From positions 1-55,826 of the forward strand of contig NZ_JAJGMW010000028.1 of the NCBI RefSeq assembly GCF_020782115.1: a stretch of 55,826 nucleotides of DNA. The letters run 5' to 3'. This DNA is from Leeuwenhoekiella parthenopeia. GTDB lineage: Bacteria; Bacteroidota; Bacteroidia; Flavobacteriales; Flavobacteriaceae. Shown here one piece after another: positions 1 to 55,826 of this stretch. Position 1 is the first letter of the stretch. The number at the start of each line of letters is the position of its first letter. The notes beneath the pieces were generated by a model. The model saw only the letters and a program-made list of their open reading frames with translations, did not search any database and had not been told where the DNA came from. The position numbers and the translations under genes are program-made.

Positions 1-340
1 CCCTTGTTACCGCGCGATTGTATCGCGTGCCTGAACAAAACAACTTTAGGACCGAAAACCTCTGATCTTATTCCGGGTTCCCGAACTGAAGAAACAAGAT
101 TTCTATTTCTATGCTTGCTTCTTTTCTTTTGTCTTGATACAAAAGAAACAACCCCGAAGCTTCGGGGCAAGGCTCACAAGACGGTGTCTAAATTTATCGT
201 TCGCTGCACTGCATGCGCTTAACTCGACCGCTAAGGCGGCCTCAAACAGAACCGCCTGCGACGCTCCGCTCACTTCAAATTTTACAACACCTTCTTGTAG
301 GCCGTCTTTTAAACCAGAACTGAAAATTTTATTCTTTAAC
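1..340. repeat. Long direct repeat, copy A (starts at or before the window edge)
   Basis: This segment recurs almost unchanged at 1068-1398. Both copies begin with the same cccttgttaccgcgcgattg block and stay aligned to about the attctttaa block at 331-340. Small substitutions separate them. The main difference is a 16-bp perfect palindrome (CCCCGAAGCTTCGGGG, 152-167) in this copy; copy B has a 7-nt unrelated stretch at the same place. The repeat opens short reading frames that resemble no protein, so I treat it as non-coding. The left end may lie outside the window. Confidence 0.9.
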
Positions 341-342
341 CC

Positions 343-452
343 TCTTTTTCTTCAGTATAGCAAAAAGTTCCCGTTAAAAATTTTCGAAGCCTTGGAGAAA
401 ATTTAGGGGACTTTTTGCGGTTTTGCCCCTGAGGGCAAAAATACCTAAGAAA
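343..452. repeat. Dispersed repeat, copy 1 (partner at 4493-4600)
   Basis: A roughly 110-nt segment running from tctttttcttcagtatagca to aaaatacctaagaaa. It recurs at 4493-4600 on the same strand with only a few substitutions and one-base indels. It includes a hairpin of the form gcggttttgcccc(tgag)gggcaaaaata. A more diverged version with the same hairpin lies around 875-912 (gttttcgccctcaaggcgaaaa). No coding signal was found. Confidence 0.85.
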
Positions 453-600
453 TGTGCCAAACCTAAATGATCCTAAAGAATTCCAATCACTATAAGCACA
501 TTCTATCTGACCAAAACCAATAAGCAATACAGATTAAAAAGGCTCCTTTCTTTTGGTGAGCCTGCCCTGAGCGATAGCCGAAGGGTTTCTTTGGAGAAGC

Positions 601-759
601 AAACCGACGATAGGAGGTTCACGAGCTCCAAAACCAATAAGCAACAGCGAGCTAAACCGACGATAGGAGGTTCACGAGCTCCAAAACTAATAAGCGATAG
701 CGAGCTAAACCGAGGCACGAGGTTCACGAGCTCCAAAAACCAATAAGCAACAGCGAGCT
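601..759. repeat. 53-bp tandem repeat, three units
   Basis: Three consecutive 53-nt units at 601-653, 654-706 and 707-759. Each begins aaaccga and ends with an agcgagct-type block. The first two are nearly identical and the third differs at a few positions. A lone fourth unit, also exactly 53 nt, lies at 2012-2064, 1.25 kb downstream. The units directly abut, with no unique spacers, so this is not a CRISPR array. Confidence 0.9.
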
Positions 760-937
760 AAAGAAAATGAACAAAACACCCTATAGAACTAAAATACGAT
801 TCTTTAGCCCTCCCTCGATTCAGAATAGACGCTGGCAGCTCCGAGATTCAGGAGCGATAGCGACGCGGAGCTGACAAGGCAGTTTTCGCCCTCAAGGCGA
901 AAAATTCCTAAGCGAGGGGCTCTTTTCTTTTGGTTCG

Positions 938-962
938 CCTGCCCTGAGCGCTAGCCGAAGGG
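938..962. repeat. Short palindromic element (CCTGCCCTGAGCG...CGAAGGG family)
   Basis: A 25-nt element containing CCTGCCCTGAGCG and CCGAAGGG. Near-identical copies lie at 561-585 and 1978-2001 (the latter 24 nt, with the core GAGCGCAGTCGAAG). An inverted copy lies inside the trpG-trpD spacer (about 10590-10608). The sequence around this copy (ttttcttttggttcg before, tttctttggaca after) recurs at 4607-4632 without the element, so 4621-4622 looks like an empty site. The same core is repeated four times inside trpF. Confidence 0.8.
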
Positions 963-1067
963 TTTCTTTGGACAGGCAAAGAAAAGTAAAGAAGATGCCA
1001 TAGGACCTATAACACTCAACCCCATTCCCTGTCTTTTGTAAAGACTTTTGTAAAGCTTTTCTAAAAC

Positions 1068-1398
1068 CCCTTGTTACCGCGCGATTGTATCGCGTGCCTG
1101 AACAAAACAACTTTAGGACCGAAAACCTCTGATCTTATTCCGGGTTCCCGAACTGAAGAAACAAGATTTCTATTTCTATGCTTGCTTCTTTTCTTTTGTC
1201 TTGATACAAAAGAAACAAAAGATCAAGGCTCACAAGACGGTGTCTAAATTTATTATTCACTGCACTGCATGCGCTTAACTCGACCGCTAAGGCGGCCTCA
1301 AACAGAACCGCCTGCGACGCTCCGCTCACTTCAAATTTTACAACACCTTCTTGTAGGCCGTCTTTTAAACCAAAACTGAAAATTTTATTCTTTACTCC
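1068..1398. repeat. Long direct repeat, copy B
   Basis: Second copy of the segment at 1-340, without the 16-bp palindrome that copy A carries. A degenerate third copy of only the first ~70 nt is visible from about 2077 (cctgttaccacgcaattcc and onward), where it runs into the 7-bp microsatellite. The copies are about 1.0-1.07 kb apart, which makes the region prone to recombination. Confidence 0.9.
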
Positions 1399-2148
1399 TC
1401 CCTCGGTTCAGAATAACCTAACTTAAATGAGGAGTTAAGAATGCAAAGTGATGAGTTTCTGACCTTCCTGACAAACATTCAAAGCAAGTAGTCATTTCGA
1501 AGAAGTTTTTTACGACTGAGAAATCGCATCCCACTGATTTTATATACGTTTACTGCGCCATTCCGTCGCATACTTCAACAAAACACACCCTAAAATCTAT
1601 AACTCAAAACCTTATTTCCTTTCTTTTACCTCTACCTTGACACCAGAGAAACAGCCCGTCTCGTCAGTCAGGCAGGAAGATGACTCAACCTTAACTTATA
1701 CTTTAAGTTACTGAAAGAAATAATTACTAAATCCGAAGGGTAAGATGAATTGTAATGTGTTTGCAGAATTTAAAAAATGGCATACAGAAAAGATCTCGTG
1801 AAATTTAGGGCTGAGCGTTTAGGAATAGTCCTGTGGACTATTCTAGCGAAAGAGCCAGATTGCCGCGTGGGTAGTAAATTTTCTGCTGTTTGACCCACAG
1901 GGGAGTTCAGAAAATTTAGAAGTCGAATGATAAATTTAGAGATCGTTTCTTAAGCCTAGACTTTTTTGATTCTTTTACCTGCCCTGAGCGCAGTCGAAGG
2001 GTGGGCGATGCAAACCGACTTTAGGAGGTTCACGAACTCTATAAACAATAAATTACAGTGAGCTAAAAAAGAATAATCCCCTGTTACCACGCAATTCCAT
2101 CGCGTGCTGGAACAAAACACCCTATAGTACCTATGACTTCCAATCTTA
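1399..2148. other. Non-coding remainder of the left repeat field
   Basis: Apart from the short palindromic element at 1978-2001, the 53-bp unit at 2012-2064 and the degenerate repeat from about 2077, I see no gene or RNA here. A stretch at 1491-1532 (gtcatttcga ... gactgagaaatcg) looks like another inverted short repeat, of the type in which GTCATTTCGA and GAGAAATC arms flank a short centre. Confidence 0.6.
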
Positions 2149-2239
2149 CTCTTTGTTCTTTGTTCTTTGTTCTTTGCTCTTTGCTCTTTGCTCTTTGTTC
2201 TTTGCTCTTTGCTCTTTGTTCTCTGTTCTCTGCTCTCTG
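2149..2239. repeat. 7-bp microsatellite (C/T)TCTTTG
   Basis: Thirteen consecutive 7-nt units, mainly TTCTTTG and CTCTTTG. The last three carry a T-to-C change (TTCTCTG, CTCTCTG). Because 7 is not a multiple of three, a change in unit number would shift any reading frame. The minus-strand open frame through it is a translation artefact of the repeat. It ends about 35 nt from the 3' end of the dipeptidase gene, which points towards it. Confidence 0.9.
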
Positions 2240-2273
2240 CTCCCCCGTTAAGTAAACCCTTTCCAAAATGGTC

Positions 2274-3719
2274 TTAAAAATAAGTTTTCAAAAAAGCCCG
2301 TGCATTAAGCCCCATTATGCGATCTACGATAGCACCGGCATCCAGTTTGTTGAAATCATGCTTAATTCGGTCCTTTTGTAAATAGTTGTAAGCATGACGT
2401 TCCAGGAAATCGCTCAGATACGGGAGTTCTTCCGCGGTCCAGAATGCATTAAGCGGATCGATGATGCCGTCATAATCTGAACCTATCGCCATACAATCCC
2501 AGGCAAAGAGACCCTCGGCGTCCAGCACTTCCAAAATATGCTGTATTTGATTCCACAGCAGTTCAGAGCGGTAATGCATAATTTTAGGACGTTGCGTGGC
2601 GTGACGGGTCGTTTTTAGGGTTTGCTCGCTGGCAACCCGGCGCTCGTCGAGTTGCAAACCCAGAATACCCCTGCTTTTAGCCAGTAAAATAAGTTCCTCA
2701 TCATAAAAATTAATGGAACTGTGCTGTAGTTTTTGAGCGGTTTCCGGATAGGTCATAACCGGATTCTGAGGCGATCTAAGGCCGTTTGCAGCGCCATGAC
2801 TAATGATGATGGGCAGCAGTGTGTAAGCCTCGTGAGTTTTTAAATATTCATAATACTCATAGCGTGCCTTCACACTCATATGCTTGACATCGATTAAAAT
2901 GGGTCGCCCCTGTTGCCCGTCAAGCAGTAAAGCCAGAACCTCTTTTCCCAAAGGAGTAAATCCCAACCCCAGACCATAACTTTGATCGGCCTGCTTTTTA
3001 ATAAGACCGCTAAAGCTTTCTTCGTGTCCGCAAAGGTGATTCCAGAAGTGATGGGCCATGGTTACGAAAAAGGGAGGATGCTCCCAGTTTTTGAGGCTTT
3101 TCAGGTTTTGAAGCACTTCCTGCCGGTCAGGATCGGGAGACAAACCGGTATTCAGCACGTGCATACCTTCAATGGTGATGATTACACAAATGCTTACAAT
3201 GCCATCCTGCTCCTCTTCCACCTTAATAACTTCGATCTCGTTGTATGAATTCACAATACGATACCTGAATTTCCCCTCTTTCAGCTGAATCACTTTTCCG
3301 TCCAGCTGTTTGTAAAAATCATATTCAGCCTCAAGATCTTTAAAATAATCTGTAAAGCTCTGTATATGATCTATGCGCTTTTTGCCCAGTCCCGTTGCGA
3401 AATTGGCTGCCAGATCAAGCAGCAATTCGTTGGTAACCTTATTGCGTACAAACCACTTTTCCATCGGATAAAGCGACACACAGACCACACCAACTCCGCC
3501 GTAGGACAAGGCAGTAAAATTAGACTGTGAAAACTTGGTCAGACCGGTTAAATAATTAAGCACCTTATCAAAAACCGAAGGCGGATCGTAATGCCAGATC
3601 GAATGTTTAGAACTGCGCCGGACCGTATTTTTACCAACCGGTTTAGAATTAAAACTTTTACCAAAAGGTTTCAGTGCCGGATGGCAATGCAGATCTACGT
3701 AAAAATGAGAAGTATTCAT
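2274..3719 (-). CDS. Peptidase M19 / renal-dipeptidase-like metallohydrolase
   Basis: A 481-residue protein of the dipeptidase (M19) branch of the amidohydrolase superfamily, predicted to hydrolyse dipeptides with a two-metal centre. Visible ligand motifs in the family order are D9-L-H11-C-H13 near the N-terminus, I-E184-G-M-H (equivalent of the IEGGH motif with the bridging Glu), the H223/H224 block, DVKH280MS (equivalent of DxSH), ISHGA (306-310) and a late IGSDYDG motif. The usual HxD is HxH here, an unusual ligand change if the alignment is right. There is no signal peptide, so it is probably cytoplasmic. It stands alone between two repeat fields. The family assignment is fairly secure; the substrate is unknown. 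Confidence 0.78.
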   Translation of the reverse strand: MNTSHFYVDLHCHPALKPFGKSFNSKPVGKNTVRRSSKHSIWHYDPPSVFDKVLNYLTGLTKFSQSNFTALSYGGVGVVCVSLYPMEKWFVRNKVTNELLLDLAANFATGLGKKRIDHIQSFTDYFKDLEAEYDFYKQLDGKVIQLKEGKFRYRIVNSYNEIEVIKVEEEQDGIVSICVIITIEGMHVLNTGLSPDPDRQEVLQNLKSLKNWEHPPFFVTMAHHFWNHLCGHEESFSGLIKKQADQSYGLGLGFTPLGKEVLALLLDGQQGRPILIDVKHMSVKARYEYYEYLKTHEAYTLLPIIISHGAANGLRSPQNPVMTYPETAQKLQHSSINFYDEELILLAKSRGILGLQLDERRVASEQTLKTTRHATQRPKIMHYRSELLWNQIQHILEVLDAEGLFAWDCMAIGSDYDGIIDPLNAFWTAEELPYLSDFLERHAYNYLQKDRIKHDFNKLDAGAIVDRIMGLNARAFLKTYF

Positions 3720-3810
3720 AACTTGAGTTTAGATGTACTCAGGGGTCATAAATGATAAAGGGATTCTAAGGTACTCATTTATATCGAGATAACACAGAGT
3801 GCTGAATGCA

Positions 3811-4076
3811 GAATGCTGAATTCAGAATGTAGAATTTTATGCTTTCAAATAACTCAATAACTCAATAACTCAATAACTCAATAACTCAATAACTCAATAA
3901 CTCAATAACTCAACAATAAATCAGAAATACAAAATTAGAAATGCAGAACACCAGTTGTAACGTTGAAGATACCCAACCAGAAGATTATATAAGATATTAG
4001 CACTAATGAGCTCCCTTCTCTGTGGGAGAAGGGCGGGGGGGATGAGGCCAGAATGCTAAATTTTTCCGTTCAAATA
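3811..4076. repeat. Duplicated segment, copy 1 (8 microsatellite units)
   Basis: A 266-nt segment repeated at 4101-4317 on the same strand. The two copies match closely along their length, including a gagctcccttctctgtggga REP-like block at 4010-4029. The main difference is the number of 8-bp units inside: about eight here and two in the second copy, which accounts for the 49-nt length difference. No coding potential. Confidence 0.9.
3851..3914. repeat. 8-bp microsatellite AACTCAAT
   Basis: Seven perfect AACTCAAT units (3851-3906) plus a final unit ending in AC. The sister segment at 4141-4156 has only two units. The unit lengthens or shortens the segment without affecting any gene; the nearest gene start (2274-3719, minus strand) is 130 nt away. 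Confidence 0.93.
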
Positions 4077-4100
4077 ACCGAATAACTCAATAACAAATCA

Positions 4101-4317
4101 GAATGCAGAATTCAGAATGTAGAATTTTATGCTTTCAAATAACTCAATAACTCAATAATAAATCAGAAATACAAAATTAGAAATGCAGAACACCAGTTGT
4201 AACGTTGAAGATACCCAACCAGAAGATCATATAAGATATTAGCACTAATGAGCTCCCTTCTCTGTGGGAGAAGGGCGGGGGGATGAGGCCAGAATGCTGA
4301 ATTTTTCCGTTCAAATA
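4101..4317. repeat. Duplicated segment, copy 2 (2 microsatellite units)
   Basis: Second copy of 3811-4076. It carries the same flanks, the same agttgtaacgttgaagatac block and the same REP-like gagctcccttctctgtggga block, but only two AACTCAAT units. It is separated from copy 1 by about 24 nt. Confidence 0.9.
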
Positions 4318-4492
4318 TCTGAATAAGAAATACGAAATCTCCAGCGTTGAACGAATGCCATTCTCTTGGCTCAGATTAGCTGCATTAAGCTCCGAAGCAC
4401 CAGTAACGTTTCGTTCACTTCAAATGTTACAGAACCTTCTTATTATGGTCGGCATTTCAGATTATACCTAAGAATATCATTCTTTAGATTTC

Positions 4493-4600
4493 TTTTTCTT
4501 CAGTATAGCAGAAAGTTCCCGTCAAAAATTTTCGAAGCCTTGGAGAAAATTTAGGGACTTTTTGCGGTTTTGCCCCTTTAGGCAAAAATACCTAAGAAAA
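4493..4600. repeat. Dispersed repeat, copy 2, with apparent empty site just downstream
   Basis: Matches 343-452. It is followed at 4607-4632 by cttttcttttggttcg / ttttctttggaca, which corresponds to 922-975 minus the palindromic element at 938-962. This gives an occupied/empty pair for that element, with a net length difference of 24 nt. Confidence 0.82.
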
Positions 4601-4713
4601 AGTGTCTTTTCTTTTGGTTCGTTTTCTTTGGACAAGCAAAGAAAATGAACGAAACCTGCTCTAAAAATTAAAATTTCTAAACCGCCGACAGAAGGTTCAC
4701 TAATTCGAAAAAC

Positions 4714-4740
4714 AAAAAAAAAGAGCCCAAAGGCTCTTTT
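4714..4740 (-). terminator. Rho-independent terminator after the rhodanese gene
   Basis: On the minus strand, an AAAGAGCC/GGCTCTTT stem is followed by a run of T. It lies 25 nt downstream of the rhodanese stop codon. Confidence 0.8.
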
Positions 4741-4764
4741 GTAATTCATGCTATATCAACAGGC

Positions 4765-5085
4765 TTAATCTTCGGGATAAGCAACATCACCATCCCATTC
4801 CATAAAACCGCCCATTAGATTATAAGTAGTCTCAAACCCCAGCTGATCCATCAATTGGGCAGCCTGACCACTTCGGTTACCCGAACGGCAGTACACATAA
4901 TAGTTTTTAGACTTATCCAGTTTATTTACTTTATCGATAAAGCCCTGACCTTCGTAAATATCAATATTATGCGAATCAGGCATAATCCCTTCATCTACTT
5001 CATTTTGGGTACGTACGTCTAGTATAAAGGCATTATCGTCTGCGGCCAGTTTACGGCGCCATTCTTCCTGGGTTAGATTTTTCAT
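4765..5085 (-). CDS. Single-domain rhodanese-like protein
   Basis: A 106-residue single rhodanese domain with no signal peptide. ILDVR (21-25) opens the fold. The active-site loop is YCRSGNRSG, with the persulfide-forming Cys at 66 followed by the basic residues expected for the loop. Such proteins move sulfane sulfur between thiols or to cyanide. It lies downstream of two thioredoxin-fold genes on the same strand (63-nt gap), which suggests thiol or sulfur chemistry as the shared theme. The physiological acceptor is not known. Confidence 0.9.
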   Translation of the reverse strand: MKNLTQEEWRRKLAADDNAFILDVRTQNEVDEGIMPDSHNIDIYEGQGFIDKVNKLDKSKNYYVYCRSGNRSGQAAQLMDQLGFETTYNLMGGFMEWDGDVAYPED

Positions 5086-5148
5086 GATTTGTTTTTGAGG
5101 TTGAATACCAAAGTTAAGGCATTGTCTATTTTCTTCCTAAAATTTTAT

Positions 5149-5769
5149 TTAAGCTTTGATCGAGCAACCAATGGCTTTCGTGTTGCTGGGCTCCACAGGT
5201 TTACCGGCTAAAAGGGCCTGTACCGCATCTGCTACAAAGCGTTTGGTCACCGTAGCCTCATCGCGCACGCTGTCGTCAATAGCCCCTATATAGCGTACCA
5301 GCAGAGATTCTCCTTCTTTTTGTAAAAGATATACATGCGGAGTTTTAGTAGCCCCATATTGCGGGTAGATTTCCTGATTTTCGTCAAACAGATACGGGAA
5401 GGTAAAGCCCTTTTCGCGGGCACGCTCCTGCATAGCTTCAAAACTGTCACCGGGCTGCACCTCCGGATTATTGGGATTGATTGCGATTACCGGATAACCC
5501 TTAGCTTTAAACTCCTTATCCAGATCAAGGATGCGATCTTCATTGGCCATGGCAAAGGGACATGTGTTGCAGGTAAATACCACAATAAAACCTTTGGCTT
5601 TATCAAAATCTGAGAGGGAAACAACGTTTCCATCAACATTTTTAAGTTTAAAATCGGTGGCAACATCTCCCACAGCATATCCGCTTTCAAAGGTGTCGAT
5701 CTGGGTAAATGCAAATGCTGAAACAACCAAAAGCAAGGTTAATACAACAAGAATTTTTAGGGATTTCAT
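5149..5769 (-). CDS. Exported thioredoxin-family protein (AhpC/TSA-like)
   Basis: A 206-residue protein with an N-terminal hydrophobic signal (residues 1-20) followed by a thioredoxin-like fold of the redoxin type. The redox motif is TCNTCPF, with Cys67 and Cys70 as a CxxC pair. YGATKTPHVYLL carries the usual cis-Pro region. This layout is typical of flavobacterial periplasmic redoxins acting on exported thiols. It starts 12 nt after the TlpA-like gene ends, so the two are probably co-transcribed. The partner substrate is unknown. Confidence 0.85.
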   Translation of the reverse strand: MKSLKILVVLTLLLVVSAFAFTQIDTFESGYAVGDVATDFKLKNVDGNVVSLSDFDKAKGFIVVFTCNTCPFAMANEDRILDLDKEFKAKGYPVIAINPNNPEVQPGDSFEAMQERAREKGFTFPYLFDENQEIYPQYGATKTPHVYLLQKEGESLLVRYIGAIDDSVRDEATVTKRFVADAVQALLAGKPVEPSNTKAIGCSIKA

Positions 5770-5781
5770 CTTATTAATAGT

Positions 5782-6324
5782 TTAATCATTAAAGTTGCTT
5801 TTTAAGGAAAGCAATTCGTGTTCCAGTGCCGGATATTCAAACGAACGCTCATAAAAGCGGTATTCTTCCGAAGTTAGTATTATAGTGGCCGGGATAGCCC
5901 CACTCCACTCTTCCGAAACCTGGGGAATCCACACATCTCCATGCGGATCATCTAACAGCAGTACCTTCGACTTCAGTTGCTTTTTGAGAATAAAAGGGAT
6001 TAAGCGCTCCTTAACCTGATCTGGAAAATCAAGACTCACCAGAATAACCTCAACCTGTTTATCTTTATAATTTGCCTGCAATGCTTCAAAAGCCGGCAAC
6101 TCGGCCAGACAGGGCTTGCACCACGTAGCCCAAAAGTTAATCACCCGTACCACATCGGTGTCTGTTACCTTTAGAAAAGGCTTAAAGTGTTCATAATCGT
6201 AAACCGGCAGCTTATACCCCTGCTCCTGATGCACTTTTACGGGCTTTGGCAACTCCTGACCCTTGGTCGCATCGGTGCATCCCAAAGCCAAAAAAGCAGC
6301 CATAAAAAACAAATAAGGTCTCAA
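5782..6324 (-). CDS. TlpA-like thiol-disulfide oxidoreductase lipoprotein
   Basis: A 180-residue protein. The N-terminus is a lipoprotein signal with lipobox LALGC (Cys16), so the protein is likely anchored to a membrane facing the periplasm. The thioredoxin domain has INFWATWCKPC, with redox Cys69 and Cys72, as in TlpA/ResA proteins that reduce periplasmic disulfides. It is the first gene of a probable three-gene minus-strand unit (TlpA-like, redoxin, rhodanese). The family call is firm; which proteins it reduces is unknown. Confidence 0.88.
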   Translation of the reverse strand: MRPYLFFMAAFLALGCTDATKGQELPKPVKVHQEQGYKLPVYDYEHFKPFLKVTDTDVVRVINFWATWCKPCLAELPAFEALQANYKDKQVEVILVSLDFPDQVKERLIPFILKKQLKSKVLLLDDPHGDVWIPQVSEEWSGAIPATIILTSEEYRFYERSFEYPALEHELLSLKSNFND

Positions 6325-6463
6325 AAAATCGGTTTAAAGCGGCTAAAGCTAGAGTAAATCAACTGGTTTTGCACAGTCTTTAAGATTTGTATAACATTTA
6401 AACGCTGCAACCCCTTAAAAATCGATGAGTCTCTTAATAATGCGTTAAACTCGTTCGCGTTGC

Positions 6464-6493
6464 TTGCAGGAAAACAACTTTGCCTTACATTTG
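6464..6493 (+). promoter_or_regulatory. Promoter of the marR-nitroreductase operon
   Basis: TTG at 6464-6466, a 19-nt spacer, then TACATTTG at 6486-6493. This fits the Bacteroidota -33/-7 pattern (TTG, TAnnTTTG). The -7 element overlaps the palindromic operator at 6489-6504, so a bound repressor would block the polymerase. Confidence 0.65.
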
Positions 6494-6504
6494 TATATAC
6501 AAAT
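6489..6504. promoter_or_regulatory. Palindromic operator upstream of marR
   Basis: ATTTGTATATACAAAT is a perfect 16-bp palindrome. Its 12-bp core, TTGTATATACAA (6491-6502), recurs exactly at 7622-7633 in front of the YceI gene. Size and symmetry suit a winged-helix MarR dimer. Binding by the adjacent regulator is an inference. Confidence 0.7.
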
Positions 6505-6519
6505 ATTGTATAGACGATA

Positions 6520-6978
6520 ATGACAATTGAAGAAGCCTTACATATAAGTGCAAAACTGGATCTGGAATCCAAAACAGCAATAAATCTGCAATACACTTCC
6601 CGCATTCTGGAAGAAAAGTTTGCCGGCTTATTGAAGGAATACGATTTGACTACCCCACAGTTTAACGTGCTTCGCATTTTAAGAGGTCAAAAAGGAAAGC
6701 CTGCGAGTCTGGCCTGTATTCAGGATCGAATGGTAGACCGCAACAGCAATACCACCCGTTTGGTTGACAAACTCATTAAAAAAGATTGGGTAAAGCGCAG
6801 GGTGTGTCCCGATAACCGAAGAATGGTAGAGATCGAAATCACGCCCGACGGCCTTACGATCTTAGAACAACTCGATCCCCTCACCCGCGAGATCAATGCC
6901 AAAAACGTGGCTCCTTTAACGCAAGATGAATTACTAACCCTAAATACACTTTTAGATAAATTAAAAACTCATGACTAA
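6520..6978 (+). CDS. MarR-family transcriptional regulator
   Basis: A 152-residue winged-helix regulator. The recognition part runs through TTPQFNVLRILRG (about 49-61), followed by the segment DRNSNTTRLVDKL and the wing VKRRVCPDNRRMVEI. Two cysteines are present (Cys66 in the ACIQ segment and one in the wing), which might allow redox sensing, but this is not shown. The next gene, a nitroreductase, starts 8 nt before this one ends, so they are translationally coupled. It is probably autoregulated through the palindrome overlapping its promoter. Confidence 0.92.
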   Translation: MTIEEALHISAKLDLESKTAINLQYTSRILEEKFAGLLKEYDLTTPQFNVLRILRGQKGKPASLACIQDRMVDRNSNTTRLVDKLIKKDWVKRRVCPDNRRMVEIEITPDGLTILEQLDPLTREINAKNVAPLTQDELLTLNTLLDKLKTHD

Positions 6979-7603
6979 ATACGTAGAAGACTTAAACTGG
7001 CGCTATGCCACCAAAAAATTTGATGCAACCAAGAAGATTGCTTCAGATGATTTAGAAACTCTTAAAAAAGCAGTACAACTTTCTGCAAGCTCGTACGGCT
7101 TACAACCGTATAAAATACTTGTTGTAAAGGACGATGCTGTTAAAGCAAAGCTGAAAGAAGCCGGGTACAATCAAACCCAGTTTACCGATGCTTCTGAGAT
7201 ATTTGTATTCGCACATCAAACCGATTTTGGTGCAGAATTGGTAGATTCTTATATCGAGATTGCTGCTGAAGCAAACGGAGTGAAGCCTGAAGCGATGCAG
7301 GACTATGCTAATTTGATGAAGAATTCCCTGCTCAACCTGCCACAGGAAGCCAAAGCAGGCTGGACAGCCAGACAGGCCTATATCGCAATTGGTAATTTAT
7401 TAAGTGCAGCTGCCGCTCATAAAATTGATGCCTGCCCAATGGAAGGTTTCAATGCAGAGGCATTTGATGAAATCCTAAATCTTAAAGGAACCAATTTACA
7501 CGCAGTTGCAGTGGTTGCTGTAGGATACCGCAGCGAAGAAGACAGTCATCAGCACGATCCTAAAGTGAGAAGACCACAGGAAACCCTGTTTGAAACGATC
7601 TAA
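6971..7603 (+). CDS. NAD(P)H-dependent FMN nitroreductase-family oxidoreductase
   Basis: A 210-residue nitroreductase-fold flavoenzyme, expected to bind FMN as a dimer and transfer two electrons from NAD(P)H to quinones or nitro compounds. Supporting features are the N-terminal WRYATKKFD motif, the SSYGLQPYK block that lines the flavin pocket, the central WTARQAYIAIGNLLSAAA helix and the ACPMEGFN motif, all typical of NfsB-like proteins. It overlaps marR by 8 nt. Its place between a MarR regulator and YceI suggests an inducible response to an electrophile or oxidant. The real substrate is unknown. Confidence 0.9.
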   Translation: MTKYVEDLNWRYATKKFDATKKIASDDLETLKKAVQLSASSYGLQPYKILVVKDDAVKAKLKEAGYNQTQFTDASEIFVFAHQTDFGAELVDSYIEIAAEANGVKPEAMQDYANLMKNSLLNLPQEAKAGWTARQAYIAIGNLLSAAAAHKIDACPMEGFNAEAFDEILNLKGTNLHAVAVVAVGYRSEEDSHQHDPKVRRPQETLFETI

Positions 7604-7621
7604 AATTTTTTAATTCAATAC

Positions 7622-7633
7622 TTGTATATACAA
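7622..7633. promoter_or_regulatory. Second copy of the MarR-type palindrome, upstream of yceI
   Basis: TTGTATATACAA, identical to the core at 6491-6502 and 17 nt before the YceI start codon. Here the match to a -7 element is weaker (TACTTG), so YceI may rely partly on readthrough from the upstream genes. Confidence 0.65.
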
Positions 7634-7649
7634 ATAAATCTCTAAACCC

Positions 7650-8216
7650 ATGAAAACAGTAAAATCAATTTTAATTCTGGCAGTAGCTGTAGGCACTGCA
7701 TCATTCACAACAAAAGCTATTATGGAAAAAGTAAGCGTAAAAACCAGCTCTATCACCTGGACCGGTAAAAAAGTAACCGGCAAGCACGTGGGAACCATAG
7801 ATCTTAAAGACGGGTTCTTTACAATGGAAGGGGACAACATCACCGGTGGTGAGTTTCATATCGATATGACCAGTATTGAATGTACCGATCTTTCCGGAGA
7901 CAGCAAAGGTCAGTTAGAAGGGCACTTAAAGAGCGACGACTTTTTTGGTGTTGACAATTACCCAACTGCAAAACTGGTTATAACCAATGCTGTAAAACAG
8001 GGAAATACCTATAAAGTAACCGGAGATCTTACGATTAAGAAAACCACCGAGCCGGTAACTTTTGAATTGGAGCGTGCAGGCAGCAACTTCAGCACCGTTC
8101 TTACAATCGACAGAAGTAAGTATGACGTACGTTACGGTTCTGGTAGTTTCTTCGACAACTTAGGGGATAAAACCATCTATGATGATTTCACCCTGGACAT
8201 CAACCTGTCTATCTAA
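7650..8216 (+). CDS. YceI-family periplasmic protein
   Basis: A 188-residue protein with a short N-terminal signal (about residues 1-23) and a YceI lipocalin-like barrel. Typical wording includes SSITWTGKKVTGKHVGTIDL near the start, EGHLKSDDFFGVDNYPTAKL in the middle and FTLDINL at the end. Family members bind polyisoprenoid or quinone-like lipids in the periplasm. It has the same palindrome in front as marR, which places it in the same small regulon as the nitroreductase. Confidence 0.9.
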   Translation: MKTVKSILILAVAVGTASFTTKAIMEKVSVKTSSITWTGKKVTGKHVGTIDLKDGFFTMEGDNITGGEFHIDMTSIECTDLSGDSKGQLEGHLKSDDFFGVDNYPTAKLVITNAVKQGNTYKVTGDLTIKKTTEPVTFELERAGSNFSTVLTIDRSKYDVRYGSGSFFDNLGDKTIYDDFTLDINLSI

Positions 8217-8244
8217 TTTTTTTCAGAACTAAATGCCGATTTTG

Positions 8245-8275
8245 TTTGTTAACTAAGAAGCTATTTTTATATTTG
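8245..8275 (+). promoter_or_regulatory. Promoter of the trp operon
   Basis: TTTG at 8245-8248, a 19-nt spacer, then TATATTTG at 8268-8275. This is a textbook fit to the Bacteroidota consensus. Transcription should begin around 8279-8283, directly at the leader-peptide start codon at 8284, so the leader mRNA would be nearly leaderless. Confidence 0.75.
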
Positions 8276-8283
8276 AGCCACTT

Positions 8284-8331
8284 ATGAAAAACAGAATCGC
8301 AAATACCTGGTGGTGGATCTCGCAACTTTAA
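8284..8331 (+). CDS. trpL: trp operon leader peptide (Trp-Trp-Trp)
   Basis: A 15-residue ORF, MKNRIANTWWWISQL, with three consecutive Trp codons (8308-8316) and a TAA stop. Ribosome stalling on these codons when charged tRNA-Trp is scarce would control the downstream attenuator. It lies just after a strong promoter and 41 nt before a rho-independent terminator, with trpE following. The arrangement matches classic trp attenuation. It is too short for automatic gene finders. Confidence 0.88.
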   Translation: MKNRIANTWWWISQL

Positions 8332-8398
8332 TGTCGTGATGCAACCTCGTATTTGATAAATACATAATTAAAGGCCTGTCTCACGACAGGTCTTTTTT
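8332..8398 (+). promoter_or_regulatory. trp attenuator: antiterminator and terminator pairing
   Basis: An upstream strand TGTCGTGA (8332-8339), just after the leader stop codon, is fully complementary to TCACGACA (8381-8388). The latter forms the loop and part of the 3' arm of the terminator hairpin, so the two structures exclude each other. Ribosome position on the leader peptide can decide between them. The pairing is read directly; the mechanism is by analogy with enteric trp leaders. Structured trp leaders have also been described in Bacteroidota. Confidence 0.75.
8373..8398 (+). terminator. Intrinsic terminator of the trp attenuator
   Basis: Stem GGCCTGTC (8373-8380), loop TCAC, stem GACAGGTC (8385-8392), then six T. 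The 8-bp stem includes one G-T wobble. It lies 60 nt upstream of trpE. Confidence 0.88.
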
Positions 8399-8457
8399 GT
8401 TTTACGCAAAGCGGAAAGACAACATAAAATGAGTTTAGGTAGTCAAACCCATAAAAG

Positions 8458-9855
8458 ATGAAATTTACCTTAAAGACACACAGCAAGAAAATTCTGGCAG
8501 ATACCATTACTCCGGTATCGGTTTACCTGCGTTTGCGCGATAAATTCCCCAACAGTCTGTTGCTGGAGAGCAGCGATTACCGGGCAAACGACAATACCTT
8601 CAGTTACATTTGCTGCAATCCCATCGCCTCCATTTCGGTACAAAACGAGCAGATTAAAGAAGTGTTTCCTGACGGAAGCATGCAGCAAACAAACATCAGT
8701 GCAGACACCGATGTCGTGGGTATTATTGAAGGCTTTGCCCAAAAGTTTGAAACCCAAAACAACGACCGCAAGTTCATTCAAAACGGACTTTTTGGGTATA
8801 TGAGTTATGACGCGGTACGCTATTTTGAAGATATTGAGATTGCTAAAAAGGAAGACAGCCTTCAGATCCCCGATATTTATTATGCGGTGTATCAAAACAT
8901 CATCGCCATCAACCATTTCAATAACGAGGCCTATATTTTTTCGCATACCTATGAAGGCGAAAACAACCTCGATCAAATCGCACAGCTGCTTACCGTAAAG
9001 AGCTTTTCAGAATACAACTTTAAGCTGGAAGGGGAACGCAAATCGGTAATGACCGATGCAGAATATGTAGACCTGGTCAAAACCTGTAAAAAGCATTGTC
9101 AGCGTGGCGATGTGTTTCAGATTGTACCTTCCAAGCGTTTTTCGCAAGGCTTTAGCGGCGATGAGTTTAACGTGTACCGAAGCCTGCGCAGCGTAAACCC
9201 ATCTCCCTACCTCTTCTATTTTGATTACGGAAACTTCAAGATTTTTGGCAGTTCGCCCGAAGCTCAATTGATCGTTCAGGACGGCAAAGCCGAAATTCAC
9301 CCCATCGCCGGAACCTTTAAACGTACCGGTAACGACGAGCAGGACGCCGCTTTGGCCAAAAAACTATCGGAAGACGCCAAAGAAAACAGCGAGCACGTGA
9401 TGCTGGTTGATCTTGCGCGTAACGACCTGAGTCGTAACGGCAGTAATGTAAAGGTAGAAACCTACCGCGAAGTGCAGTTTTTCTCGCACGTGATTCATCT
9501 GGTAAGTAAAGTCACGGGAACCAAACACCCCGAAACCTCAACAATGCGGGTGGTAGCAGATACTTTCCCGGCAGGGACTTTAAGCGGTGCACCCAAACAC
9601 AACGCGATGAAACTGCTGGAGAAATACGAACCCATCAACCGGGATTTTTACGGTGGCGCCATCGGCTTTATGGACTTTAACGGCAACTTCAATCACGCCA
9701 TCATCATCCGTTCGTTCCTGAGTAAAAACCATCAATTACACTATCAGGCCGGTGCGGGTGTGGTAAGCGACAGCGTGCCCGAAAAAGAACTCGAAGAAGT
9801 GTATAACAAACTGGGAGCCCTTTCTAAAGCCCTCAAACTGGCAGAAGAAATTTAG
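8458..9855 (+). CDS. trpE: Anthranilate synthase component I
   Basis: A 465-residue chorismate-utilising enzyme that makes anthranilate with glutamine-derived ammonia from TrpG. The LLESSDY motif (about 35-41) corresponds to the tryptophan feedback site. The catalytic C-terminal half contains CQRGDVFQIVPSKRF, HPIAGTFKRTG, HVMLVDLARND, PAGTLSGAPK, GAIGFMDFNG and YQAGAGVVSDS. This is the normal family length. It is the first enzyme gene of the operon, placed after the leader and attenuator. Spacing to trpG is 87 nt and contains two small inverted repeats. Confidence 0.97.
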   Translation: MKFTLKTHSKKILADTITPVSVYLRLRDKFPNSLLLESSDYRANDNTFSYICCNPIASISVQNEQIKEVFPDGSMQQTNISADTDVVGIIEGFAQKFETQNNDRKFIQNGLFGYMSYDAVRYFEDIEIAKKEDSLQIPDIYYAVYQNIIAINHFNNEAYIFSHTYEGENNLDQIAQLLTVKSFSEYNFKLEGERKSVMTDAEYVDLVKTCKKHCQRGDVFQIVPSKRFSQGFSGDEFNVYRSLRSVNPSPYLFYFDYGNFKIFGSSPEAQLIVQDGKAEIHPIAGTFKRTGNDEQDAALAKKLSEDAKENSEHVMLVDLARNDLSRNGSNVKVETYREVQFFSHVIHLVSKVTGTKHPETSTMRVVADTFPAGTLSGAPKHNAMKLLEKYEPINRDFYGGAIGFMDFNGNFNHAIIIRSFLSKNHQLHYQAGAGVVSDSVPEKELEEVYNKLGALSKALKLAEEI

Positions 9856-9942
9856 TCACCTGGTACCCAAAAGGGAACCCTTATTTTCGCAAAGCGAAAA
9901 AATTAAAAGAACTTAAAGTATTCAATAGACTTTAAACCAAAT

Positions 9943-10572
9943 ATGGAAACCAATAGTAATAGCAATAATAATAGTAAATCCACTCCCCTTTCGGGGGTCG
10001 GGGGGCTCAAAATATTAGTCATCGACAACTACGACAGTTTTGTGTACAACCTGGTGCATTACCTGGAAGATCTGGACTGTGAGGTTACCGTAAAACGAAA
10101 CGATCAGCTTACGCTGGAAGAAGTTAAGGATTACGATAAAATTTTACTCTCTCCGGGACCGGGCATTCCCGATGAAGCCGGACTTCTGAAAGCCATCATA
10201 AAAGAATATGCGCCTACCAAGAGTATGTTTGGGGTATGTTTGGGTCAGCAGGCAATTGGCGAGGTTTTCGGCGGAAGCCTGATCAATCTGGATAAGGTTT
10301 TTCACGGGGTAGCCACCAAAGCGAAACAGACCGTGAAAGACGAAACGCTCTTTAAAGACATTCCGGAAGAATTTGAAATAGGTCGCTATCACTCGTGGGT
10401 CGTGGCGCCGGAAGGGTTCCCGGAAGAACTGGAAATCACCTCGGTAGACGATAACGGCCAAATCATGTCTTTGCGTCATAAAACATACGACGTGCGCGGG
10501 GTACAATTCCATCCGGAATCGGTACTCACACCCGAAGGCAAAAAAATGATCAAAAATTGGATAAATGCGTAG
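9943..10572 (+). CDS. trpG: Anthranilate synthase component II (glutamine amidotransferase)
   Basis: A 209-residue class I glutamine amidotransferase that feeds ammonia to TrpE. The catalytic triad is Cys99 (GVCLGQQ), His190 and Glu192 (FHPES). Family members normally begin MKILVIDNYDSF; here that block is LKILVIDNYDSF at 22-33, with CTC where the start ATG should be. The first 21 residues are low-complexity (Asn/Ser-rich, then SGVGG). They are encoded by an AATAGTAATAG-type stretch plus a palindromic CCCCTTTCGGGGG element. No other good start exists near codon 22, so translation must use the repeat-derived ATG at 9943 or a non-standard codon. Confidence 0.95.
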   Translation: METNSNSNNNSKSTPLSGVGGLKILVIDNYDSFVYNLVHYLEDLDCEVTVKRNDQLTLEEVKDYDKILLSPGPGIPDEAGLLKAIIKEYAPTKSMFGVCLGQQAIGEVFGGSLINLDKVFHGVATKAKQTVKDETLFKDIPEEFEIGRYHSWVVAPEGFPEELEITSVDDNGQIMSLRHKTYDVRGVQFHPESVLTPEGKKMIKNWINA

Positions 10573-10739
10573 CACTTTATCATTTCCGCCCTTCGGCTAT
10601 CGCTCAGGATAGACTCCGGCGGAAATCTCAATAAAACATAGTTTACATTTCCGCGAAGGCGGAAATCTCAAAACAGAATTACAAACATCAAAAAAAGTTC
10701 TCTCCCCCGGGGAGAGATGCCCGAAGGGCAGAGAGGGAA
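10573..10739. repeat. Palindromic elements in the trpG-trpD spacer
   Basis: Three inverted repeats fill this 167-nt spacer. The first (about 10583-10627) has CATTTCCGCC/GGCGGAAATC arms that enclose an inverted copy of the CCTGAGCGATAGCCGAAGG element. The second (10648-10669) is a minimal ATTTCCGC-GAAG-GCGGAAAT hairpin. The third (10698-10737) has CTCTCCCCCGGGGAGAG followed by GCCCGAAGGGC. Confidence 0.85.
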
Positions 10740-11738
10740 ATGAAAACACTTTTAAACAGACTCATCAACCACGAGCAACTCAATAAATCAGAGGCACGTG
10801 ACGTGCTGGTCAATATTTCGGAAGGTAAGTACAACACCAGCCAGATTGCGGCATTTATGACGGTGTATATGATGCGCAGCATCACCGTTGAAGAACTGGC
10901 CGGCTTTCGGGATGCGCTTTTAGATTTGTGCATCGCCGTACCCTTTGAAGGCTATGATGCCATTGACCTCTGCGGAACCGGTGGCGATGGCAAGGATACC
11001 TTCAACATTTCGACCCTGTCTTCCTTTGTAGCCGCCGGAGCCGGAATCAACGTAACCAAACACGGGAATTACGGGGTTTCTTCGGTGAGTGGGAGCAGCA
11101 ACGTGATGGAGCATCTGGGTATTACATTCAGTAACGATAAAGACTTTTTGAAGCGTTGCCTGGACGAGGCGGGAATTTGTGTGTTACATGCGCCCCTCTT
11201 CCACCCCGCTATGAAGAATGTAGGTCCTATACGCCGCGAACTGGGCGTCAAAACCTTTTTCAATATGTTGGGCCCTATGGTAAATCCGGCTTTTCCCGAC
11301 AATCAGTTGGTGGGGGTTTTCAATCTGGAGTTGGCCCGTATGTATGGCTACCTCTATCAGAAAACCGATAAGAATTTCACCATTCTGCACAGCATAGACG
11401 GCTATGACGAGATTTCCCTCACCGGCGAGACCAAAGCCATTCGCAACACCAGCGAGCGTATGCTTACCGCTGAAGATTTTGGCGTAGAAACCATTAGACA
11501 GGAACAGATTTACGGCGGCGACAGCATCGAGTCTTCTGCTGCAATATTTAAAAAAGTCATCAGCGGGCAGGGCACCGAAGCTCAGAACAATGTGGTCGCG
11601 GCAAATGCCGGTATGGCCATAGCCACAGTAAAAGGCCTGGAACCCAAAGAAGGATTTGACATCGCGAGAGAAACCCTCCTCAGCGGTAAAGCTTTAGATC
11701 GCTTAGAGAAACTAATTCAGCTAAGCTCACACGTCTAA
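10740..11738 (+). CDS. trpD: Anthranilate phosphoribosyltransferase
   Basis: A 332-residue enzyme that transfers phosphoribose from PRPP to anthranilate. The conserved glycine-rich loop CGTGGDGKDTFNIST (about 80-94) binds PRPP. KHGNYGVSS and NMLGPMVNP are further family signatures. The length is normal and the ATG start directly follows a palindromic element. It is third in the trp operon and not fused to trpG. Confidence 0.97.
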   Translation: MKTLLNRLINHEQLNKSEARDVLVNISEGKYNTSQIAAFMTVYMMRSITVEELAGFRDALLDLCIAVPFEGYDAIDLCGTGGDGKDTFNISTLSSFVAAGAGINVTKHGNYGVSSVSGSSNVMEHLGITFSNDKDFLKRCLDEAGICVLHAPLFHPAMKNVGPIRRELGVKTFFNMLGPMVNPAFPDNQLVGVFNLELARMYGYLYQKTDKNFTILHSIDGYDEISLTGETKAIRNTSERMLTAEDFGVETIRQEQIYGGDSIESSAAIFKKVISGQGTEAQNNVVAANAGMAIATVKGLEPKEGFDIARETLLSGKALDRLEKLIQLSSHV

Positions 11739-11774
11739 TAGGTAATAGCAATAAAAATAACAATAGTAATCGTT

Positions 11775-12557
11775 TTGAACATTTTAGATAAAATAATCTC
11801 AGACAAACGAAAGGAAGTAGCCTTACGTAAGCAACTAATTCCCGTGAGTCAATTAGAACAATCCGTTCTTTTTGACCGGAAATCGCCTTCGCTGGCTCAG
11901 GCTTTACGCGATAGTGACACCGGCATCATCGCCGAGCACAAGCGCCGTTCCCCCAGCAAGCAGGTAATCAATCACAACCTCAACGTTCAGGATGTCGCAA
12001 CCGGTTATGAAAGTGCCGGTGCCTGCGGCATGAGCGTTCTTACAGACGGTAAATACTTTGGCGGTTCTCTGGACGATTTGCTGTTAGCCCGTGCTGCCAG
12101 CAATTTTCCGCTGTTGCGAAAAGAGTTTATGATTGATGAATATCAAATTCTCGAGGCCAAGGCTTATGGTGCAGACGTCATTTTATTGATCGCTGCGGTA
12201 CTTTCGCAAAGCGAAATCAGGAGCCTGTCTGAATTCGCAAAAACGCTGGGGATGGATGTCCTGCTGGAGGTGCACAACCTTGAAGAATTGCAAAAATCGA
12301 TTATGCCTTCGCTCGATATGCTGGGAGTCAACAACCGAAACTTAAAAACCTTTGAGGTTAGCCTCGATATCAGTAAAAACCTTTCCGCAGAAATCCCGGA
12401 CGAATTTGTAAAAGTCTCTGAAAGCGGAATCAGCACTATCGAAGCGATTAAGGAGTTACGCCCTTTTGGCTATCAGGGCTATTTAATTGGTGAAAACTTT
12501 ATGAAAACCGATGATCCCGGTGCAAGCGCCACTGAGTTTATCCATAAACTCCGATAA
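11775..12557 (+). CDS. trpC: Indole-3-glycerol-phosphate synthase
   Basis: A 260-residue TIM-barrel enzyme. Motifs include IIAEHKRRSPSK (the active-site Lys and Glu region), VLTDGKYFGGS, LLRKEFMIDEYQI, LGVNNRNLKTFEV and VSESGIST. Translation appears to start at TTG (11775): NILDKIISDKRKEV is the family N-terminus and no ATG lies nearby upstream in frame. The 36-nt spacer from trpD carries an AATAG/CAATA-rich stretch like the one that encodes the start of TrpG. Confidence 0.96.
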   Translation: MNILDKIISDKRKEVALRKQLIPVSQLEQSVLFDRKSPSLAQALRDSDTGIIAEHKRRSPSKQVINHNLNVQDVATGYESAGACGMSVLTDGKYFGGSLDDLLLARAASNFPLLRKEFMIDEYQILEAKAYGADVILLIAAVLSQSEIRSLSEFAKTLGMDVLLEVHNLEELQKSIMPSLDMLGVNNRNLKTFEVSLDISKNLSAEIPDEFVKVSESGISTIEAIKELRPFGYQGYLIGENFMKTDDPGASATEFIHKLR

Positions 12558-12646
12558 AAAGCTCCCCTCCTTTCCAAGGAGGGGAACGTTTCAGCTTTGC
12601 TGAAACAGGGGTGGTTCTACTGCCCCCGGATTGGAAATAATCTGAA
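12558..12646. repeat. Palindromic elements in the trpC-trpF spacer
   Basis: Two nested inverted repeats: CTCCCCTCCTT-TCC-AAGGAGGGG (about 12564-12587), then GTTTCAGC-TTT-GCTGAAAC (12590-12607), followed by an AGGGGTGGTT tail. Elements of this wording are common between genes in Bacteroidota. The stem could slow or stop RNA polymerase, but there is no T run. Confidence 0.8.
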
Positions 12647-13561
12647 ATGAAAAATAAAGACACACATAAAAAAGAAACTCCCGCTCTCCCGACCTCCTTC
12701 GGGATGGAGAGGGTTGGGGTGAGGATAAAAGTCTGTGGGATGAAACACAACACCGCAGCCGTTGCAGCCTTGCAGCCCGATTATCTGGGGTTTATTTTTC
12801 ATGAGAAGAGTCCGCGCAATTATGATTTAAAAGAGATTCCTAAGTTGCCACCCCGAGTCAAAAAAGTAGGCGTATTTGTCAATGCCAGCCTGGATTTTGT
12901 TCTTGAAAAAGTAAACCAATTTGGTTTTGACGTCATCCAGTTACACGGTAACGAATCACCCGAGTATTGCAAAGAACTTAGAGGGCTATGTCAGATCGAG
13001 CGTGTCACACTGAGCTTGTCGAAGTGGAGTCGTGATCCTGAGAAAGAACATAAAACCGACTCCGCCAAAAAGCCTATACCTGGCCCTTCCGGTGAGCTCA
13101 GGACAGGCTCAGTCGAAGTACCTGTACCGAGCGCAATCGAAGTGCCTGCACGGAGCCCAGTCGAAGTGCCTGTACCGAGCGCAGTCGAGGTACCTGCACT
13201 GAGCTCAGTCGAAGTGTGGAAAGTGTTTAGCATAAAAGATCACTTTGATTTTTCAGTCTTAGAAGCCTATGAACCCTATGTAGATGCCTTTTTATTCGAT
13301 ACCAAAGGCAAGGAAAAAGGAGGCAATGGGTACACCTTTGACTGGGAAGTTTTAAAAGACTATCCTTCCAAAAAACCTTTCGTACTGAGTGGAGGTATTG
13401 GTCTGGACGAACTCGACTCCGTCAAAAATATGCTGAAGACTGATTTACCGCTGTTTGCCATTGATGTAAACAGTAAATTCGAAGACCAGCCCGGATTAAA
13501 AAATAGAAGCGATTTAGAGGAGTTATTGAGCTTTTTTAGAAATCCTGATAGTGCGAAATAA
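12647..13561 (+). CDS. trpF: Phosphoribosylanthranilate isomerase with repeat-derived in-frame insertion
   Basis: A 304-residue ORF, whereas family members have about 200-210. The catalytic pair is present: Cys30 (KVCGM) and Asp218 (LFDTKG), with the phosphate-binding SGGIG at 248-252. Two segments are extra. Residues 1-26 come from a palindromic CTCTCCCGACC...GAGAGGGTTGGGG element and stand where the ATG of the usual MKIKVCGMK should be. Residues about 115-189 interrupt the loop between HGNESPEYCKELR and VWKVFSI and contain four 8-residue repeats, VEVPVPSA-like (156-187). The fold should tolerate a surface loop there. It may be functional, since no stop or frameshift is present. Confidence 0.93.
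   Translation: MKNKDTHKKETPALPTSFGMERVGVRIKVCGMKHNTAAVAALQPDYLGFIFHEKSPRNYDLKEIPKLPPRVKKVGVFVNASLDFVLEKVNQFGFDVIQLHGNESPEYCKELRGLCQIERVTLSLSKWSRDPEKEHKTDSAKKPIPGPSGELRTGSVEVPVPSAIEVPARSPVEVPVPSAVEVPALSSVEVWKVFSIKDHFDFSVLEAYEPYVDAFLFDTKGKEKGGNGYTFDWEVLKDYPSKKPFVLSGGIGLDELDSVKNMLKTDLPLFAIDVNSKFEDQPGLKNRSDLEELLSFFRNPDSAK
12996..13032. repeat. Dispersed repeat copy inside trpF
   Basis: These 37 nt match the reverse complement of 18061-18097 in a distant spacer with only two mismatches. They encode about residues 117-129 of the TrpF ORF. Finding the same sequence in an unrelated non-coding region shows that the extra TrpF segment came from a mobile or spreading repeat and not from the enzyme itself. 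Confidence 0.9.
13112..13207. repeat. Four tandem 24-nt palindromic units inside trpF
   Basis: Four 24-nt units (13112, 13136, 13160, 13184) of the form gtcgaagtgcctg / taccgagcgca. They encode VEVPVPSA, IEVPARSP, VEVPVPSA and VEVPALSS. After circular shift the unit reads CCTG-nnn-CGAGCGCAGTCGAAG-nG, the same wording as the intergenic element at 1978-2001 (core GAGCGCAGTCGAAG identical). A unit length of 24 keeps the reading frame. Confidence 0.9.
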
Positions 13562-13584
13562 AAAATAGAAATAAGAATAAAAGA

Positions 13585-13605
13585 TTTCCGCCTTCGCGGA
13601 AATGA
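13585..13605. repeat. ATTTCCGC palindrome in the trpF-trpB spacer
   Basis: ATTTCCGC-CTTC-GCGGAAAT, a perfect hairpin of the same family as those at 10648-10669, 14853-14873 and 15383-15404. It lies 17 nt upstream of the trpB start codon. Confidence 0.85.
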
Positions 13606-13621
13606 AAATATAGAATAAAAA

Positions 13622-14806
13622 ATGAACTACAACGTAAACGAAAACGGATATTACGGCGATTTTGGAGGAGCATACATCCCCGAGATGCTGTATCCCAATG
13701 TAGAAGAACTGCGCCAGAATTACATCAAGGTCATGCAGGAACCCGAATTTCAGAACGAATTTCACGAACTGCTGCGCGAGTACGTAGGTCGCCCTACCCC
13801 GCTTTATTTCGCGAAGCGCTTTTCTGAAAAATATGGGACTAAAGTCTACCTGAAACGCGAAGACCTCTGCCATACCGGGGCGCACAAGGTTAACAACACC
13901 ATCGGGCAGATTTTGATGGCTAAACGTTTAGGCAAAACCCGTATCATCGCAGAGACCGGTGCCGGGCAGCACGGGGTGGCTACCGCTACCGTTTGTGCTT
14001 TGATGGGACTCGAGTGCATCGTCTACATGGGCGCTGTTGATATCAAACGCCAGGCGCCAAACGTCGCCCGTATGAAAATGTTGGGCGCCAAGGTCGTTCC
14101 GGCAGAATCGGGAAGTAAAACCCTGAAGGATGCCACAAACGAGGCCATTCGCGACTGGATCAACAATCCTACCGACACGCACTACATCATCGGTAGCGTC
14201 GTAGGGCCGCATCCCTATCCCGATATGGTAGCACGTTTTCAAAGCGTGATTTCCGAAGAGGTTAAAAAACAACTGGTGGAGAAAGAAGGGCGTGAAAATC
14301 CCGATTACGTAGTGGCTTGTGTAGGAGGCGGCAGCAATGCTGCGGGTATTTACTACCACTATCTTGACAATCCGAATGTGGGTATCATCGCGGTTGAAGC
14401 TGCCGGTAAGGGCATTGACAGCGGCGAGAGTGCAGCAACCTCAGCATTGGGCAAAGAAGGTATTATTCACGGTAGCAAAACCCTGCTGATGCAAACGCCG
14501 GACGGTCAGATCACCGAGCCCTATTCCATTTCGGCAGGTTTGGATTATCCCGGAGTTGGGCCTATGCACGCGCACCTGTTTCGCAGCGGACGAGGGGAAT
14601 TCATCAGCATCACCGATGATGCAGCCATGCAGGCCGGTCTGGAACTCAGCAAACTCGAAGGCATCATCCCGGCGATTGAAACCTCACACGCCTTAGCCAT
14701 TTTCAAAGACCGAAAATTTAAAAAAGACGATGTGGTGGTGATTAATTTAAGCGGTAGAGGGGACAAGGATTTGAATACGTATATCGAATATTTCAACCTC
14801 GCATAA
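13622..14806 (+). CDS. trpB: Tryptophan synthase beta subunit
   Basis: A 394-residue PLP enzyme that condenses indole with serine. The PLP lysine is Lys89 in [22 protein letters not shown] and the GGGSNAAGI phosphate-binding loop are present, as is the C-terminal NLSGRGDKD. It has the normal length for a TrpB1-type protein and an N-terminus ([13 protein letters not shown]) like other partners of TrpA. trpA is 608 nt downstream, separated by a broken GIY-YIG gene and tandem repeats, whereas the two genes usually lie close together. Confidence 0.97.
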
Positions 14807-14823
14807 GCGAGTTTGACTTTTTT

Positions 14824-14873
14824 CATTTCCGCGAAGGTCGAGTGTTATTTTTCATTTCCGCGAAGGCGGAAAT
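14824..14873. repeat. ATTTCCGCGAAGG palindromes after trpB
   Basis: Two elements in a row: a truncated ATTTCCGCGAAGGTCG and then a complete ATTTCCGC-GAAG-GCGGAAAT. The first looks like a half copy that ends in a different sequence. Confidence 0.8.
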
Positions 14874-14898
14874 CTTATGATCCAAACCCCAATGCTCA

Positions 14899-15189
14899 AT
14901 GGAAGAATTGTTTTAAACCTATATTCTTACCAATAAAAACCACACCGTTCTTTACATTGGGGTAACCGCTGATTTGAAAAAACGCTTAAGACAACATAAA
15001 CAAAAAAGTAATAAAGGATTTACGGGAAAATACAATGTAGAAAAACTGGTCTATTTTGAATCAACTCCCTATGTGAATAATGCGATACACAGGGAGAAGC
15101 AACTCAAAAAATGGAATCGGGAGTGGAAAGAAAATCTAATAAGCGACATAAATCCGGATTGGAATGATTTGAGTTGGATGCTTGAGTGA
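14899..15189 (+). pseudogene. GIY-YIG endonuclease-domain gene with a nonsense codon
   Basis: An in-frame ATG at 14899 gives MEELF, then a TAA stop (14914-14916), then TYILTNKNHTVLYIGVTADL and onward without interruption to 15189. Together this is a normal-length (96-codon) single-domain GIY-YIG protein with the YIL and YIG motifs and the Arg/His helix (KKRLRQHK). One base change at codon 6 would restore it. A restart at TTG 14974 would lose both signature motifs, so the product is probably inactive. It lies between trpB and trpA. Family members of this small type have no well-defined role. Confidence 0.8.
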
Positions 15190-15227
15190 AATTATTCCGG
15201 ATTAAATAAAGGGTTTTAAATAAAAAT

Positions 15228-15380
15228 AAGGATACGATTGGAGAGATTTCCGCAGGAACTAAACTAAAATAAGGATACGATTGAAGAGATTTCCTTAGGA
15301 ACCAAACTAAAACAAGGATACGATTGAAGAGATTTCCTTAGGAACCAAACTAAAACAAGGATACGATTGAAGAGATTTCC
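15228..15380. repeat. 43-bp tandem repeat ending in an ATTTCCG palindrome
   Basis: Three full 43-nt units (15228-15270, 15271-15313, 15314-15356), each starting AAGGATACGATTG. A partial fourth ends in a GATTTCCGTCTTCACGGAAAT hairpin (about 15382-15403). Each unit carries GAGATTTCC, half of the hairpin arm, so the array looks like a 43-nt unit amplified beside a palindromic element. It lies just upstream of trpA. Confidence 0.9.
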
Positions 15381-15414
15381 GTCTTCACGGAAATGACTAA
15401 AAGATTATATAAAC

Positions 15415-16179
15415 ATGAACAGAATCAATAAAAAACTACAGGAAGATAAAAAACTGCTTTCCATCTATTTTACGGCAGGTTATCCTAAGCTTCAGGATAC
15501 CACGACCGTTATTCACGAACTGGTAAAAGCAGGTGTCGATATGATCGAAATTGGTTTACCGTTTAGCGATCCGCTGGCAGACGGGCCTACCATTCAGGAG
15601 AGTTCGACCGCAGCCCTTAAAAACGGGATGACCACCTCTACCCTTTTTGAGCAGATCAAAGACATCCGTAAGACTGTGGATATTCCACTCATCGTGATGG
15701 GCTATTTCAATCCAATGCTTCAGTACGGTGTGGAAGAATTTTGCGCTAAATGTGCAGAGATAGGTATTGACGGCCTCATTATGCCCGACCTTCCGCTGGC
15801 CGAATACGAGATGCATTACAAAGCCATCTTTGAGAAGTACGACCTTAAGATGATTTTCCTCATTACCCCACAAACGTCAGATGCGCGCATCCGCCAAATT
15901 GATGCTGCCAGCGATGCCTTTATCTATATGGTAAGCAGCGCGAGTACCACCGGTAAAACTTCAGGCTTCAGCACGGTGCAAACCGATTATTTTGAACGCA
16001 TTGCAAAGCTTCAGCTTAAAAACCCACAGATTGTAGGCTTCGGTATTAAGGATGAAGATACCTTTAAAGCCGCCACTCAAACGGCTAAAGGAGCTATAAT
16101 TGGTTCGGCATTTATTAAGGCACTCACAGCAGATGGTATAGAAGGAATTGGCCGTTTCATTTCAACAATTCGACCCTAA
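15415..16179 (+). CDS. trpA: Tryptophan synthase alpha subunit
   Basis: A 254-residue TIM-barrel lyase that splits indole-3-glycerol phosphate and passes indole to TrpB. The catalytic residues are Glu45 (MIEIGLPF) and Asp56 (SDPLADGP); the later LIMPDLPL and GFGIKDE motifs are also present. The length is normal. It is the last gene of the operon. Long repeats separate it from trpB, so its expression may depend on readthrough across several hairpins. Confidence 0.97.
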   Translation: MNRINKKLQEDKKLLSIYFTAGYPKLQDTTTVIHELVKAGVDMIEIGLPFSDPLADGPTIQESSTAALKNGMTTSTLFEQIKDIRKTVDIPLIVMGYFNPMLQYGVEEFCAKCAEIGIDGLIMPDLPLAEYEMHYKAIFEKYDLKMIFLITPQTSDARIRQIDAASDAFIYMVSSASTTGKTSGFSTVQTDYFERIAKLQLKNPQIVGFGIKDEDTFKAATQTAKGAIIGSAFIKALTADGIEGIGRFISTIRP

Positions 16180-16299
16180 AACCAACAAGTGGCTGATTGC
16201 GAAGGCTTTTTGTGTATTTTAACGGGATCTTAATACTGCATTATCAGTATTTAACACGCGCTATGAGTATCTTGAATTGAATTTAAAAAAGATAGTATT

Positions 16300-16434
16300 A
16301 TGGCAAAGAAATTTGAACGAAAAGTAGAACAAAAAGATAGCGATCCCACAAGTAGTTTAGGGGACCGAAAGAAACAAACCAATAAGGTTGATATTGATGA
16401 GAAAACCATCAAAGATCAACAAAATAAAAAATAA
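16300..16434 (+). CDS. Small charged hypothetical protein (44 aa)
   Basis: An ORF of 44 codons plus stop, starting MAKKFERKVEQKD and rich in Lys, Asp and Gln with almost no hydrophobic residues. It is probably soluble and disordered. A purine-rich AAAAAAGA lies 8 nt before the ATG, and a strong terminator follows the stop at 47 nt. No family is recognised. It could be a real small protein or chance; the terminator is compatible with a transcript ending here. Confidence 0.5.
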   Translation: MAKKFERKVEQKDSDPTSSLGDRKKQTNKVDIDEKTIKDQQNKK

Positions 16435-16480
16435 GATTTACGTAATGTAAATTCCATTTTCGCCCAACTTTGTAGAATGG

Positions 16481-16516
16481 ATGCCGGTGCACTTAGGTGT
16501 ACCGGCATTTTTTTTT
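16481..16516 (+). terminator. Rho-independent terminator after trpA / small ORF
   Basis: Stem ATGCCGGTGCAC, loop TTAG, stem GTGTACCGGCAT (one mismatch in 12), then nine T. It ends transcription on the plus strand before the convergent lipoprotein gene. Confidence 0.92.
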
Positions 16517-16534
16517 GCATAAAATCAACCAGGC

Positions 16535-17281
16535 TTAGAATACCAGTTTCCCCAGCAAAACAGGATTGGTAATATCCTCCGCATTCAGTTCGTACTGCCT
16601 CAATTCACTGGCTCCAATAACCAGCAAATGATTGTCTCTGATGATGACGTCAAAAGCGTCGATCTCAATACCGCCCAGCAAATCGGGCTCTGCGGGCTTG
16701 GTCACATCAAAAATGCGTACCGTACCTGCATCAGTCACCAGCAGGTAGTTTTCGTAAAGCCCAAGGCCAATGGGTCGGTCCATTTCTACTGTGGTGAGCA
16801 ATACCGGCTCCCGCGGATTTTTAGTATCATACACCTGAAGCTGATTGATAGTTCCCATACACACTGCGTTGGTATGCAGGGTCACGTAGGTATAATCACC
16901 GCTCGAAACCACAGGATCACAACTGCGCACGTGCTGCACCTCAGAAAGCTTCAACGGAAACTTGGGATCTGAAATATCATAGATAAACATACCCAGTCTG
17001 CTTCCCATAAATAAATACTCATCAAGTGCGTAAAGGGTTTCGATATCAAAACCAATGTATTTATCACCGGTCTTAACGGGTTTATCGGGATCTGTAATAT
17101 CAAAAATATTCAAGGCCTGATCGTCTACCGTATAGAGGTAGTCACCAACCAGGGCAAAACGGGCCAGCGAGCCTCCCTGACCATCCCCACCGGCAGCGTC
17201 ATTGGCTACCGCGCTGGTATCACCCTCGCACGAAGTGAGGATCAAAACAAAAAGCAACAACGTGTATCCTATATTTTTCAT
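16535..17281 (-). CDS. LVIVD-repeat lipoprotein (beta-propeller-like)
   Basis: A 248-residue lipoprotein with lipobox LTSC (Cys18). The mature part is made of repeated units of the kind YLYTVDDQALNIFDITDPDKP, LFMGSRLGMFIYDISDP, LQVYDTKNPREP, LLVTDAGTVRIFDVTKPAEP. These are LVIVD repeats, usually folded as a propeller on the cell surface. It starts 3 nt after the upstream lipoprotein gene stops, so the two are one operon and perhaps one complex. Its ligand is unknown. Confidence 0.85.
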   Translation of the reverse strand: MKNIGYTLLLFVLILTSCEGDTSAVANDAAGGDGQGGSLARFALVGDYLYTVDDQALNIFDITDPDKPVKTGDKYIGFDIETLYALDEYLFMGSRLGMFIYDISDPKFPLKLSEVQHVRSCDPVVSSGDYTYVTLHTNAVCMGTINQLQVYDTKNPREPVLLTTVEMDRPIGLGLYENYLLVTDAGTVRIFDVTKPAEPDLLGGIEIDAFDVIIRDNHLLVIGASELRQYELNAEDITNPVLLGKLVF

Positions 17282-17284
17282 GAT

Positions 17285-17806
17285 CTAGTCTTCTTTTAGT
17301 TTATACCCCACGACAATCAACTCCTCTTCTACGCCATAATTTTCAGGACTTAAACCTTCGGGAGATATCAAAGCCGGAAACGCTTGCTGCTCCCGGTGTA
17401 GCAGCTGCAATTCATCTGCACCTCTTTCATAGCGAAAAGCGACAAGATCAATAAGATGATGCGAGTACATCACAGTTCCCCGTATGGCCAGATCGGTACT
17501 CCCGGGAATGCTGATAAAAGCCAAAGATTGCGGATCTTCAGGATTGGTATTATCAAAGACGTGAAAACCTTCCTGCTTTTCATTGATGTACATCATGGCA
17601 TCTTTGATGTAAATCTTTCCCGCATTTTGTACGGGGCGCGAAGGCATCAGTTTTATAGTTTCTTCAAAATCGGCCCGGGTTTGTGTAATGGGCTCGTAGG
17701 CTATGTGATAAGGATCTACAACCTGAGGCCCATCATCATCTACGGTATACCAGCAGGACTGCAACAGCATTGCCACTCCAAAAAGCAGGAAGTACATTTT
17801 TTTCAT
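17285..17806 (-). CDS. Lipoprotein, partner of the LVIVD protein
   Basis: A 173-residue protein with lipobox LLQSC (Cys18). It contains IYIKDAMMYINEKQEGFHVF followed by DNTNPEDPQSLAFISIPG, which is one LVIVD-like unit. This suggests a smaller relative of the downstream gene, 3 nt away. The C-terminal part is unlike a standard repeat. The two products may interact, but nothing in the sequence proves it. Confidence 0.75.
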   Translation of the reverse strand: MKKMYFLLFGVAMLLQSCWYTVDDDGPQVVDPYHIAYEPITQTRADFEETIKLMPSRPVQNAGKIYIKDAMMYINEKQEGFHVFDNTNPEDPQSLAFISIPGSTDLAIRGTVMYSHHLIDLVAFRYERGADELQLLHREQQAFPALISPEGLSPENYGVEEELIVVGYKLKED

Positions 17807-18276
17807 AATTGATCGATTTAGTTCGTGTTAATTAATCAAAAGATGCGGTTTTCGGTTAAGGGTTGCGTTCCGAAACGAAATAGTACAGGAATTTTAATTT
17901 CAGAACCCACAGAATCTGAGGGTTTTAGCTACTTGCTGCGGAATTTTAAAAGGTATTAGTACAAAAAAGACAAGCTTTTGACGTTTTGCATCCTTCTAAA
18001 CATCAACTCGGCCGTCATCTTGAGCGCTTATTTTGGTAATTAGTCTACACTAAATGCTCTCGACTGCACTTCAACAAGCTCAGTGTGACACGCTCGACCT
18101 GAAAGTAAACCACATGTTATGATGCAGTATACTTCATAGCTTAATTTTCAGTTGAATCTAAAAACGCTCACAAGGTAGCTTTTAACAGAAACAGCTCCAG
18201 CCGTTAAACTTATACTAATCTCCTGCGCGAAAAACCCGGGGGATATGAAAAACTTTAATTTCGTAAAAAACTACCT
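17807..18276. other. Intergenic region with one dispersed repeat
   Basis: A divergent spacer of 470 nt between the lipoprotein pair and the dehydrogenase operon. No ORF or RNA is seen. The only clear element is 18061-18097, the inverted partner of the trpF insertion (35 of 37 nt identical). Both flanking operons must have promoters here; no strong TAnnTTTG could be assigned with confidence. Confidence 0.7.
18061..18097. repeat. Dispersed repeat, intergenic copy matching trpF
   Basis: The reverse complement matches 12996-13032 inside trpF with two mismatches. It contains CACTGAGCTTGT and the arm GAAGTG of the same palindromic element family. Confidence 0.92.
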
Positions 18277-19548
18277 ATGAATAAATTATTCTACACACTA
18301 GCCTTAGCAGTCGCTTTTACAGCCTGTAAAAATGATAAAAAGGTTTCTGAAGAGACCAAAGAAGATCTTGCCGATAACGGCAGCGTCACGGTTGAAACCA
18401 CAGTAGGACCTTTAGAACTTCCTGCTCCCTTTGCTTCCGAATCGGTTACCAAAGAAAGCAAGGTGGTCGCCTGGCCCGAAGGCAAGACTCCCGTAGCCCC
18501 TGAAGGTTTTACAGTAACCCGCTTTGCAGATGAGCTGCAGCACCCGCGATGGACCTACGTAGCTCCCAATAACGACATTTTCGTAGCCGAATCAAATACC
18601 CGAAACAGCGCCAATCAAATCACCCTCCTTCGCGATACCAACAGCGACGGAAGCGTTGATGAACGTTTTGTATTTAAAGATGGGCTCAATCAGAATTTTG
18701 GGATGCTGGTTCTTAGTGACTATTTCTACATCGCCAATACCGATGGACTTTACCGTTACCCGTATACCGAAGGTCAAACCAAACTGGAAGGCGAAGGCGA
18801 GAAAATCGTTGAACTTTCGGCCAGCGGTTACAACAACCACTGGACGCGTAATATCATCACCAACGAAGCTAAAGACAAAATATACATTTCGGTAGGTTCT
18901 GCCAGTAACGTGGGCGAACAGGGAATGGAGAAAGAAGAGCGACGTGCGGTAATTTTAGAAGTAAACCCCGACGGAAGCGGCGAAATCACCTATGCTTCGG
19001 GATTGAGAAATCCTGTGGGCATGGACTGGAACCCGGTTACCGGCGAACTTTGGACCGCCGTAAACGAGCGGGATGAATTGGGAAACAATCTGGTTCCTGA
19101 TTATGCGACCAGTGTCAAAAAAGGCGGCTGGTACGGATGGCCGTACAGCTATTATGGCCAGATTAATGATCCACGTTGGGAAGAAGACCCGCATCAGGAT
19201 CTGGTAGACAAAGCCATTGTTCCCGATGTGCCCTTGGGATCCCATACCGCCTCTTTAGGATTTACCTTTTACACCGGAAATAAGTTTCCGGCTGAATATC
19301 AAAACGGAGCTTTTGTTGGGCAGCATGGCTCGTGGAATCGCGAACCCTTCTCGGGCTATAAAGTGGTCTTTATTCCATTTGAAAACGGAAAGCCAAAACC
19401 GGCTGTTGATTTCCTTACCGGTTTTATCCCCGATGAAAACGGAAACGAAGTTTATGGTCGCCCGGTTGCAACTACCGTTGCTCCTGATGGCTCCCTGCTG
19501 GTTAACGATGACGACAGCGGTATAATCTGGAGGGTTTCAGCAAACTAG
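18277..19548 (+). CDS. PQQ-dependent sugar dehydrogenase-like lipoprotein (sorbosone dehydrogenase family)
   Basis: A 423-residue protein with a lipobox FTAC (Cys17), so probably a periplasmic or surface lipoprotein. The six-bladed soluble quinoprotein fold is indicated by LQHPRWTYVAPNNDIFVAES, NNHWTRNIIT, ASGLRNPVGMDWNP, ELWTAVNERDELG and KKGGWYGWPYSYYG. Their order and the RNP and NERD motifs match PQQ-binding aldose/sorbosone dehydrogenases. It oxidises a sugar or alcohol with PQQ as cofactor; the substrate is unknown. The TonB receptor gene starts at the very next base after the stop. No PQQ synthesis gene is in the window. Confidence 0.85.
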   Translation: MNKLFYTLALAVAFTACKNDKKVSEETKEDLADNGSVTVETTVGPLELPAPFASESVTKESKVVAWPEGKTPVAPEGFTVTRFADELQHPRWTYVAPNNDIFVAESNTRNSANQITLLRDTNSDGSVDERFVFKDGLNQNFGMLVLSDYFYIANTDGLYRYPYTEGQTKLEGEGEKIVELSASGYNNHWTRNIITNEAKDKIYISVGSASNVGEQGMEKEERRAVILEVNPDGSGEITYASGLRNPVGMDWNPVTGELWTAVNERDELGNNLVPDYATSVKKGGWYGWPYSYYGQINDPRWEEDPHQDLVDKAIVPDVPLGSHTASLGFTFYTGNKFPAEYQNGAFVGQHGSWNREPFSGYKVVFIPFENGKPKPAVDFLTGFIPDENGNEVYGRPVATTVAPDGSLLVNDDDSGIIWRVSAN

Positions 19549-21630
19549 ATGAAAAACCTCCTGCTGCTCTGTACCTTATTGGTTACGTCCCTTGGCTTTT
19601 CTCAGGAAGAAACAGCGACCGACTCGTTGACCCAACGCAATACCTTAGGCGAAATCCTGATTACCGCAACCCCGGTTCAAAACCAACTGCAGCGCATTCC
19701 GGCGGCAGTGGCTGTAATTACCGCCCAAAATTTAGAGCGGGGTGATCAGCTTTCGGTAGCTAATGAGATCAACAAAATTCCCGGAATACAGATGCAGCAG
19801 GGTGCTCTGAACACCAGCCGCATCAGCATTCGCGGTCTGGGTGCACGCAGTCAATACTCCACAAACCGGGTAAAGGCGTATCTTGAGGGTATTCCGCTTA
19901 CTACCGGCGAGGGAGAAACTACTCTTGAAGATTTAGACCTCAGCCTCATCCAAAACATAGAAATCATCAAAGGCCCCGCGAGCAGCAGTTACGGCGCGGG
20001 TTTGGGAGGAGCGATGCTGCTTTCGGTTATCAAACCCAAAAAACCGGGTTTTTCGGTGCGTTCAAATGCGATGACGGGTTCGTACGGACTTTTTAAGACG
20101 GGGGTATCGGGCTTGTATGCAGATGAGCAAACACAGGGATTTATAAGCTACAACCACCTGGAAAGCGACGGTTTTCGGGATAACAGCGGGTATAACCGCA
20201 ACAGTATTACGGCTTATGCCAAAACCCAGCTTAACGAAGTTTCAAGCCTTAGTTTTTTTGGGAATTATATCCGTCTCAAAGCCTACATTCCAAGTTCGAT
20301 AAACGCTAATGATTTTAGGGAAGCTCCGCAAAAAGCTGCATTTACCTGGGCGCAGGCCCAGGGTTATGAATCCTACGATAAAATTTTGGCAGGTCTGTCT
20401 TACGACTGGCAAATAAACGCTCAAAACCGCTGGACTACCAGCCTATTTACCAATACCCGCGACGGCTATGAGCCAAGACCTTTTGATATTCTGGACGAAA
20501 ACAGCCTTGCTTTCGGTATACGCAGCAATCTGAATTCTGAATTTTCGATTTTTCAGCTAAACGCGAAAAGCAGCATTGGCGTAGAATATTTTGATGAACA
20601 CTATAAAGCCGAATTGTTTGAGAATAACTACGAAAGCAATCCGGGTAACGGAAGCATTCAGGGAAACCGCTTTGCTGATCAGGAACAGGACCGAAAATAC
20701 CTGAATCTTTTCGCCCAAATACAACTAAAATTTACAGAACGGCTTACGGGAGATTTCGGCCTTAATTACAACCACAGCCGTTATATTCTGGATGATATCT
20801 TAAACGAAAACGGCACAGACAATTCGGGCACCTATACCTATCCCCGCATCTTTTTACCTCAGGCGGGTGTGACCTACGAGGCTTTTACCGATAAGTTTAT
20901 CTACGCGACCGTTGCCCGTGGTTTTTCACTGCCCACGGTTGCCGAAACCCTGACACCCGAAGGCGCCATCAATCCCGAAATCAAACCCGAAACCGGCGTA
21001 AATTATGAGCTCGGTTTTAAAGGGCAATGGTTACAAAAACGGCTCTATACCGAAGTAGCATTCTACACGGTGCAGGTTGACAACCTGCTGGTGGCAGAAC
21101 GTGTGGGCAATGATCAGTACGTAGGCCGCAACGCCGGAAAAACCGATCACAACGGTGTAGAATTTTTCGCACAATACCGGGATTATATAGGTGAAAACCT
21201 GATGCTTCAGCCCTACGCATCTGTAGCGCTAAACGACTATTCCTTCGAAAAATTCACAGACCGGGACGTCGATTACAGCGGCAATGATCTTACCGGCGTC
21301 GCAGACCGGGTGATTAATTTGGGACTTGATCTATCGTGGAAAAGCTGGAGCTTCAATACCAATTACCGCCATACCGGAAGCATTCCGCTTGATGATGCAA
21401 ATAGTATTTACAGCGATTCGTATAATGTGGTGAATCTGCGTAGCGATTATGCTTTTGAGTTGGGCAAGACTTTAGACCTGAATGTATTTGGAGGCATCAA
21501 CAATCTGTTTGATGCAGACTATGCCGCACAGATTTTACCCAATGCGACCGGTTTTGGAGGCAGTTTACCCCGATATTACTATCCCGGCGAACCGATTAAT
21601 TTTTACCTGGGACTGAATTTTCAATTCTAA
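19549..21630 (+). CDS. TonB-dependent outer membrane receptor, PqqU (YncD)-like
   Basis: A 693-residue protein with a signal peptide (about 1-18), a plug domain (about 33-150, with IRGLGARS, EGIPLTTGEG, IEIIKGPASSSYGAG) and a barrel ending LGLNFQF. It has no SusC-type carboxypeptidase extension, so it resembles siderophore-type receptors. From memory, E. coli PqqU has closely parallel wording (IRGFGSRS, DGIPATMPDG, RGPFSALYG, and RYYEPSPGRN near the end, here RYYYPGEPIN). Adjacency to a PQQ enzyme fits a role in PQQ import. Iron or other small ligands remain possible. Confidence 0.88.
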   Translation: MKNLLLLCTLLVTSLGFSQEETATDSLTQRNTLGEILITATPVQNQLQRIPAAVAVITAQNLERGDQLSVANEINKIPGIQMQQGALNTSRISIRGLGARSQYSTNRVKAYLEGIPLTTGEGETTLEDLDLSLIQNIEIIKGPASSSYGAGLGGAMLLSVIKPKKPGFSVRSNAMTGSYGLFKTGVSGLYADEQTQGFISYNHLESDGFRDNSGYNRNSITAYAKTQLNEVSSLSFFGNYIRLKAYIPSSINANDFREAPQKAAFTWAQAQGYESYDKILAGLSYDWQINAQNRWTTSLFTNTRDGYEPRPFDILDENSLAFGIRSNLNSEFSIFQLNAKSSIGVEYFDEHYKAELFENNYESNPGNGSIQGNRFADQEQDRKYLNLFAQIQLKFTERLTGDFGLNYNHSRYILDDILNENGTDNSGTYTYPRIFLPQAGVTYEAFTDKFIYATVARGFSLPTVAETLTPEGAINPEIKPETGVNYELGFKGQWLQKRLYTEVAFYTVQVDNLLVAERVGNDQYVGRNAGKTDHNGVEFFAQYRDYIGENLMLQPYASVALNDYSFEKFTDRDVDYSGNDLTGVADRVINLGLDLSWKSWSFNTNYRHTGSIPLDDANSIYSDSYNVVNLRSDYAFELGKTLDLNVFGGINNLFDADYAAQILPNATGFGGSLPRYYYPGEPINFYLGLNFQF

Positions 21631-21673
21631 ATTCAGAATTCAGAATTATTGAATAACCCAATAATCAATAACT

Positions 21674-22450
21674 TCAATTACTCCCGGGTTTCGCCAGCCC
21701 CTCTTGCTTAAACTTTTTAATTTCGGCATTAAAGCTTTCGCTAAGGGCAAGAAGTTCTTTCAACAGATCGAGTTGGTGCTCGGTTTCGAGCAGGATTCCA
21801 TCCAGATTTACCGCGCCCACATATTCAAAAAAGAGATTTTGATATTCGGCTTCGATCTTGAGCTGTTCCCTTAAAAACTTCTGATCAAAATAGGCGTCAG
21901 TAGCAAATAACTGCTGCATGCGTTCATACGAGATCACTCCGTAATCCTTTTCCTTTTTGGAGGGATCTTTTTTAAACAAGCTTGCAAAGCGTTTGGCCAA
22001 CATTATAAAATCGATACCCTGAGAAGTGTATTGCGGGCGGTAAGCCTGTGGATTGAGCTGATAATCTCTTTTGACCAGGTCATTAACCTTGGCTGTATAT
22101 TCCTCCTGATTGAATTCTTTGGGCTTCGGCGCTTCGGTTAGGCGTACTTCGTCAAGTTCGTTGAGATTTTCATTTAATGCAACCACCCAGCGTTGCTCGA
22201 GTTGCTCTTGTTCCACAATAAAAACCTGAGTTTCCATAAAAGGTGCGCTAAACACCAGCGAATCATTCAGGCGGGCTGCGATACTAAAATCGCCCGCATC
22301 GGTAGTAACGGTCGACTTCTTTTGGGTGCGGTTTTCCACCAAAACACCCGGAACACGCTTATCGCCGGCATAAACCTTACCCGAGGTATTTTGCGCTTTC
22401 GCGGCTGCGAAAATCAAAAAAGTAACAAGAAAAATAAGGTTTTTGATCAT
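21674..22450 (-). CDS. CarboxypepD_reg-like exported protein
   Basis: A 258-residue protein starting MIKNLIFLVTFLIFAAAKAQ, with a clear signal peptide. The open frame extends 76 codons upstream into coaD, but the added residues have no signal and no sense, so I place the start at 22450. Residues about 20-95 look like a carboxypeptidase regulatory-like beta domain (SGKVYAGDKRVPGVLVENRT), a domain commonly found on exported Bacteroidota proteins. The rest is helical and Lys/Gln-rich. The role is unknown. Confidence 0.75.
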   Translation of the reverse strand: MIKNLIFLVTFLIFAAAKAQNTSGKVYAGDKRVPGVLVENRTQKKSTVTTDAGDFSIAARLNDSLVFSAPFMETQVFIVEQEQLEQRWVVALNENLNELDEVRLTEAPKPKEFNQEEYTAKVNDLVKRDYQLNPQAYRPQYTSQGIDFIMLAKRFASLFKKDPSKKEKDYGVISYERMQQLFATDAYFDQKFLREQLKIEAEYQNLFFEYVGAVNLDGILLETEHQLDLLKELLALSESFNAEIKKFKQEGLAKPGSN

Positions 22451-22508
22451 AGATAAATGGTGTAGGCTTACTCTAAAGACCTGACTAGTGCACTTGCGTT
22501 GCAGTTTT

Positions 22509-22961
22509 CTAAATACGCACAGCATCAGGCACAAGCCCGGTGTAATCCCCACCATTGCGAATAACGTCGCGCACAATTGAAGACGAAATATAACTCTTAC
22601 CCGAAGAGGTGAGTAAAAACACAGTCTCAATCTGCGCCAGTTTTCGGTTGGTATGGGCAATGGCCTTTTCAAACTCAAAATCCGCCGGATTGCGCAAACC
22701 GCGCAGAATAAAGCCGGAGTCGGTTTTGTTACAAAAATCTACGGTAAGCCCTTCGTAGGTCATCACCTTAATGCGGGATTCGTCTTTAAATGATTCCTTT
22801 AAAAAGTGTTCGCGTTGCTCAAGCGTAAACATGTATTTCTTTTCGGCATTAACCCCTATGGCGAGAATGATCTCATCAAAAAGTTTGAGCCCACGCTCAA
22901 TGATGTCGTAATGACCTAAGGTAAGGGGGTCAAATGATCCTGGAAATACTGCGCGTTTCAT
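22509..22961 (-). CDS. coaD: Phosphopantetheine adenylyltransferase
   Basis: A 150-residue nucleotidyltransferase for the penultimate step of coenzyme A synthesis. MKRAVFPGSFDPLTLGHYDI holds the TxGH motif (T14, H17). FILRGLRNPADFEFE and the C-terminal YISSSIVRD motif are family signatures. The start is set at ATG 22961; the seven residues upstream in frame do not match the family. It lies 226 nt downstream of ddl on the same strand. Confidence 0.96.
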   Translation of the reverse strand: MKRAVFPGSFDPLTLGHYDIIERGLKLFDEIILAIGVNAEKKYMFTLEQREHFLKESFKDESRIKVMTYEGLTVDFCNKTDSGFILRGLRNPADFEFEKAIAHTNRKLAQIETVFLLTSSGKSYISSSIVRDVIRNGGDYTGLVPDAVRI

Positions 22962-23036
22962 AAATAGGAATTCAAAATTCAAGGTTGAATATTAAAAGTA
23001 CAAAAACAAGTGCGTTTAAATCTGTTTACGGTTTAA

Positions 23037-23073
23037 GGTTTACGGTTACTTCAAGCTTGAAAACCGTTGAACC
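23037..23073. repeat. Imperfect 37-bp inverted repeat between ddl and coaD
   Basis: GGTTTACGGTTACTTCAAG facing CTTGAAAACCGTTGAACC. The centre TTCAAGCTTGAA is a perfect 12-bp palindrome. No T run follows on either strand, so it is not a classic terminator. Confidence 0.7.
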
Positions 23074-23187
23074 GTGGAAAACTTTAATCGTTTAGGTATT
23101 TTAAACACCTTACTCTGACCTTTATGATAATAATTCAGAACCAATAAGTTTAAAATAAAAACTGCCTACTGAGACTGCCTGCTGAGA

Positions 23188-24171
23188 CTATCTTCTGTTA
23201 ATCGCCTGTTGAATAACGTTATCAAATAAATCTGAAAGCGAAATCCCCGCAACCTTTGCCTGCTGTGGGATGATACTTGCCGGACTAAGGCCCGGAGTGG
23301 TGTTGACTTCCAGAAAATGCGGTTCTCCGTTATGGAAAATAAATTCAGCACGGGTAAGTCCCTTCAGCTTTAGAATTTTAAACACGCGTTCTGCTTCACG
23401 CTGTACCGCATCGGTCTGCTCTGGTGAAATGCGTGCCGGTGTAATCTCCTGAGACTTTCCGGCATATTTGGCCTCGTAGTCAAAGAAGTCATTCTCGCTC
23501 ACAATTTCGGTGACCGGCAGGGCCGTGATTTTTCCGTTATAATTGATCACACCCACAGAAACTTCGGTACCTTCTAAAAAGGATTCGATAATGATCTCAT
23601 CGTCTTCCTTAAACGAATTTTCCAGCGCTGCTTCCAGATCTTCCGCAGCATAAACCTTCGAAACCCCAAAGCTGCTCCCCGCTTTATTCGCTTTTACAAA
23701 ACACGGCAAGCCCACTTTACTGATGATTTCTTCGGCATTGATGGCATCGCCCTGATTGATAAAATAATTGGTTGCTGTTTTAATTCCGTAAGCCCTAAGC
23801 ACACTGATACAATCGCGTTTATTAAACGTTAGCGCAGCTTCATAATAATTGCAGGCCGTCTGCGGAATATTAAGCAGACCTAAATACGCCTGAATGCGCC
23901 CGTCCTCACCGGGAGTACCATGAATGGTATTAAACACGCAGTCAAACTTGATTTTTGTCCCATCAAGCGTTATCGAAAAATCGCTTTTATCTACTGGAAT
24001 GGGTTTATGATCGGGGTGCGTACAATGCCACCCGTCTTTTAAAATGGAAATAGGATAAACGGTATATTTTGAAGGGTCGAGGTGTTTGCAAACGGTATTG
24101 CCACTCATCTGTGAAATTGCAGCTTCACTTGAATAACCACCCATCAGGACCGCAATAGTTAACTTAGACAT
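23188..24171 (-). CDS. ddl: D-alanine--D-alanine ligase
   Basis: A 327-residue ATP-grasp ligase that makes the D-Ala-D-Ala dipeptide of peptidoglycan. It starts MSKLTIAVLMGGYSSEAAIS, where the GGxSxE motif confirms ATG 24171 over the longer frame. HGTPGEDG, the mid-domain LPCFVKANKAGSSFGV and the metal-binding FLEVNTTPGL are all present. Two 13-nt CTGCCT(A/G)CTGAGA units directly follow its stop codon (23162-23187). Divergent from the PASTA protein gene, with which it shares a 215-nt spacer. Confidence 0.96.
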   Translation of the reverse strand: MSKLTIAVLMGGYSSEAAISQMSGNTVCKHLDPSKYTVYPISILKDGWHCTHPDHKPIPVDKSDFSITLDGTKIKFDCVFNTIHGTPGEDGRIQAYLGLLNIPQTACNYYEAALTFNKRDCISVLRAYGIKTATNYFINQGDAINAEEIISKVGLPCFVKANKAGSSFGVSKVYAAEDLEAALENSFKEDDEIIIESFLEGTEVSVGVINYNGKITALPVTEIVSENDFFDYEAKYAGKSQEITPARISPEQTDAVQREAERVFKILKLKGLTRAEFIFHNGEPHFLEVNTTPGLSPASIIPQQAKVAGISLSDLFDNVIQQAINRR

Positions 24172-24386
24172 AGTAAAACGAAAGCTTAACGTTAGGTATT
24201 CTTTACGGCTCCAAAGAACGCCAATTTTAGAATAAATAGGCAAAAAAAATGATTGTAATTGAGCTTCAGCCTAAATTAAGTTAAGTTTGCAAACGCATTA
24301 AGACTCCCTGAATAAAGCGCACATACGTTTTAGAACAGGTTGTCGTTTTTAACTAAAACAAAGAGCTCTCAGGAGCACAGGTATAT

Positions 24387-25040
24387 ATGGGATTTTTTAA
24401 ATTTTTATTCAGTAAAACCTTTTTAAAACAACTGCTGTTAGCGGTACTGGTTTTAGTGGTTTTAGGCTTTGGCATACTATTTTGGCTAGACAGTTCTACC
24501 AACCACGACCAGCGTATTGCAGTACCAGACCTCAGCAAGATGACTTTAAGTCTGGTAGAGCAGGAACTCGAGAATGCCGATTTGCGCTATGTGGTGATTG
24601 ACTCCTCAAACTTTAATCCCGACTATCCCCGGTATTCGGTAATCGAACAAAACCCGGCACCTGGTAAATTTGTAAAGGAAGACCGAAAGATCTATCTCGT
24701 ACTCAACCCATCGGGCTATAGGGAAATTACGCTACCCCAATTGGTAGGCCGTACCCAGCGCCAGGTAGAACCTACGCTTTTGGCTTTAGGTTTCAGAATA
24801 GGCAAAATAGACTACCGCGATCACATCTCTGAAGACGAAGTGCTGGAGCTGCGCCACGACGGGAAAACCTTAAAAGAAGGCGATGCCCTTCGCAAAACTT
24901 CGGTAATTGACCTGGTGGTGGGCAATGGTGAAGGCCGGTATATTCCTGAGGATAGCGAGTCTATGGATACCTATGACGAGGATTACGTTCCTGAAGATGA
25001 ATTTATGGATGAGCAAGCTACAGACGATGCAGGAATTTAA
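24387..25040 (+). CDS. Membrane-anchored PASTA-domain protein
   Basis: A 217-residue protein with one N-terminal membrane segment (about 14-34), then two PASTA domains (about 45-107 and 113-178: VPDLSKMTLSLVEQELEN, LPQLVGRTQRQVEPTLLALG) and an acidic Asp/Glu-rich tail. PASTA domains bind peptidoglycan stem peptides or muropeptides. There is no kinase or transpeptidase domain here, so it is a stand-alone sensor or wall-anchor protein. Divergent from ddl; it overlaps the pseudouridine synthase gene by 14 nt. Confidence 0.88.
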   Translation: MGFFKFLFSKTFLKQLLLAVLVLVVLGFGILFWLDSSTNHDQRIAVPDLSKMTLSLVEQELENADLRYVVIDSSNFNPDYPRYSVIEQNPAPGKFVKEDRKIYLVLNPSGYREITLPQLVGRTQRQVEPTLLALGFRIGKIDYRDHISEDEVLELRHDGKTLKEGDALRKTSVIDLVVGNGEGRYIPEDSESMDTYDEDYVPEDEFMDEQATDDAGI

Positions 25041-26061
25041 AACCGAAGATCCCGAAGAAGGAGACGACGACCTGTACGAGCATTACAGCTTTACTGCGGG
25101 GAAAGGACAAGAACCGCTGCGTGTAGATAAATTCCTGATGAATTTTATCGAAAAAGCGACCCGAAATAAAATACAGCAGGCCGCCAAAAATGGAAACATT
25201 GAAGTTAACGGTACGGTCGTTAAGCAAAATTATAAGGTAAAAGCCGGCGATGTCGTTCGGGTTTTGTTTGAACACCCGCCCTACGAGTTTTTACTTACGC
25301 CCGAAAACATTCCGCTTGACATTGTTTATGAAGATGACACCCTTTTAGTGGTCAATAAACCGGCCGGAATGGTGGTGCATCCCGGTCACGGGAACTACAG
25401 CGGTACGCTTATCAATGCACTGATTTATCATTTCGAAAATTTACCCGAAAACAGCAGCGGGCGCCCCGGTTTGGTACATCGTATTGATAAAGACACCAGT
25501 GGCTTGCTCGTTGTGGCAAAGACCGAAGAAGCCATGACCCATCTGGCCAAACAGTTTTTTGACAAGACCAGCGAGCGCGAATACATCGCAATCGTCTGGG
25601 GTAATGTGGAAGCAGACAGCGGCACAGTAGAAGGTCATATAGGCCGCCATCCCAAAAACCGACTGCAGAATACCGTTTATGAAGACGGTTCGCAGGGTAA
25701 AGAAGCCGTAACGCATTATAAAGTAATTGAGCGCCTGGGTTATGTCACTTTAATAAGTTGCAAGCTGGAGACCGGGCGAACACATCAGATTCGCGTGCAT
25801 ATGAAACACATAGGTCATACGCTTTTCAATGACGCACGCTATGGCGGTGATGTCATCCTTAAAGGAACGACCTTCAGCAAATACAAGCAGTTTGTAGAAA
25901 ATTGCTTTACCATTTTACCCAGACAGGCCCTACACGCCAAAACCCTGGGATTTGAACATCCTAAAACCGGTGAATGGTTGCGTTTTGACAGTGCATTGCC
26001 CGAGGATATGGTTGCCTGCATTGCAAAATGGAATACATACGCCAGGCACGCCATGGAATAA
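25027..26061 (+). CDS. RluA-family 23S rRNA pseudouridine synthase (RluD-like)
   Basis: A 344-residue enzyme. An S4 RNA-binding domain (about 30-85, RVDKFLMNFI...NGNIEVNG) precedes the catalytic core, whose HRIDKDTSG motif carries the catalytic Asp154. GMVVHPGHG and LETGRTHQIRVHMKHIGH follow. The order S4 then RluA core fits RluD, which modifies helix 69 of 23S rRNA. The start at 25027 is chosen because the upstream in-frame codons belong to the PASTA gene in another frame. The 14-nt overlap implies coupling. Confidence 0.93.
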   Translation: MQEFKTEDPEEGDDDLYEHYSFTAGKGQEPLRVDKFLMNFIEKATRNKIQQAAKNGNIEVNGTVVKQNYKVKAGDVVRVLFEHPPYEFLLTPENIPLDIVYEDDTLLVVNKPAGMVVHPGHGNYSGTLINALIYHFENLPENSSGRPGLVHRIDKDTSGLLVVAKTEEAMTHLAKQFFDKTSEREYIAIVWGNVEADSGTVEGHIGRHPKNRLQNTVYEDGSQGKEAVTHYKVIERLGYVTLISCKLETGRTHQIRVHMKHIGHTLFNDARYGGDVILKGTTFSKYKQFVENCFTILPRQALHAKTLGFEHPKTGEWLRFDSALPEDMVACIAKWNTYARHAME

Positions 26062-26088
26062 GCAAATCTGTTTCAATACCTTTGCCCT

Positions 26089-26280
26089 ATGTTTGATTTT
26101 ATACCCGAAAGTTTACAGCCTGTTTTAATCATTGTAATTCTTGCCGTGCTCTTTTTTGCCGTAATGGCAAATAACCGCAAAAACCAAAGCAAGCTGCGCG
26201 AGCACAAGAAGCGTAACTTTAGGGCAGATTATCAAAGGCGTAAAGCAGAGCGCAAACAATCGCGCGAAGACCAGTCTTAA
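26089..26280 (+). CDS. Small single-span membrane protein
   Basis: A 63-residue protein: one hydrophobic segment (about 10-27, LQPVLIIVILAVLFFAVMA) followed by a strongly basic tail (KREHKKRN, RRKAERKQSRED). The basic side should be cytoplasmic. It sits between rluD-like and the adenosyltransferase with short gaps (27 and 12 nt). No named family is recognised. Confidence 0.6.
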   Translation: MFDFIPESLQPVLIIVILAVLFFAVMANNRKNQSKLREHKKRNFRADYQRRKAERKQSREDQS

Positions 26281-26292
26281 AAAAACACACCT

Positions 26293-26868
26293 GTGAAAAT
26301 TTATACAAAAACGGGAGACGACGGTACTACAGCTCTTTTTGGCGGTACCCGCGTTTCTAAACATCACATACGCATCGACAGCTACGGTACGCTTGACGAA
26401 CTCAATTCGCACCTGGGTTTGCTGCGCGACCAGGACATAGATGCTTCCAGCAAGTCTATGCTGCTTAAAATTCAGGAAAAACTTTTTGTAATTGGGGCTA
26501 TTCTGGCCACAGATCCTGAAAAGGAAACCCTGAAAAACGGCAAAAAAAGGCTCGACATCAAGCGCATTTCAGACGAGGACATCAATCTGCTGGAAGCTGA
26601 AATGGATAATATGGACGAGACCCTCCCTCCTATGACGCATTTCATCTTACCGGGCGGACATCAGACCGTGTCATTCTGTCACGTAGCCCGATCGGTTTGC
26701 CGTAGAGCAGAGCGCTTAGCTACAGCACTTTACCAGCACAGCCCTTTTGAAGCAAATGCCTTAAAATACCTAAACCGCCTATCTGACTACCTATTTGTAC
26801 TGGCACGTTTCTTGTCAAAACAGCTACAGGCAGAAGAAATTAAATGGATTCCCGAAAAGGAGAATTAA
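26293..26868 (+). CDS. Cob(I)yrinic acid a,c-diamide adenosyltransferase (PduO type)
   Basis: A 191-residue protein beginning KIYTKTGDDGTTALFGGTRVSK, the diagnostic PduO N-terminus, with YGTLDELNSHLG and the C-terminal ARSVCRRAERLATAL motif that binds ATP and corrin. It attaches the 5'-deoxyadenosyl group to cobalamin. The start codon is GTG at 26293. There are no other B12 genes here, so it probably adenosylates salvaged cobalamin. Confidence 0.94.
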   Translation: MKIYTKTGDDGTTALFGGTRVSKHHIRIDSYGTLDELNSHLGLLRDQDIDASSKSMLLKIQEKLFVIGAILATDPEKETLKNGKKRLDIKRISDEDINLLEAEMDNMDETLPPMTHFILPGGHQTVSFCHVARSVCRRAERLATALYQHSPFEANALKYLNRLSDYLFVLARFLSKQLQAEEIKWIPEKEN

Positions 26869-26962
26869 ACATTTGATATTTGATAAAAATGTCTTTAACG
26901 CCAATAATTACAGGTAGTTATAAACGTTCTTAAAAATAGTTTTGAAATAATTGATTATTTAC

Positions 26963-26992
26963 TTGGTTATTACGTTAATAAATTTATTTTTG
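26963..26992 (+). promoter_or_regulatory. Promoter of the DUF2795 gene
   Basis: TTG at 26963-26965, a 19-nt spacer, TATTTTTG at 26985-26992. This is the Bacteroidota -33/-7 consensus. The start codon is 23 nt downstream. Confidence 0.7.
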
Positions 26993-27015
26993 CAAAAAAT
27001 TAAACACGTTAACTT

Positions 27016-27237
27016 ATGTACTGGACATTAGAACTAGCTTCGCACCTGAGTGACGCACCCTGGCCTGCAACCAAAGATGAATTGATTGATTATGCGATTA
27101 GAACGGGAGCACCTTTAGAGGTTGTAGAAAACTTGCAGTCTATGGAAGACGAAGGTGACTCGTATGATTCTATCGATGAGATATGGCCAGACTATCCGTC
27201 TGATGACGATTACCTCTGGAATGAGGATGAATATTAA
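27016..27237 (+). CDS. DUF2795-family small acidic protein
   Basis: A 73-residue protein. The core LPWPATKDELIDYAIRTGAP-like segment (here DAPWPATKDELIDYAIRTGA) with the helical VVENLQSM motif is the DUF2795 signature. The tail is very acidic (DSIDEIWPDYPSDDDYLWNE). Cytoplasmic; function unknown. It has its own promoter and terminator, so it is monocistronic. Confidence 0.85.
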   Translation: MYWTLELASHLSDAPWPATKDELIDYAIRTGAPLEVVENLQSMEDEGDSYDSIDEIWPDYPSDDDYLWNEDEY

Positions 27238-27263
27238 TAGTTACCTCGGGTAAAGCATTTAAA

Positions 27264-27288
27264 AGTCTCGCATTGAGGCTTTTTTTTT
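27264..27288 (+). terminator. Rho-independent terminator after DUF2795 gene
   Basis: Stem AGTCTC, loop GCATT, stem GAGGCT (one G-T pair), then eight T. Confidence 0.8.
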
Positions 27289-27355
27289 GCTTAAATTTGA
27301 ACCCGTTTAAGAACAAAACAGCTTTGCTTTAAGCAGGCAAAACGAATATAAACAA

Positions 27356-27437
27356 ACACCCGGCATTTCACCAGATTGCCGAGTAGAACATACGGCCTCG
27401 GGCCGGGCTATAAGAGATTAATAAACCGGGCAGGTGT
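27356..27437 (+). ncRNA. GC-rich, possibly structured 5' leader of secA
   Basis: About 80 nt much richer in G and C than the flanking spacers. Possible pairings: ACACC (27356-27360) with GGTGT (27433-27437) as a closing stem; CGGCA (27361-27365) with TGCCG (27377-27381); CGGCC (27393-27397) with GGCCG (27401-27405). It lies directly upstream of secA (ATG 27470). No known RNA family was recognised; the structure is a proposal. Confidence 0.4.
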
Positions 27438-27469
27438 AACCAGACGCTCCGGAAAAACACAAACCAGTT

Positions 27470-30400
27470 ATGGGATTATTAGACAAAGTTTTAAAGGTTT
27501 TTGTAGGTGACAAATCAAAACAGGATGTTGCTTCCATTCAGCCTATTGTAGATAAAATCAAAAGTTTTGAAGCGGAATTAGAAAAACTCTCTCATGACGA
27601 ACTTAGAGCCAAGACTACAGCTTTTAAAGCAAAAATCGCCGATGCGCTTGCAGACAACAATGCCGAACGCCTCAAACTGGAGGCCGAAGCCGATGAAACC
27701 GAAGATATTGACCGTAAAGAAGAAATCTACGCCAGCATCGATAAACTGAAAGACGACGCCTACGCAATCAGCGAAAACATCTTAAATGAAATTCTCCCCG
27801 AAGCATTTGCAGTCGTTAAGGAAACCGCCAAGCGCTTCTTCCACAATGAAACCATAACCGTTACCGCAAGCGCCTTTGATCGCGAACTGAGCGCTGAAAA
27901 AGACTTCGTTACCCTTGAAGGCGACAATGCCCTTTGGTCAAACAGCTGGGATGCCGCAGGTAAGCCCATCACCTGGGATATGATTCACTACGATGTGCAG
28001 CTCATAGGTGGTGTGGCGATGCATCAGGGTAAAATTGCAGAGATGCAGACCGGTGAAGGTAAAACCCTTGTAGCTACCCTTCCGGTGTATTTAAATGCTC
28101 TTACCGGCAAAGGGGTTCACCTGGTAACCGTAAACGACTATCTGGCTAAGCGGGATAGCGCCTGGATGGCACCGCTGTTCAACTTTCACGGACTTACCGT
28201 AGACTGTATTGATTATCACAGACCCAATTCCGCAGCGCGCCGCAAAGCGTATGCCGCAGACATCACCTACGGTACCAATAACGAATTCGGTTTTGACTAC
28301 CTGCGTGATAATATGGCACACGCGCCAAATGATCTGGTACAACGCGAGCACAACTACGCCATCGTCGATGAGGTCGACTCGGTGTTAGTTGATGATGCCC
28401 GTACGCCGCTTATTATTTCAGGACCGGTACCTAAAGGCGATCAGCACGAATTTGATGCCTTAAAACCAAAAATTGAAAGCCTGGTTAACATGCAGCGTCA
28501 AAATCTCACCGGAGTATTGGCAGAAGCCAAAAAATTAATCGCTGCCGGAGACACCAAAGAAGGAGCGATCTTATTGCTTCGCGTATACCGCGGTCTCCCG
28601 AAAAACAAAGCGCTTATTAAGTATTTGAGTGAAGAAGGAATCCGCCAGTTGCTTCAGAAAACTGAAAATCATTATATGCAGGATAACAATCGCGAAATGC
28701 ACGTGATTGATGCTGAATTGTACTTCACCATTGATGAGAAAAACAATCAAATAGAACTTACCGATAAAGGTATCGAACACCTTTCCGGAAAAGACGATCC
28801 TAATTTCTTCGTCATGCCCGAAATGGGAATGGAAATCAGTAAGATTGAAAACGCGAATCTTACTCCTGAAGAAGAAGCTCAGAAAAAAGAAGAACTGTTC
28901 CGTGAGTTTAGCATCAAGAGTGAGCGTATTCACACCATGAACCAGTTGCTTAAAGCCTATACCCTGTTTGAAAAAGACACGGAGTATGTGGTGATTGACA
29001 ACAAGGTGAAAATTGTTGATGAGCAAACCGGTCGTATTATGGACGGGCGTCGTTACAGCGATGGTCTGCACCAGGCGATTGAAGCAAAAGAAAATGTGAA
29101 AATTGAAGATGCTACCCAGACTTTTGCAACCGTAACCCTTCAGAATTACTTTAGAATGTACCGCAAACTCAGTGGTATGACCGGTACTGCGGTAACCGAA
29201 GCCGGTGAATTATGGGAAATCTACAAACTGGATGTGGTAGAAATCCCAACCAACCGCCCTATTGCCCGTGACGATAAAGACGACAAGGTTTACAAAACCA
29301 AACGCGAAAAATACAATGCGGTTATTGACGAAGTACAGAATCTGGTAGAGCAAAACAGACCGGTACTTATTGGTACCACTTCGGTAGAAATATCGGAATT
29401 GCTAAGCCGTATGCTTTCGCTTCGCAAAATCAACCACAACGTGTTGAACGCGAAACTGCATAAAAAAGAGGCCGACATTGTTGCTGATGCCGGTAACTCC
29501 GGTCAGGTAACCATCGCCACTAACATGGCTGGTAGGGGTACCGATATTAAATTAAGTAAGGCGGTAAAAGAAGCCGGTGGTCTTGCCATTATAGGTACCG
29601 AACGCCACGACTCCCGCCGAGTTGACCGCCAGTTGCGTGGTCGTTCGGGACGTCAGGGAGATCCGGGTAGTTCGCAATTCTACGTATCGCTTGAAGATAA
29701 CCTGATGCGCCTTTTTGGTTCTGAACGTATTGCCAAGATGATGGACCGCATGGGGCTAAAAGAAGGCGAAGTGATTCAGCACGGAATGATTTCAAAATCT
29801 ATAGAACGCGCTCAGAAAAAGGTGGAAGAAAACAACTTTGGGGTACGTAAGCGACTGCTGGAGTATGATGATGTGATGAACGCCCAGCGCGAAGTGATTT
29901 ACAAGCGTCGTTACCATGCTTTATTTGGAGAGCGTTTGCGCGTAGATATCGCAAATATGATTTACGATACCTGTGAGCTGATTGCAGAGACCAATAAAAT
30001 GGCTCAGGATTATAAGAATTTTGAGTTTGAATTGATCCGTTTCTTCTCGATGAGCAGTCCGGTTGAAGAAGCAGAATTTGCCAAGCTTTCTGCGAAAGAT
30101 TTAGCGGTGCGTATTTATGACGCAGCATTGAAGCACTATCGTGAAAAAATGGAGCGCAATGCAGCTCTTGCTTTCCCGATTATCAGCAATGTATATGAGA
30201 ATCCAAACAGCAACTACGAGCGTATTGTTGTACCGTTCTCTGACGGAAACAAAGAACTGAAAGTTGTGACTAACCTGAAAGAGGCCTATGAGTCTAAAGG
30301 TAAACAGCTGATCACCGATTTTGAGAAGAATATCACCCTTGCGATTATTGATGATGCCTGGAAAACGCATTTGCGTAAGATGGATGAATTGAAGCAAAGT

Positions 30401-30832
30401 GTGCAGCTGGCTGTTCACGAGCAGAAAGATCCGTTGCTCATTTATAAGTTTGAGGCTTTTGAACTTTTCAAGCAAATGATTGATCAGGTAAACAAAGATG
30501 TGATTTCGTTCCTGTTTAAAGGTGAATTGCCGGTGCAGCAGGAAAATCAAATCCGTGAGGCCCGTCAAATCCAGCAAACCGAGAAAACACAGACTTCTAA
30601 GGAAGAAATCCCGAATCTGGACGAGCGTGCGGCACAAAGTCGCGCTGCAAGCGGAAACACACAGCCGCAACGACAGCAAATCACCGAAACCATCACCCGT
30701 GAGCGCCCCAAAATAGGCCGTAATGATAAAGTAACTATCAAACACGTGATGAATGGGGAAAATAAAACTATGAAGTACAAACAGGCCATTCCGTTCTTAG
30801 ATAAGGGCGACTGGGTGCTGGTAGAAGAATAG
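27470..30832 (+). CDS. secA: Protein translocase ATPase SecA
   Basis: A 1,120-residue motor that drives proteins through SecYEG. The Walker A motif is QTGEGKTL (around residue 190), followed by [17 protein letters not shown] (DEAD region) and the helicase-like [16 protein letters not shown]. It is longer than the ~900-residue E. coli protein because of an insertion after the first part of NBD1 and a longer C-terminus. It ends [10 protein letters not shown] and lacks a cysteine zinc-finger tail, both usual for Bacteroidota. It follows a GC-rich leader. Confidence 0.98.
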
Positions 30833-30857
30833 ACGCATTCTTCCCAAATAATTCAGA

Positions 30858-30886
30858 AGCCCGAAGATTTTCTTCGGGCTTTTTTC
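30858..30886 (+). terminator. Rho-independent terminator of secA
   Basis: Perfect stem AGCCCGAAGA / TCTTCGGGCT, loop TTT, then six T, 26 nt after the stop codon. Confidence 0.95.
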
Positions 30887-30995
30887 TGCCTGAAATTCAA
30901 TCGCTTACCCGCTACTAAATACTTAACACTAACTTAATATTGAGGTTTGTAGTGCTATTGCATAAACCTTATTTTCGCTCAAAATCTGAATCAAA

Positions 30996-31358
30996 TTGTT
31001 TTCAAAAGAACGCCTGCATAACGAATTACTCAACGCGACAAATATGAACGCGGTAGAACTGCGCGCCTGGTTACGCACCGATATTGCGCCCATAACCGTA
31101 GCCAATTACAAAGACGCTCCATCGCTCGATTTGTCAAACAAACTGCTGCGTATTTTAATGAAAACAACAGACGAGCTTACCCGTACCGATTGCCTGATCA
31201 TTCAAAGTGTACTGCAACGTATCAAATACCTGAAAGCTAACCGCTCCCGCGATTCCTTTTTGCGTTTAGACTGGGAAAACAGTCTGCGCAATCTGGGTTA
31301 TGATCTCAAAAAAACCGGAACTAAAGCCACCAGACCGGAAGCATTTTATGAGCGCTAA
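30996..31358 (+). CDS. Conserved hypothetical protein, helical
   Basis: A 120-residue protein if translation starts at TTG 30996 (LFSKERLHNELLN...). An ATG at 31044 would give 104 residues (MNAVELRAWLRTDIAP). No signal or membrane segment; charged and helical with many Arg and Leu. No family is recognised. It is short but open, with amino acid usage like its neighbours, so I consider it real. Confidence 0.55.
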   Translation: MFSKERLHNELLNATNMNAVELRAWLRTDIAPITVANYKDAPSLDLSNKLLRILMKTTDELTRTDCLIIQSVLQRIKYLKANRSRDSFLRLDWENSLRNLGYDLKKTGTKATRPEAFYER

Positions 31359-31419
31359 CCCAATCAAAATCAATGCTTCCTTATCTGAATTATAGTATCT
31401 TAGAGGCAAATTAAAAAAG

Positions 31420-31896
31420 ATGTTTTCATACAGATTAGAGCTTAAATGGGCGGTGATTTATACGTTCTTCCTGTTTATCTGGATGATCTTTGAAGTCCAG
31501 ATGGGATGGCATGATGAGGGTATTGCTCAACAGCATATCTATACTCTGTTTATCTTGATTCCTGCTACACTGATTTATTATCTGGCTCTTACCGATAAGC
31601 GCAATAACTTTTATGGCGGCATTATGAGCTACCGCCAGGGGTTTCTGGCCGGTCTGGTGATTACGCTATGCATCGCAGTTCTTGCAGCCCCTGCACAATA
31701 CATCATCAGCACCTGGATCACACCCGATTATTTTGAAAATGTAAAGGAATATGCTGTGCAAACGGGCAAGACCACTCCCGAAGAAGCGGAGGCCTTATTC
31801 AACCTAAAAAGCTATATGATTCAGGCTGTCGCAGGTAGCCTGGCTGTGGGACTTATCTTTAGCGCGCTTCTACCACTTCTGGTAAAAAGGAAATAA
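31420..31896 (+). CDS. DUF4199-like integral membrane protein
   Basis: A 158-residue protein with four hydrophobic segments (about 10-28, 40-56, 74-98 and 133-152). The wording YRLELKWAVIYTFFLFIWM, SYRQGFLAGLVIT and the extracytoplasmic YFENVKEYAVQTG block match the DUF4199 family of Bacteroidota. Function unknown. Confidence 0.8.
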   Translation: MFSYRLELKWAVIYTFFLFIWMIFEVQMGWHDEGIAQQHIYTLFILIPATLIYYLALTDKRNNFYGGIMSYRQGFLAGLVITLCIAVLAAPAQYIISTWITPDYFENVKEYAVQTGKTTPEEAEALFNLKSYMIQAVAGSLAVGLIFSALLPLLVKRK

Positions 31897-31941
31897 GCAT
31901 TTTAGCCTTTAGCTTTTTCATACAAAATGTATTTTTACGTT

Positions 31942-32763
31942 ATGAATAAAGATCTTAAACTCATCTGCTCAGATATTGACGGCACCTTATTGAATGCCGA
32001 TCGCGATATCGCCCCTGAAACGGCTTCCGCATTTAGCAAACTTCCAAAAGATTTTCCGGTGATCCTGGCTTCTTCAAGAATGCCTTCGGCTATGTATTAC
32101 CTGCAGGAGAAAATTGGCCGTTATGGCAGTCCGCTTATTTGCTATAATGGCGCACTGGTTTTAGACGAAACTGGAAAGGCCCTGCAATCACACACGGTAT
32201 CATTAGAACTTCTGAATACCATTATTGAGCATCACAAGGATTTCGATTATAACATCAGCACGCATTGCACCGATACCTGGCGCACCGAAAAAATGGATTA
32301 CTGGACGATGCGTGAAATACGCAGCACCCGAATGCAACCCGTTTATGTGCCACTAAAAGACCTCATCGCTTCTCTTGAAGCCGTAGAGGAGCTTCCCCAT
32401 AAAATCATGTGTATGGGATCTCCTAAAGCCCTGGACAGCCTTATTGAGCTTTTAAAGGAAAGACATCCCGATGAAGCACATTTATACCGCTCGAAAGATA
32501 GTTATGTCGAGATTTCAGCAAAAAATATTGATAAGAGTACTGCCTTAGAAGATTTGATAAGAAGCAAATACAATCTGGAATTGAGTAACGTTATGGCTTT
32601 TGGAGATAATTTTAACGACACCCAACTCCTCAAAAGAGCCGGTATGGGCGTAGCAATGGCCAATGCTGCTCAGGAAGTGAAAGATGCAGCAGACTTTGTG
32701 AGTGAGTACACAAACAAACAACATGCGGTGGCAAAAGCGATTGAAAAATTCTTAATACCGTAA
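31942..32763 (+). CDS. HAD-family Cof-type phosphatase
   Basis: A 273-residue haloacid dehalogenase-like hydrolase. Motif I is CSDIDGTLLN (nucleophile Asp), motif II is in ILASSRMPS, and the last metal-binding motif is AFGDNFNDTQLL. The large cap between motifs marks it as type IIB (Cof). These enzymes dephosphorylate sugar phosphates, nucleotides or pyridoxal phosphate. The start is at 31942 (MNKDLKLICSDIDG); an ATG five codons upstream adds MYFYV only. Confidence 0.9.
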   Translation: MNKDLKLICSDIDGTLLNADRDIAPETASAFSKLPKDFPVILASSRMPSAMYYLQEKIGRYGSPLICYNGALVLDETGKALQSHTVSLELLNTIIEHHKDFDYNISTHCTDTWRTEKMDYWTMREIRSTRMQPVYVPLKDLIASLEAVEELPHKIMCMGSPKALDSLIELLKERHPDEAHLYRSKDSYVEISAKNIDKSTALEDLIRSKYNLELSNVMAFGDNFNDTQLLKRAGMGVAMANAAQEVKDAADFVSEYTNKQHAVAKAIEKFLIP

Positions 32764-32843
32764 ACGCATACTGAGTTAGAAAAGTAATAGCAGCAAGCTT
32801 ACAGTCTTTTTTTTCAAGTTTAGAGGTTTATCTATCGGGCTTG

Positions 32844-32884
32844 CAAAAAAAAAGAGGCACACTCCAACCAAAAAGTGCGCCTCT
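32844..32884 (-). terminator. Rho-independent terminator after ABC1 kinase gene
   Basis: On the minus strand, an AGAGGCGCAC / GTGTGCCTCT stem (loop of about 13 nt) is followed by nine T (complement of 32844-32853). It is 22 nt downstream of the stop. Confidence 0.85.
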
Positions 32885-32905
32885 CAAACAACCTAACCAA
32901 TAATC

Positions 32906-34225
32906 TTAAATATCGTTCTGAATATAATTCTTGTAATTATTCACTTTAATTTTTGCCCCCAGATCGTGCATCAGGTTATATAAACCGAAAAAGGTTCGGT
33001 TGATATAGAGAAAATGCTTGCTGCCACGATTACCATTCATTTTTCGAAGTTGGGTATCTTTTGAGTATTTATCACTCAAATCGGCTATTCTAGCAAAGAA
33101 TGTCTCATCACTAAAATCAAACGTATCGAGGTGAAAGGGCTGAGTAAATAAACTCAGCATTTCGTGAAATAATTCGGAAAAGAATTTAAGTTCTTCAGGG
33201 GAATCCTCTTCGCGAAGTATTTCAAGTTCAAACATTTTCTCTGTAAAAACCTCGGGGTTATTAATATTTTCTGGGTTCGCCAGTTCAAAATAAGGCGTAT
33301 AAAATTCTTCGGGCACCTGTTTAATGCAACCAAAATCTATGGCTATTAAATTGTGTTCCTTATCAACCAAAAAGTTACCGGGATGTGGATCTGCGTGCAC
33401 CGCTTTCAGATGGTGCATTTGATACATATAAAAATCCCACAACGTCTGTCCTACCTGATCTGCAGCTGCTTTATCTGTATTGCGTGCCGTAAACTCACTC
33501 AGGTGCTCCCCTACCATCCAGTCCATCGTAATGATACGTTCACTGGAAAGTTCCGGGTAATACTGCGGAAACTTCAGATTTGGAATAACACTGCATTTTT
33601 CGGTTATTTCCTGACTCTGCTTGACTTCAAGGATATAATCAGTCTCTTCAAGAAGTTTGTCTTCAACTTCCTTAAAATACTTTTCTTTATCCTTTCCTTT
33701 TAAATTAAACATCCTGCTAGCGACCGGCTTCACTAGAGCCAGGTCGCTGCTGATGCTGTCTGCAACGCCGGGATATTGTATTTTCACAGCAAGTTTTTTC
33801 CCATCTTTCGTAGCCTGATGCACCTGTCCGATGCTGGCCGCATTAACGCTTTGGGTTGCAAACGTATCGTATAATTCTTCAGGATATTTATCTAAATAAT
33901 TTTTAAAGGTCTTTCTAACTAAAGCCGCACTTAACGGAGGTACCGAAAACTGAGATAAAGAAAACTTTTCAACATACGCCTTCGGCAGGATGTTTTTTTC
34001 CATACTAAGCATTTGTGCAACTTTGAGTGCACTACCTTTCAAACTCTTAAGCCCGTCGTAAATGTCTTCTGCATTATCATCATCCAATTCTTCCCGGCTT
34101 AAATCTGAATTAAAAGCCTTTTTGCCATAATATTTGGCATAGTTACCACCAACCTTAATTCCGGTCTTGACGAGCTGTGAAGCACGCTGCAACTTGTTTG
34201 TGGGTATGTAGTCAATGGTTTTCAT
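32906..34225 (-). CDS. ABC1/UbiB-family atypical protein kinase
   Basis: A 439-residue protein of the AarF/ADCK family. The family's KxGQ-type signature appears as LKVAQMLS, and AASIGQVHQA stands for the Ala-rich nucleotide loop. The ATP-binding Lys is in LAVKIQYPG; the catalytic loop is HADPHPGNF and the metal site IDFGC. Family members support ubiquinone or isoprenoid metabolism. It starts 8 nt after the TetR gene, so the two form one operon. Its substrate in this organism, which uses menaquinone by taxon, is unknown. Confidence 0.92.
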   Translation of the reverse strand: MKTIDYIPTNKLQRASQLVKTGIKVGGNYAKYYGKKAFNSDLSREELDDDNAEDIYDGLKSLKGSALKVAQMLSMEKNILPKAYVEKFSLSQFSVPPLSAALVRKTFKNYLDKYPEELYDTFATQSVNAASIGQVHQATKDGKKLAVKIQYPGVADSISSDLALVKPVASRMFNLKGKDKEKYFKEVEDKLLEETDYILEVKQSQEITEKCSVIPNLKFPQYYPELSSERIITMDWMVGEHLSEFTARNTDKAAADQVGQTLWDFYMYQMHHLKAVHADPHPGNFLVDKEHNLIAIDFGCIKQVPEEFYTPYFELANPENINNPEVFTEKMFELEILREEDSPEELKFFSELFHEMLSLFTQPFHLDTFDFSDETFFARIADLSDKYSKDTQLRKMNGNRGSKHFLYINRTFFGLYNLMHDLGAKIKVNNYKNYIQNDI

Positions 34226-34233
34226 CTGTTGTT

Positions 34234-34920
34234 TTATGATTTTCTTGAAAAATTCTCTTTAAATAGAAATTTTCCAAAATCCAGTATACTTTCAAGCGGT
34301 GTTGTATTAAATACGTCAAAAATAGCGTTGACGGATTTCTCGATGGCTACATCTGTTTTTTCAAAGCGGGCCGAATTATCATCCATCCAGTATTTCAAAA
34401 GAAATAAGGTTTGTAACCAGGCACCTTCACTAAATATAGAAACCGGATTTTTGGTTAATCGTGAAGACTTTTCATCATTAGCCTGCTCGATGAGATCTCC
34501 GGCAAACTCCCGCACTTTCAATCGTAAGTCACGAAGCTGACCTAAACTTTTTAAACTGTCTTTCTGTTCGTGTAAAGCGAAAAGCACATAACTCCTATTA
34601 GCCGTCAACACCTCAAAAAAGGTGTAGAAGAAAGAAAGCATTTTCTCCCGGTTGGGATACATTTTATATTCCGGGTTCTTGTGTAATACCTGAATGGTGT
34701 TTTCGTAAAAAGCAATCCAAATCTCTTCGCGAATTCCCTGAAAGGATCCAAAGAAGTTGTAAAATTCACCTTCCTCAATCCCGTGATCTTTACAAAATTT
34801 AAATACCGAAGCAGGTCGCATACCATGTTCTAAAACATATTCCATATACATGGTCATTACATCACTTTTGGTAAGTGCTTGTTTTTTTGATTTTGCCGGT
34901 GTTGCTTTTTTCGCTGTCAT
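34234..34920 (-). CDS. TetR-like regulator of the ABC1 kinase
   Basis: A 228-residue protein with a basic N-terminus, a TetR-type helix-turn-helix (about 18-65, VMTMYMEYVLEHGMRPASVFKFCKDHGIEEGEFYNFFGS) and a large helical ligand domain. It is the first gene of the pair, with the ABC1 kinase 8 nt downstream. The domain order (HTH first) and lack of a signal fit a repressor. The recognised DNA site was not identified; the htpG-side spacer is the obvious place to look. Confidence 0.78.
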   Translation of the reverse strand: MTAKKATPAKSKKQALTKSDVMTMYMEYVLEHGMRPASVFKFCKDHGIEEGEFYNFFGSFQGIREEIWIAFYENTIQVLHKNPEYKMYPNREKMLSFFYTFFEVLTANRSYVLFALHEQKDSLKSLGQLRDLRLKVREFAGDLIEQANDEKSSRLTKNPVSIFSEGAWLQTLFLLKYWMDDNSARFEKTDVAIEKSVNAIFDVFNTTPLESILDFGKFLFKENFSRKS

Positions 34921-35118
34921 AGTCTTAATCTTGCTTCGTAAAATTAATGTTGTTCAACCTTTTATCAAAACACTTAAACAAAATGTTACGTTAATGTTCT
35001 TTCAGAAAATTTGAAACTTGTGTCAGTTTGTCACAGGTAGTTATTTGGTATTTTTTTTGAAACCCTTGGTGTATCTATTATTAACTCAAATGCGCAATGC
35101 GCTTAAAATACACACACT

Positions 35119-37008
35119 ATGTCCACAGGTAAAATAAATGTTGCTGTTGAAAACATTTTTCCGCTCATAAAAAAGTTTTTATACAGTGATCACGAAATTT
35201 TTCTACGTGAATTGGTTTCTAACGCGACCGATGCAACAATTAAACTGAAACACCTAACCAATATTGGCGAGGCTCAGGTAGATTACGGCAATCCCAAAAT
35301 CGAAATCAAAATTGACAAGGATGCAAAAAAATTGCACATTATCGATCAGGGTATTGGGATGACCGAGGAAGAAGTGCAGAAATACATCAACGACATCGCT
35401 TTCTCGGGCGCCGAAGAATTTTTAGATAAATACAAAGATTCAGCTAAAGATAGCGGGATTATCGGGCACTTTGGATTAGGATTCTACTCTGCTTTTATGG
35501 TAGCCAGCAAGGTAGAAATCATCACCAAATCTTATAAAGATGAGCCGGCAGTACATTGGGTTTGTGATGGCTCTCCGGAGTTTGAACTCACTCCGGCTGA
35601 CAAAACCGATCGCGGTACCGAAATCATCCTGCATATTGCAGAAGATTCAACCGAATTTCTCAAAGAGAGTCGCATTCGCGAGTTGTTAACCAAGTACAAT
35701 AAATTTATGCCGGTGCCTATTAAATTTGGCACTAAAGAAGAAGAGCTTCCACTACCTGAAGATGCTGCTGAAGACGCAGAGCCCGAAACCAAAACGGTTG
35801 ATAATATCATCAACAACCCCAATCCGGCCTGGACGAAACAGCCTACAGATCTTGAAGAGAAGGATTATAAAGAATTCTATCGCGAGCTCTACCCTATGCA
35901 GTTTGAAGAGCCGCTCTTCCACATTCATCTCAACGTAGATTACCCATTCAACCTAACCGGTATTTTGTATTTTCCGAGACTGGGCAGGGATATGAATATT
36001 CAGCGTGACAAGATTCAGCTGTATCAAAATCAGGTTTTCGTAACCGATAATGTAGAAGGTATAGTACCCGAATTTTTAACGATGCTACGCGGGGTTATTG
36101 ATTCGCCAGATATTCCGCTTAACGTATCGCGCTCCTATTTACAGGCAGATGGTGCGGTTAAAAAGATATCAAGCTACATCACGCGAAAAGTTGCAGATAA
36201 GCTAAAATCCCTGTTTAACGAAGACCGTGCAGATTTTGAAAAGAAATGGGATGATATTAAAGTGGTGATTGAGTACGGTATGCTTAGCGAAGATAAATTC
36301 TTCGATAAGGCTGAAGCTTTTGCCCTCTACCCTACTGTTGACGGCAACTACTACACCTATCCTGAACTGGAAGAAAAGCTCAAAGAAAATCAAACCGATA
36401 AAGACGGTAAGTTGATTTTCCTTTACGCTTCAGATAAAGACGCACAGCACAGTTATATTGCTGCTGCCAAGGACAAAGGTTACGAAGTATTGTTGCTCAA
36501 CTCGCCTATCGTTTCGCACCTGCTGCAGAAGCTCGAAACTTCAAAAGAAAACATCAGCTTTGTACGTGTAGATGGCGATGACGTTAATAACCTCATTAAA
36601 AAAGACGAGGAACACATCTCTAAACTTTCAGAGGAGGAAAAAGAAAGCCTGAAAAAACTGCTTGATGAGACCATTGCAGATAAAGCATATACGGTAAAAC
36701 TCGAAGCCTTAGACAGCAACACGGCTCCATTCACAATTACGCAGCCTGAGTTTATGCGTCGTATGAAAGAAATGCAGGCCAGCGGTGGCGGTGGCGGCAT
36801 GTTTGGAATGGGCAATATGCCAGATATGTACAACCTCGTTGTAAATACAAACAGCGAACTGGTAGGTGAAATCCTCAATACCAAAACCAAGAAAAAGCAG
36901 GAACGCCTCATAAGTCAGTCATTAGATTTGGCTCGTTTGTCTCAGGGCTTGCTTAAAGGCGAAGCTTTAACTAACTTTGTCAAACGCTCCTATGAGATGA
37001 TTAAATAG
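35119..37008 (+). CDS. htpG: Molecular chaperone HtpG (Hsp90)
   Basis: A 629-residue dimeric ATP-driven chaperone. The N-terminal ATPase has the GHKL motifs LRELVSNATDA, IIDQGIGMTEEE and GIIGHFGLGFYS. The middle domain includes LGRDMNIQRDKIQLY and LNVSRSYLQAD. The C-terminal end has a Gly/Met-rich linker (SGGGGGMFGMGNMPDM). The length is normal. Divergent from the TetR gene; a terminator follows at 37065. Confidence 0.97.
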   Translation: MSTGKINVAVENIFPLIKKFLYSDHEIFLRELVSNATDATIKLKHLTNIGEAQVDYGNPKIEIKIDKDAKKLHIIDQGIGMTEEEVQKYINDIAFSGAEEFLDKYKDSAKDSGIIGHFGLGFYSAFMVASKVEIITKSYKDEPAVHWVCDGSPEFELTPADKTDRGTEIILHIAEDSTEFLKESRIRELLTKYNKFMPVPIKFGTKEEELPLPEDAAEDAEPETKTVDNIINNPNPAWTKQPTDLEEKDYKEFYRELYPMQFEEPLFHIHLNVDYPFNLTGILYFPRLGRDMNIQRDKIQLYQNQVFVTDNVEGIVPEFLTMLRGVIDSPDIPLNVSRSYLQADGAVKKISSYITRKVADKLKSLFNEDRADFEKKWDDIKVVIEYGMLSEDKFFDKAEAFALYPTVDGNYYTYPELEEKLKENQTDKDGKLIFLYASDKDAQHSYIAAAKDKGYEVLLLNSPIVSHLLQKLETSKENISFVRVDGDDVNNLIKKDEEHISKLSEEEKESLKKLLDETIADKAYTVKLEALDSNTAPFTITQPEFMRRMKEMQASGGGGGMFGMGNMPDMYNLVVNTNSELVGEILNTKTKKKQERLISQSLDLARLSQGLLKGEALTNFVKRSYEMIK

Positions 37009-37064
37009 GTAGTTAGATCGTAGATTTGAGAACCTTGATCTAGAAACCCTGACTTCATATTAAG

Positions 37065-37092
37065 AACCGCCCGATATCCGGGCGGTTTTTTT
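37065..37092 (+). terminator. Rho-independent terminator of htpG
   Basis: Stem ACCGCCCG with CGGGCGGT around a short ATAT-containing loop, then seven T. Confidence 0.93.
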
Positions 37093-37179
37093 ATGCTTTC
37101 GCCTTTCTAATCCTAACGTTTCTTTAACCTGCATCCCGCTTCTATTCTGGCTATTTTAGGTAACTTTCTACCTTTAAAT

Positions 37180-38586
37180 ATGACTATGTTTAACTTTACC
37201 GCTACCTATACAGACCTGTACCAGTTGAGCATGGCGCAGGTTTATTTTAATAAAAACGAAAATCAGCAGGCCGTTTTTGACTATTATTTTAGAAACCTTC
37301 CGTACAAGGGTGGCTATGCTGTTTTCGCAGGGCTGGAAATACTACTTCAGGTTATTGAAGAGCTTCGGTTTTCTGATGAGGATATCAACTATTTAAAAGG
37401 CCATGACTTTAAGGAAGATTTTTTAGATTACCTGAAAGATTTTCGCTTTAGCGGAAGCATCAGAAGTATGGCCGAAGGGGAAGTGGTTTTTCCCAATGCC
37501 CCTATTTTAGAGGTAGAAGCAAACCTCATCGAAGCCCAGATTATCGAAACCATTTTGCTCAACATACTCAACTTTCAGACCCTTATAGCGACCAAAGCGA
37601 GTCGCATACGCAACGTTGCTGGTAACAAGACCCTGCTCGATTTTGGTTTGCGACGGGCACAGGGTCCGGGTGGCTATTATGCTTCCAGAGCAGCGGTTAT
37701 TGGTGGTTTTGACGGAAGCAGCAATGTGATTGCCGGCAGGGATTTTAACATCAGCATCAGCGGTACAATGGCACACGCTTTTGTGCAAAGTTATGATGAG
37801 GAGTTAAGTGCTTTCCGGGATTTTGCCAAACACCGCCCTAAAAATTGCGTGCTTCTGGTTGACACCTACGACACCCTCAAAAGTGGAGTACCCAATGCAA
37901 TTACTGTAGCTAAAGAAATGGAAGAACGCGATCAAAAATTGCTGGCCATACGTCTGGACAGCGGGGATCTTGCCTATCTGGCAAAACGCAGCCGGCAAAT
38001 GCTGGACGCAGCCGGCCTTAATTATGTAAAAATTGCAGCATCTAATCAGCTGGATGAGTACGTGATTCAAAGTTTACAGAATCAAAATGCTCCTATAGAC
38101 ATTTACGGTGTAGGCACCAATCTGGTGATTGGAAAACCCGATGGTGCTTTAGACGGGGTTTATAAACTGGCTTTTGCTAACGGAAAGCCTCGCATTAAAA
38201 TTTCAGAAAGTATCTCTAAGGTGACACTTCCGCATAAAAAACAGGTCTTTCGTATGTTTACCGAGGAGGGTCATCTGGTAGGTGCAGATGCTGTAGCTCT
38301 TGAAGAAGAATGGCACCTCAACCGTATGCACCATCCGGTAGAACCCTTTAAAAATCTTACTTTGGCCAGCTTAAAGCAAAAACCAATGTTGCAAGCGGTA
38401 ATGATTGAAGGTAAACGCACCTATCCCGAAAAATCCCTGGAAGAGATTACAGCATTCAGTAAAAAGCAGGTTGATGCCCTTCCGGAAGAATACAAACGCT
38501 TTGATAATCCGCATATTTACAAAGTGGGTATTAGTACCCAACTCAAACAGGAACGCGACAAGCTAATCGAACAACATAAAGAATAA
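37180..38586 (+). CDS. pncB: Nicotinate phosphoribosyltransferase
   Basis: A 468-residue enzyme that turns nicotinate and PRPP into nicotinate mononucleotide for NAD recycling. TATYTDLYQLSMAQVY at the N-terminus, FGLRRAQGPGG, the SGTMAHAFVQSY motif and AIRLDSGDLAYLAKRSR are typical of the family. The C-terminal part covers the substrate site and is complete. pncA follows one gene later, so nicotinamide is deamidated and then ribosylated by a neighbouring pair. Confidence 0.96.
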   Translation: MTMFNFTATYTDLYQLSMAQVYFNKNENQQAVFDYYFRNLPYKGGYAVFAGLEILLQVIEELRFSDEDINYLKGHDFKEDFLDYLKDFRFSGSIRSMAEGEVVFPNAPILEVEANLIEAQIIETILLNILNFQTLIATKASRIRNVAGNKTLLDFGLRRAQGPGGYYASRAAVIGGFDGSSNVIAGRDFNISISGTMAHAFVQSYDEELSAFRDFAKHRPKNCVLLVDTYDTLKSGVPNAITVAKEMEERDQKLLAIRLDSGDLAYLAKRSRQMLDAAGLNYVKIAASNQLDEYVIQSLQNQNAPIDIYGVGTNLVIGKPDGALDGVYKLAFANGKPRIKISESISKVTLPHKKQVFRMFTEEGHLVGADAVALEEEWHLNRMHHPVEPFKNLTLASLKQKPMLQAVMIEGKRTYPEKSLEEITAFSKKQVDALPEEYKRFDNPHIYKVGISTQLKQERDKLIEQHKE

Positions 38587-38588
38587 TT

Positions 38589-39089
38589 ATGCAAAAACTT
38601 ACTTTAATCCTATTTCTAGTTCTATCCTTCTCAAAACTTTCCGCTCAATCGGAAAATCAAAAAAACTATCTTACCAAGGAAGATAACACCATCTGGTTAG
38701 AATCTTTCAAGAAATTAGACTCAGAAGAGCTTCAGCTTCAATTCATAAGAGAAAAAATTTATAGTGATAGTATTTACAATGCCCCAAGACCGGGAATTTC
38801 GCACACCGGTTTATCTGATGAATCTAAAAAAAGTCTAAAAGACAGACAGGATTCACTACCTAAAGTAAACTCTGATTGTAAGATTTTAATGGCGTTGAAT
38901 TCAGAAAAGAATAAGACCGAAATTGATTTGAAGAAAAATCCGGAATCAATAGAACTTGTCGAAAAACTCATTCCGCAAAATATTGAAAGTATTCAAATAC
39001 TTGAAGGTGCCGAAGCTATGGTACTATACGGCTCACGTACCAGAGGGTGCGCCGTACTCGTTTTAAAAACCGTTAACGGCAAACGGTAA
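38589..39089 (+). CDS. Exported protein ending in a TonB-plug-like motif
   Basis: A 166-residue protein starting 2 nt after pncB stops. The signal peptide is LTLILFLVLSFSKLSAQS (about 1-20). The C-terminal 40 residues read LIPQNIESIQILEGAEAMVLYGSRTRGCAVLVLK. This is the wording of the end of a TonB receptor plug (family pattern: SIEVLKGASAAALYGSRG..GVILITTK), yet no barrel follows. It may bind a partner in the same way a plug or signalling domain does. The plug match is strong; the role beside NAD salvage genes is unclear. Confidence 0.7.
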   Translation: MQKLTLILFLVLSFSKLSAQSENQKNYLTKEDNTIWLESFKKLDSEELQLQFIREKIYSDSIYNAPRPGISHTGLSDESKKSLKDRQDSLPKVNSDCKILMALNSEKNKTEIDLKKNPESIELVEKLIPQNIESIQILEGAEAMVLYGSRTRGCAVLVLKTVNGKR

Positions 39090-39137
39090 ACCTAGCTTGC
39101 CTTCAGAAGAAACAACCTATTAAAAACCTACTAGTAT

Positions 39138-39746
39138 ATGAAAGCACTTCTTATCATAGATATGCAAAATGACTTTATGCCCGGCGGTGCTCTTGCTGTA
39201 CCCGGCGGAGACCAGATTATTCCACTGGTAAACAAGCTGCAGGATAAATTTGATCTGGTCATCGCCACTCAGGACTGGCACCCTGAAAATCATTCCAGCT
39301 TTGCTGAAAACCACCACAATAAAAAGGAATTTGAGGTCATTGATCTCAATGGTATTAAACAGACCCTCTGGCCTGTACATTGCATACAAACAACAGACGG
39401 GGCAGATTTTCACCCCCACCTCAATGCCGGGCGCATCGAAGCCATATTTAGAAAAGGCACCAATGCGAAAATTGACAGCTACAGCGGCTTTTACGACAAT
39501 GCTCATCAAAAGGCGACGGGACTCACCGGCTACTTAAAGGGAAAGGGCGTAACCTCTATTTATTTTTGTGGTCTTGCTGCCGAATATTGTGTGGGATTCT
39601 CGGTTCTGGATGCCCTGACCGAAGGTTTTAAGGCCACGCTCTTCGAAGATGCAACACGTGCTTTAAATGAAGCTGATTTTGAACAGATGAAACAGCGCAT
39701 CCTTGAAAAAGGAGGACGCATTCGTTTAGCCGAAGACCTGTTTTAA
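39138..39746 (+). CDS. pncA: Nicotinamidase
   Basis: A 202-residue cysteine hydrolase that makes nicotinate from nicotinamide. The catalytic triad is Asp8 (IIDMQND), Lys106 (FRKG) and Cys151 (AAEYC); the metal ligands are Asp46, His48 and His52 (DWHPENH). The length is normal. It completes the nicotinamide-to-NaMN branch with pncB and may be co-transcribed with it. Confidence 0.96.
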   Translation: MKALLIIDMQNDFMPGGALAVPGGDQIIPLVNKLQDKFDLVIATQDWHPENHSSFAENHHNKKEFEVIDLNGIKQTLWPVHCIQTTDGADFHPHLNAGRIEAIFRKGTNAKIDSYSGFYDNAHQKATGLTGYLKGKGVTSIYFCGLAAEYCVGFSVLDALTEGFKATLFEDATRALNEADFEQMKQRILEKGGRIRLAEDLF

Positions 39747-39766
39747 AAAGTCCTCCTTAAAATTTA

Positions 39767-39796
39767 AAAGACCGCCTCATAGCGGTCTTTTTTTTG
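39767..39796 (+). terminator. Rho-independent terminator of the pncB-pncA unit
   Basis: Stem AAAGACCGC / GCGGTCTTT with loop CTCATA, then T run. Confidence 0.93.
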
Positions 39797-39950
39797 TGCT
39801 AAAAAATTAAATAATAGCGCCTTAACCATCATCTAAATAATTTTATCACATTTTAAAAATTATGAATTTTCAATTAAAAAAGTATTTACATTAGATGCGA
39901 TTGTTGCACTTTAAACACCAACCAGAAAGGCGGTATTCCGCATAATTTTT

Positions 39951-40562
39951 ATGATACACCCACATACTGAAATCCGGTTTATTAACGACCAAAAAGGTCA
40001 CGGCGTTGTCGCGACCCAATTCATCCCGGCAGGAACAATTACCTGGGCCTTAGACAAACTCGATCGGGAGTTTAGCCCTGCCGAATTTCAAAAGCTCGAT
40101 CCGCTTTATCAGCATATTCTGGACACCTATACCTACCGCAACAAAAATGGGAATATGGTGCTGTGCTGGGACAATGGCAGGTTTGTAAATCACAGTTTCA
40201 AATCCAATTGTTTAAGTACAGCTTATGATTTTGAGATCGCCATACGGGACATTCACCCTGGAGAAGAACTTACCGACGATTACGGCTATCTGAATGTCAC
40301 CACTCCTTTTGAAGGAATTGACGAAGGCACTTCCCGGAAGGTGGTATATCCTGATGATTTATTGAATTATTCTGATATCTGGGATAAACAGCTACTCGAA
40401 GTTTTTCCGAATATTACAGAAGTTAATCAACCTTTGAAAAATTTGGTTTCTGAAGAGGTCTGGTTAAAAATAGAGCGCATCATTAGTGGAGATGCAAAAA
40501 TGGCATCTATCGCCGAGAATTATTATCAACCCAAAGGCAGCAAGAAATCTGCTAAAGCTTAG
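39951..40562 (+). CDS. SET-domain protein (putative lysine methyltransferase)
   Basis: A 203-residue protein. The SET fold is indicated by GHGVVATQFIPAGTITW near the start, the S-adenosylmethionine-site NHS at 80-82 (GRFVNHSFKSNCL) and the catalytic-Tyr region GEELTDDYGY (104-113). SET domains transfer methyl groups to protein lysines; bacterial members are known but their targets mostly are not. It lacks a post-SET cysteine cluster. It is a single gene after a terminator, with no histone or chromatin gene nearby. Divergent eukaryotic-like enzymes in bacteria often reflect gene transfer. Confidence 0.82.
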   Translation: MIHPHTEIRFINDQKGHGVVATQFIPAGTITWALDKLDREFSPAEFQKLDPLYQHILDTYTYRNKNGNMVLCWDNGRFVNHSFKSNCLSTAYDFEIAIRDIHPGEELTDDYGYLNVTTPFEGIDEGTSRKVVYPDDLLNYSDIWDKQLLEVFPNITEVNQPLKNLVSEEVWLKIERIISGDAKMASIAENYYQPKGSKKSAKA

Positions 40563-40615
40563 TGCCTAAGCAACACCTACATTCGTGAGAAAATAGGTAT
40601 TTTTGGCAAAAAGCT

Positions 40616-41335
40616 ATGATTTTTGCTGGAATAGACGGCTGTAAAGCGGGTTGGTTACTAATCACCTATCAATCGGGGATTTATAATTGGCATATAGTCC
40701 CACACATTGATGAACTACCTCAATATACCGGAAAAATTGCCCGGGCGTGCATTGATATGCCCATAGGACTGGCCTCTGAAAAATTCCCGCGTACCATCGA
40801 GAAACGCTTACGTGCAGAATTGGGCAATCGCAGTTCAACCGTTTTTAGTGTCCCGGTGCGCGCTGCGGTGTATGAACCCGATCGCTACAGGGCAAAGCAA
40901 ATAAATAGCGCACTTACCGGAAAAAGTATTTCGGAACAATCTTTAAATATCAAAGCTAAAATTTTGGAAGTTGATCAATTTGTGCACAAGAAGCCAGATT
41001 CACTGGTACTCATTGAATCACATCCGGAGCTCTGTTTTAAATATTTAAAAGGTAGTATTCTTCAGTCTAAAAAATCTGAAAAAGAGGGTATCGAAGAACG
41101 CCTTGAACTCATTGCCAGTTTTGATACAGATTGTGCATCGGTGTTTAAGACCATCCTTCAAAGTACATTGCGTAAACACGTAAAACCCGATGACATCACA
41201 GATGCACTGGTTCTCTGTCTGGCAAATCATCTCGGGGGACAAAAAAACTTCAACCTTCTGCGTGATTTAAATACCGAAGATGAATTGAAGACGCCTATCC
41301 AAATAGGCTACTATAATCCTCAAAATTTCCAATAA
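40616..41335 (+). CDS. DUF429-family protein
   Basis: A 239-residue cytoplasmic protein. It opens with FAGIDGCKAGWLL, a ribonuclease-H-like actin-fold start typical of DUF429, then IDMPIGL and RSSTVFSVPVRAAVY. ESHPELCFKYL and DDITDALVLCLA are further family motifs with conserved Asp and Glu. It probably binds metal and a phosphorylated or nucleic acid substrate, but no activity is established for the family. Confidence 0.85.
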   Translation: MIFAGIDGCKAGWLLITYQSGIYNWHIVPHIDELPQYTGKIARACIDMPIGLASEKFPRTIEKRLRAELGNRSSTVFSVPVRAAVYEPDRYRAKQINSALTGKSISEQSLNIKAKILEVDQFVHKKPDSLVLIESHPELCFKYLKGSILQSKKSEKEGIEERLELIASFDTDCASVFKTILQSTLRKHVKPDDITDALVLCLANHLGGQKNFNLLRDLNTEDELKTPIQIGYYNPQNFQ

Positions 41336-41449
41336 AAATCATTATTTTACGGCATTCCGTAAATGATTTAGGTTTGATAGGGCTATATTCGCAACTCCCT
41401 ACTCAATGAGCCTTATTATTAATCTATTACACCCCATTTCATTCGAGTT

Positions 41450-41863
41450 ATGATTACACTTAAATACCGGAAACGCAAGAGATACCTTAATTTACTACTA
41501 GCAATCTTATGGATTTTGATTTTGAGTTTTAGGCTTATACAAAGACGGCAAATTGAAACCCTCGATTTTTGGATTGGCGGTTTTGCACTTTTTTTCCTGA
41601 TTTACTTTATCTATTTATCTAAAAAACCCTTGCTTAGCCTGAGCAAATTGCACATTACCAGACACCGCTTATTTGGGAAAACCGTGATTCCTTTAAATGA
41701 GTTAACTGAACTTGAGATTAATGCAAAGGGAGATTATGTACTAAAGTCAAATACAGGCAAGGAAATAAGCTTCAAACCGGTATATTTAGACCAAAAATCG
41801 TTGAAAACATTTAAAGCCTATATATCCGATCTGAGTTCAGGACGCGATACACAAAGGCCCTAG
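41450..41863 (+). CDS. Membrane protein with PH-like tail
   Basis: A 137-residue protein with two hydrophobic segments (about 13-28 and 42-56) and a basic N-terminus (KYRKRKRY). The C-terminal half (LSLSKLHITRHRLFGKTVIPL...) resembles the PH-like domains seen in small bacterial membrane proteins. Function unknown; similar in layout to the gene at 46223. Confidence 0.6.
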   Translation: MITLKYRKRKRYLNLLLAILWILILSFRLIQRRQIETLDFWIGGFALFFLIYFIYLSKKPLLSLSKLHITRHRLFGKTVIPLNELTELEINAKGDYVLKSNTGKEISFKPVYLDQKSLKTFKAYISDLSSGRDTQRP

Positions 41864-41888
41864 CGTGTATTATCTAAAATGAAAATTT

Positions 41889-42251
41889 ATGATTCAAGCT
41901 CCCTGGCACTATTTTGCTATGGCTGCAATGTATGTTGTAGCTGGTGTAATGCATTTTGTAAAACCCAAAGCCTACATGCGCATTATGCCACGCTATTTAC
42001 CGGCACATAAAAGTCTTGTCTATCTAAGCGGATTTGCTGAAATACTTCTTGGTGTTCTCTTATGTTTCGATGCTTCTAAAAACCTTGCAATCTGGGGCAT
42101 CATTGCAATGCTCTCCATTTTTTTACTGGTACACGTTTACATGCTTTCATCTGAAAAAGCCGGTCTTAATTTGCCCAAATGGTTGTTGGGATTACGACTC
42201 CTATTGCAATTTGGGCTTATGTACTGGGCTTATTTCTATTTATCGATATAA
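41889..42251 (+). CDS. DoxX-like small membrane protein
   Basis: A 120-residue protein with four hydrophobic segments. YVVAGVMHFVKPKAYMRIMP and the motif YLSGFAEILLGVLL are typical of DoxX-like proteins, short membrane proteins associated with redox or thiol metabolism. No charged catalytic residue is obvious. Confidence 0.75.
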   Translation: MIQAPWHYFAMAAMYVVAGVMHFVKPKAYMRIMPRYLPAHKSLVYLSGFAEILLGVLLCFDASKNLAIWGIIAMLSIFLLVHVYMLSSEKAGLNLPKWLLGLRLLLQFGLMYWAYFYLSI

Positions 42252-42276
42252 AAAAACCCTCACTAGTGTGAGGGTT
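42250..42276. terminator. Shared terminator between convergent genes
   Basis: Stem AACCCTCAC, loop TAGT, stem GTGAGGGTT. A run of seven A at 42250-42256 gives a T run on the minus strand, so it mainly ends the gene at 42304-42888. It can also stop the DoxX-like gene. Confidence 0.9.
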
Positions 42277-42303
42277 ATCTTTATTAGAAGGATTAGGTTT
42301 TTA

Positions 42304-42888
42304 CTATTTTAAGGTAATTTCTTTGGTAAAAAAATCATCACCGATGCTTACACCTATTCTGTAGGTCCCGGCAGGAAGCGCGTTAAGATCAAGCGCCTGC
42401 TTAACGATAAGATCACTATTAGCAAGAGACTCGATGATTTCGCCATTTACATCATAAATTCGGGTTGTTGTTTTAACCTCTTTAGGATTTGTAAATGAAA
42501 TCAATACAAGACCATTCTCTACTTTATAGCTGGGCTTAAAGATCGTCTTACCTTCATCACTTACAATATCAAGACCGTTAATAGTACGCGATATAGTGGT
42601 GTATGATTTTGCGTAAACATCTTCATAGATAAGGTAGTACTTCCCAACAGGAAGTTCTTCAAGACTCAATGTTTTACTGTCATTTGCAGTTGCACCGGTG
42701 TATTCACTAAAAAGACGCTCACCTTCTGCATCCTCAAGATAAATCTGGGCGCCTTCAATGGCGTTAGTGTAGGCAACATTCACTTTAAAGTTGTCATTTA
42801 CAGTCACGGCAATACCGTCTGCAGCGTTTACATTAAGACTCAACAGAATCGCAGTAAACAGAACCAATGTTTTAAATAGACTTTTCAT
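42304..42888 (-). CDS. Exported protein with a T9SS-like C-terminal domain
   Basis: A 194-residue protein with signal peptide (about 1-22, ending VNAAD). The C-terminal stretch reads ALDLNALPAGTYRIGVSIGD followed by FFTKEITLK, resembling the type A sorting domains of proteins exported by the type IX secretion system, which end in a basic beta strand. The N-terminal part is beta-rich with no named fold. It may itself be little more than a surface or periplasmic beta sandwich. Confidence 0.65.
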   Translation of the reverse strand: MKSLFKTLVLFTAILLSLNVNAADGIAVTVNDNFKVNVAYTNAIEGAQIYLEDAEGERLFSEYTGATANDSKTLSLEELPVGKYYLIYEDVYAKSYTTISRTINGLDIVSDEGKTIFKPSYKVENGLVLISFTNPKEVKTTTRIYDVNGEIIESLANSDLIVKQALDLNALPAGTYRIGVSIGDDFFTKEITLK

Positions 42889-43095
42889 AGTTTTGGGTTT
42901 TTCTATTTGTTTGGTTCAAAATTACGAGGAAGACCCACCGAAAAATAGAAGCGATTGTGCAGATTTATGTCTTATTTTAACCCTGCAACCGATTTAAAAT
43001 TTAGTTTTGTGAAAATTATACATATTAAGGTTAAAATAGCATAGTAGCTTATGAGTTGTCTTAGTTAATTTTAGGAAAGATTAAAGACCATAGCC

Positions 43096-43974
43096 ATGAT
43101 TAAATCCCCAAAACCTGCTTTAGAGAAAATTGAACCCGGTTTTGGCAGTTCATTTTCGTACCGAACCTACGACGAAAATCACGAGAATAATAATCAGAAC
43201 TTTTGGCATTACCATCCCGAACTCGAACTTGTCTATGTAAAAAAAGGTACCGGTAAGCGACAGGTAGGAAGTCATATTTCGTATTACCGAAACGGTGAGC
43301 TTATACTTATAGGTTCAAATCTTCCACATTGCGGTTTTACCGACTCGTTGAGTAATTATGAGCGGGAAACCGTAATACAAATGCGACCTGACTTTCTTGG
43401 GGAATCATTTTTTCAAATTCCTGAAATGCGCAGTATTCAGGGTTTGTTTGAGCGCGCCAAAATGGGCATTGTATTTCACGGGGAGTCCAAAAGAGAAATC
43501 GGGGCAAAAATTGAATCGTTAAAAGACCTTAAAAGCTATGAACGCCTTTTAGGCTTGTTAGAGATACTAAAGCTTCTAGATCGCACAGACAACTACACCA
43601 TACTCAATGCTCAGGGTTTTATACTCGAAACCGAACTTCAGGACAACAACCGCATCAACGTAATATTCAACTTTGTTAAGGAAGAATTTAAACGACAAAT
43701 CTCATTAGAAGAAATAGCCGATCTGGTAAATATGACGGTACCGGCCTTTTGCAGGTATTTCAAAAAAATTACCGGAAAGACTTTTACTCAGTTTGTAAAC
43801 GAATACCGCCTGGTTCACGCAGCCAAGCTACTCCACGAAAAACCGATCAGTATAACCGATGTTTGTTTTGAAAGTGGTTTTAACAACTTCAGCCATTTTA
43901 ATAAGCAATTCAAAAAATTTACAGGCAAAACCCCCTCGACGTATAGAAATGAGCTAAAAAACGTAGTAACCTAA
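43096..43974 (+). CDS. AraC-family transcriptional regulator (cupin N-terminus)
   Basis: A 292-residue regulator. The N-terminal cupin-like part contains FWHYHPELELVYVKKGTGKR and GELILIGSNLPH. The C-terminal AraC helix-turn-helix covers LEEIADLVNMTVPAFCRYFKKITGKT and ITDVCFESGFNNFSHFNKQFKKFTGKTPSTYR. Members of this type commonly sense small ligands, often sugars, to switch a nearby gene. The partner operon is not clear here. Confidence 0.93.
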   Translation: MIKSPKPALEKIEPGFGSSFSYRTYDENHENNNQNFWHYHPELELVYVKKGTGKRQVGSHISYYRNGELILIGSNLPHCGFTDSLSNYERETVIQMRPDFLGESFFQIPEMRSIQGLFERAKMGIVFHGESKREIGAKIESLKDLKSYERLLGLLEILKLLDRTDNYTILNAQGFILETELQDNNRINVIFNFVKEEFKRQISLEEIADLVNMTVPAFCRYFKKITGKTFTQFVNEYRLVHAAKLLHEKPISITDVCFESGFNNFSHFNKQFKKFTGKTPSTYRNELKNVVT

Positions 43975-44267
43975 TTATCAGTACTTACTAAAAAATACAA
44001 TCGATTTATTATTTGTTAATTTTTTAAGAAATAATTCTTAAAAAGCAGGGCTCATGGAAAAAATTCACTACTTTTATTTCACTCCAAATCACATTCTTCC
44101 CTAAGTTTTTTATTACCTTTTGTCGTATATTTAAAAAAATATGTAAGATTTTTATTCTTACATTATTGTTAAATAAAGCTACAAATGTAACTATATGCTT
44201 TTTACTGTTACTTATTAATTGATGCATTAGAATTAAAAGTCCCAAAAATCTAAAAATCAATCATTCC
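43975..44267. other. AT-rich spacer between the two AraC genes
   Basis: 293 nt, mostly A/T, with no gene or recognised element. It holds several poly-T and poly-A runs and must contain the promoter of the second AraC gene. A small minus-strand open frame here has no supporting signal. Confidence 0.55.
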
Positions 44268-45131
44268 ATGATTCTACTCAATTGGCAGGAAATCTTTTTT
44301 ATTAACAGATTTACAACTTCGAGGTGGGATATGCCTGATCGTGATGAGGTCTATTTTGAAATGATTTTTATTGAAGAAGGAAGTGGCCGAATAAGTCTTA
44401 ATGGTAAGACTATTAATTACAAAAGCAGAGATATTTTTATTTTTTCAAAAGATGAACTTCCTGATGTAAAAATATATGAGACCACTACTTTTATAGTCTA
44501 CCGTCTTACTCAACTTATGTTTTCGAGTAAGATTAATTTGACTGAGCGTCAATATTGGTTAAGAAGGTGCGAATACATTTTTAATCACCCCAAACGCACT
44601 TTTGACGTTGCGGTACGCAAAATGGAAGATTTGGATTTGGTTTGGCGCATTATCTTCTTTATAAATAAGGAAAACACAAAAAAGGAGCAATATTATCTTG
44701 AAATTATAGCAAATATGCTGAGTACACTTTTAAGTGTTTTAGCACGAAACGTAACTGACACGCAGTTTTCTAAAGAATTACTCCTTAAAACGGCTAATAA
44801 AAATGAACGTATTGATGAAATCTACGCATACATACGCTATAACATCTACGATTCCAAAAAATTGAAAATAGCCAGTATTGCCAAACATTTTCACATTACG
44901 AGCAGCACACTCAGCAATTATTTCAAAAAAGAAACCGGCAACTCGCTTCACAACTACATCCTCTTATATAAGCTAGATATTGTAAAAGACCGTTTGCTCA
45001 ATTCTGAATTCACAGTATCACAAATAGCTATGCAACTGGGCTTTACCGATGAAAGTCATCTAACCCGCATTTTTAAAAAGTATTGCGACAGCACGCCCAA
45101 ACAGTATAAATTAGACCACGGCTATGAATAA
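44268..45131 (+). CDS. AraC-family transcriptional regulator
   Basis: A 287-residue regulator. The C-terminal helix-turn-helix is IASIAKHFHITSSTLSNYFKKETGNSLHNYILLYKLDI followed by VSQIAMQLGFTDESHLTRIFKKY, the standard two-helix AraC pattern. The N-terminal ~150 residues differ from those of the gene at 43096 and include a short cupin-like EMIFIEEGSGRISLNGK segment. It is more AT-rich than the surrounding genes, a hint of a different origin. Confidence 0.9.
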   Translation: MILLNWQEIFFINRFTTSRWDMPDRDEVYFEMIFIEEGSGRISLNGKTINYKSRDIFIFSKDELPDVKIYETTTFIVYRLTQLMFSSKINLTERQYWLRRCEYIFNHPKRTFDVAVRKMEDLDLVWRIIFFINKENTKKEQYYLEIIANMLSTLLSVLARNVTDTQFSKELLLKTANKNERIDEIYAYIRYNIYDSKKLKIASIAKHFHITSSTLSNYFKKETGNSLHNYILLYKLDIVKDRLLNSEFTVSQIAMQLGFTDESHLTRIFKKYCDSTPKQYKLDHGYE

Positions 45132-45158
45132 TTGTGTGATATGTCTGATTATTTAAGA

Positions 45159-45935
45159 CTATCCAAAAATACTGTTTAGCATCTTGGCCAGTCTTACACC
45201 TCCTTTTTGTAGCTGAAGAGTTACGAGATCCATATGATCTGCCACATAGCGATATCCCAATTTCTCTCCCTGATCTGCAGAATTATAAACCTGCTGTGCC
45301 AGTTGCTGACCCTCCTGAACCCAGGACATTAATTCGCCAGAAGTTAGTTCTTTGAATTTCTTTTTAGAAATAGCGCCAAAATTGGTGTTAAGCTCGCTGT
45401 AAGACATACCGTAACTTTCGATCATTTTAGTATCCCATACCGAGTGTAAATTGGTTCCGTCATTGAACCAGCGCACCTGAAAATCGTTGCCACCTTTATC
45501 TTCTGCTCGTCCCAAATGCAAGGGTTGATGTAAATCACCTATAAAGTGAACCAATAATTTAAGATGAAACACTTTTTCTTCCTTTGAACTTCTGTCGCTG
45601 GTAAGCACTTCCTCACAGGTCCTTATTGCAGACACCAGATCTCCATAATCGTTTTTATCAGACTCCTCATAGGTAAGACCCGGCTCTACATTTACATAGT
45701 GCCAACTACTGTATTTACGGTATTCATCATAACTCTTAATCTCGTCTGCATAAGTAGATATGGTGACAAGCGTTTCATCATCCAGAAGCTCTTTTATTGC
45801 CTTTTTGGCCTTACCGGTCAAATATGTAGAAGCAATAGCTGCTGTCGTTCTGTGTCCCTTTTGTCCCCAGTCATCTGCATAAACTGAAAAACTTAAAGTG
45901 GTAATAAGTACTAGTGCGAAAGCCTTTCTGAACAT
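45159..45935 (-). CDS. S1/P1-type nuclease, exported
   Basis: A 258-residue protein beginning MFRKAFALVLITTLSFSVYADDWGQKGHR. The signal ends near residue 20, and WGQKGHR exposes the Trp that acts as the N-terminal zinc ligand in P1 nuclease. FHLKLLVHFIGDLHQPLHLG and NLHSVWDTKMIE are the next zinc-binding motifs. It cleaves single-stranded nucleic acid outside the cell. ATG 45935 is preferred to the upstream TTG. A TAGTTTTG -7-like element lies 12 nt upstream on the minus strand. Confidence 0.9.
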   Translation of the reverse strand: MFRKAFALVLITTLSFSVYADDWGQKGHRTTAAIASTYLTGKAKKAIKELLDDETLVTISTYADEIKSYDEYRKYSSWHYVNVEPGLTYEESDKNDYGDLVSAIRTCEEVLTSDRSSKEEKVFHLKLLVHFIGDLHQPLHLGRAEDKGGNDFQVRWFNDGTNLHSVWDTKMIESYGMSYSELNTNFGAISKKKFKELTSGELMSWVQEGQQLAQQVYNSADQGEKLGYRYVADHMDLVTLQLQKGGVRLAKMLNSIFG

Positions 45936-46222
45936 AGTTTTTTTTTGCAAAACTAGTCATTATCAATGGCAAATAAGACCCGGCGGTAATTTGAAAAAAA
46001 GAAAAGCTAACCACAGCATTGAATATCATACAATTAAGCAAACTATTTTTATCACGATTACCGGTAAGAAACATAGATTCTTTAGCAATTCTGGTATATT
46101 TTTAGATGTGGAATAGCATCCGAAAACTGCAACAAATAACTATAACTAACGTTTAATTCTGATTGAGCCTAGATTTTTCTTAATACCTTTGAAAGTACTT
46201 AATATTTATAGACTGGTCCCAT

Positions 46223-46729
46223 ATGAATACTTATAAAGAAGTGCAACGATTTGATCAATGGTGGTTGCGTTTGCTGCTTGTTGTAATACTTGCCATTGCG
46301 ATTAGTCCGCTTATTTTAGATTGGGACACACTCAAACTTAGCCGGTTTGAGATCGCTTCGGTAATTCTGAGCATACTGGTCATATTAGGTTTGTTTTTGG
46401 GATTCTGGTACGTCTTTAAACTGGAAACTTCTATAGATTCAAAAGGAATTACCTATCGCTTTTTCCCATTTCATATTAAATCCCGCTTTAAATCCTGGGA
46501 AGAAATCAAAAGTGCCACCGTTCGTAAATACAATCCCATAAGAGAATACGGCGGCTGGGGTTATCGTATTTCATTTACAAAACGAAAGGCCCTCAATACC
46601 AAGGGCAATAAAGGTGTACAACTCTACTTTAAAGATGGAAATGAGTTGCTTCTGGGAACACAGCATCCCGAAAAAATTAAAGAGATTCTTGATTACTATA
46701 AAATTCCGGTAAACTCAACCTTACCATGA
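46223..46729 (+). CDS. Two-span membrane protein with PH-like domain
   Basis: A 168-residue protein with two hydrophobic segments (about 14-32 and 44-64) and a soluble C-terminal part (SIDSKGITYRFFPFHIKSRFKSWEEI ...). The layout is like that of the gene at 41450 and of bacterial PH-domain membrane proteins. It overlaps the following hydrolase gene by 4 nt (ATGA), so the two are translationally coupled. Confidence 0.65.
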   Translation: MNTYKEVQRFDQWWLRLLLVVILAIAISPLILDWDTLKLSRFEIASVILSILVILGLFLGFWYVFKLETSIDSKGITYRFFPFHIKSRFKSWEEIKSATVRKYNPIREYGGWGYRISFTKRKALNTKGNKGVQLYFKDGNELLLGTQHPEKIKEILDYYKIPVNSTLP

Positions 46730-47649
46730 AAACACTGTTTTATGTGGCTTTTATGCTCCTGGGCATTTCCTCTAAAGGACAGGACTGGATTGAATCTGAA
46801 ATACGCATAAATGAGTTGATTAGCGGTACATTGCTCACGCCCCCACAAAAAACCGACACGCTGGCAATTATTATTGCCGGATCGGGGCCTACAGATCGTA
46901 ACGGGAACCAGCAAATGCAGCAAAATAACAGTTTAAAAAAGCTGGCTGAAGGACTTACCCGAAAGAGTATTGCGACGTACAGGTACGATAAAAGAATACT
47001 AAAATTACTACGCAACAATACGTTGAAAGAGGAGGAACTTCGTTTTGAAGATTTTGTAGATGATGCTGTTGCCACCATAAACTATTTCAAAAATCACGAT
47101 TATTCTACTATAATACTCATAGGTCACAGCCAGGGTGCGCTCATAGCCAGTCTTGCCGCGGCAGAGGAGCCGGTAAATAAATTGGTTTCACTTGCAGGAA
47201 GCGGTCAGCCCTTAGATTTGCTTATTCTGGATCAACTTAAGAAACAGGCTCCGGGCTTGGTAGATAATGCAAAGCAGGCTTTTGACGATCTGAAAACAAA
47301 GGGTAAAGCAGAAAATTTCAGTATAGGTCTTGCTTCACTTTTACGTCCTTCCGTACAGCCATTCCTAAAAAGCTGGATGGCTTATGATCCTGCCGACGCG
47401 CTTCAAGCTCTGGAAATACCCATTTTGCTGATTTCAGGAACAAAAGACATACAAGTACCACCTGGCGAGTCTCAGCTCTTAAAAGAAGCTAAACCCGAAG
47501 CCAAACTGGTTCTCATAGACTCGATGAACCATGTTTTAAAAAAAGTAACCGGAGACGATCTGGACAATGCTAAAACCTACAGCAATCCGGGACTTCCGGT
47601 TGCCCCTGAATTGATTGAGGAAATAAGCCTTTTTATCAGAAAAAACTAA
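46726..47649 (+). CDS. Exported alpha/beta-hydrolase
   Basis: A 307-residue protein with a short signal (about 1-19). IIIAGSGPTDRNGN forms the oxyanion hole region, GHSQG holds the nucleophilic Ser, GTKDIQVPPGESQLL the acid Asp and DSMNHVLKK the His. The motif pattern is typical of serine esterases or lipases and does not fix the substrate. It is coupled to the upstream membrane protein by a 4-nt overlap. Confidence 0.88.
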   Translation: MKTLFYVAFMLLGISSKGQDWIESEIRINELISGTLLTPPQKTDTLAIIIAGSGPTDRNGNQQMQQNNSLKKLAEGLTRKSIATYRYDKRILKLLRNNTLKEEELRFEDFVDDAVATINYFKNHDYSTIILIGHSQGALIASLAAAEEPVNKLVSLAGSGQPLDLLILDQLKKQAPGLVDNAKQAFDDLKTKGKAENFSIGLASLLRPSVQPFLKSWMAYDPADALQALEIPILLISGTKDIQVPPGESQLLKEAKPEAKLVLIDSMNHVLKKVTGDDLDNAKTYSNPGLPVAPELIEEISLFIRKN

Positions 47650-47758
47650 AGGTTAAGCATAGGCTTCATTCATTACGCCTTTAATACATTATCCAAATCT
47701 TTTATTCTGGTATATTCTCCAGAATTTAGGCATATTTGTACCCCTTAAAAACAACCTT

Positions 47759-48520
47759 ATGCAGATTAAAAATTTACTTATTTATGTATTGCTCTTTACC
47801 TCATTGCTTAGCTGCAGCAAGAGCGGCAACTTTGTTCTAAGCGGCAAAGTCAATGGTTTACGAAAAGGCGTAATTTACCTGCAAAAGGTTGAAGATACCA
47901 TACTGGTAAATCTGGACAGCGTAGTGGTAGATGGTGATCCTGAATTTGAACTTTACGCAGATTTAAAAGAACCGCAAGTGGTTTATCTTACTCTTGAGAA
48001 GGTTGATGCTTCTGACTTTGACGATCGTATTTTGATTTTTGCCGAGCCCGGCGAAATGACCCTTAATACTTCACTTAAAAATTTTCAGAGTCAGGCAGCC
48101 ATAACAGGATCTGAAAATCAATTGAAGCTAGACGAGTACAATAAAGTATTGCGCCGCTTTAATGATGAAAACCTGAACCTTATTAAAAAGAGTTTTGAAG
48201 TTCGTAAAGAAGATCATGAAGATTCCATTATTTTTTATGATGAAAAAATTCAGAATCTTATAAAGCGTAGATATTTATACACGGTAAATTTCGCAATGAA
48301 CAATAAAACCTATGAGATCGCCCCCTATCTCGCGGTAACCGAAATTTTTGATGCAAATGTGAAATATCTCGACACCATTTATAAGTCTCTGGAACCCAAA
48401 ATAAGAAAATCTAAATACGGTAAGGTCTTAAAAGATTATATAAAGGAACGCAAAAATACAGATTTGGATCAGCAAACGATGACCAAAACAATTTCAGAAA
48501 CAGACAGTATAGAAGACTAG
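47759..48520 (+). CDS. DUF4369-type lipoprotein
   Basis: A 253-residue protein with lipobox LLSC (Cys19). The following domain (FVLSGKVNGLRKGVIYLQKV ... PEFELYADLKEPQVVYLTLEK) matches DUF4369, a beta domain commonly N-terminal to thioredoxin folds in Bacteroidota. Here the C-terminal half is helical and charged instead of a redoxin. Role unknown. Confidence 0.82.
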   Translation: MQIKNLLIYVLLFTSLLSCSKSGNFVLSGKVNGLRKGVIYLQKVEDTILVNLDSVVVDGDPEFELYADLKEPQVVYLTLEKVDASDFDDRILIFAEPGEMTLNTSLKNFQSQAAITGSENQLKLDEYNKVLRRFNDENLNLIKKSFEVRKEDHEDSIIFYDEKIQNLIKRRYLYTVNFAMNNKTYEIAPYLAVTEIFDANVKYLDTIYKSLEPKIRKSKYGKVLKDYIKERKNTDLDQQTMTKTISETDSIED

Positions 48521-48540
48521 TACTAAAAAGCCTTATAAAA

Positions 48541-48576
48541 AGAAAAAGCCGGTAAAATACCGGCTTTTTTCTTTTA
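48541..48576. terminator. Bidirectional terminator
   Basis: AAAAAGCCGGTA / TACCGGCTTTTTT hairpin with poly-A before and poly-T after. It serves the DUF4369 gene on the plus strand and the gene at 48589-48855 on the minus strand. Confidence 0.93.
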
Positions 48577-48588
48577 TCCATTTAAACT

Positions 48589-48855
48589 TTAGAGCGCATT
48601 AACGCGTTCTGCTAACTGAGTAGCCTTCTCTTCAAGTTCTGCATTTACAGCTTTAAGATGCTTTCTTCTGTTCTCTACACTTTGATCATTAACCTTAGCG
48701 ATTAACTCGTCAAAAAGGGTAATAGAATCGTCTACGATAGCTTCAGCTTCTTTATGATCTTCTCCGGGATTTGAAGCTTCCCAAAAATAAGCTGCTTCAA
48801 TAATATCACCCAGTACAAAATTGATGTCTTTCTTTAAATCTCTAATACTTGCCAT
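48589..48855 (-). CDS. Small helical conserved hypothetical protein
   Basis: An 88-residue, entirely helical, charged protein (IRDLKKDINFVLGDIIEAAYF ... LEEKATQLAERVNAL) with heptad-like leucine and valine spacing. It has no signal or membrane segment. It is likely a coiled-coil cytoplasmic protein. Function unknown. Confidence 0.7.
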   Translation of the reverse strand: MASIRDLKKDINFVLGDIIEAAYFWEASNPGEDHKEAEAIVDDSITLFDELIAKVNDQSVENRRKHLKAVNAELEEKATQLAERVNAL

Positions 48856-48924
48856 TGTTCTAAATTTTATGCAAAAGTAAGTCTATTTTAGCTAGTAAAA
48901 TAATCTCCGCCTGTACTGTCTTTC

Positions 48925-49893
48925 TTAAAGGTAAACTTCTAAAAGTTCGCAGGAATCCGACACGATCTTCACTCCGCTATTTGCAGCAGGTATCAGTAGA
49001 GTCTGCCCTGCCTGTAGTGTACCATTCCCTCCGCTACCTTCATAACTAAAGCCTCCGGAAACCGCAATAAGAATGGTAAACGAGTCTGTACGCGCTATTT
49101 CATAGCTGCTATTCTCAAGCTTTAACCAATCGGTCTTAAAATAGTTGTGATGCTTGAGTAACTGAGGGCTATTAGAGCTCTTTCGGTCGTAATGCAGTTT
49201 AAAATCCTGTGTTAACTCAAAATCCAACACTTCTCGAGATTCTTCAACGTGAAGATCTCTTAAATTTCCTGAATCGTCTTTACGGTTGTAATCATAAACC
49301 CGATACGTAACATCTGAGGTTTGCTGAATTTCGGCCAGCAAAACCCCTCCTCCTATTGCGTGTATACGACCGGCATTGATAAAAAAGGAATCCCCTTCCT
49401 GAACTTCGTGCGTATCCATCACCTCCTCAATAGAAAGGTTTTTAATACGCTCATCGTATTCTTCCTTGGTTATTTTCTGATTAAAACCTACTGTTAGTAA
49501 TGCGCCGGGATCTGCCTGCATAATGTACCACATTTCGGTTTTACCGGTACCTGTGGGTGAGGTCTCGTCTGTAGGATGAACCTGAATAGAAAGATCCTGA
49601 GCGGCGTCAATAAATTTAATGAGTAACGGAAAGTTTTTACCAAAACGCTCATAGACCTTGCTGCCTAATAAATCTTCCGCGTTTAACTCAATAAGTTCGT
49701 GTAGCGATTTACCTTTTAAAGAACCACTCTTAACGATGCTTTGTCCCTCCGGCAGATCGGCAATTTCCCAGCTCTCTCCCATTTTGGCACGGGCATTATC
49801 ACCCTTTTGGAACAGGGAATGTAATTTTTGTCCTCCCCATATTTTTTCCTTTAATACAGGCTGAAACGTAAAGGGGTAAAATGTTGTTTGCAT
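48925..49893 (-). CDS. manA: Mannose-6-phosphate isomerase (class I)
   Basis: A 322-residue zinc enzyme that interconverts mannose 6-phosphate and fructose 6-phosphate. FQPVLKEKIWGGQKL opens it; LSIQVHPTDETSP, EMWYIMQADPGA and INAGRIHAIGGGVLLAEIQQTSDVTYRVYDYN give the metal-binding and substrate motifs. It is shorter than the E. coli form but of normal length for the Bacteroidota/Bacillus type. Probably the last gene of an idi-queD-manA unit; the 29-nt gap to queD supports this. Confidence 0.94.
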   Translation of the reverse strand: MQTTFYPFTFQPVLKEKIWGGQKLHSLFQKGDNARAKMGESWEIADLPEGQSIVKSGSLKGKSLHELIELNAEDLLGSKVYERFGKNFPLLIKFIDAAQDLSIQVHPTDETSPTGTGKTEMWYIMQADPGALLTVGFNQKITKEEYDERIKNLSIEEVMDTHEVQEGDSFFINAGRIHAIGGGVLLAEIQQTSDVTYRVYDYNRKDDSGNLRDLHVEESREVLDFELTQDFKLHYDRKSSNSPQLLKHHNYFKTDWLKLENSSYEIARTDSFTILIAVSGGFSYEGSGGNGTLQAGQTLLIPAANSGVKIVSDSCELLEVYL

Positions 49894-49922
49894 ACAATAA
49901 TATGAACTAATTATTTAAAATT

Positions 49923-50336
49923 TTATGAGCCTGAATAGGTAACGAAGTTACGCGCAGTTTCGTACAACGTAATTTCAAGATCAAACTTTGAGTCTAACTT
50001 TTTGCGCAACTTATCATAAATGACCACGCAAATATTTTCGGCTGTAGGATTTAAGTTTTTAAATTCAGGCACATCTTCATTGAGATTTTTATGATCAAAC
50101 TCATCTTCAATTTCTGCTTTAATTAAATCTTTCAGCACTTTAAGATCAATTACAAATCCGGTTTCAGGATCAATTAATCCCGTAACACTTACGATTAGAT
50201 CATAGTTATGACCGTGATAATTGGGATAACTGCATTTCCCAAAAACCTCAAGATTTTTTTCTGTATCCCAGTCAGCTCTATACAGTCTGTGAGCTGCATT
50301 AAAATGGGCTTTACGCTTAACGGTAACTCGGCTCAT
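49923..50336 (-). CDS. queD: 6-carboxytetrahydropterin synthase
   Basis: A 137-residue QueD/PTPS-like enzyme. The zinc ligands lie in FNAAHRLYR (His16) and NYHGHNYDL (His41 and His43), with Cys35 in GKCSYPNYHGHN as catalytic thiol. It makes the queuosine precursor 6-carboxytetrahydropterin. It overlaps the idi gene by 4 nt. Other queuosine genes are not in the window. Confidence 0.93.
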   Translation of the reverse strand: MSRVTVKRKAHFNAAHRLYRADWDTEKNLEVFGKCSYPNYHGHNYDLIVSVTGLIDPETGFVIDLKVLKDLIKAEIEDEFDHKNLNEDVPEFKNLNPTAENICVVIYDKLRKKLDSKFDLEITLYETARNFVTYSGS

Positions 50337-50851
50337 CGCTCAATGTGGTTATAAAATTTCTCAAATATAATTTTGAACCACTCGGTATAGATGTGAGGGT
50401 TTTGTTCAATATCTGCTTTGACATCAGGTAAGGATATCCACTTCCAGGCGGCTACTTCTTCCGGATTTAAATTAGGTTCACCATCAAAAGTACCTGTCAG
50501 GATATGGTCAAATTCGTGCTCTGTAAGACCATTGTCGAATGGAGCTTTATAGATAAATGAAATATTTTCAGCAAGATCTGTGGTAAAGCCCATCTCTTCC
50601 ATAAGACGGCGTTTGCCCGCAGCGATATTGCTTTCTCCCTCTCTTTGGTGACTGCAGCATGTATTGGTCCATAATCCCGGGGAATGATATTTAGAAAGAG
50701 CCCGCTGTTGTATCATAAGCTCCTTATCCTTATTAAACACAAAAACGGAAAAAGCGCGGTGCAAAAGAGCTTTTTCGTGCGCCTCCATTTTTGGCATCAA
50801 TCCTACCTGGTTATCATGTTCATCTACAAGAATTACAAGTTCTTCGGTCAT
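50333..50851 (-). CDS. idi: Isopentenyl-diphosphate delta-isomerase, type I
   Basis: A 172-residue Nudix-fold isomerase. LWTNTCCSHQREGE carries the catalytic Cys (65 or 66) and the family's SHP-like block, with the Nudix-like EEMGF and WKWISLPDV following. It converts IPP and DMAPP, the isoprenoid building blocks. Coupled to queD by a 4-nt overlap. Confidence 0.94.
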   Translation of the reverse strand: MTEELVILVDEHDNQVGLMPKMEAHEKALLHRAFSVFVFNKDKELMIQQRALSKYHSPGLWTNTCCSHQREGESNIAAGKRRLMEEMGFTTDLAENISFIYKAPFDNGLTEHEFDHILTGTFDGEPNLNPEEVAAWKWISLPDVKADIEQNPHIYTEWFKIIFEKFYNHIER

Positions 50852-50898
50852 AGTTCCTTTTTTGGTAAATGTACAAATACCTCACAGGCCTAACAATA

Positions 50899-50927
50899 GA
50901 AAAAGCCTTCTTATGCAGAAGGCTTTT
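50899..50927. terminator. Bidirectional terminator between idi and OmpA genes
   Basis: AAAAAGCCTTC / GAAGGCTTTT hairpin with a short loop TTATGCA. It lies 25 nt downstream of the OmpA-family gene's stop codon on the minus strand. Confidence 0.85.
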
Positions 50928-50951
50928 CGGGTTTATTATGTTAGATGCGTA

Positions 50952-52883
50952 TTAATAATCCTGTACAATGAATTCGCTACGACGGTTGAGCTGATGTTGT
51001 TCTTCAGTGCAGGGAACACCGTTGCTGCATTCGTTAAGCAATTGTGTTTCTCCATAACCTCTACCTGTCAAGCGATCACGATCTATACCACCTTTCTCAA
51101 CGATATATTCTATGGTTGATTTGTTACGTCTTTCAGAAAGAGCCATGTTATAAGAGTCAATGCCACGACTATCTGTATGAGAGCGTACATCTATGCGCAG
51201 TTGAGGGTATTCTTTCATGATCTCAATGATCTTGGCCAGCTCTACAGCAGCATCAGGACGTATAAACGATTTGTCAAAATCGAAATAGATTGGATTAATA
51301 AGTTTACCTAAGTCAAAATCCGGTGGAATATCTACTATTGATGGCTCAAGTTCAATAACCACTGTTACTTCACTGGATTGCTCGGGAATTGTTACATTCT
51401 TTTCAGCAGTTGCGTAGCCCTCCATCTCTGCTCTTGCAAAATAGTCTGCTCCACAATCGGGGTCGTCAAAATTAAATTTAGCATCAGGCGCTTCAGCCAC
51501 TCCTGAGGTGAGTAATTCGTTATCAATATCGCGAATTCCAACCCGCGCCCCGTTAAGAGGCTTACGTGTGTTTTTATCAATTACCTGAACGATTAAAGTA
51601 CTTTCACAAGCTTCACGGGTAAATGTATAGATATCATCATCCAGAGGATCATTCTGTCTGTTAGATGCGAAATATCCGTTTCCTGATTCGGCATCGAAGA
51701 TAAAAGTGAAATCATCTTTGGGGCTATTTACCGGCTCACCAAGATTTGAAATACTGCTTTTTTCTGAATCGTATACATAAACATCAAGACCGCCTAAGCC
51801 TCCACGACCATCAGTAGAGAAATAAAGCTTACCATCTGCATCTACAAATGGAAAGGTGTCTCTACCCGGGGTGTTTATGTCAGCACCAAGGTTTTCAACA
51901 GTTCCAAATCCATTTTCAGTAATCTCAACTTTCCATAAATCAGATTCGCCATAAGTTCCATCACGATCTGATGAGAAATAAAGCGTTTTACCATCGGGCG
52001 AAACTGCTGGATGTGCGGTTGAAAAACTATTAGTATTGAAAGGTAACTCTACAACATTTCCAAAAGTGCCGTCATCAGCAAGGGTAGCCTTGTAAAGTTT
52101 TAGCTTGTTTGTATTTCGTTTATCAGTACGATAGGTTTCGTTTGTGAAATTGTTACGTGTAAAATAGAGGGTTTTGCCATCTGGTGAAAGAGTGGCCGTA
52201 CTCTCGTGAAATTCGGTATTAATACTTCCGTTAAACTTGGAAACACCATTAAGCTGTCCCTGATCTACAATATCACCTACATATAAATCTAAAAAGGGCT
52301 GATTATTCCAGGAATGTACACGTCTGGTTAAATTACCGGTATCACGGGTTGAAGAAAATAAAAGTTTTTCGCCATAATAAGCAGGAGCAAAATCAGAGTA
52401 ACCTACCGTATTGGCGCTAAGACGCTCTACAGTAAAAGTACCCATTGCATTTCCTGATTTAAGCTCACTAATAGAAACCGAATTATCGTAGTCAGTTCCC
52501 TGAGTTTCAGCAAGACTTTCATATTTACTAATCATCTCATTAGAAGTCTCATAGTCTTCTATTGCCCGTAAAGCCTGCGCATATCTAAAATATTGGTTGG
52601 GAGTTACCTCCTGAGCATATTTTTCTACCAGCTTGGCGTACCACTTTGCAGCGTCATCATAATCTGCATTGTAATAAAAACTATCTGCCAGTTTAGCAAA
52701 AAGATCAGCAGATTCATAGCCCTCTTCAGCTACACGAAGAAAAATCTTTTGAGAATCTACAAATGCGTATTGATTAAATTTCTTTGTTCCCTTTGCTAAA
52801 TCCCGTTCCTGAGCATTTAAAAACGCACTAAAACAAACCAGAACAAATACAGAAAGTAGTAATTTTTGAAGCATATGGTTCAT
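50952..52883 (-). CDS. OmpA-family protein with PD40 repeats
   Basis: A 643-residue exported protein. After a signal (about 1-24), a TPR-like helical part (about 35-120) precedes several WD40-like PD40 repeats (SPDGKTLYFTRN, SPDGKTLYFSSDRDGTYGESD, ADGKLYFSTDGRGGLGGLD), then a carboxypeptidase-like Ig segment. The C-terminal OmpA domain (IYFDFDKSFIRPDAAVELAKI ... SHTDSRG, ALSERR) binds peptidoglycan. This is the standard partner of PorP/SprF proteins in Bacteroidota. It lies 11 nt downstream of the PorP gene. Confidence 0.93.
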   Translation of the reverse strand: MNHMLQKLLLSVFVLVCFSAFLNAQERDLAKGTKKFNQYAFVDSQKIFLRVAEEGYESADLFAKLADSFYYNADYDDAAKWYAKLVEKYAQEVTPNQYFRYAQALRAIEDYETSNEMISKYESLAETQGTDYDNSVSISELKSGNAMGTFTVERLSANTVGYSDFAPAYYGEKLLFSSTRDTGNLTRRVHSWNNQPFLDLYVGDIVDQGQLNGVSKFNGSINTEFHESTATLSPDGKTLYFTRNNFTNETYRTDKRNTNKLKLYKATLADDGTFGNVVELPFNTNSFSTAHPAVSPDGKTLYFSSDRDGTYGESDLWKVEITENGFGTVENLGADINTPGRDTFPFVDADGKLYFSTDGRGGLGGLDVYVYDSEKSSISNLGEPVNSPKDDFTFIFDAESGNGYFASNRQNDPLDDDIYTFTREACESTLIVQVIDKNTRKPLNGARVGIRDIDNELLTSGVAEAPDAKFNFDDPDCGADYFARAEMEGYATAEKNVTIPEQSSEVTVVIELEPSIVDIPPDFDLGKLINPIYFDFDKSFIRPDAAVELAKIIEIMKEYPQLRIDVRSHTDSRGIDSYNMALSERRNKSTIEYIVEKGGIDRDRLTGRGYGETQLLNECSNGVPCTEEQHQLNRRSEFIVQDY

Positions 52884-52894
52884 AGTTTTAAATT

Positions 52895-53866
52895 TTAGAA
52901 GAATCTCGGAGTTAACATTCTGTCGTACTCTTTAAACAATTCAAATCGTAAAAAGACTTCGTATGTACCATCGTTATAGGTAGCGTTACCCAAATCTGTA
53001 CTTTCCCGATCGTAGGCAAAGCCAATCAATAAACCATCGTTAATCTGGAAACCAACAAGACCGCTTAAAGCAGCACTCCAACGGTAAGAAGCTCCCAAAG
53101 TAAGTTTATCATAGAATAAAAAGTTAGCATTTACATCAACAGCTAAAGGTGCCCCAGCAACCATTTTAACTAATGTAGAAGGCTTAAACTTAACATCGCT
53201 ACTAAGGTCAAAGACGTAACCGGCTAAACCGTAATAGTGAATGCGTTCTTCAGCAACAAAAGTCTCTGCTGTTTGGGTACCACTGCGATCAAAATGATTG
53301 GTCTGCAATAGTTGCGGAGCAGATAAACCTCCGTAGAACTTTTCGTTGTGATAAAATATACCAACACCCACGTTTGGAGAAAGCTTATTATCAATATTGA
53401 TAAGAAAAGGGTCTCCAACGTTAAAAGGATTTGTTCTTGAAAAGTCTACATCTAATAAATTCAAAGAACCCTTTAGTCCAAAGCTTAATTTACCTTCAAG
53501 CCCGGTCTCTATAGTATAGCTGAAATCTGCGTTGAAATACGTTTCTCTGGCAGGTCCAAGAGCATCATTTACCAGACTAAAACCCAAACCTACCTTACCA
53601 ACGCCTATTGGACTATGAACAGATAAATTTTGAGTTCTGGGAGCCCCATCAAGTCCAACCCACTGGCTGCGGTGTAACATCAATATACTGGTCACTCCAC
53701 GGTTACCTGCGTAAGCAGGGTTTATAACCAAAGGATTGTACATATACTGTGTATATTGAGGATCCTGTTGTGCCTGAGCATTAAAGCTCAGAAGCACAAC
53801 AAAACCACAAATCAGACCTTTTACTATTCTTCTCATCATTACCAGCTTGTTTTTATAAGTACTCAT
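52895..53866 (-). CDS. PorP/SprF-family type IX secretion membrane protein
   Basis: A 323-residue outer-membrane beta protein. The mature start QQDPQYTQYMYNPLVINPAYAGNRG is the family signature, followed by repeated beta strands and a C-terminal RFELFKEYDR. The signal peptide reads best from Met10/11 (MMRRIVKGLICGFVVL), although the longer ATG at 53866 is in frame; both are possible. SprF-type proteins are needed to export adjacent SprB-like adhesins, and this gene directly follows such an adhesin. Gap to the adhesin gene: 14 nt. Confidence 0.92.
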   Translation of the reverse strand: MSTYKNKLVMMRRIVKGLICGFVVLLSFNAQAQQDPQYTQYMYNPLVINPAYAGNRGVTSILMLHRSQWVGLDGAPRTQNLSVHSPIGVGKVGLGFSLVNDALGPARETYFNADFSYTIETGLEGKLSFGLKGSLNLLDVDFSRTNPFNVGDPFLINIDNKLSPNVGVGIFYHNEKFYGGLSAPQLLQTNHFDRSGTQTAETFVAEERIHYYGLAGYVFDLSSDVKFKPSTLVKMVAGAPLAVDVNANFLFYDKLTLGASYRWSAALSGLVGFQINDGLLIGFAYDRESTDLGNATYNDGTYEVFLRFELFKEYDRMLTPRFF

Positions 53867-53880
53867 CTAATGATGTTTTA

Positions 53881-55826
53881 TTAATTAATGTATAAGAATG
53901 AAGCCAATCGACGTATTTCTCCATCAGCACGCTCGTATTCGATAACATAGTAATAAGTACCTGTAGGTAATCGCTCTCCTCGGCGTACTGTTGCACGACC
54001 GTCAGAGAATCCTTCAAAGGCTTTATCCCCATTGTTATATCCTGTAACACTGAATACTTCAACACCCCAACGGTTGAATATTTGAACCTTATTATTTGGG
54101 AAGTTCTCAATATTCAGAATTGTAAAGACGTCGTTCAATGCATCACCGTTAGGAGTTATCACATTGTACACAATAATGTCTTCCGGAGCCGGATTAACCC
54201 CAGCTAATTGTGTAAATGTGGGATCATTGGTTGGATCTCCATCAGCATCTGCATCATTACGTACAGACTCGACAGTATCGTCCCCATTATCTGAAACATC
54301 TTCAATTACATCTCCATTGCTTAAAACTCCACTAGCTATTGCGCTATTGGTAACTCCTGCAGACTCAATATCTTCCTGAGTTATAGTATAAATCGCACTA
54401 AAGGTTGTAGAATCTTCAGCTCCACCCGCAAGATCAATCGGACCTCCGGTTACAGGCACTAAAGGATCATCAATCACAATATCAAATATTGTTGTATCAC
54501 CAGTATTGCGTACTGTAAACGTATAGGTAATAGTCTCATCTACGTCAGGTACATTGTCTCCGTCCTCGTCATTCCAAGTTCCAAACTTGTAGACACTCAA
54601 TCCTTTAGAACCAGGAGTGGTTGTTACAGTAGGATCGTTACCCGGATCTCCGTCACCATCGTCATCGGTAAGTTCGTCACCATTATCAGAAACATCGGTA
54701 ACTTCTTCACCAAACTCATCTGTACCTGTAGCAACAGCACTGTTAATAACAAAACCTGCCTCAATATCATCCTGAGTGATCGTGTAAACTGCAGTTACCA
54801 CACCGCTCTCACCGGCAGCTAATGTTTCAGGCACTAAAGCAAGTCCAGAAATATCAAGCCTTTCATCTCCTATTACAACATCACTTACACTGGTATTACC
54901 CGTATTGGTTACTGTGAATGTATAGGTAATGGTTTCTCCAACCTGTGCAAAAGCATCCTGATTTTCATCATTCAACACTGCAGTTTTCACAAACTGAAGT
55001 TGTGACAGCGGTGACTCTTCGATAACAATGTACACCGTTGCAACGTCTGTTGCCACAGGTGAACCGGCATCGAATATCTGATAGGTGAACTGATCTGTAC
55101 CTGTAAAGCCATCATTTGGCGTATAGGTAAACGTACCATCACTATTAATGACCACAGTACCATTAGAAGGAGCTACGATCGGAGATACTGAAGTGTCTAC
55201 CGTCTGAGTCTGACCTTCTGGATCTGAATCATTAGTCAGTACATTACCTACCACAGGAGTATTTATTTCACCGTAGTAAGCATCGTCATTAGCAACAGTT
55301 GTGTTTCCTGTATCTGCAATTACTTCGATGGTCACAGTACCTGTTGCACAAGCCTGTGGATCTCCATTATCGCAAACAGTATACTCAAAACTATCCTGAC
55401 CTGAATAACCCGGGTCTGGTGTATAGGTATAGGTACCGTCAGGGTTGATAACAACAGTTCCATGATCAGGATCTGTTTTACCAGTTACCGTGATCGCATC
55501 GCCATCAGGATCAAAGTCATTGCTCAGTACATTACCCTCAATTGGAACCCCAACTTCGGTGATATTGGTATCATCGTTCGCAACCGGTGGATCATTTGTC
55601 GTGGTTGGTAATGGAATTACCTGAATCACTACATCGGCCTGATCGCAAGCTTGAGGGCTTCCGCCGTCACAGACTTCATACGTGAAGCTGTCCTGACCGA
55701 TAAAGCCGTCGTTTGGTGTATACGTGTACGTGCCGTCTGCATTGAAGACCAATGTACCGTTTGTTGGCTGAGTCACTACCGTGTAAACCTCACTGCCCGC
55801 AGGACCGTCCGGGTTCTCATCATTAG
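53881..55826 (-). CDS. Partial surface adhesin: Big_9-like repeats, DUF11-like repeats and CHU_C (type B) sorting domain
   Basis: The 5' end lies outside the window; 648 residues are visible. They comprise three cadherin-like/Big_9 repeats (each with a GTYTYTP-x-x-GF-x-G-x-DSF-like core), two DUF11-like beta domains (ETITYTFTV-x-NTG), calcium-binding-type Asp-rich linkers (DDDGDGDPGNDP, DADADGDPTNDP) and a gliding-motility-associated C-terminal domain (VITPNGDALNDVF ... IFNRWGVEVF ... GTYYYVIEY). The last is the CHU_C signal for type IX secretion. The frame is open to the window edge. Co-directional with the PorP and OmpA genes, like SprB loci. Confidence 0.9.
   Translation of the reverse strand, partial: NDENPDGPAGSEVYTVVTQPTNGTLVFNADGTYTYTPNDGFIGQDSFTYEVCDGGSPQACDQADVVIQVIPLPTTTNDPPVANDDTNITEVGVPIEGNVLSNDFDPDGDAITVTGKTDPDHGTVVINPDGTYTYTPDPGYSGQDSFEYTVCDNGDPQACATGTVTIEVIADTGNTTVANDDAYYGEINTPVVGNVLTNDSDPEGQTQTVDTSVSPIVAPSNGTVVINSDGTFTYTPNDGFTGTDQFTYQIFDAGSPVATDVATVYIVIEESPLSQLQFVKTAVLNDENQDAFAQVGETITYTFTVTNTGNTSVSDVVIGDERLDISGLALVPETLAAGESGVVTAVYTITQDDIEAGFVINSAVATGTDEFGEEVTDVSDNGDELTDDDGDGDPGNDPTVTTTPGSKGLSVYKFGTWNDEDGDNVPDVDETITYTFTVRNTGDTTIFDIVIDDPLVPVTGGPIDLAGGAEDSTTFSAIYTITQEDIESAGVTNSAIASGVLSNGDVIEDVSDNGDDTVESVRNDADADGDPTNDPTFTQLAGVNPAPEDIIVYNVITPNGDALNDVFTILNIENFPNNKVQIFNRWGVEVFSVTGYNNGDKAFEGFSDGRATVRRGERLPTGTYYYVIEYERADGEIRRLASFLYIN

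What the first reader, a model, noticed from the sequence alone, without database searches (positions are those of the whole stretch)
13112..13207. 24-nt palindromic elements inserted in frame in trpF, giving an octapeptide repeat
TrpF is about 95 residues longer than expected. Its extra loop (residues about 115-189) contains four 24-nt units, each encoding one VEVPVPSA-like octapeptide. Circularly shifted, the unit reads the same as the intergenic element at 1978-2001 (identical GAGCGCAGTCGAAG core, same 24-nt length). The enzyme's catalytic Cys30 and Asp218 and the frame are intact, and the insertion sits in a loop between HGNESPEYCKELR and VWKVFSI. This points to a small spreading element that has entered a gene for an essential-type biosynthetic enzyme without killing it, like the palindromic elements described in Rickettsia.
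Basis: partly seen in the sequence, partly recalled or inferred. Interest (0 to 1): 0.85.

Follow-up and report, generated by a model that had tools for sequence, protein, structure and literature searches.

The report
Mobile DNA hairpins crowding one enzyme loop
A tryptophan-making enzyme in a marine bacterium carries small repeated DNA hairpins inside its gene, read in frame as a floppy loop, and many related bacteria have filled the same loop with different hairpins of this sort.

Summary
In a Leeuwenhoekiella genome, trpF (12647-13561) carries four head-to-tail 24-nt units (13121-13216). Each is one hairpin (CCTG, 4-bp stem, GAGCNNNGTCGA-like core, stem) and eight codons, related to hairpins dispersed in the genome (53 matches, 3 for the reversed pattern).

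The same loop (helix alpha4 to strand beta5) is the one strongly length-variable segment in 94 Flavobacteriaceae TrpFs: 18-90 residues, the other segments sd 1.0 or less. By my own labels 61 of 94 hold a palindromic element, of at least six kinds. HisA shows a clean case: filled in the own genome and five congeners, empty in three.

In ten Flagellimonas/Allomuricauda-type species chosen for sharing one cassette, its hairpins are conserved at four-fold sites (0.96-0.98 against 0.61). In three sister pairs the cassette is swapped for another.

Best explanation: REP/RPE-like hairpins land in frame in a tolerant, disordered loop; the 24-nt kind multiplies by tandem duplication. The mover is unknown: 35 Y1-transposase loci showed no clear family hairpin.

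In-frame palindromes are known from Rickettsia and elsewhere. The hotspot, swaps and conservation appeared in none of the papers my searches listed.

The parts
12647..13561 (+). trpF ORF, 304 aa
   Evidence: ORF; PF00697; model; top fold matches are TrpF structures
13121..13216 (+). four head-to-tail 24-nt hairpin units (CCTG + 4-nt stem + GAGCNNNGTCGA-like core + 4-nt stem), 8 codons each
   Evidence: stems 3, 3, 4 and 4 of 4 pairs
13091..13120 (+). damaged unit preceding the array (contains AGGACAGGCTCAGTCGAAGTA)
   Evidence: read; inverted repeats
13003..13026 (+). 24-nt hairpin TGTCA-CACT-GAGCTTGTCGA-AGTG nested inside another hairpin
   Evidence: core at 13012-13024; the outer hairpin is uninterrupted in trpF of G001, G005, G008 and G010; same nested arrangement elsewhere in the genome, L044 twice and L068
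12990..13037 (+). outer hairpin (GTCAGATCGAGCG ... GAGTCGTGATC), split by the nested one
1978..2001 (+). intergenic 24-nt copy, CCTG-CCCT-GAGCGCAGTCGA-AGGG
561..585 (+). diverged copy CCTG-CCCT-GAGCGATAGCCGA-AGGG
   Evidence: read
12684..12724 (+). a different palindrome in the N-terminal extension of trpF; translation may start inside it
   Evidence: read; some congeners have related N-termini; copy number not tested
12563..12615 (+). palindromic sequence in the trpC-trpF gap
   Evidence: read only

Best explanation
The 24-nt unit is one hairpin of a dispersed family of short tagged palindromes, REP/RPE-like, present in this genome in tens of copies. Such hairpins, and other palindrome families, have landed repeatedly in the loop between helix alpha4 and strand beta5 of TrpF in Flavobacteriaceae. 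They survive there because that loop lies on the face of the barrel away from the active site, the insert stays disordered, the elements have several stop-free frames, and selection removes frame-shifted or enzyme-killing insertions. The 24-nt kind, being exactly eight codons, then grows and shrinks by tandem duplication (0-4 units of this kind in the genus). Shown: element anatomy, dispersal, hotspot, filled and empty sites in HisA, different contents in sister species. Inferred: mobility as the source, slippage or unequal crossing-over as the source of the array, neutral tolerance as the reason for retention. The enzyme that moves the elements is unknown.
For: Dispersal: GAGCN{2,3}GTCGARG has 53 matches in the own genome against 3 for the reversed pattern. 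Hairpin: 34 of 40 distinct copies with the 11-nt core have a stem of 4 bp or more (arms shuffled: mean 8.5, maximum 17), as do 10 of 14 with the 12-nt core (mean 2.4, maximum 7; 3 of these 14 are trpF units); the arms covary. Hotspot: of 8 inter-anchor segments in 94 TrpFs this loop has an excess of 1902 residues, the other seven 240 together; TrpC (68 of 94 parsed) and the TrpB N-part (94 of 94) hardly vary, and core density is 45 hits in 8.8 kb of loop, 2 in 64.7 kb of other trpF frame, 14 in 262 kb of other locus DNA. In-gene hairpins: 36 of 49 core-bearing units in 95 loops are fully paired (arms shuffled: mean 7.4, maximum 17), in three frames, 20/19/10. Multi-copy in other genomes: CTGAACTTGTTTCAG in 22 of 29, TCGAGCGNAGTCGAGA in 23 of 29, reversed controls 0. 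Stop-free frames: 3 to 6 of 6 for eight units tried. HisA: filled in the own genome and 5 congeners, empty in 3. Insert modelled with low confidence between confident helix and strand.
Against: No mobilising enzyme found: 35 Y1_Tnp loci show no clear family hairpin, and 6 of 13 genus genomes and 8 of 15 others have no Y1_Tnp match, although six of those eight hold 16-42 copies of one core. The four-fold-site conservation of in-gene hairpins is more than plain tolerance predicts. In a one-per-genus sample the loop is mostly short: 6 of 22 genomes had a gap of 8 codons or more (read by hand). 35 of 94 loops were first labelled 'none' or 'other' (33 after two hand corrections), and a longer HisA loop in G013 has no recognised element. 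Changes on the tree cannot tell gain from loss. Function of the enzyme is untested, and the model has a second low-confidence stretch at residues 223-228, next to Asp218.
Confidence: 0.77

Rival explanations
1. The hairpins are kept for a nucleic-acid function: as structure in the trp operon mRNA or as a DNA binding site, with the encoded peptide incidental.
For: In ten Flagellimonas/Allomuricauda-type TrpFs the four-fold-site majority fraction is 0.96 (5 columns) and 0.98 (6 columns) in the two hairpins against 0.61 (49 columns) in the body (Mann-Whitney p 3.7e-7, columns treated as independent); the spacer between them is 54% identical. Loops fold better than shuffles: z<-2 in 34 of 90, against 8 of 90 and 1 of 90 in neighbouring trpF segments. 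The own insert 12990-13220 has z -2.63.
Against: The ten rows were picked by eye because they share the cassette, which favours conservation; the related L144, whose first hairpin is altered and second not recognisable, was left out. Many TrpFs have short loops without any element, and some hairpins are decayed (L140). Repeated re-insertion or gene conversion from genomic copies would give the same conservation. No Rfam match at gathering threshold in 12400-13700.
Confidence: 0.2
2. The loop contents are exchanged between species by homologous recombination of trpF alleles rather than by fresh insertion.
For: Sister pairs L147/L149, L115/L140 and L130/L137 (support 98-99) carry alternative cassettes while their flanks are 77-100% identical per 30-nt window on both sides.
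Against: By eye the identity resumes within about 15 nt of the cassettes, so tracts would have to be very short. The families are dispersed elsewhere in most of the genomes tried, and the HisA insertion needs no exchange. Loss of different parts of a longer ancestral composite could also give the pattern.
Confidence: 0.15
3. An ordinary coding minisatellite in a low-constraint loop; the resemblance to intergenic repeats is incidental.
For: Head-to-tail 24-nt period with variable unit number.
Against: The same tagged hairpin with covarying arms occurs dispersed in the genome; other palindromes occupy the same loop in other species.
Confidence: 0.04
4. Assembly error or decaying pseudogene.
For: TrpF is unusually long.
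Against: Frame open, Cys30, Asp218 and many other barrel columns invariant, eight strands in the model, and comparable inserts in independent assemblies, e.g. Ulvibacter antarcticus with three 24-nt units (L077).
Confidence: 0.02

Closest known systems
Rickettsia palindromic elements (RPE)
   Same: Dispersed palindromes found in frame inside genes for likely functional proteins; passages and section 15 of PMC3733652 describe this for R. conorii.
   Different: Here the units are 23-24 nt and include a tandem array; several families converge on one loop of one enzyme across a bacterial family.
CGTC-tagged REPs (PMC3733652, 2013)
   Same: Short palindromes with a tag at one end, reported from Bacteroidetes among other phyla, said to apparently lack a dedicated transposase, and including intragenic copies.
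   Different: In this genome the tag is TGTCA (T before GTCA in 35 of 39 copies, C in 1 of 39), and the trpF array uses CCTG.
GTAG REPs with RAYT / TnpA-REP
   Same: Short imperfect hairpins with a tetranucleotide at the foot.
   Different: No GTAG tag, and no clear family hairpin in 35 Y1_Tnp loci examined.
REPs in Xanthomonas recB (PMC3733652, section 15)
   Same: Different REPs at about the same coding site in two species.
   Different: Here many species and at least six element kinds, with sister-species swaps.

Membership tests
CGTC-tagged REPs | short palindrome, dispersed in many copies | tested here: met
   53 matches against 3 for the reversed pattern; stems in 34 of 40 copies
CGTC-tagged REPs | CGTC tetranucleotide at one end | tested here: not met
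   own-genome copies: T before GTCA in 35 of 39, C in 1 of 39; CGTCA does occur in some trpF loops of other species. Called CGTC-like, not a member
CGTC-tagged REPs | no dedicated transposase | tested here: inconclusive
   no Y1 transposase clearly linked; other transposase types were not tested
GTAG REP / RAYT system | GTAG (or GT[AG]G) guide at the hairpin foot | tested here: not met
   tags are GTCA (32 of 40) and CCTG (7 of 14, 3 of them in the trpF array)
GTAG REP / RAYT system | cognate hairpins flank a RAYT gene | tested here: not met
   exact core patterns in 35 Y1_Tnp loci of at most 3.4 kb: one core-like match, arms not complementary. A looser pattern had one untagged C-like palindrome in L032 at 619, over 800 bases from the gene
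Rickettsia palindromic elements | in-frame copies in several unrelated genes of one genome | tested here: met
   TrpF, a HisA-type PF00977 protein and a PF00155 aminotransferase in the own genome
Rickettsia palindromic elements | protein remains functional | not testable with these tools
   needs complementation; only sequence and model evidence here
MITE | terminal inverted repeats and target-site duplication | not tested
   the HisA filled/empty comparison was not resolved to base-exact ends

The most novel reading that the evidence does not exclude
The alpha4-beta5 loop of trpF is a docking site for interchangeable hairpin cassettes whose nucleic-acid structure is under selection inside the coding sequence: species swap whole cassettes but keep some hairpin pair, so a mobile palindrome has become a replaceable regulatory part carried by an enzyme gene.
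Probability: 0.15. Interest if true: 0.85.

Novelty: new variant of a known kind. Interest (0 to 1): 0.64.

Why it matters
In-frame palindromes are usually reported as scattered curiosities. Here one loop of one well-studied enzyme has been hit again and again in many members of a bacterial family. That gives a natural series of empty, single, tandem and swapped sites, on which the questions 'how do REPs without a known transposase move?' and 'do hairpins inside genes do anything?' can be tested. It also accounts for much of the length variation of TrpF in these bacteria.

Tried and rejected
RAYT mobilisation: looked for Y1_Tnp genes and their flanks in 13 genus genomes and 15 others; no clear link. 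Against my reading of absence: two copy-rich genomes, G437 (43 copies of one core) and G441 (29), do have Y1_Tnp matches, and one untagged C-like palindrome lies in L032. A protein-level role of the peptide: not preferred, because three forward frames are used and some elements lie on the opposite strand. GTCA alone as a marker: rejected, since GTCA or TGAC is in 56 of 94 loops but also in 46 of 94 equal-length downstream segments. The pattern CATTACGAG...GTAAT occurs in 8 of 29 genomes with 1-5 copies, so dispersal is weak for that kind. The DRFSKPVRS-like and EIPA.AGI-like kinds were not tested for copy number. Exact strings of six cores gave no paper. Searches for coding palindromes, REPs in Bacteroidetes, TrpF inserts and intragenic REPs listed no paper on this hotspot; the library holds openly licensed papers only. 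PMC3733652: passages and section 15 whole; PMC6006769: passages; all others: search listing only. Ogata's Rickettsia papers are recalled, not read.

Rows dropped and choices: 110 TrpF loci (30, 80) gave 94 after 11 failed an anchor pattern and 5 were duplicates. The 80 are the best of 473 confirmed relatives, so the 94 are biased to close relatives and give no family-wide rate. Four loops under 36 nt were left out. The loop labels are my regexes, written after looking at the loops, with five Y labels added by hand; the A label of L090 is doubtful (its unit is of the 24-nt kind). The 29 genomes were my choice of 30 handles, one not held; 7 of 29 had no exact CTGAACTTGTTTCAG, among them G456, whose trpF loop (L143) holds a variant. 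The ten species were picked for sharing the cassette, and one of them (L146) is not among the 94. After this check I lowered the novel case from 0.17 to 0.15 for that ascertainment.

Full report
WHAT IS THERE. The window is contig C21 of a 4.42-Mb genome. Named relatives that match best through TrpF are Leeuwenhoekiella (L073-L076, L078), and they correspond to genus-mates, so the genus is Leeuwenhoekiella; the species is not told. trpF (12647-13561) follows trpC (PF00218) and precedes trpB. Pfam matches TrpF in two stretches. The insert between them holds, in order: a hairpin split by a nested second hairpin (12990-13037); a damaged unit (about 13091-13120); and four whole 24-nt units (13121-13216). 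Five near-matches to the core lie in the window, against a shuffled mean of 0.59 and maximum of 3.

ANATOMY OF THE ELEMENT. In 31 stretches of the own genome plus the window, 40 distinct copies have an 11-nt core (GAGCNNGTCGA) and 14 a 12-nt core (GAGCNNNGTCGA). Stems of 4 bp or more are present in 34 of 40 and 10 of 14; with the right arms dealt out anew the means are 8.5 and 2.4, the maxima 17 and 7. GTCA stands before the stem in 32 of 40, CCTG in 7 of 14; three of these 14, and three of those 7, are units of the trpF array itself. The stems take many forms (GTCT/AGAC 12, CACT/AGTG 6, AACT/AGTT 6, GGCT/AGCC 4 and others): covariation across dispersed copies. A CCTG hairpin is 4+4+12+4 = 24 nt, eight codons, so a head-to-tail array stays in frame. 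The 48-nt period scores higher than the 24-nt one (172 against 144), which fits duplication of a pair of units.

IN THE GENUS. All 12 congeners searched have a trpF match, and their loops differ. G004: another palindrome (NAELVSAS) plus three units, one of them altered. G002: HAELVSAS plus two. G005: the CQIERS hairpin and one unit. G006: one unit. G001, G008 and G010: the CQIERS or CLIERS hairpin, not interrupted. G007: a separate array of GAGCCTGTCGA hairpins, also with 24-nt period. G003, G009, G011 and G012: no recognised element. So the array is variable, and the site has received several kinds.

IN THE FAMILY. I combined 30 loci with 80 and kept 94 after dropping 11 that failed an anchor and 5 duplicates. 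QLHG-to-KVFSI runs from 18 to 90 residues, sd 12.1, excess 1902 residues; the other seven segments have sd 0-1.0 and excess 240 together. In the same loci TrpC (68 of 94 parsed) and the N-part of TrpB (94 of 94) hardly vary (sd 0.12 or less). The core motif is found 45 times in 8.8 kb of loop, 2 times in 64.7 kb of remaining trpF open frame and 14 times in 262 kb of other DNA; 28 of 94 loops hold a core. By my labels 61 of 94 loops hold a recognised palindromic element (59 before two hand corrections). RNA folding gives z<-2 in 34 of 90 loops, against 8 of 90 and 1 of 90 in flanking segments. Forty-nine core-bearing units in 95 loops have 36 fully paired stems (shuffled mean 7.4, maximum 17), 16 kinds of fully paired arms and all three frames; related species are counted apart there.

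HOW GENERAL. In a one-per-genus sample (G013-G036, 22 with both halves matched) 6 have a gap of 8 codons or more, read by hand, so the hotspot is patchy. Outside the family, 11 class-level loci that I could parse have spacing 17-24 (23 of 30 loci parsed in all). Two 12-nt cores at 24-nt spacing occur in 16 of 397 family genomes, one mismatch allowed; some lie in frame in other genes, for example HsdM, HsdS, a 3-hydroxyacyl-CoA dehydrogenase, a 2-hydroxyacid dehydrogenase and a TonB-dependent receptor. TrpF is one of several hosts; the own genome and Ulvibacter antarcticus are the two of these 16 with the array in TrpF.

HISA AS AN EMPTY-SITE TEST. The own HisA-type protein (PF00977) carries TGTCACCCTGAGCTTGTCGAAGGG in frame just before LIASGGI. 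The own genome and five congeners (G002, G003, G004, G009, G011) have a related element there (spacing 27; that of G003 is decayed), G005 another pair (32), and G001, G008 and G010 none (18); G006 has 19 and G007 22; G012 was not parsed. G013, outside the genus, has spacing 30 without a recognised element. HisA is also a barrel enzyme, and by homology this too is an alpha-to-beta loop; I did not model it. An aminotransferase-family protein of the own genome holds two copies close together.

CONSERVATION AND SWAPPING. Ten Flagellimonas/Allomuricauda-type TrpFs, picked because they share it, carry a forward and a reverse hairpin. Mean pairwise nucleotide identity is 0.96 and 0.89 in the hairpins, 0.54 in the spacer and 0.78 in the body. 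The four-fold-site majority fraction is 0.96 (5 columns) and 0.98 (6 columns), against 0.61 (49 columns). The choice of rows favours conservation; L144, a related row with an altered first hairpin and no recognisable second one, was not in the set. On a tree built without the loop, three sister pairs with support 98-99 carry this cassette in one member and a different one (HAELVSAS-like with KQV[QR]-like) in the other, while their flanks stay similar up to the loop. Minimum changes on the tree are 17 for the A kind, 15 for C, 9 for Y, 6 each for the two B kinds and 3 for F; these cannot tell gain from loss, rest on my labels, and come from a quick tree.

STRUCTURE. In the model (mean pLDDT 81.5, pTM 0.73) ten-residue means are 86-98 over residues 21-120 and 89-98 over 191-300, except 49 at 221-230, a low-confidence stretch next to Asp218. 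The insert, residues 121-190, has 49-70; residues 1-20 have 48-61. The insert lies between a helix at 105-127 and a strand at 189-196. The top fold matches are TrpF structures. That alpha-to-beta loops lie on the face opposite the active site is established knowledge of (beta-alpha)8 barrels, not tested here.

MECHANISM. Shown: the elements are dispersed hairpins; the loop is a hotspot; HisA sites are empty in some congeners and filled in others; contents differ between sisters. Inferred: they move as DNA, the array grows by duplication, and the loop tolerates them. Not found: the mover. Y1_Tnp has no match in 6 of 13 genus genomes and 8 of 15 others; six of those eight hold 42, 28, 27, 22, 20 and 16 copies of one core. 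On the other side, G437 (43 copies) and G441 (29) do have Y1_Tnp matches. By exact patterns, 35 Y1_Tnp loci show one core-like match without complementary arms; a looser pattern found one untagged C-like palindrome in L032. [quoted passage not shown]

VERDICT. The finding is real, and the Rickettsia comparison is fair as to what it works like. Membership in a named REP family is not claimed, because the defining tags were tested and not met. What seems new is the one-loop hotspot with several families, the cassette swaps and the four-fold-site conservation; none of the searches named in Tried and rejected listed a paper on it.

Noticed in passing
window 15223-15382: A 43-nt unit repeated 3.7 times in the trpB-trpA gap, next to a 71-aa ORF at 14974-15189 that reads like a fragment of a GIY-YIG-type protein (recalled resemblance, not searched).
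   Followed up: no
window 601-762: A 53-nt unit repeated 3.1 times, close after a diverged CCTG hairpin at 561-585; similar sequence follows the hairpin at 1978-2001, so the intergenic hairpin may be part of a larger composite repeat.
   Followed up: partly
window 2149-2242 and 3848-3913: Short tandem repeats of 7 nt (13.4 copies) and 8 nt (8.2 copies), of a kind that could vary in length.
   Followed up: no
L161 (G034): An HsdM-type methylase with an array of 24-nt units read in another frame as DTERSRIS repeats.
   Followed up: partly
L166 (G214): An HsdS-type specificity subunit with SSGVEMGL repeats from the same kind of array.
   Followed up: partly
L040 (G009), 281-1363: A Y1_Tnp locus with several copies of a different palindrome, TTGCCGCGCGATTGTATCGCGTGGTAA.
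   Followed up: no
L031 and L032, 1395-1427 and 1921-1950: The two best Y1_Tnp genes of the genus have the same pair of other hairpins on either side, as an IS200-type element would (recalled).
   Followed up: no
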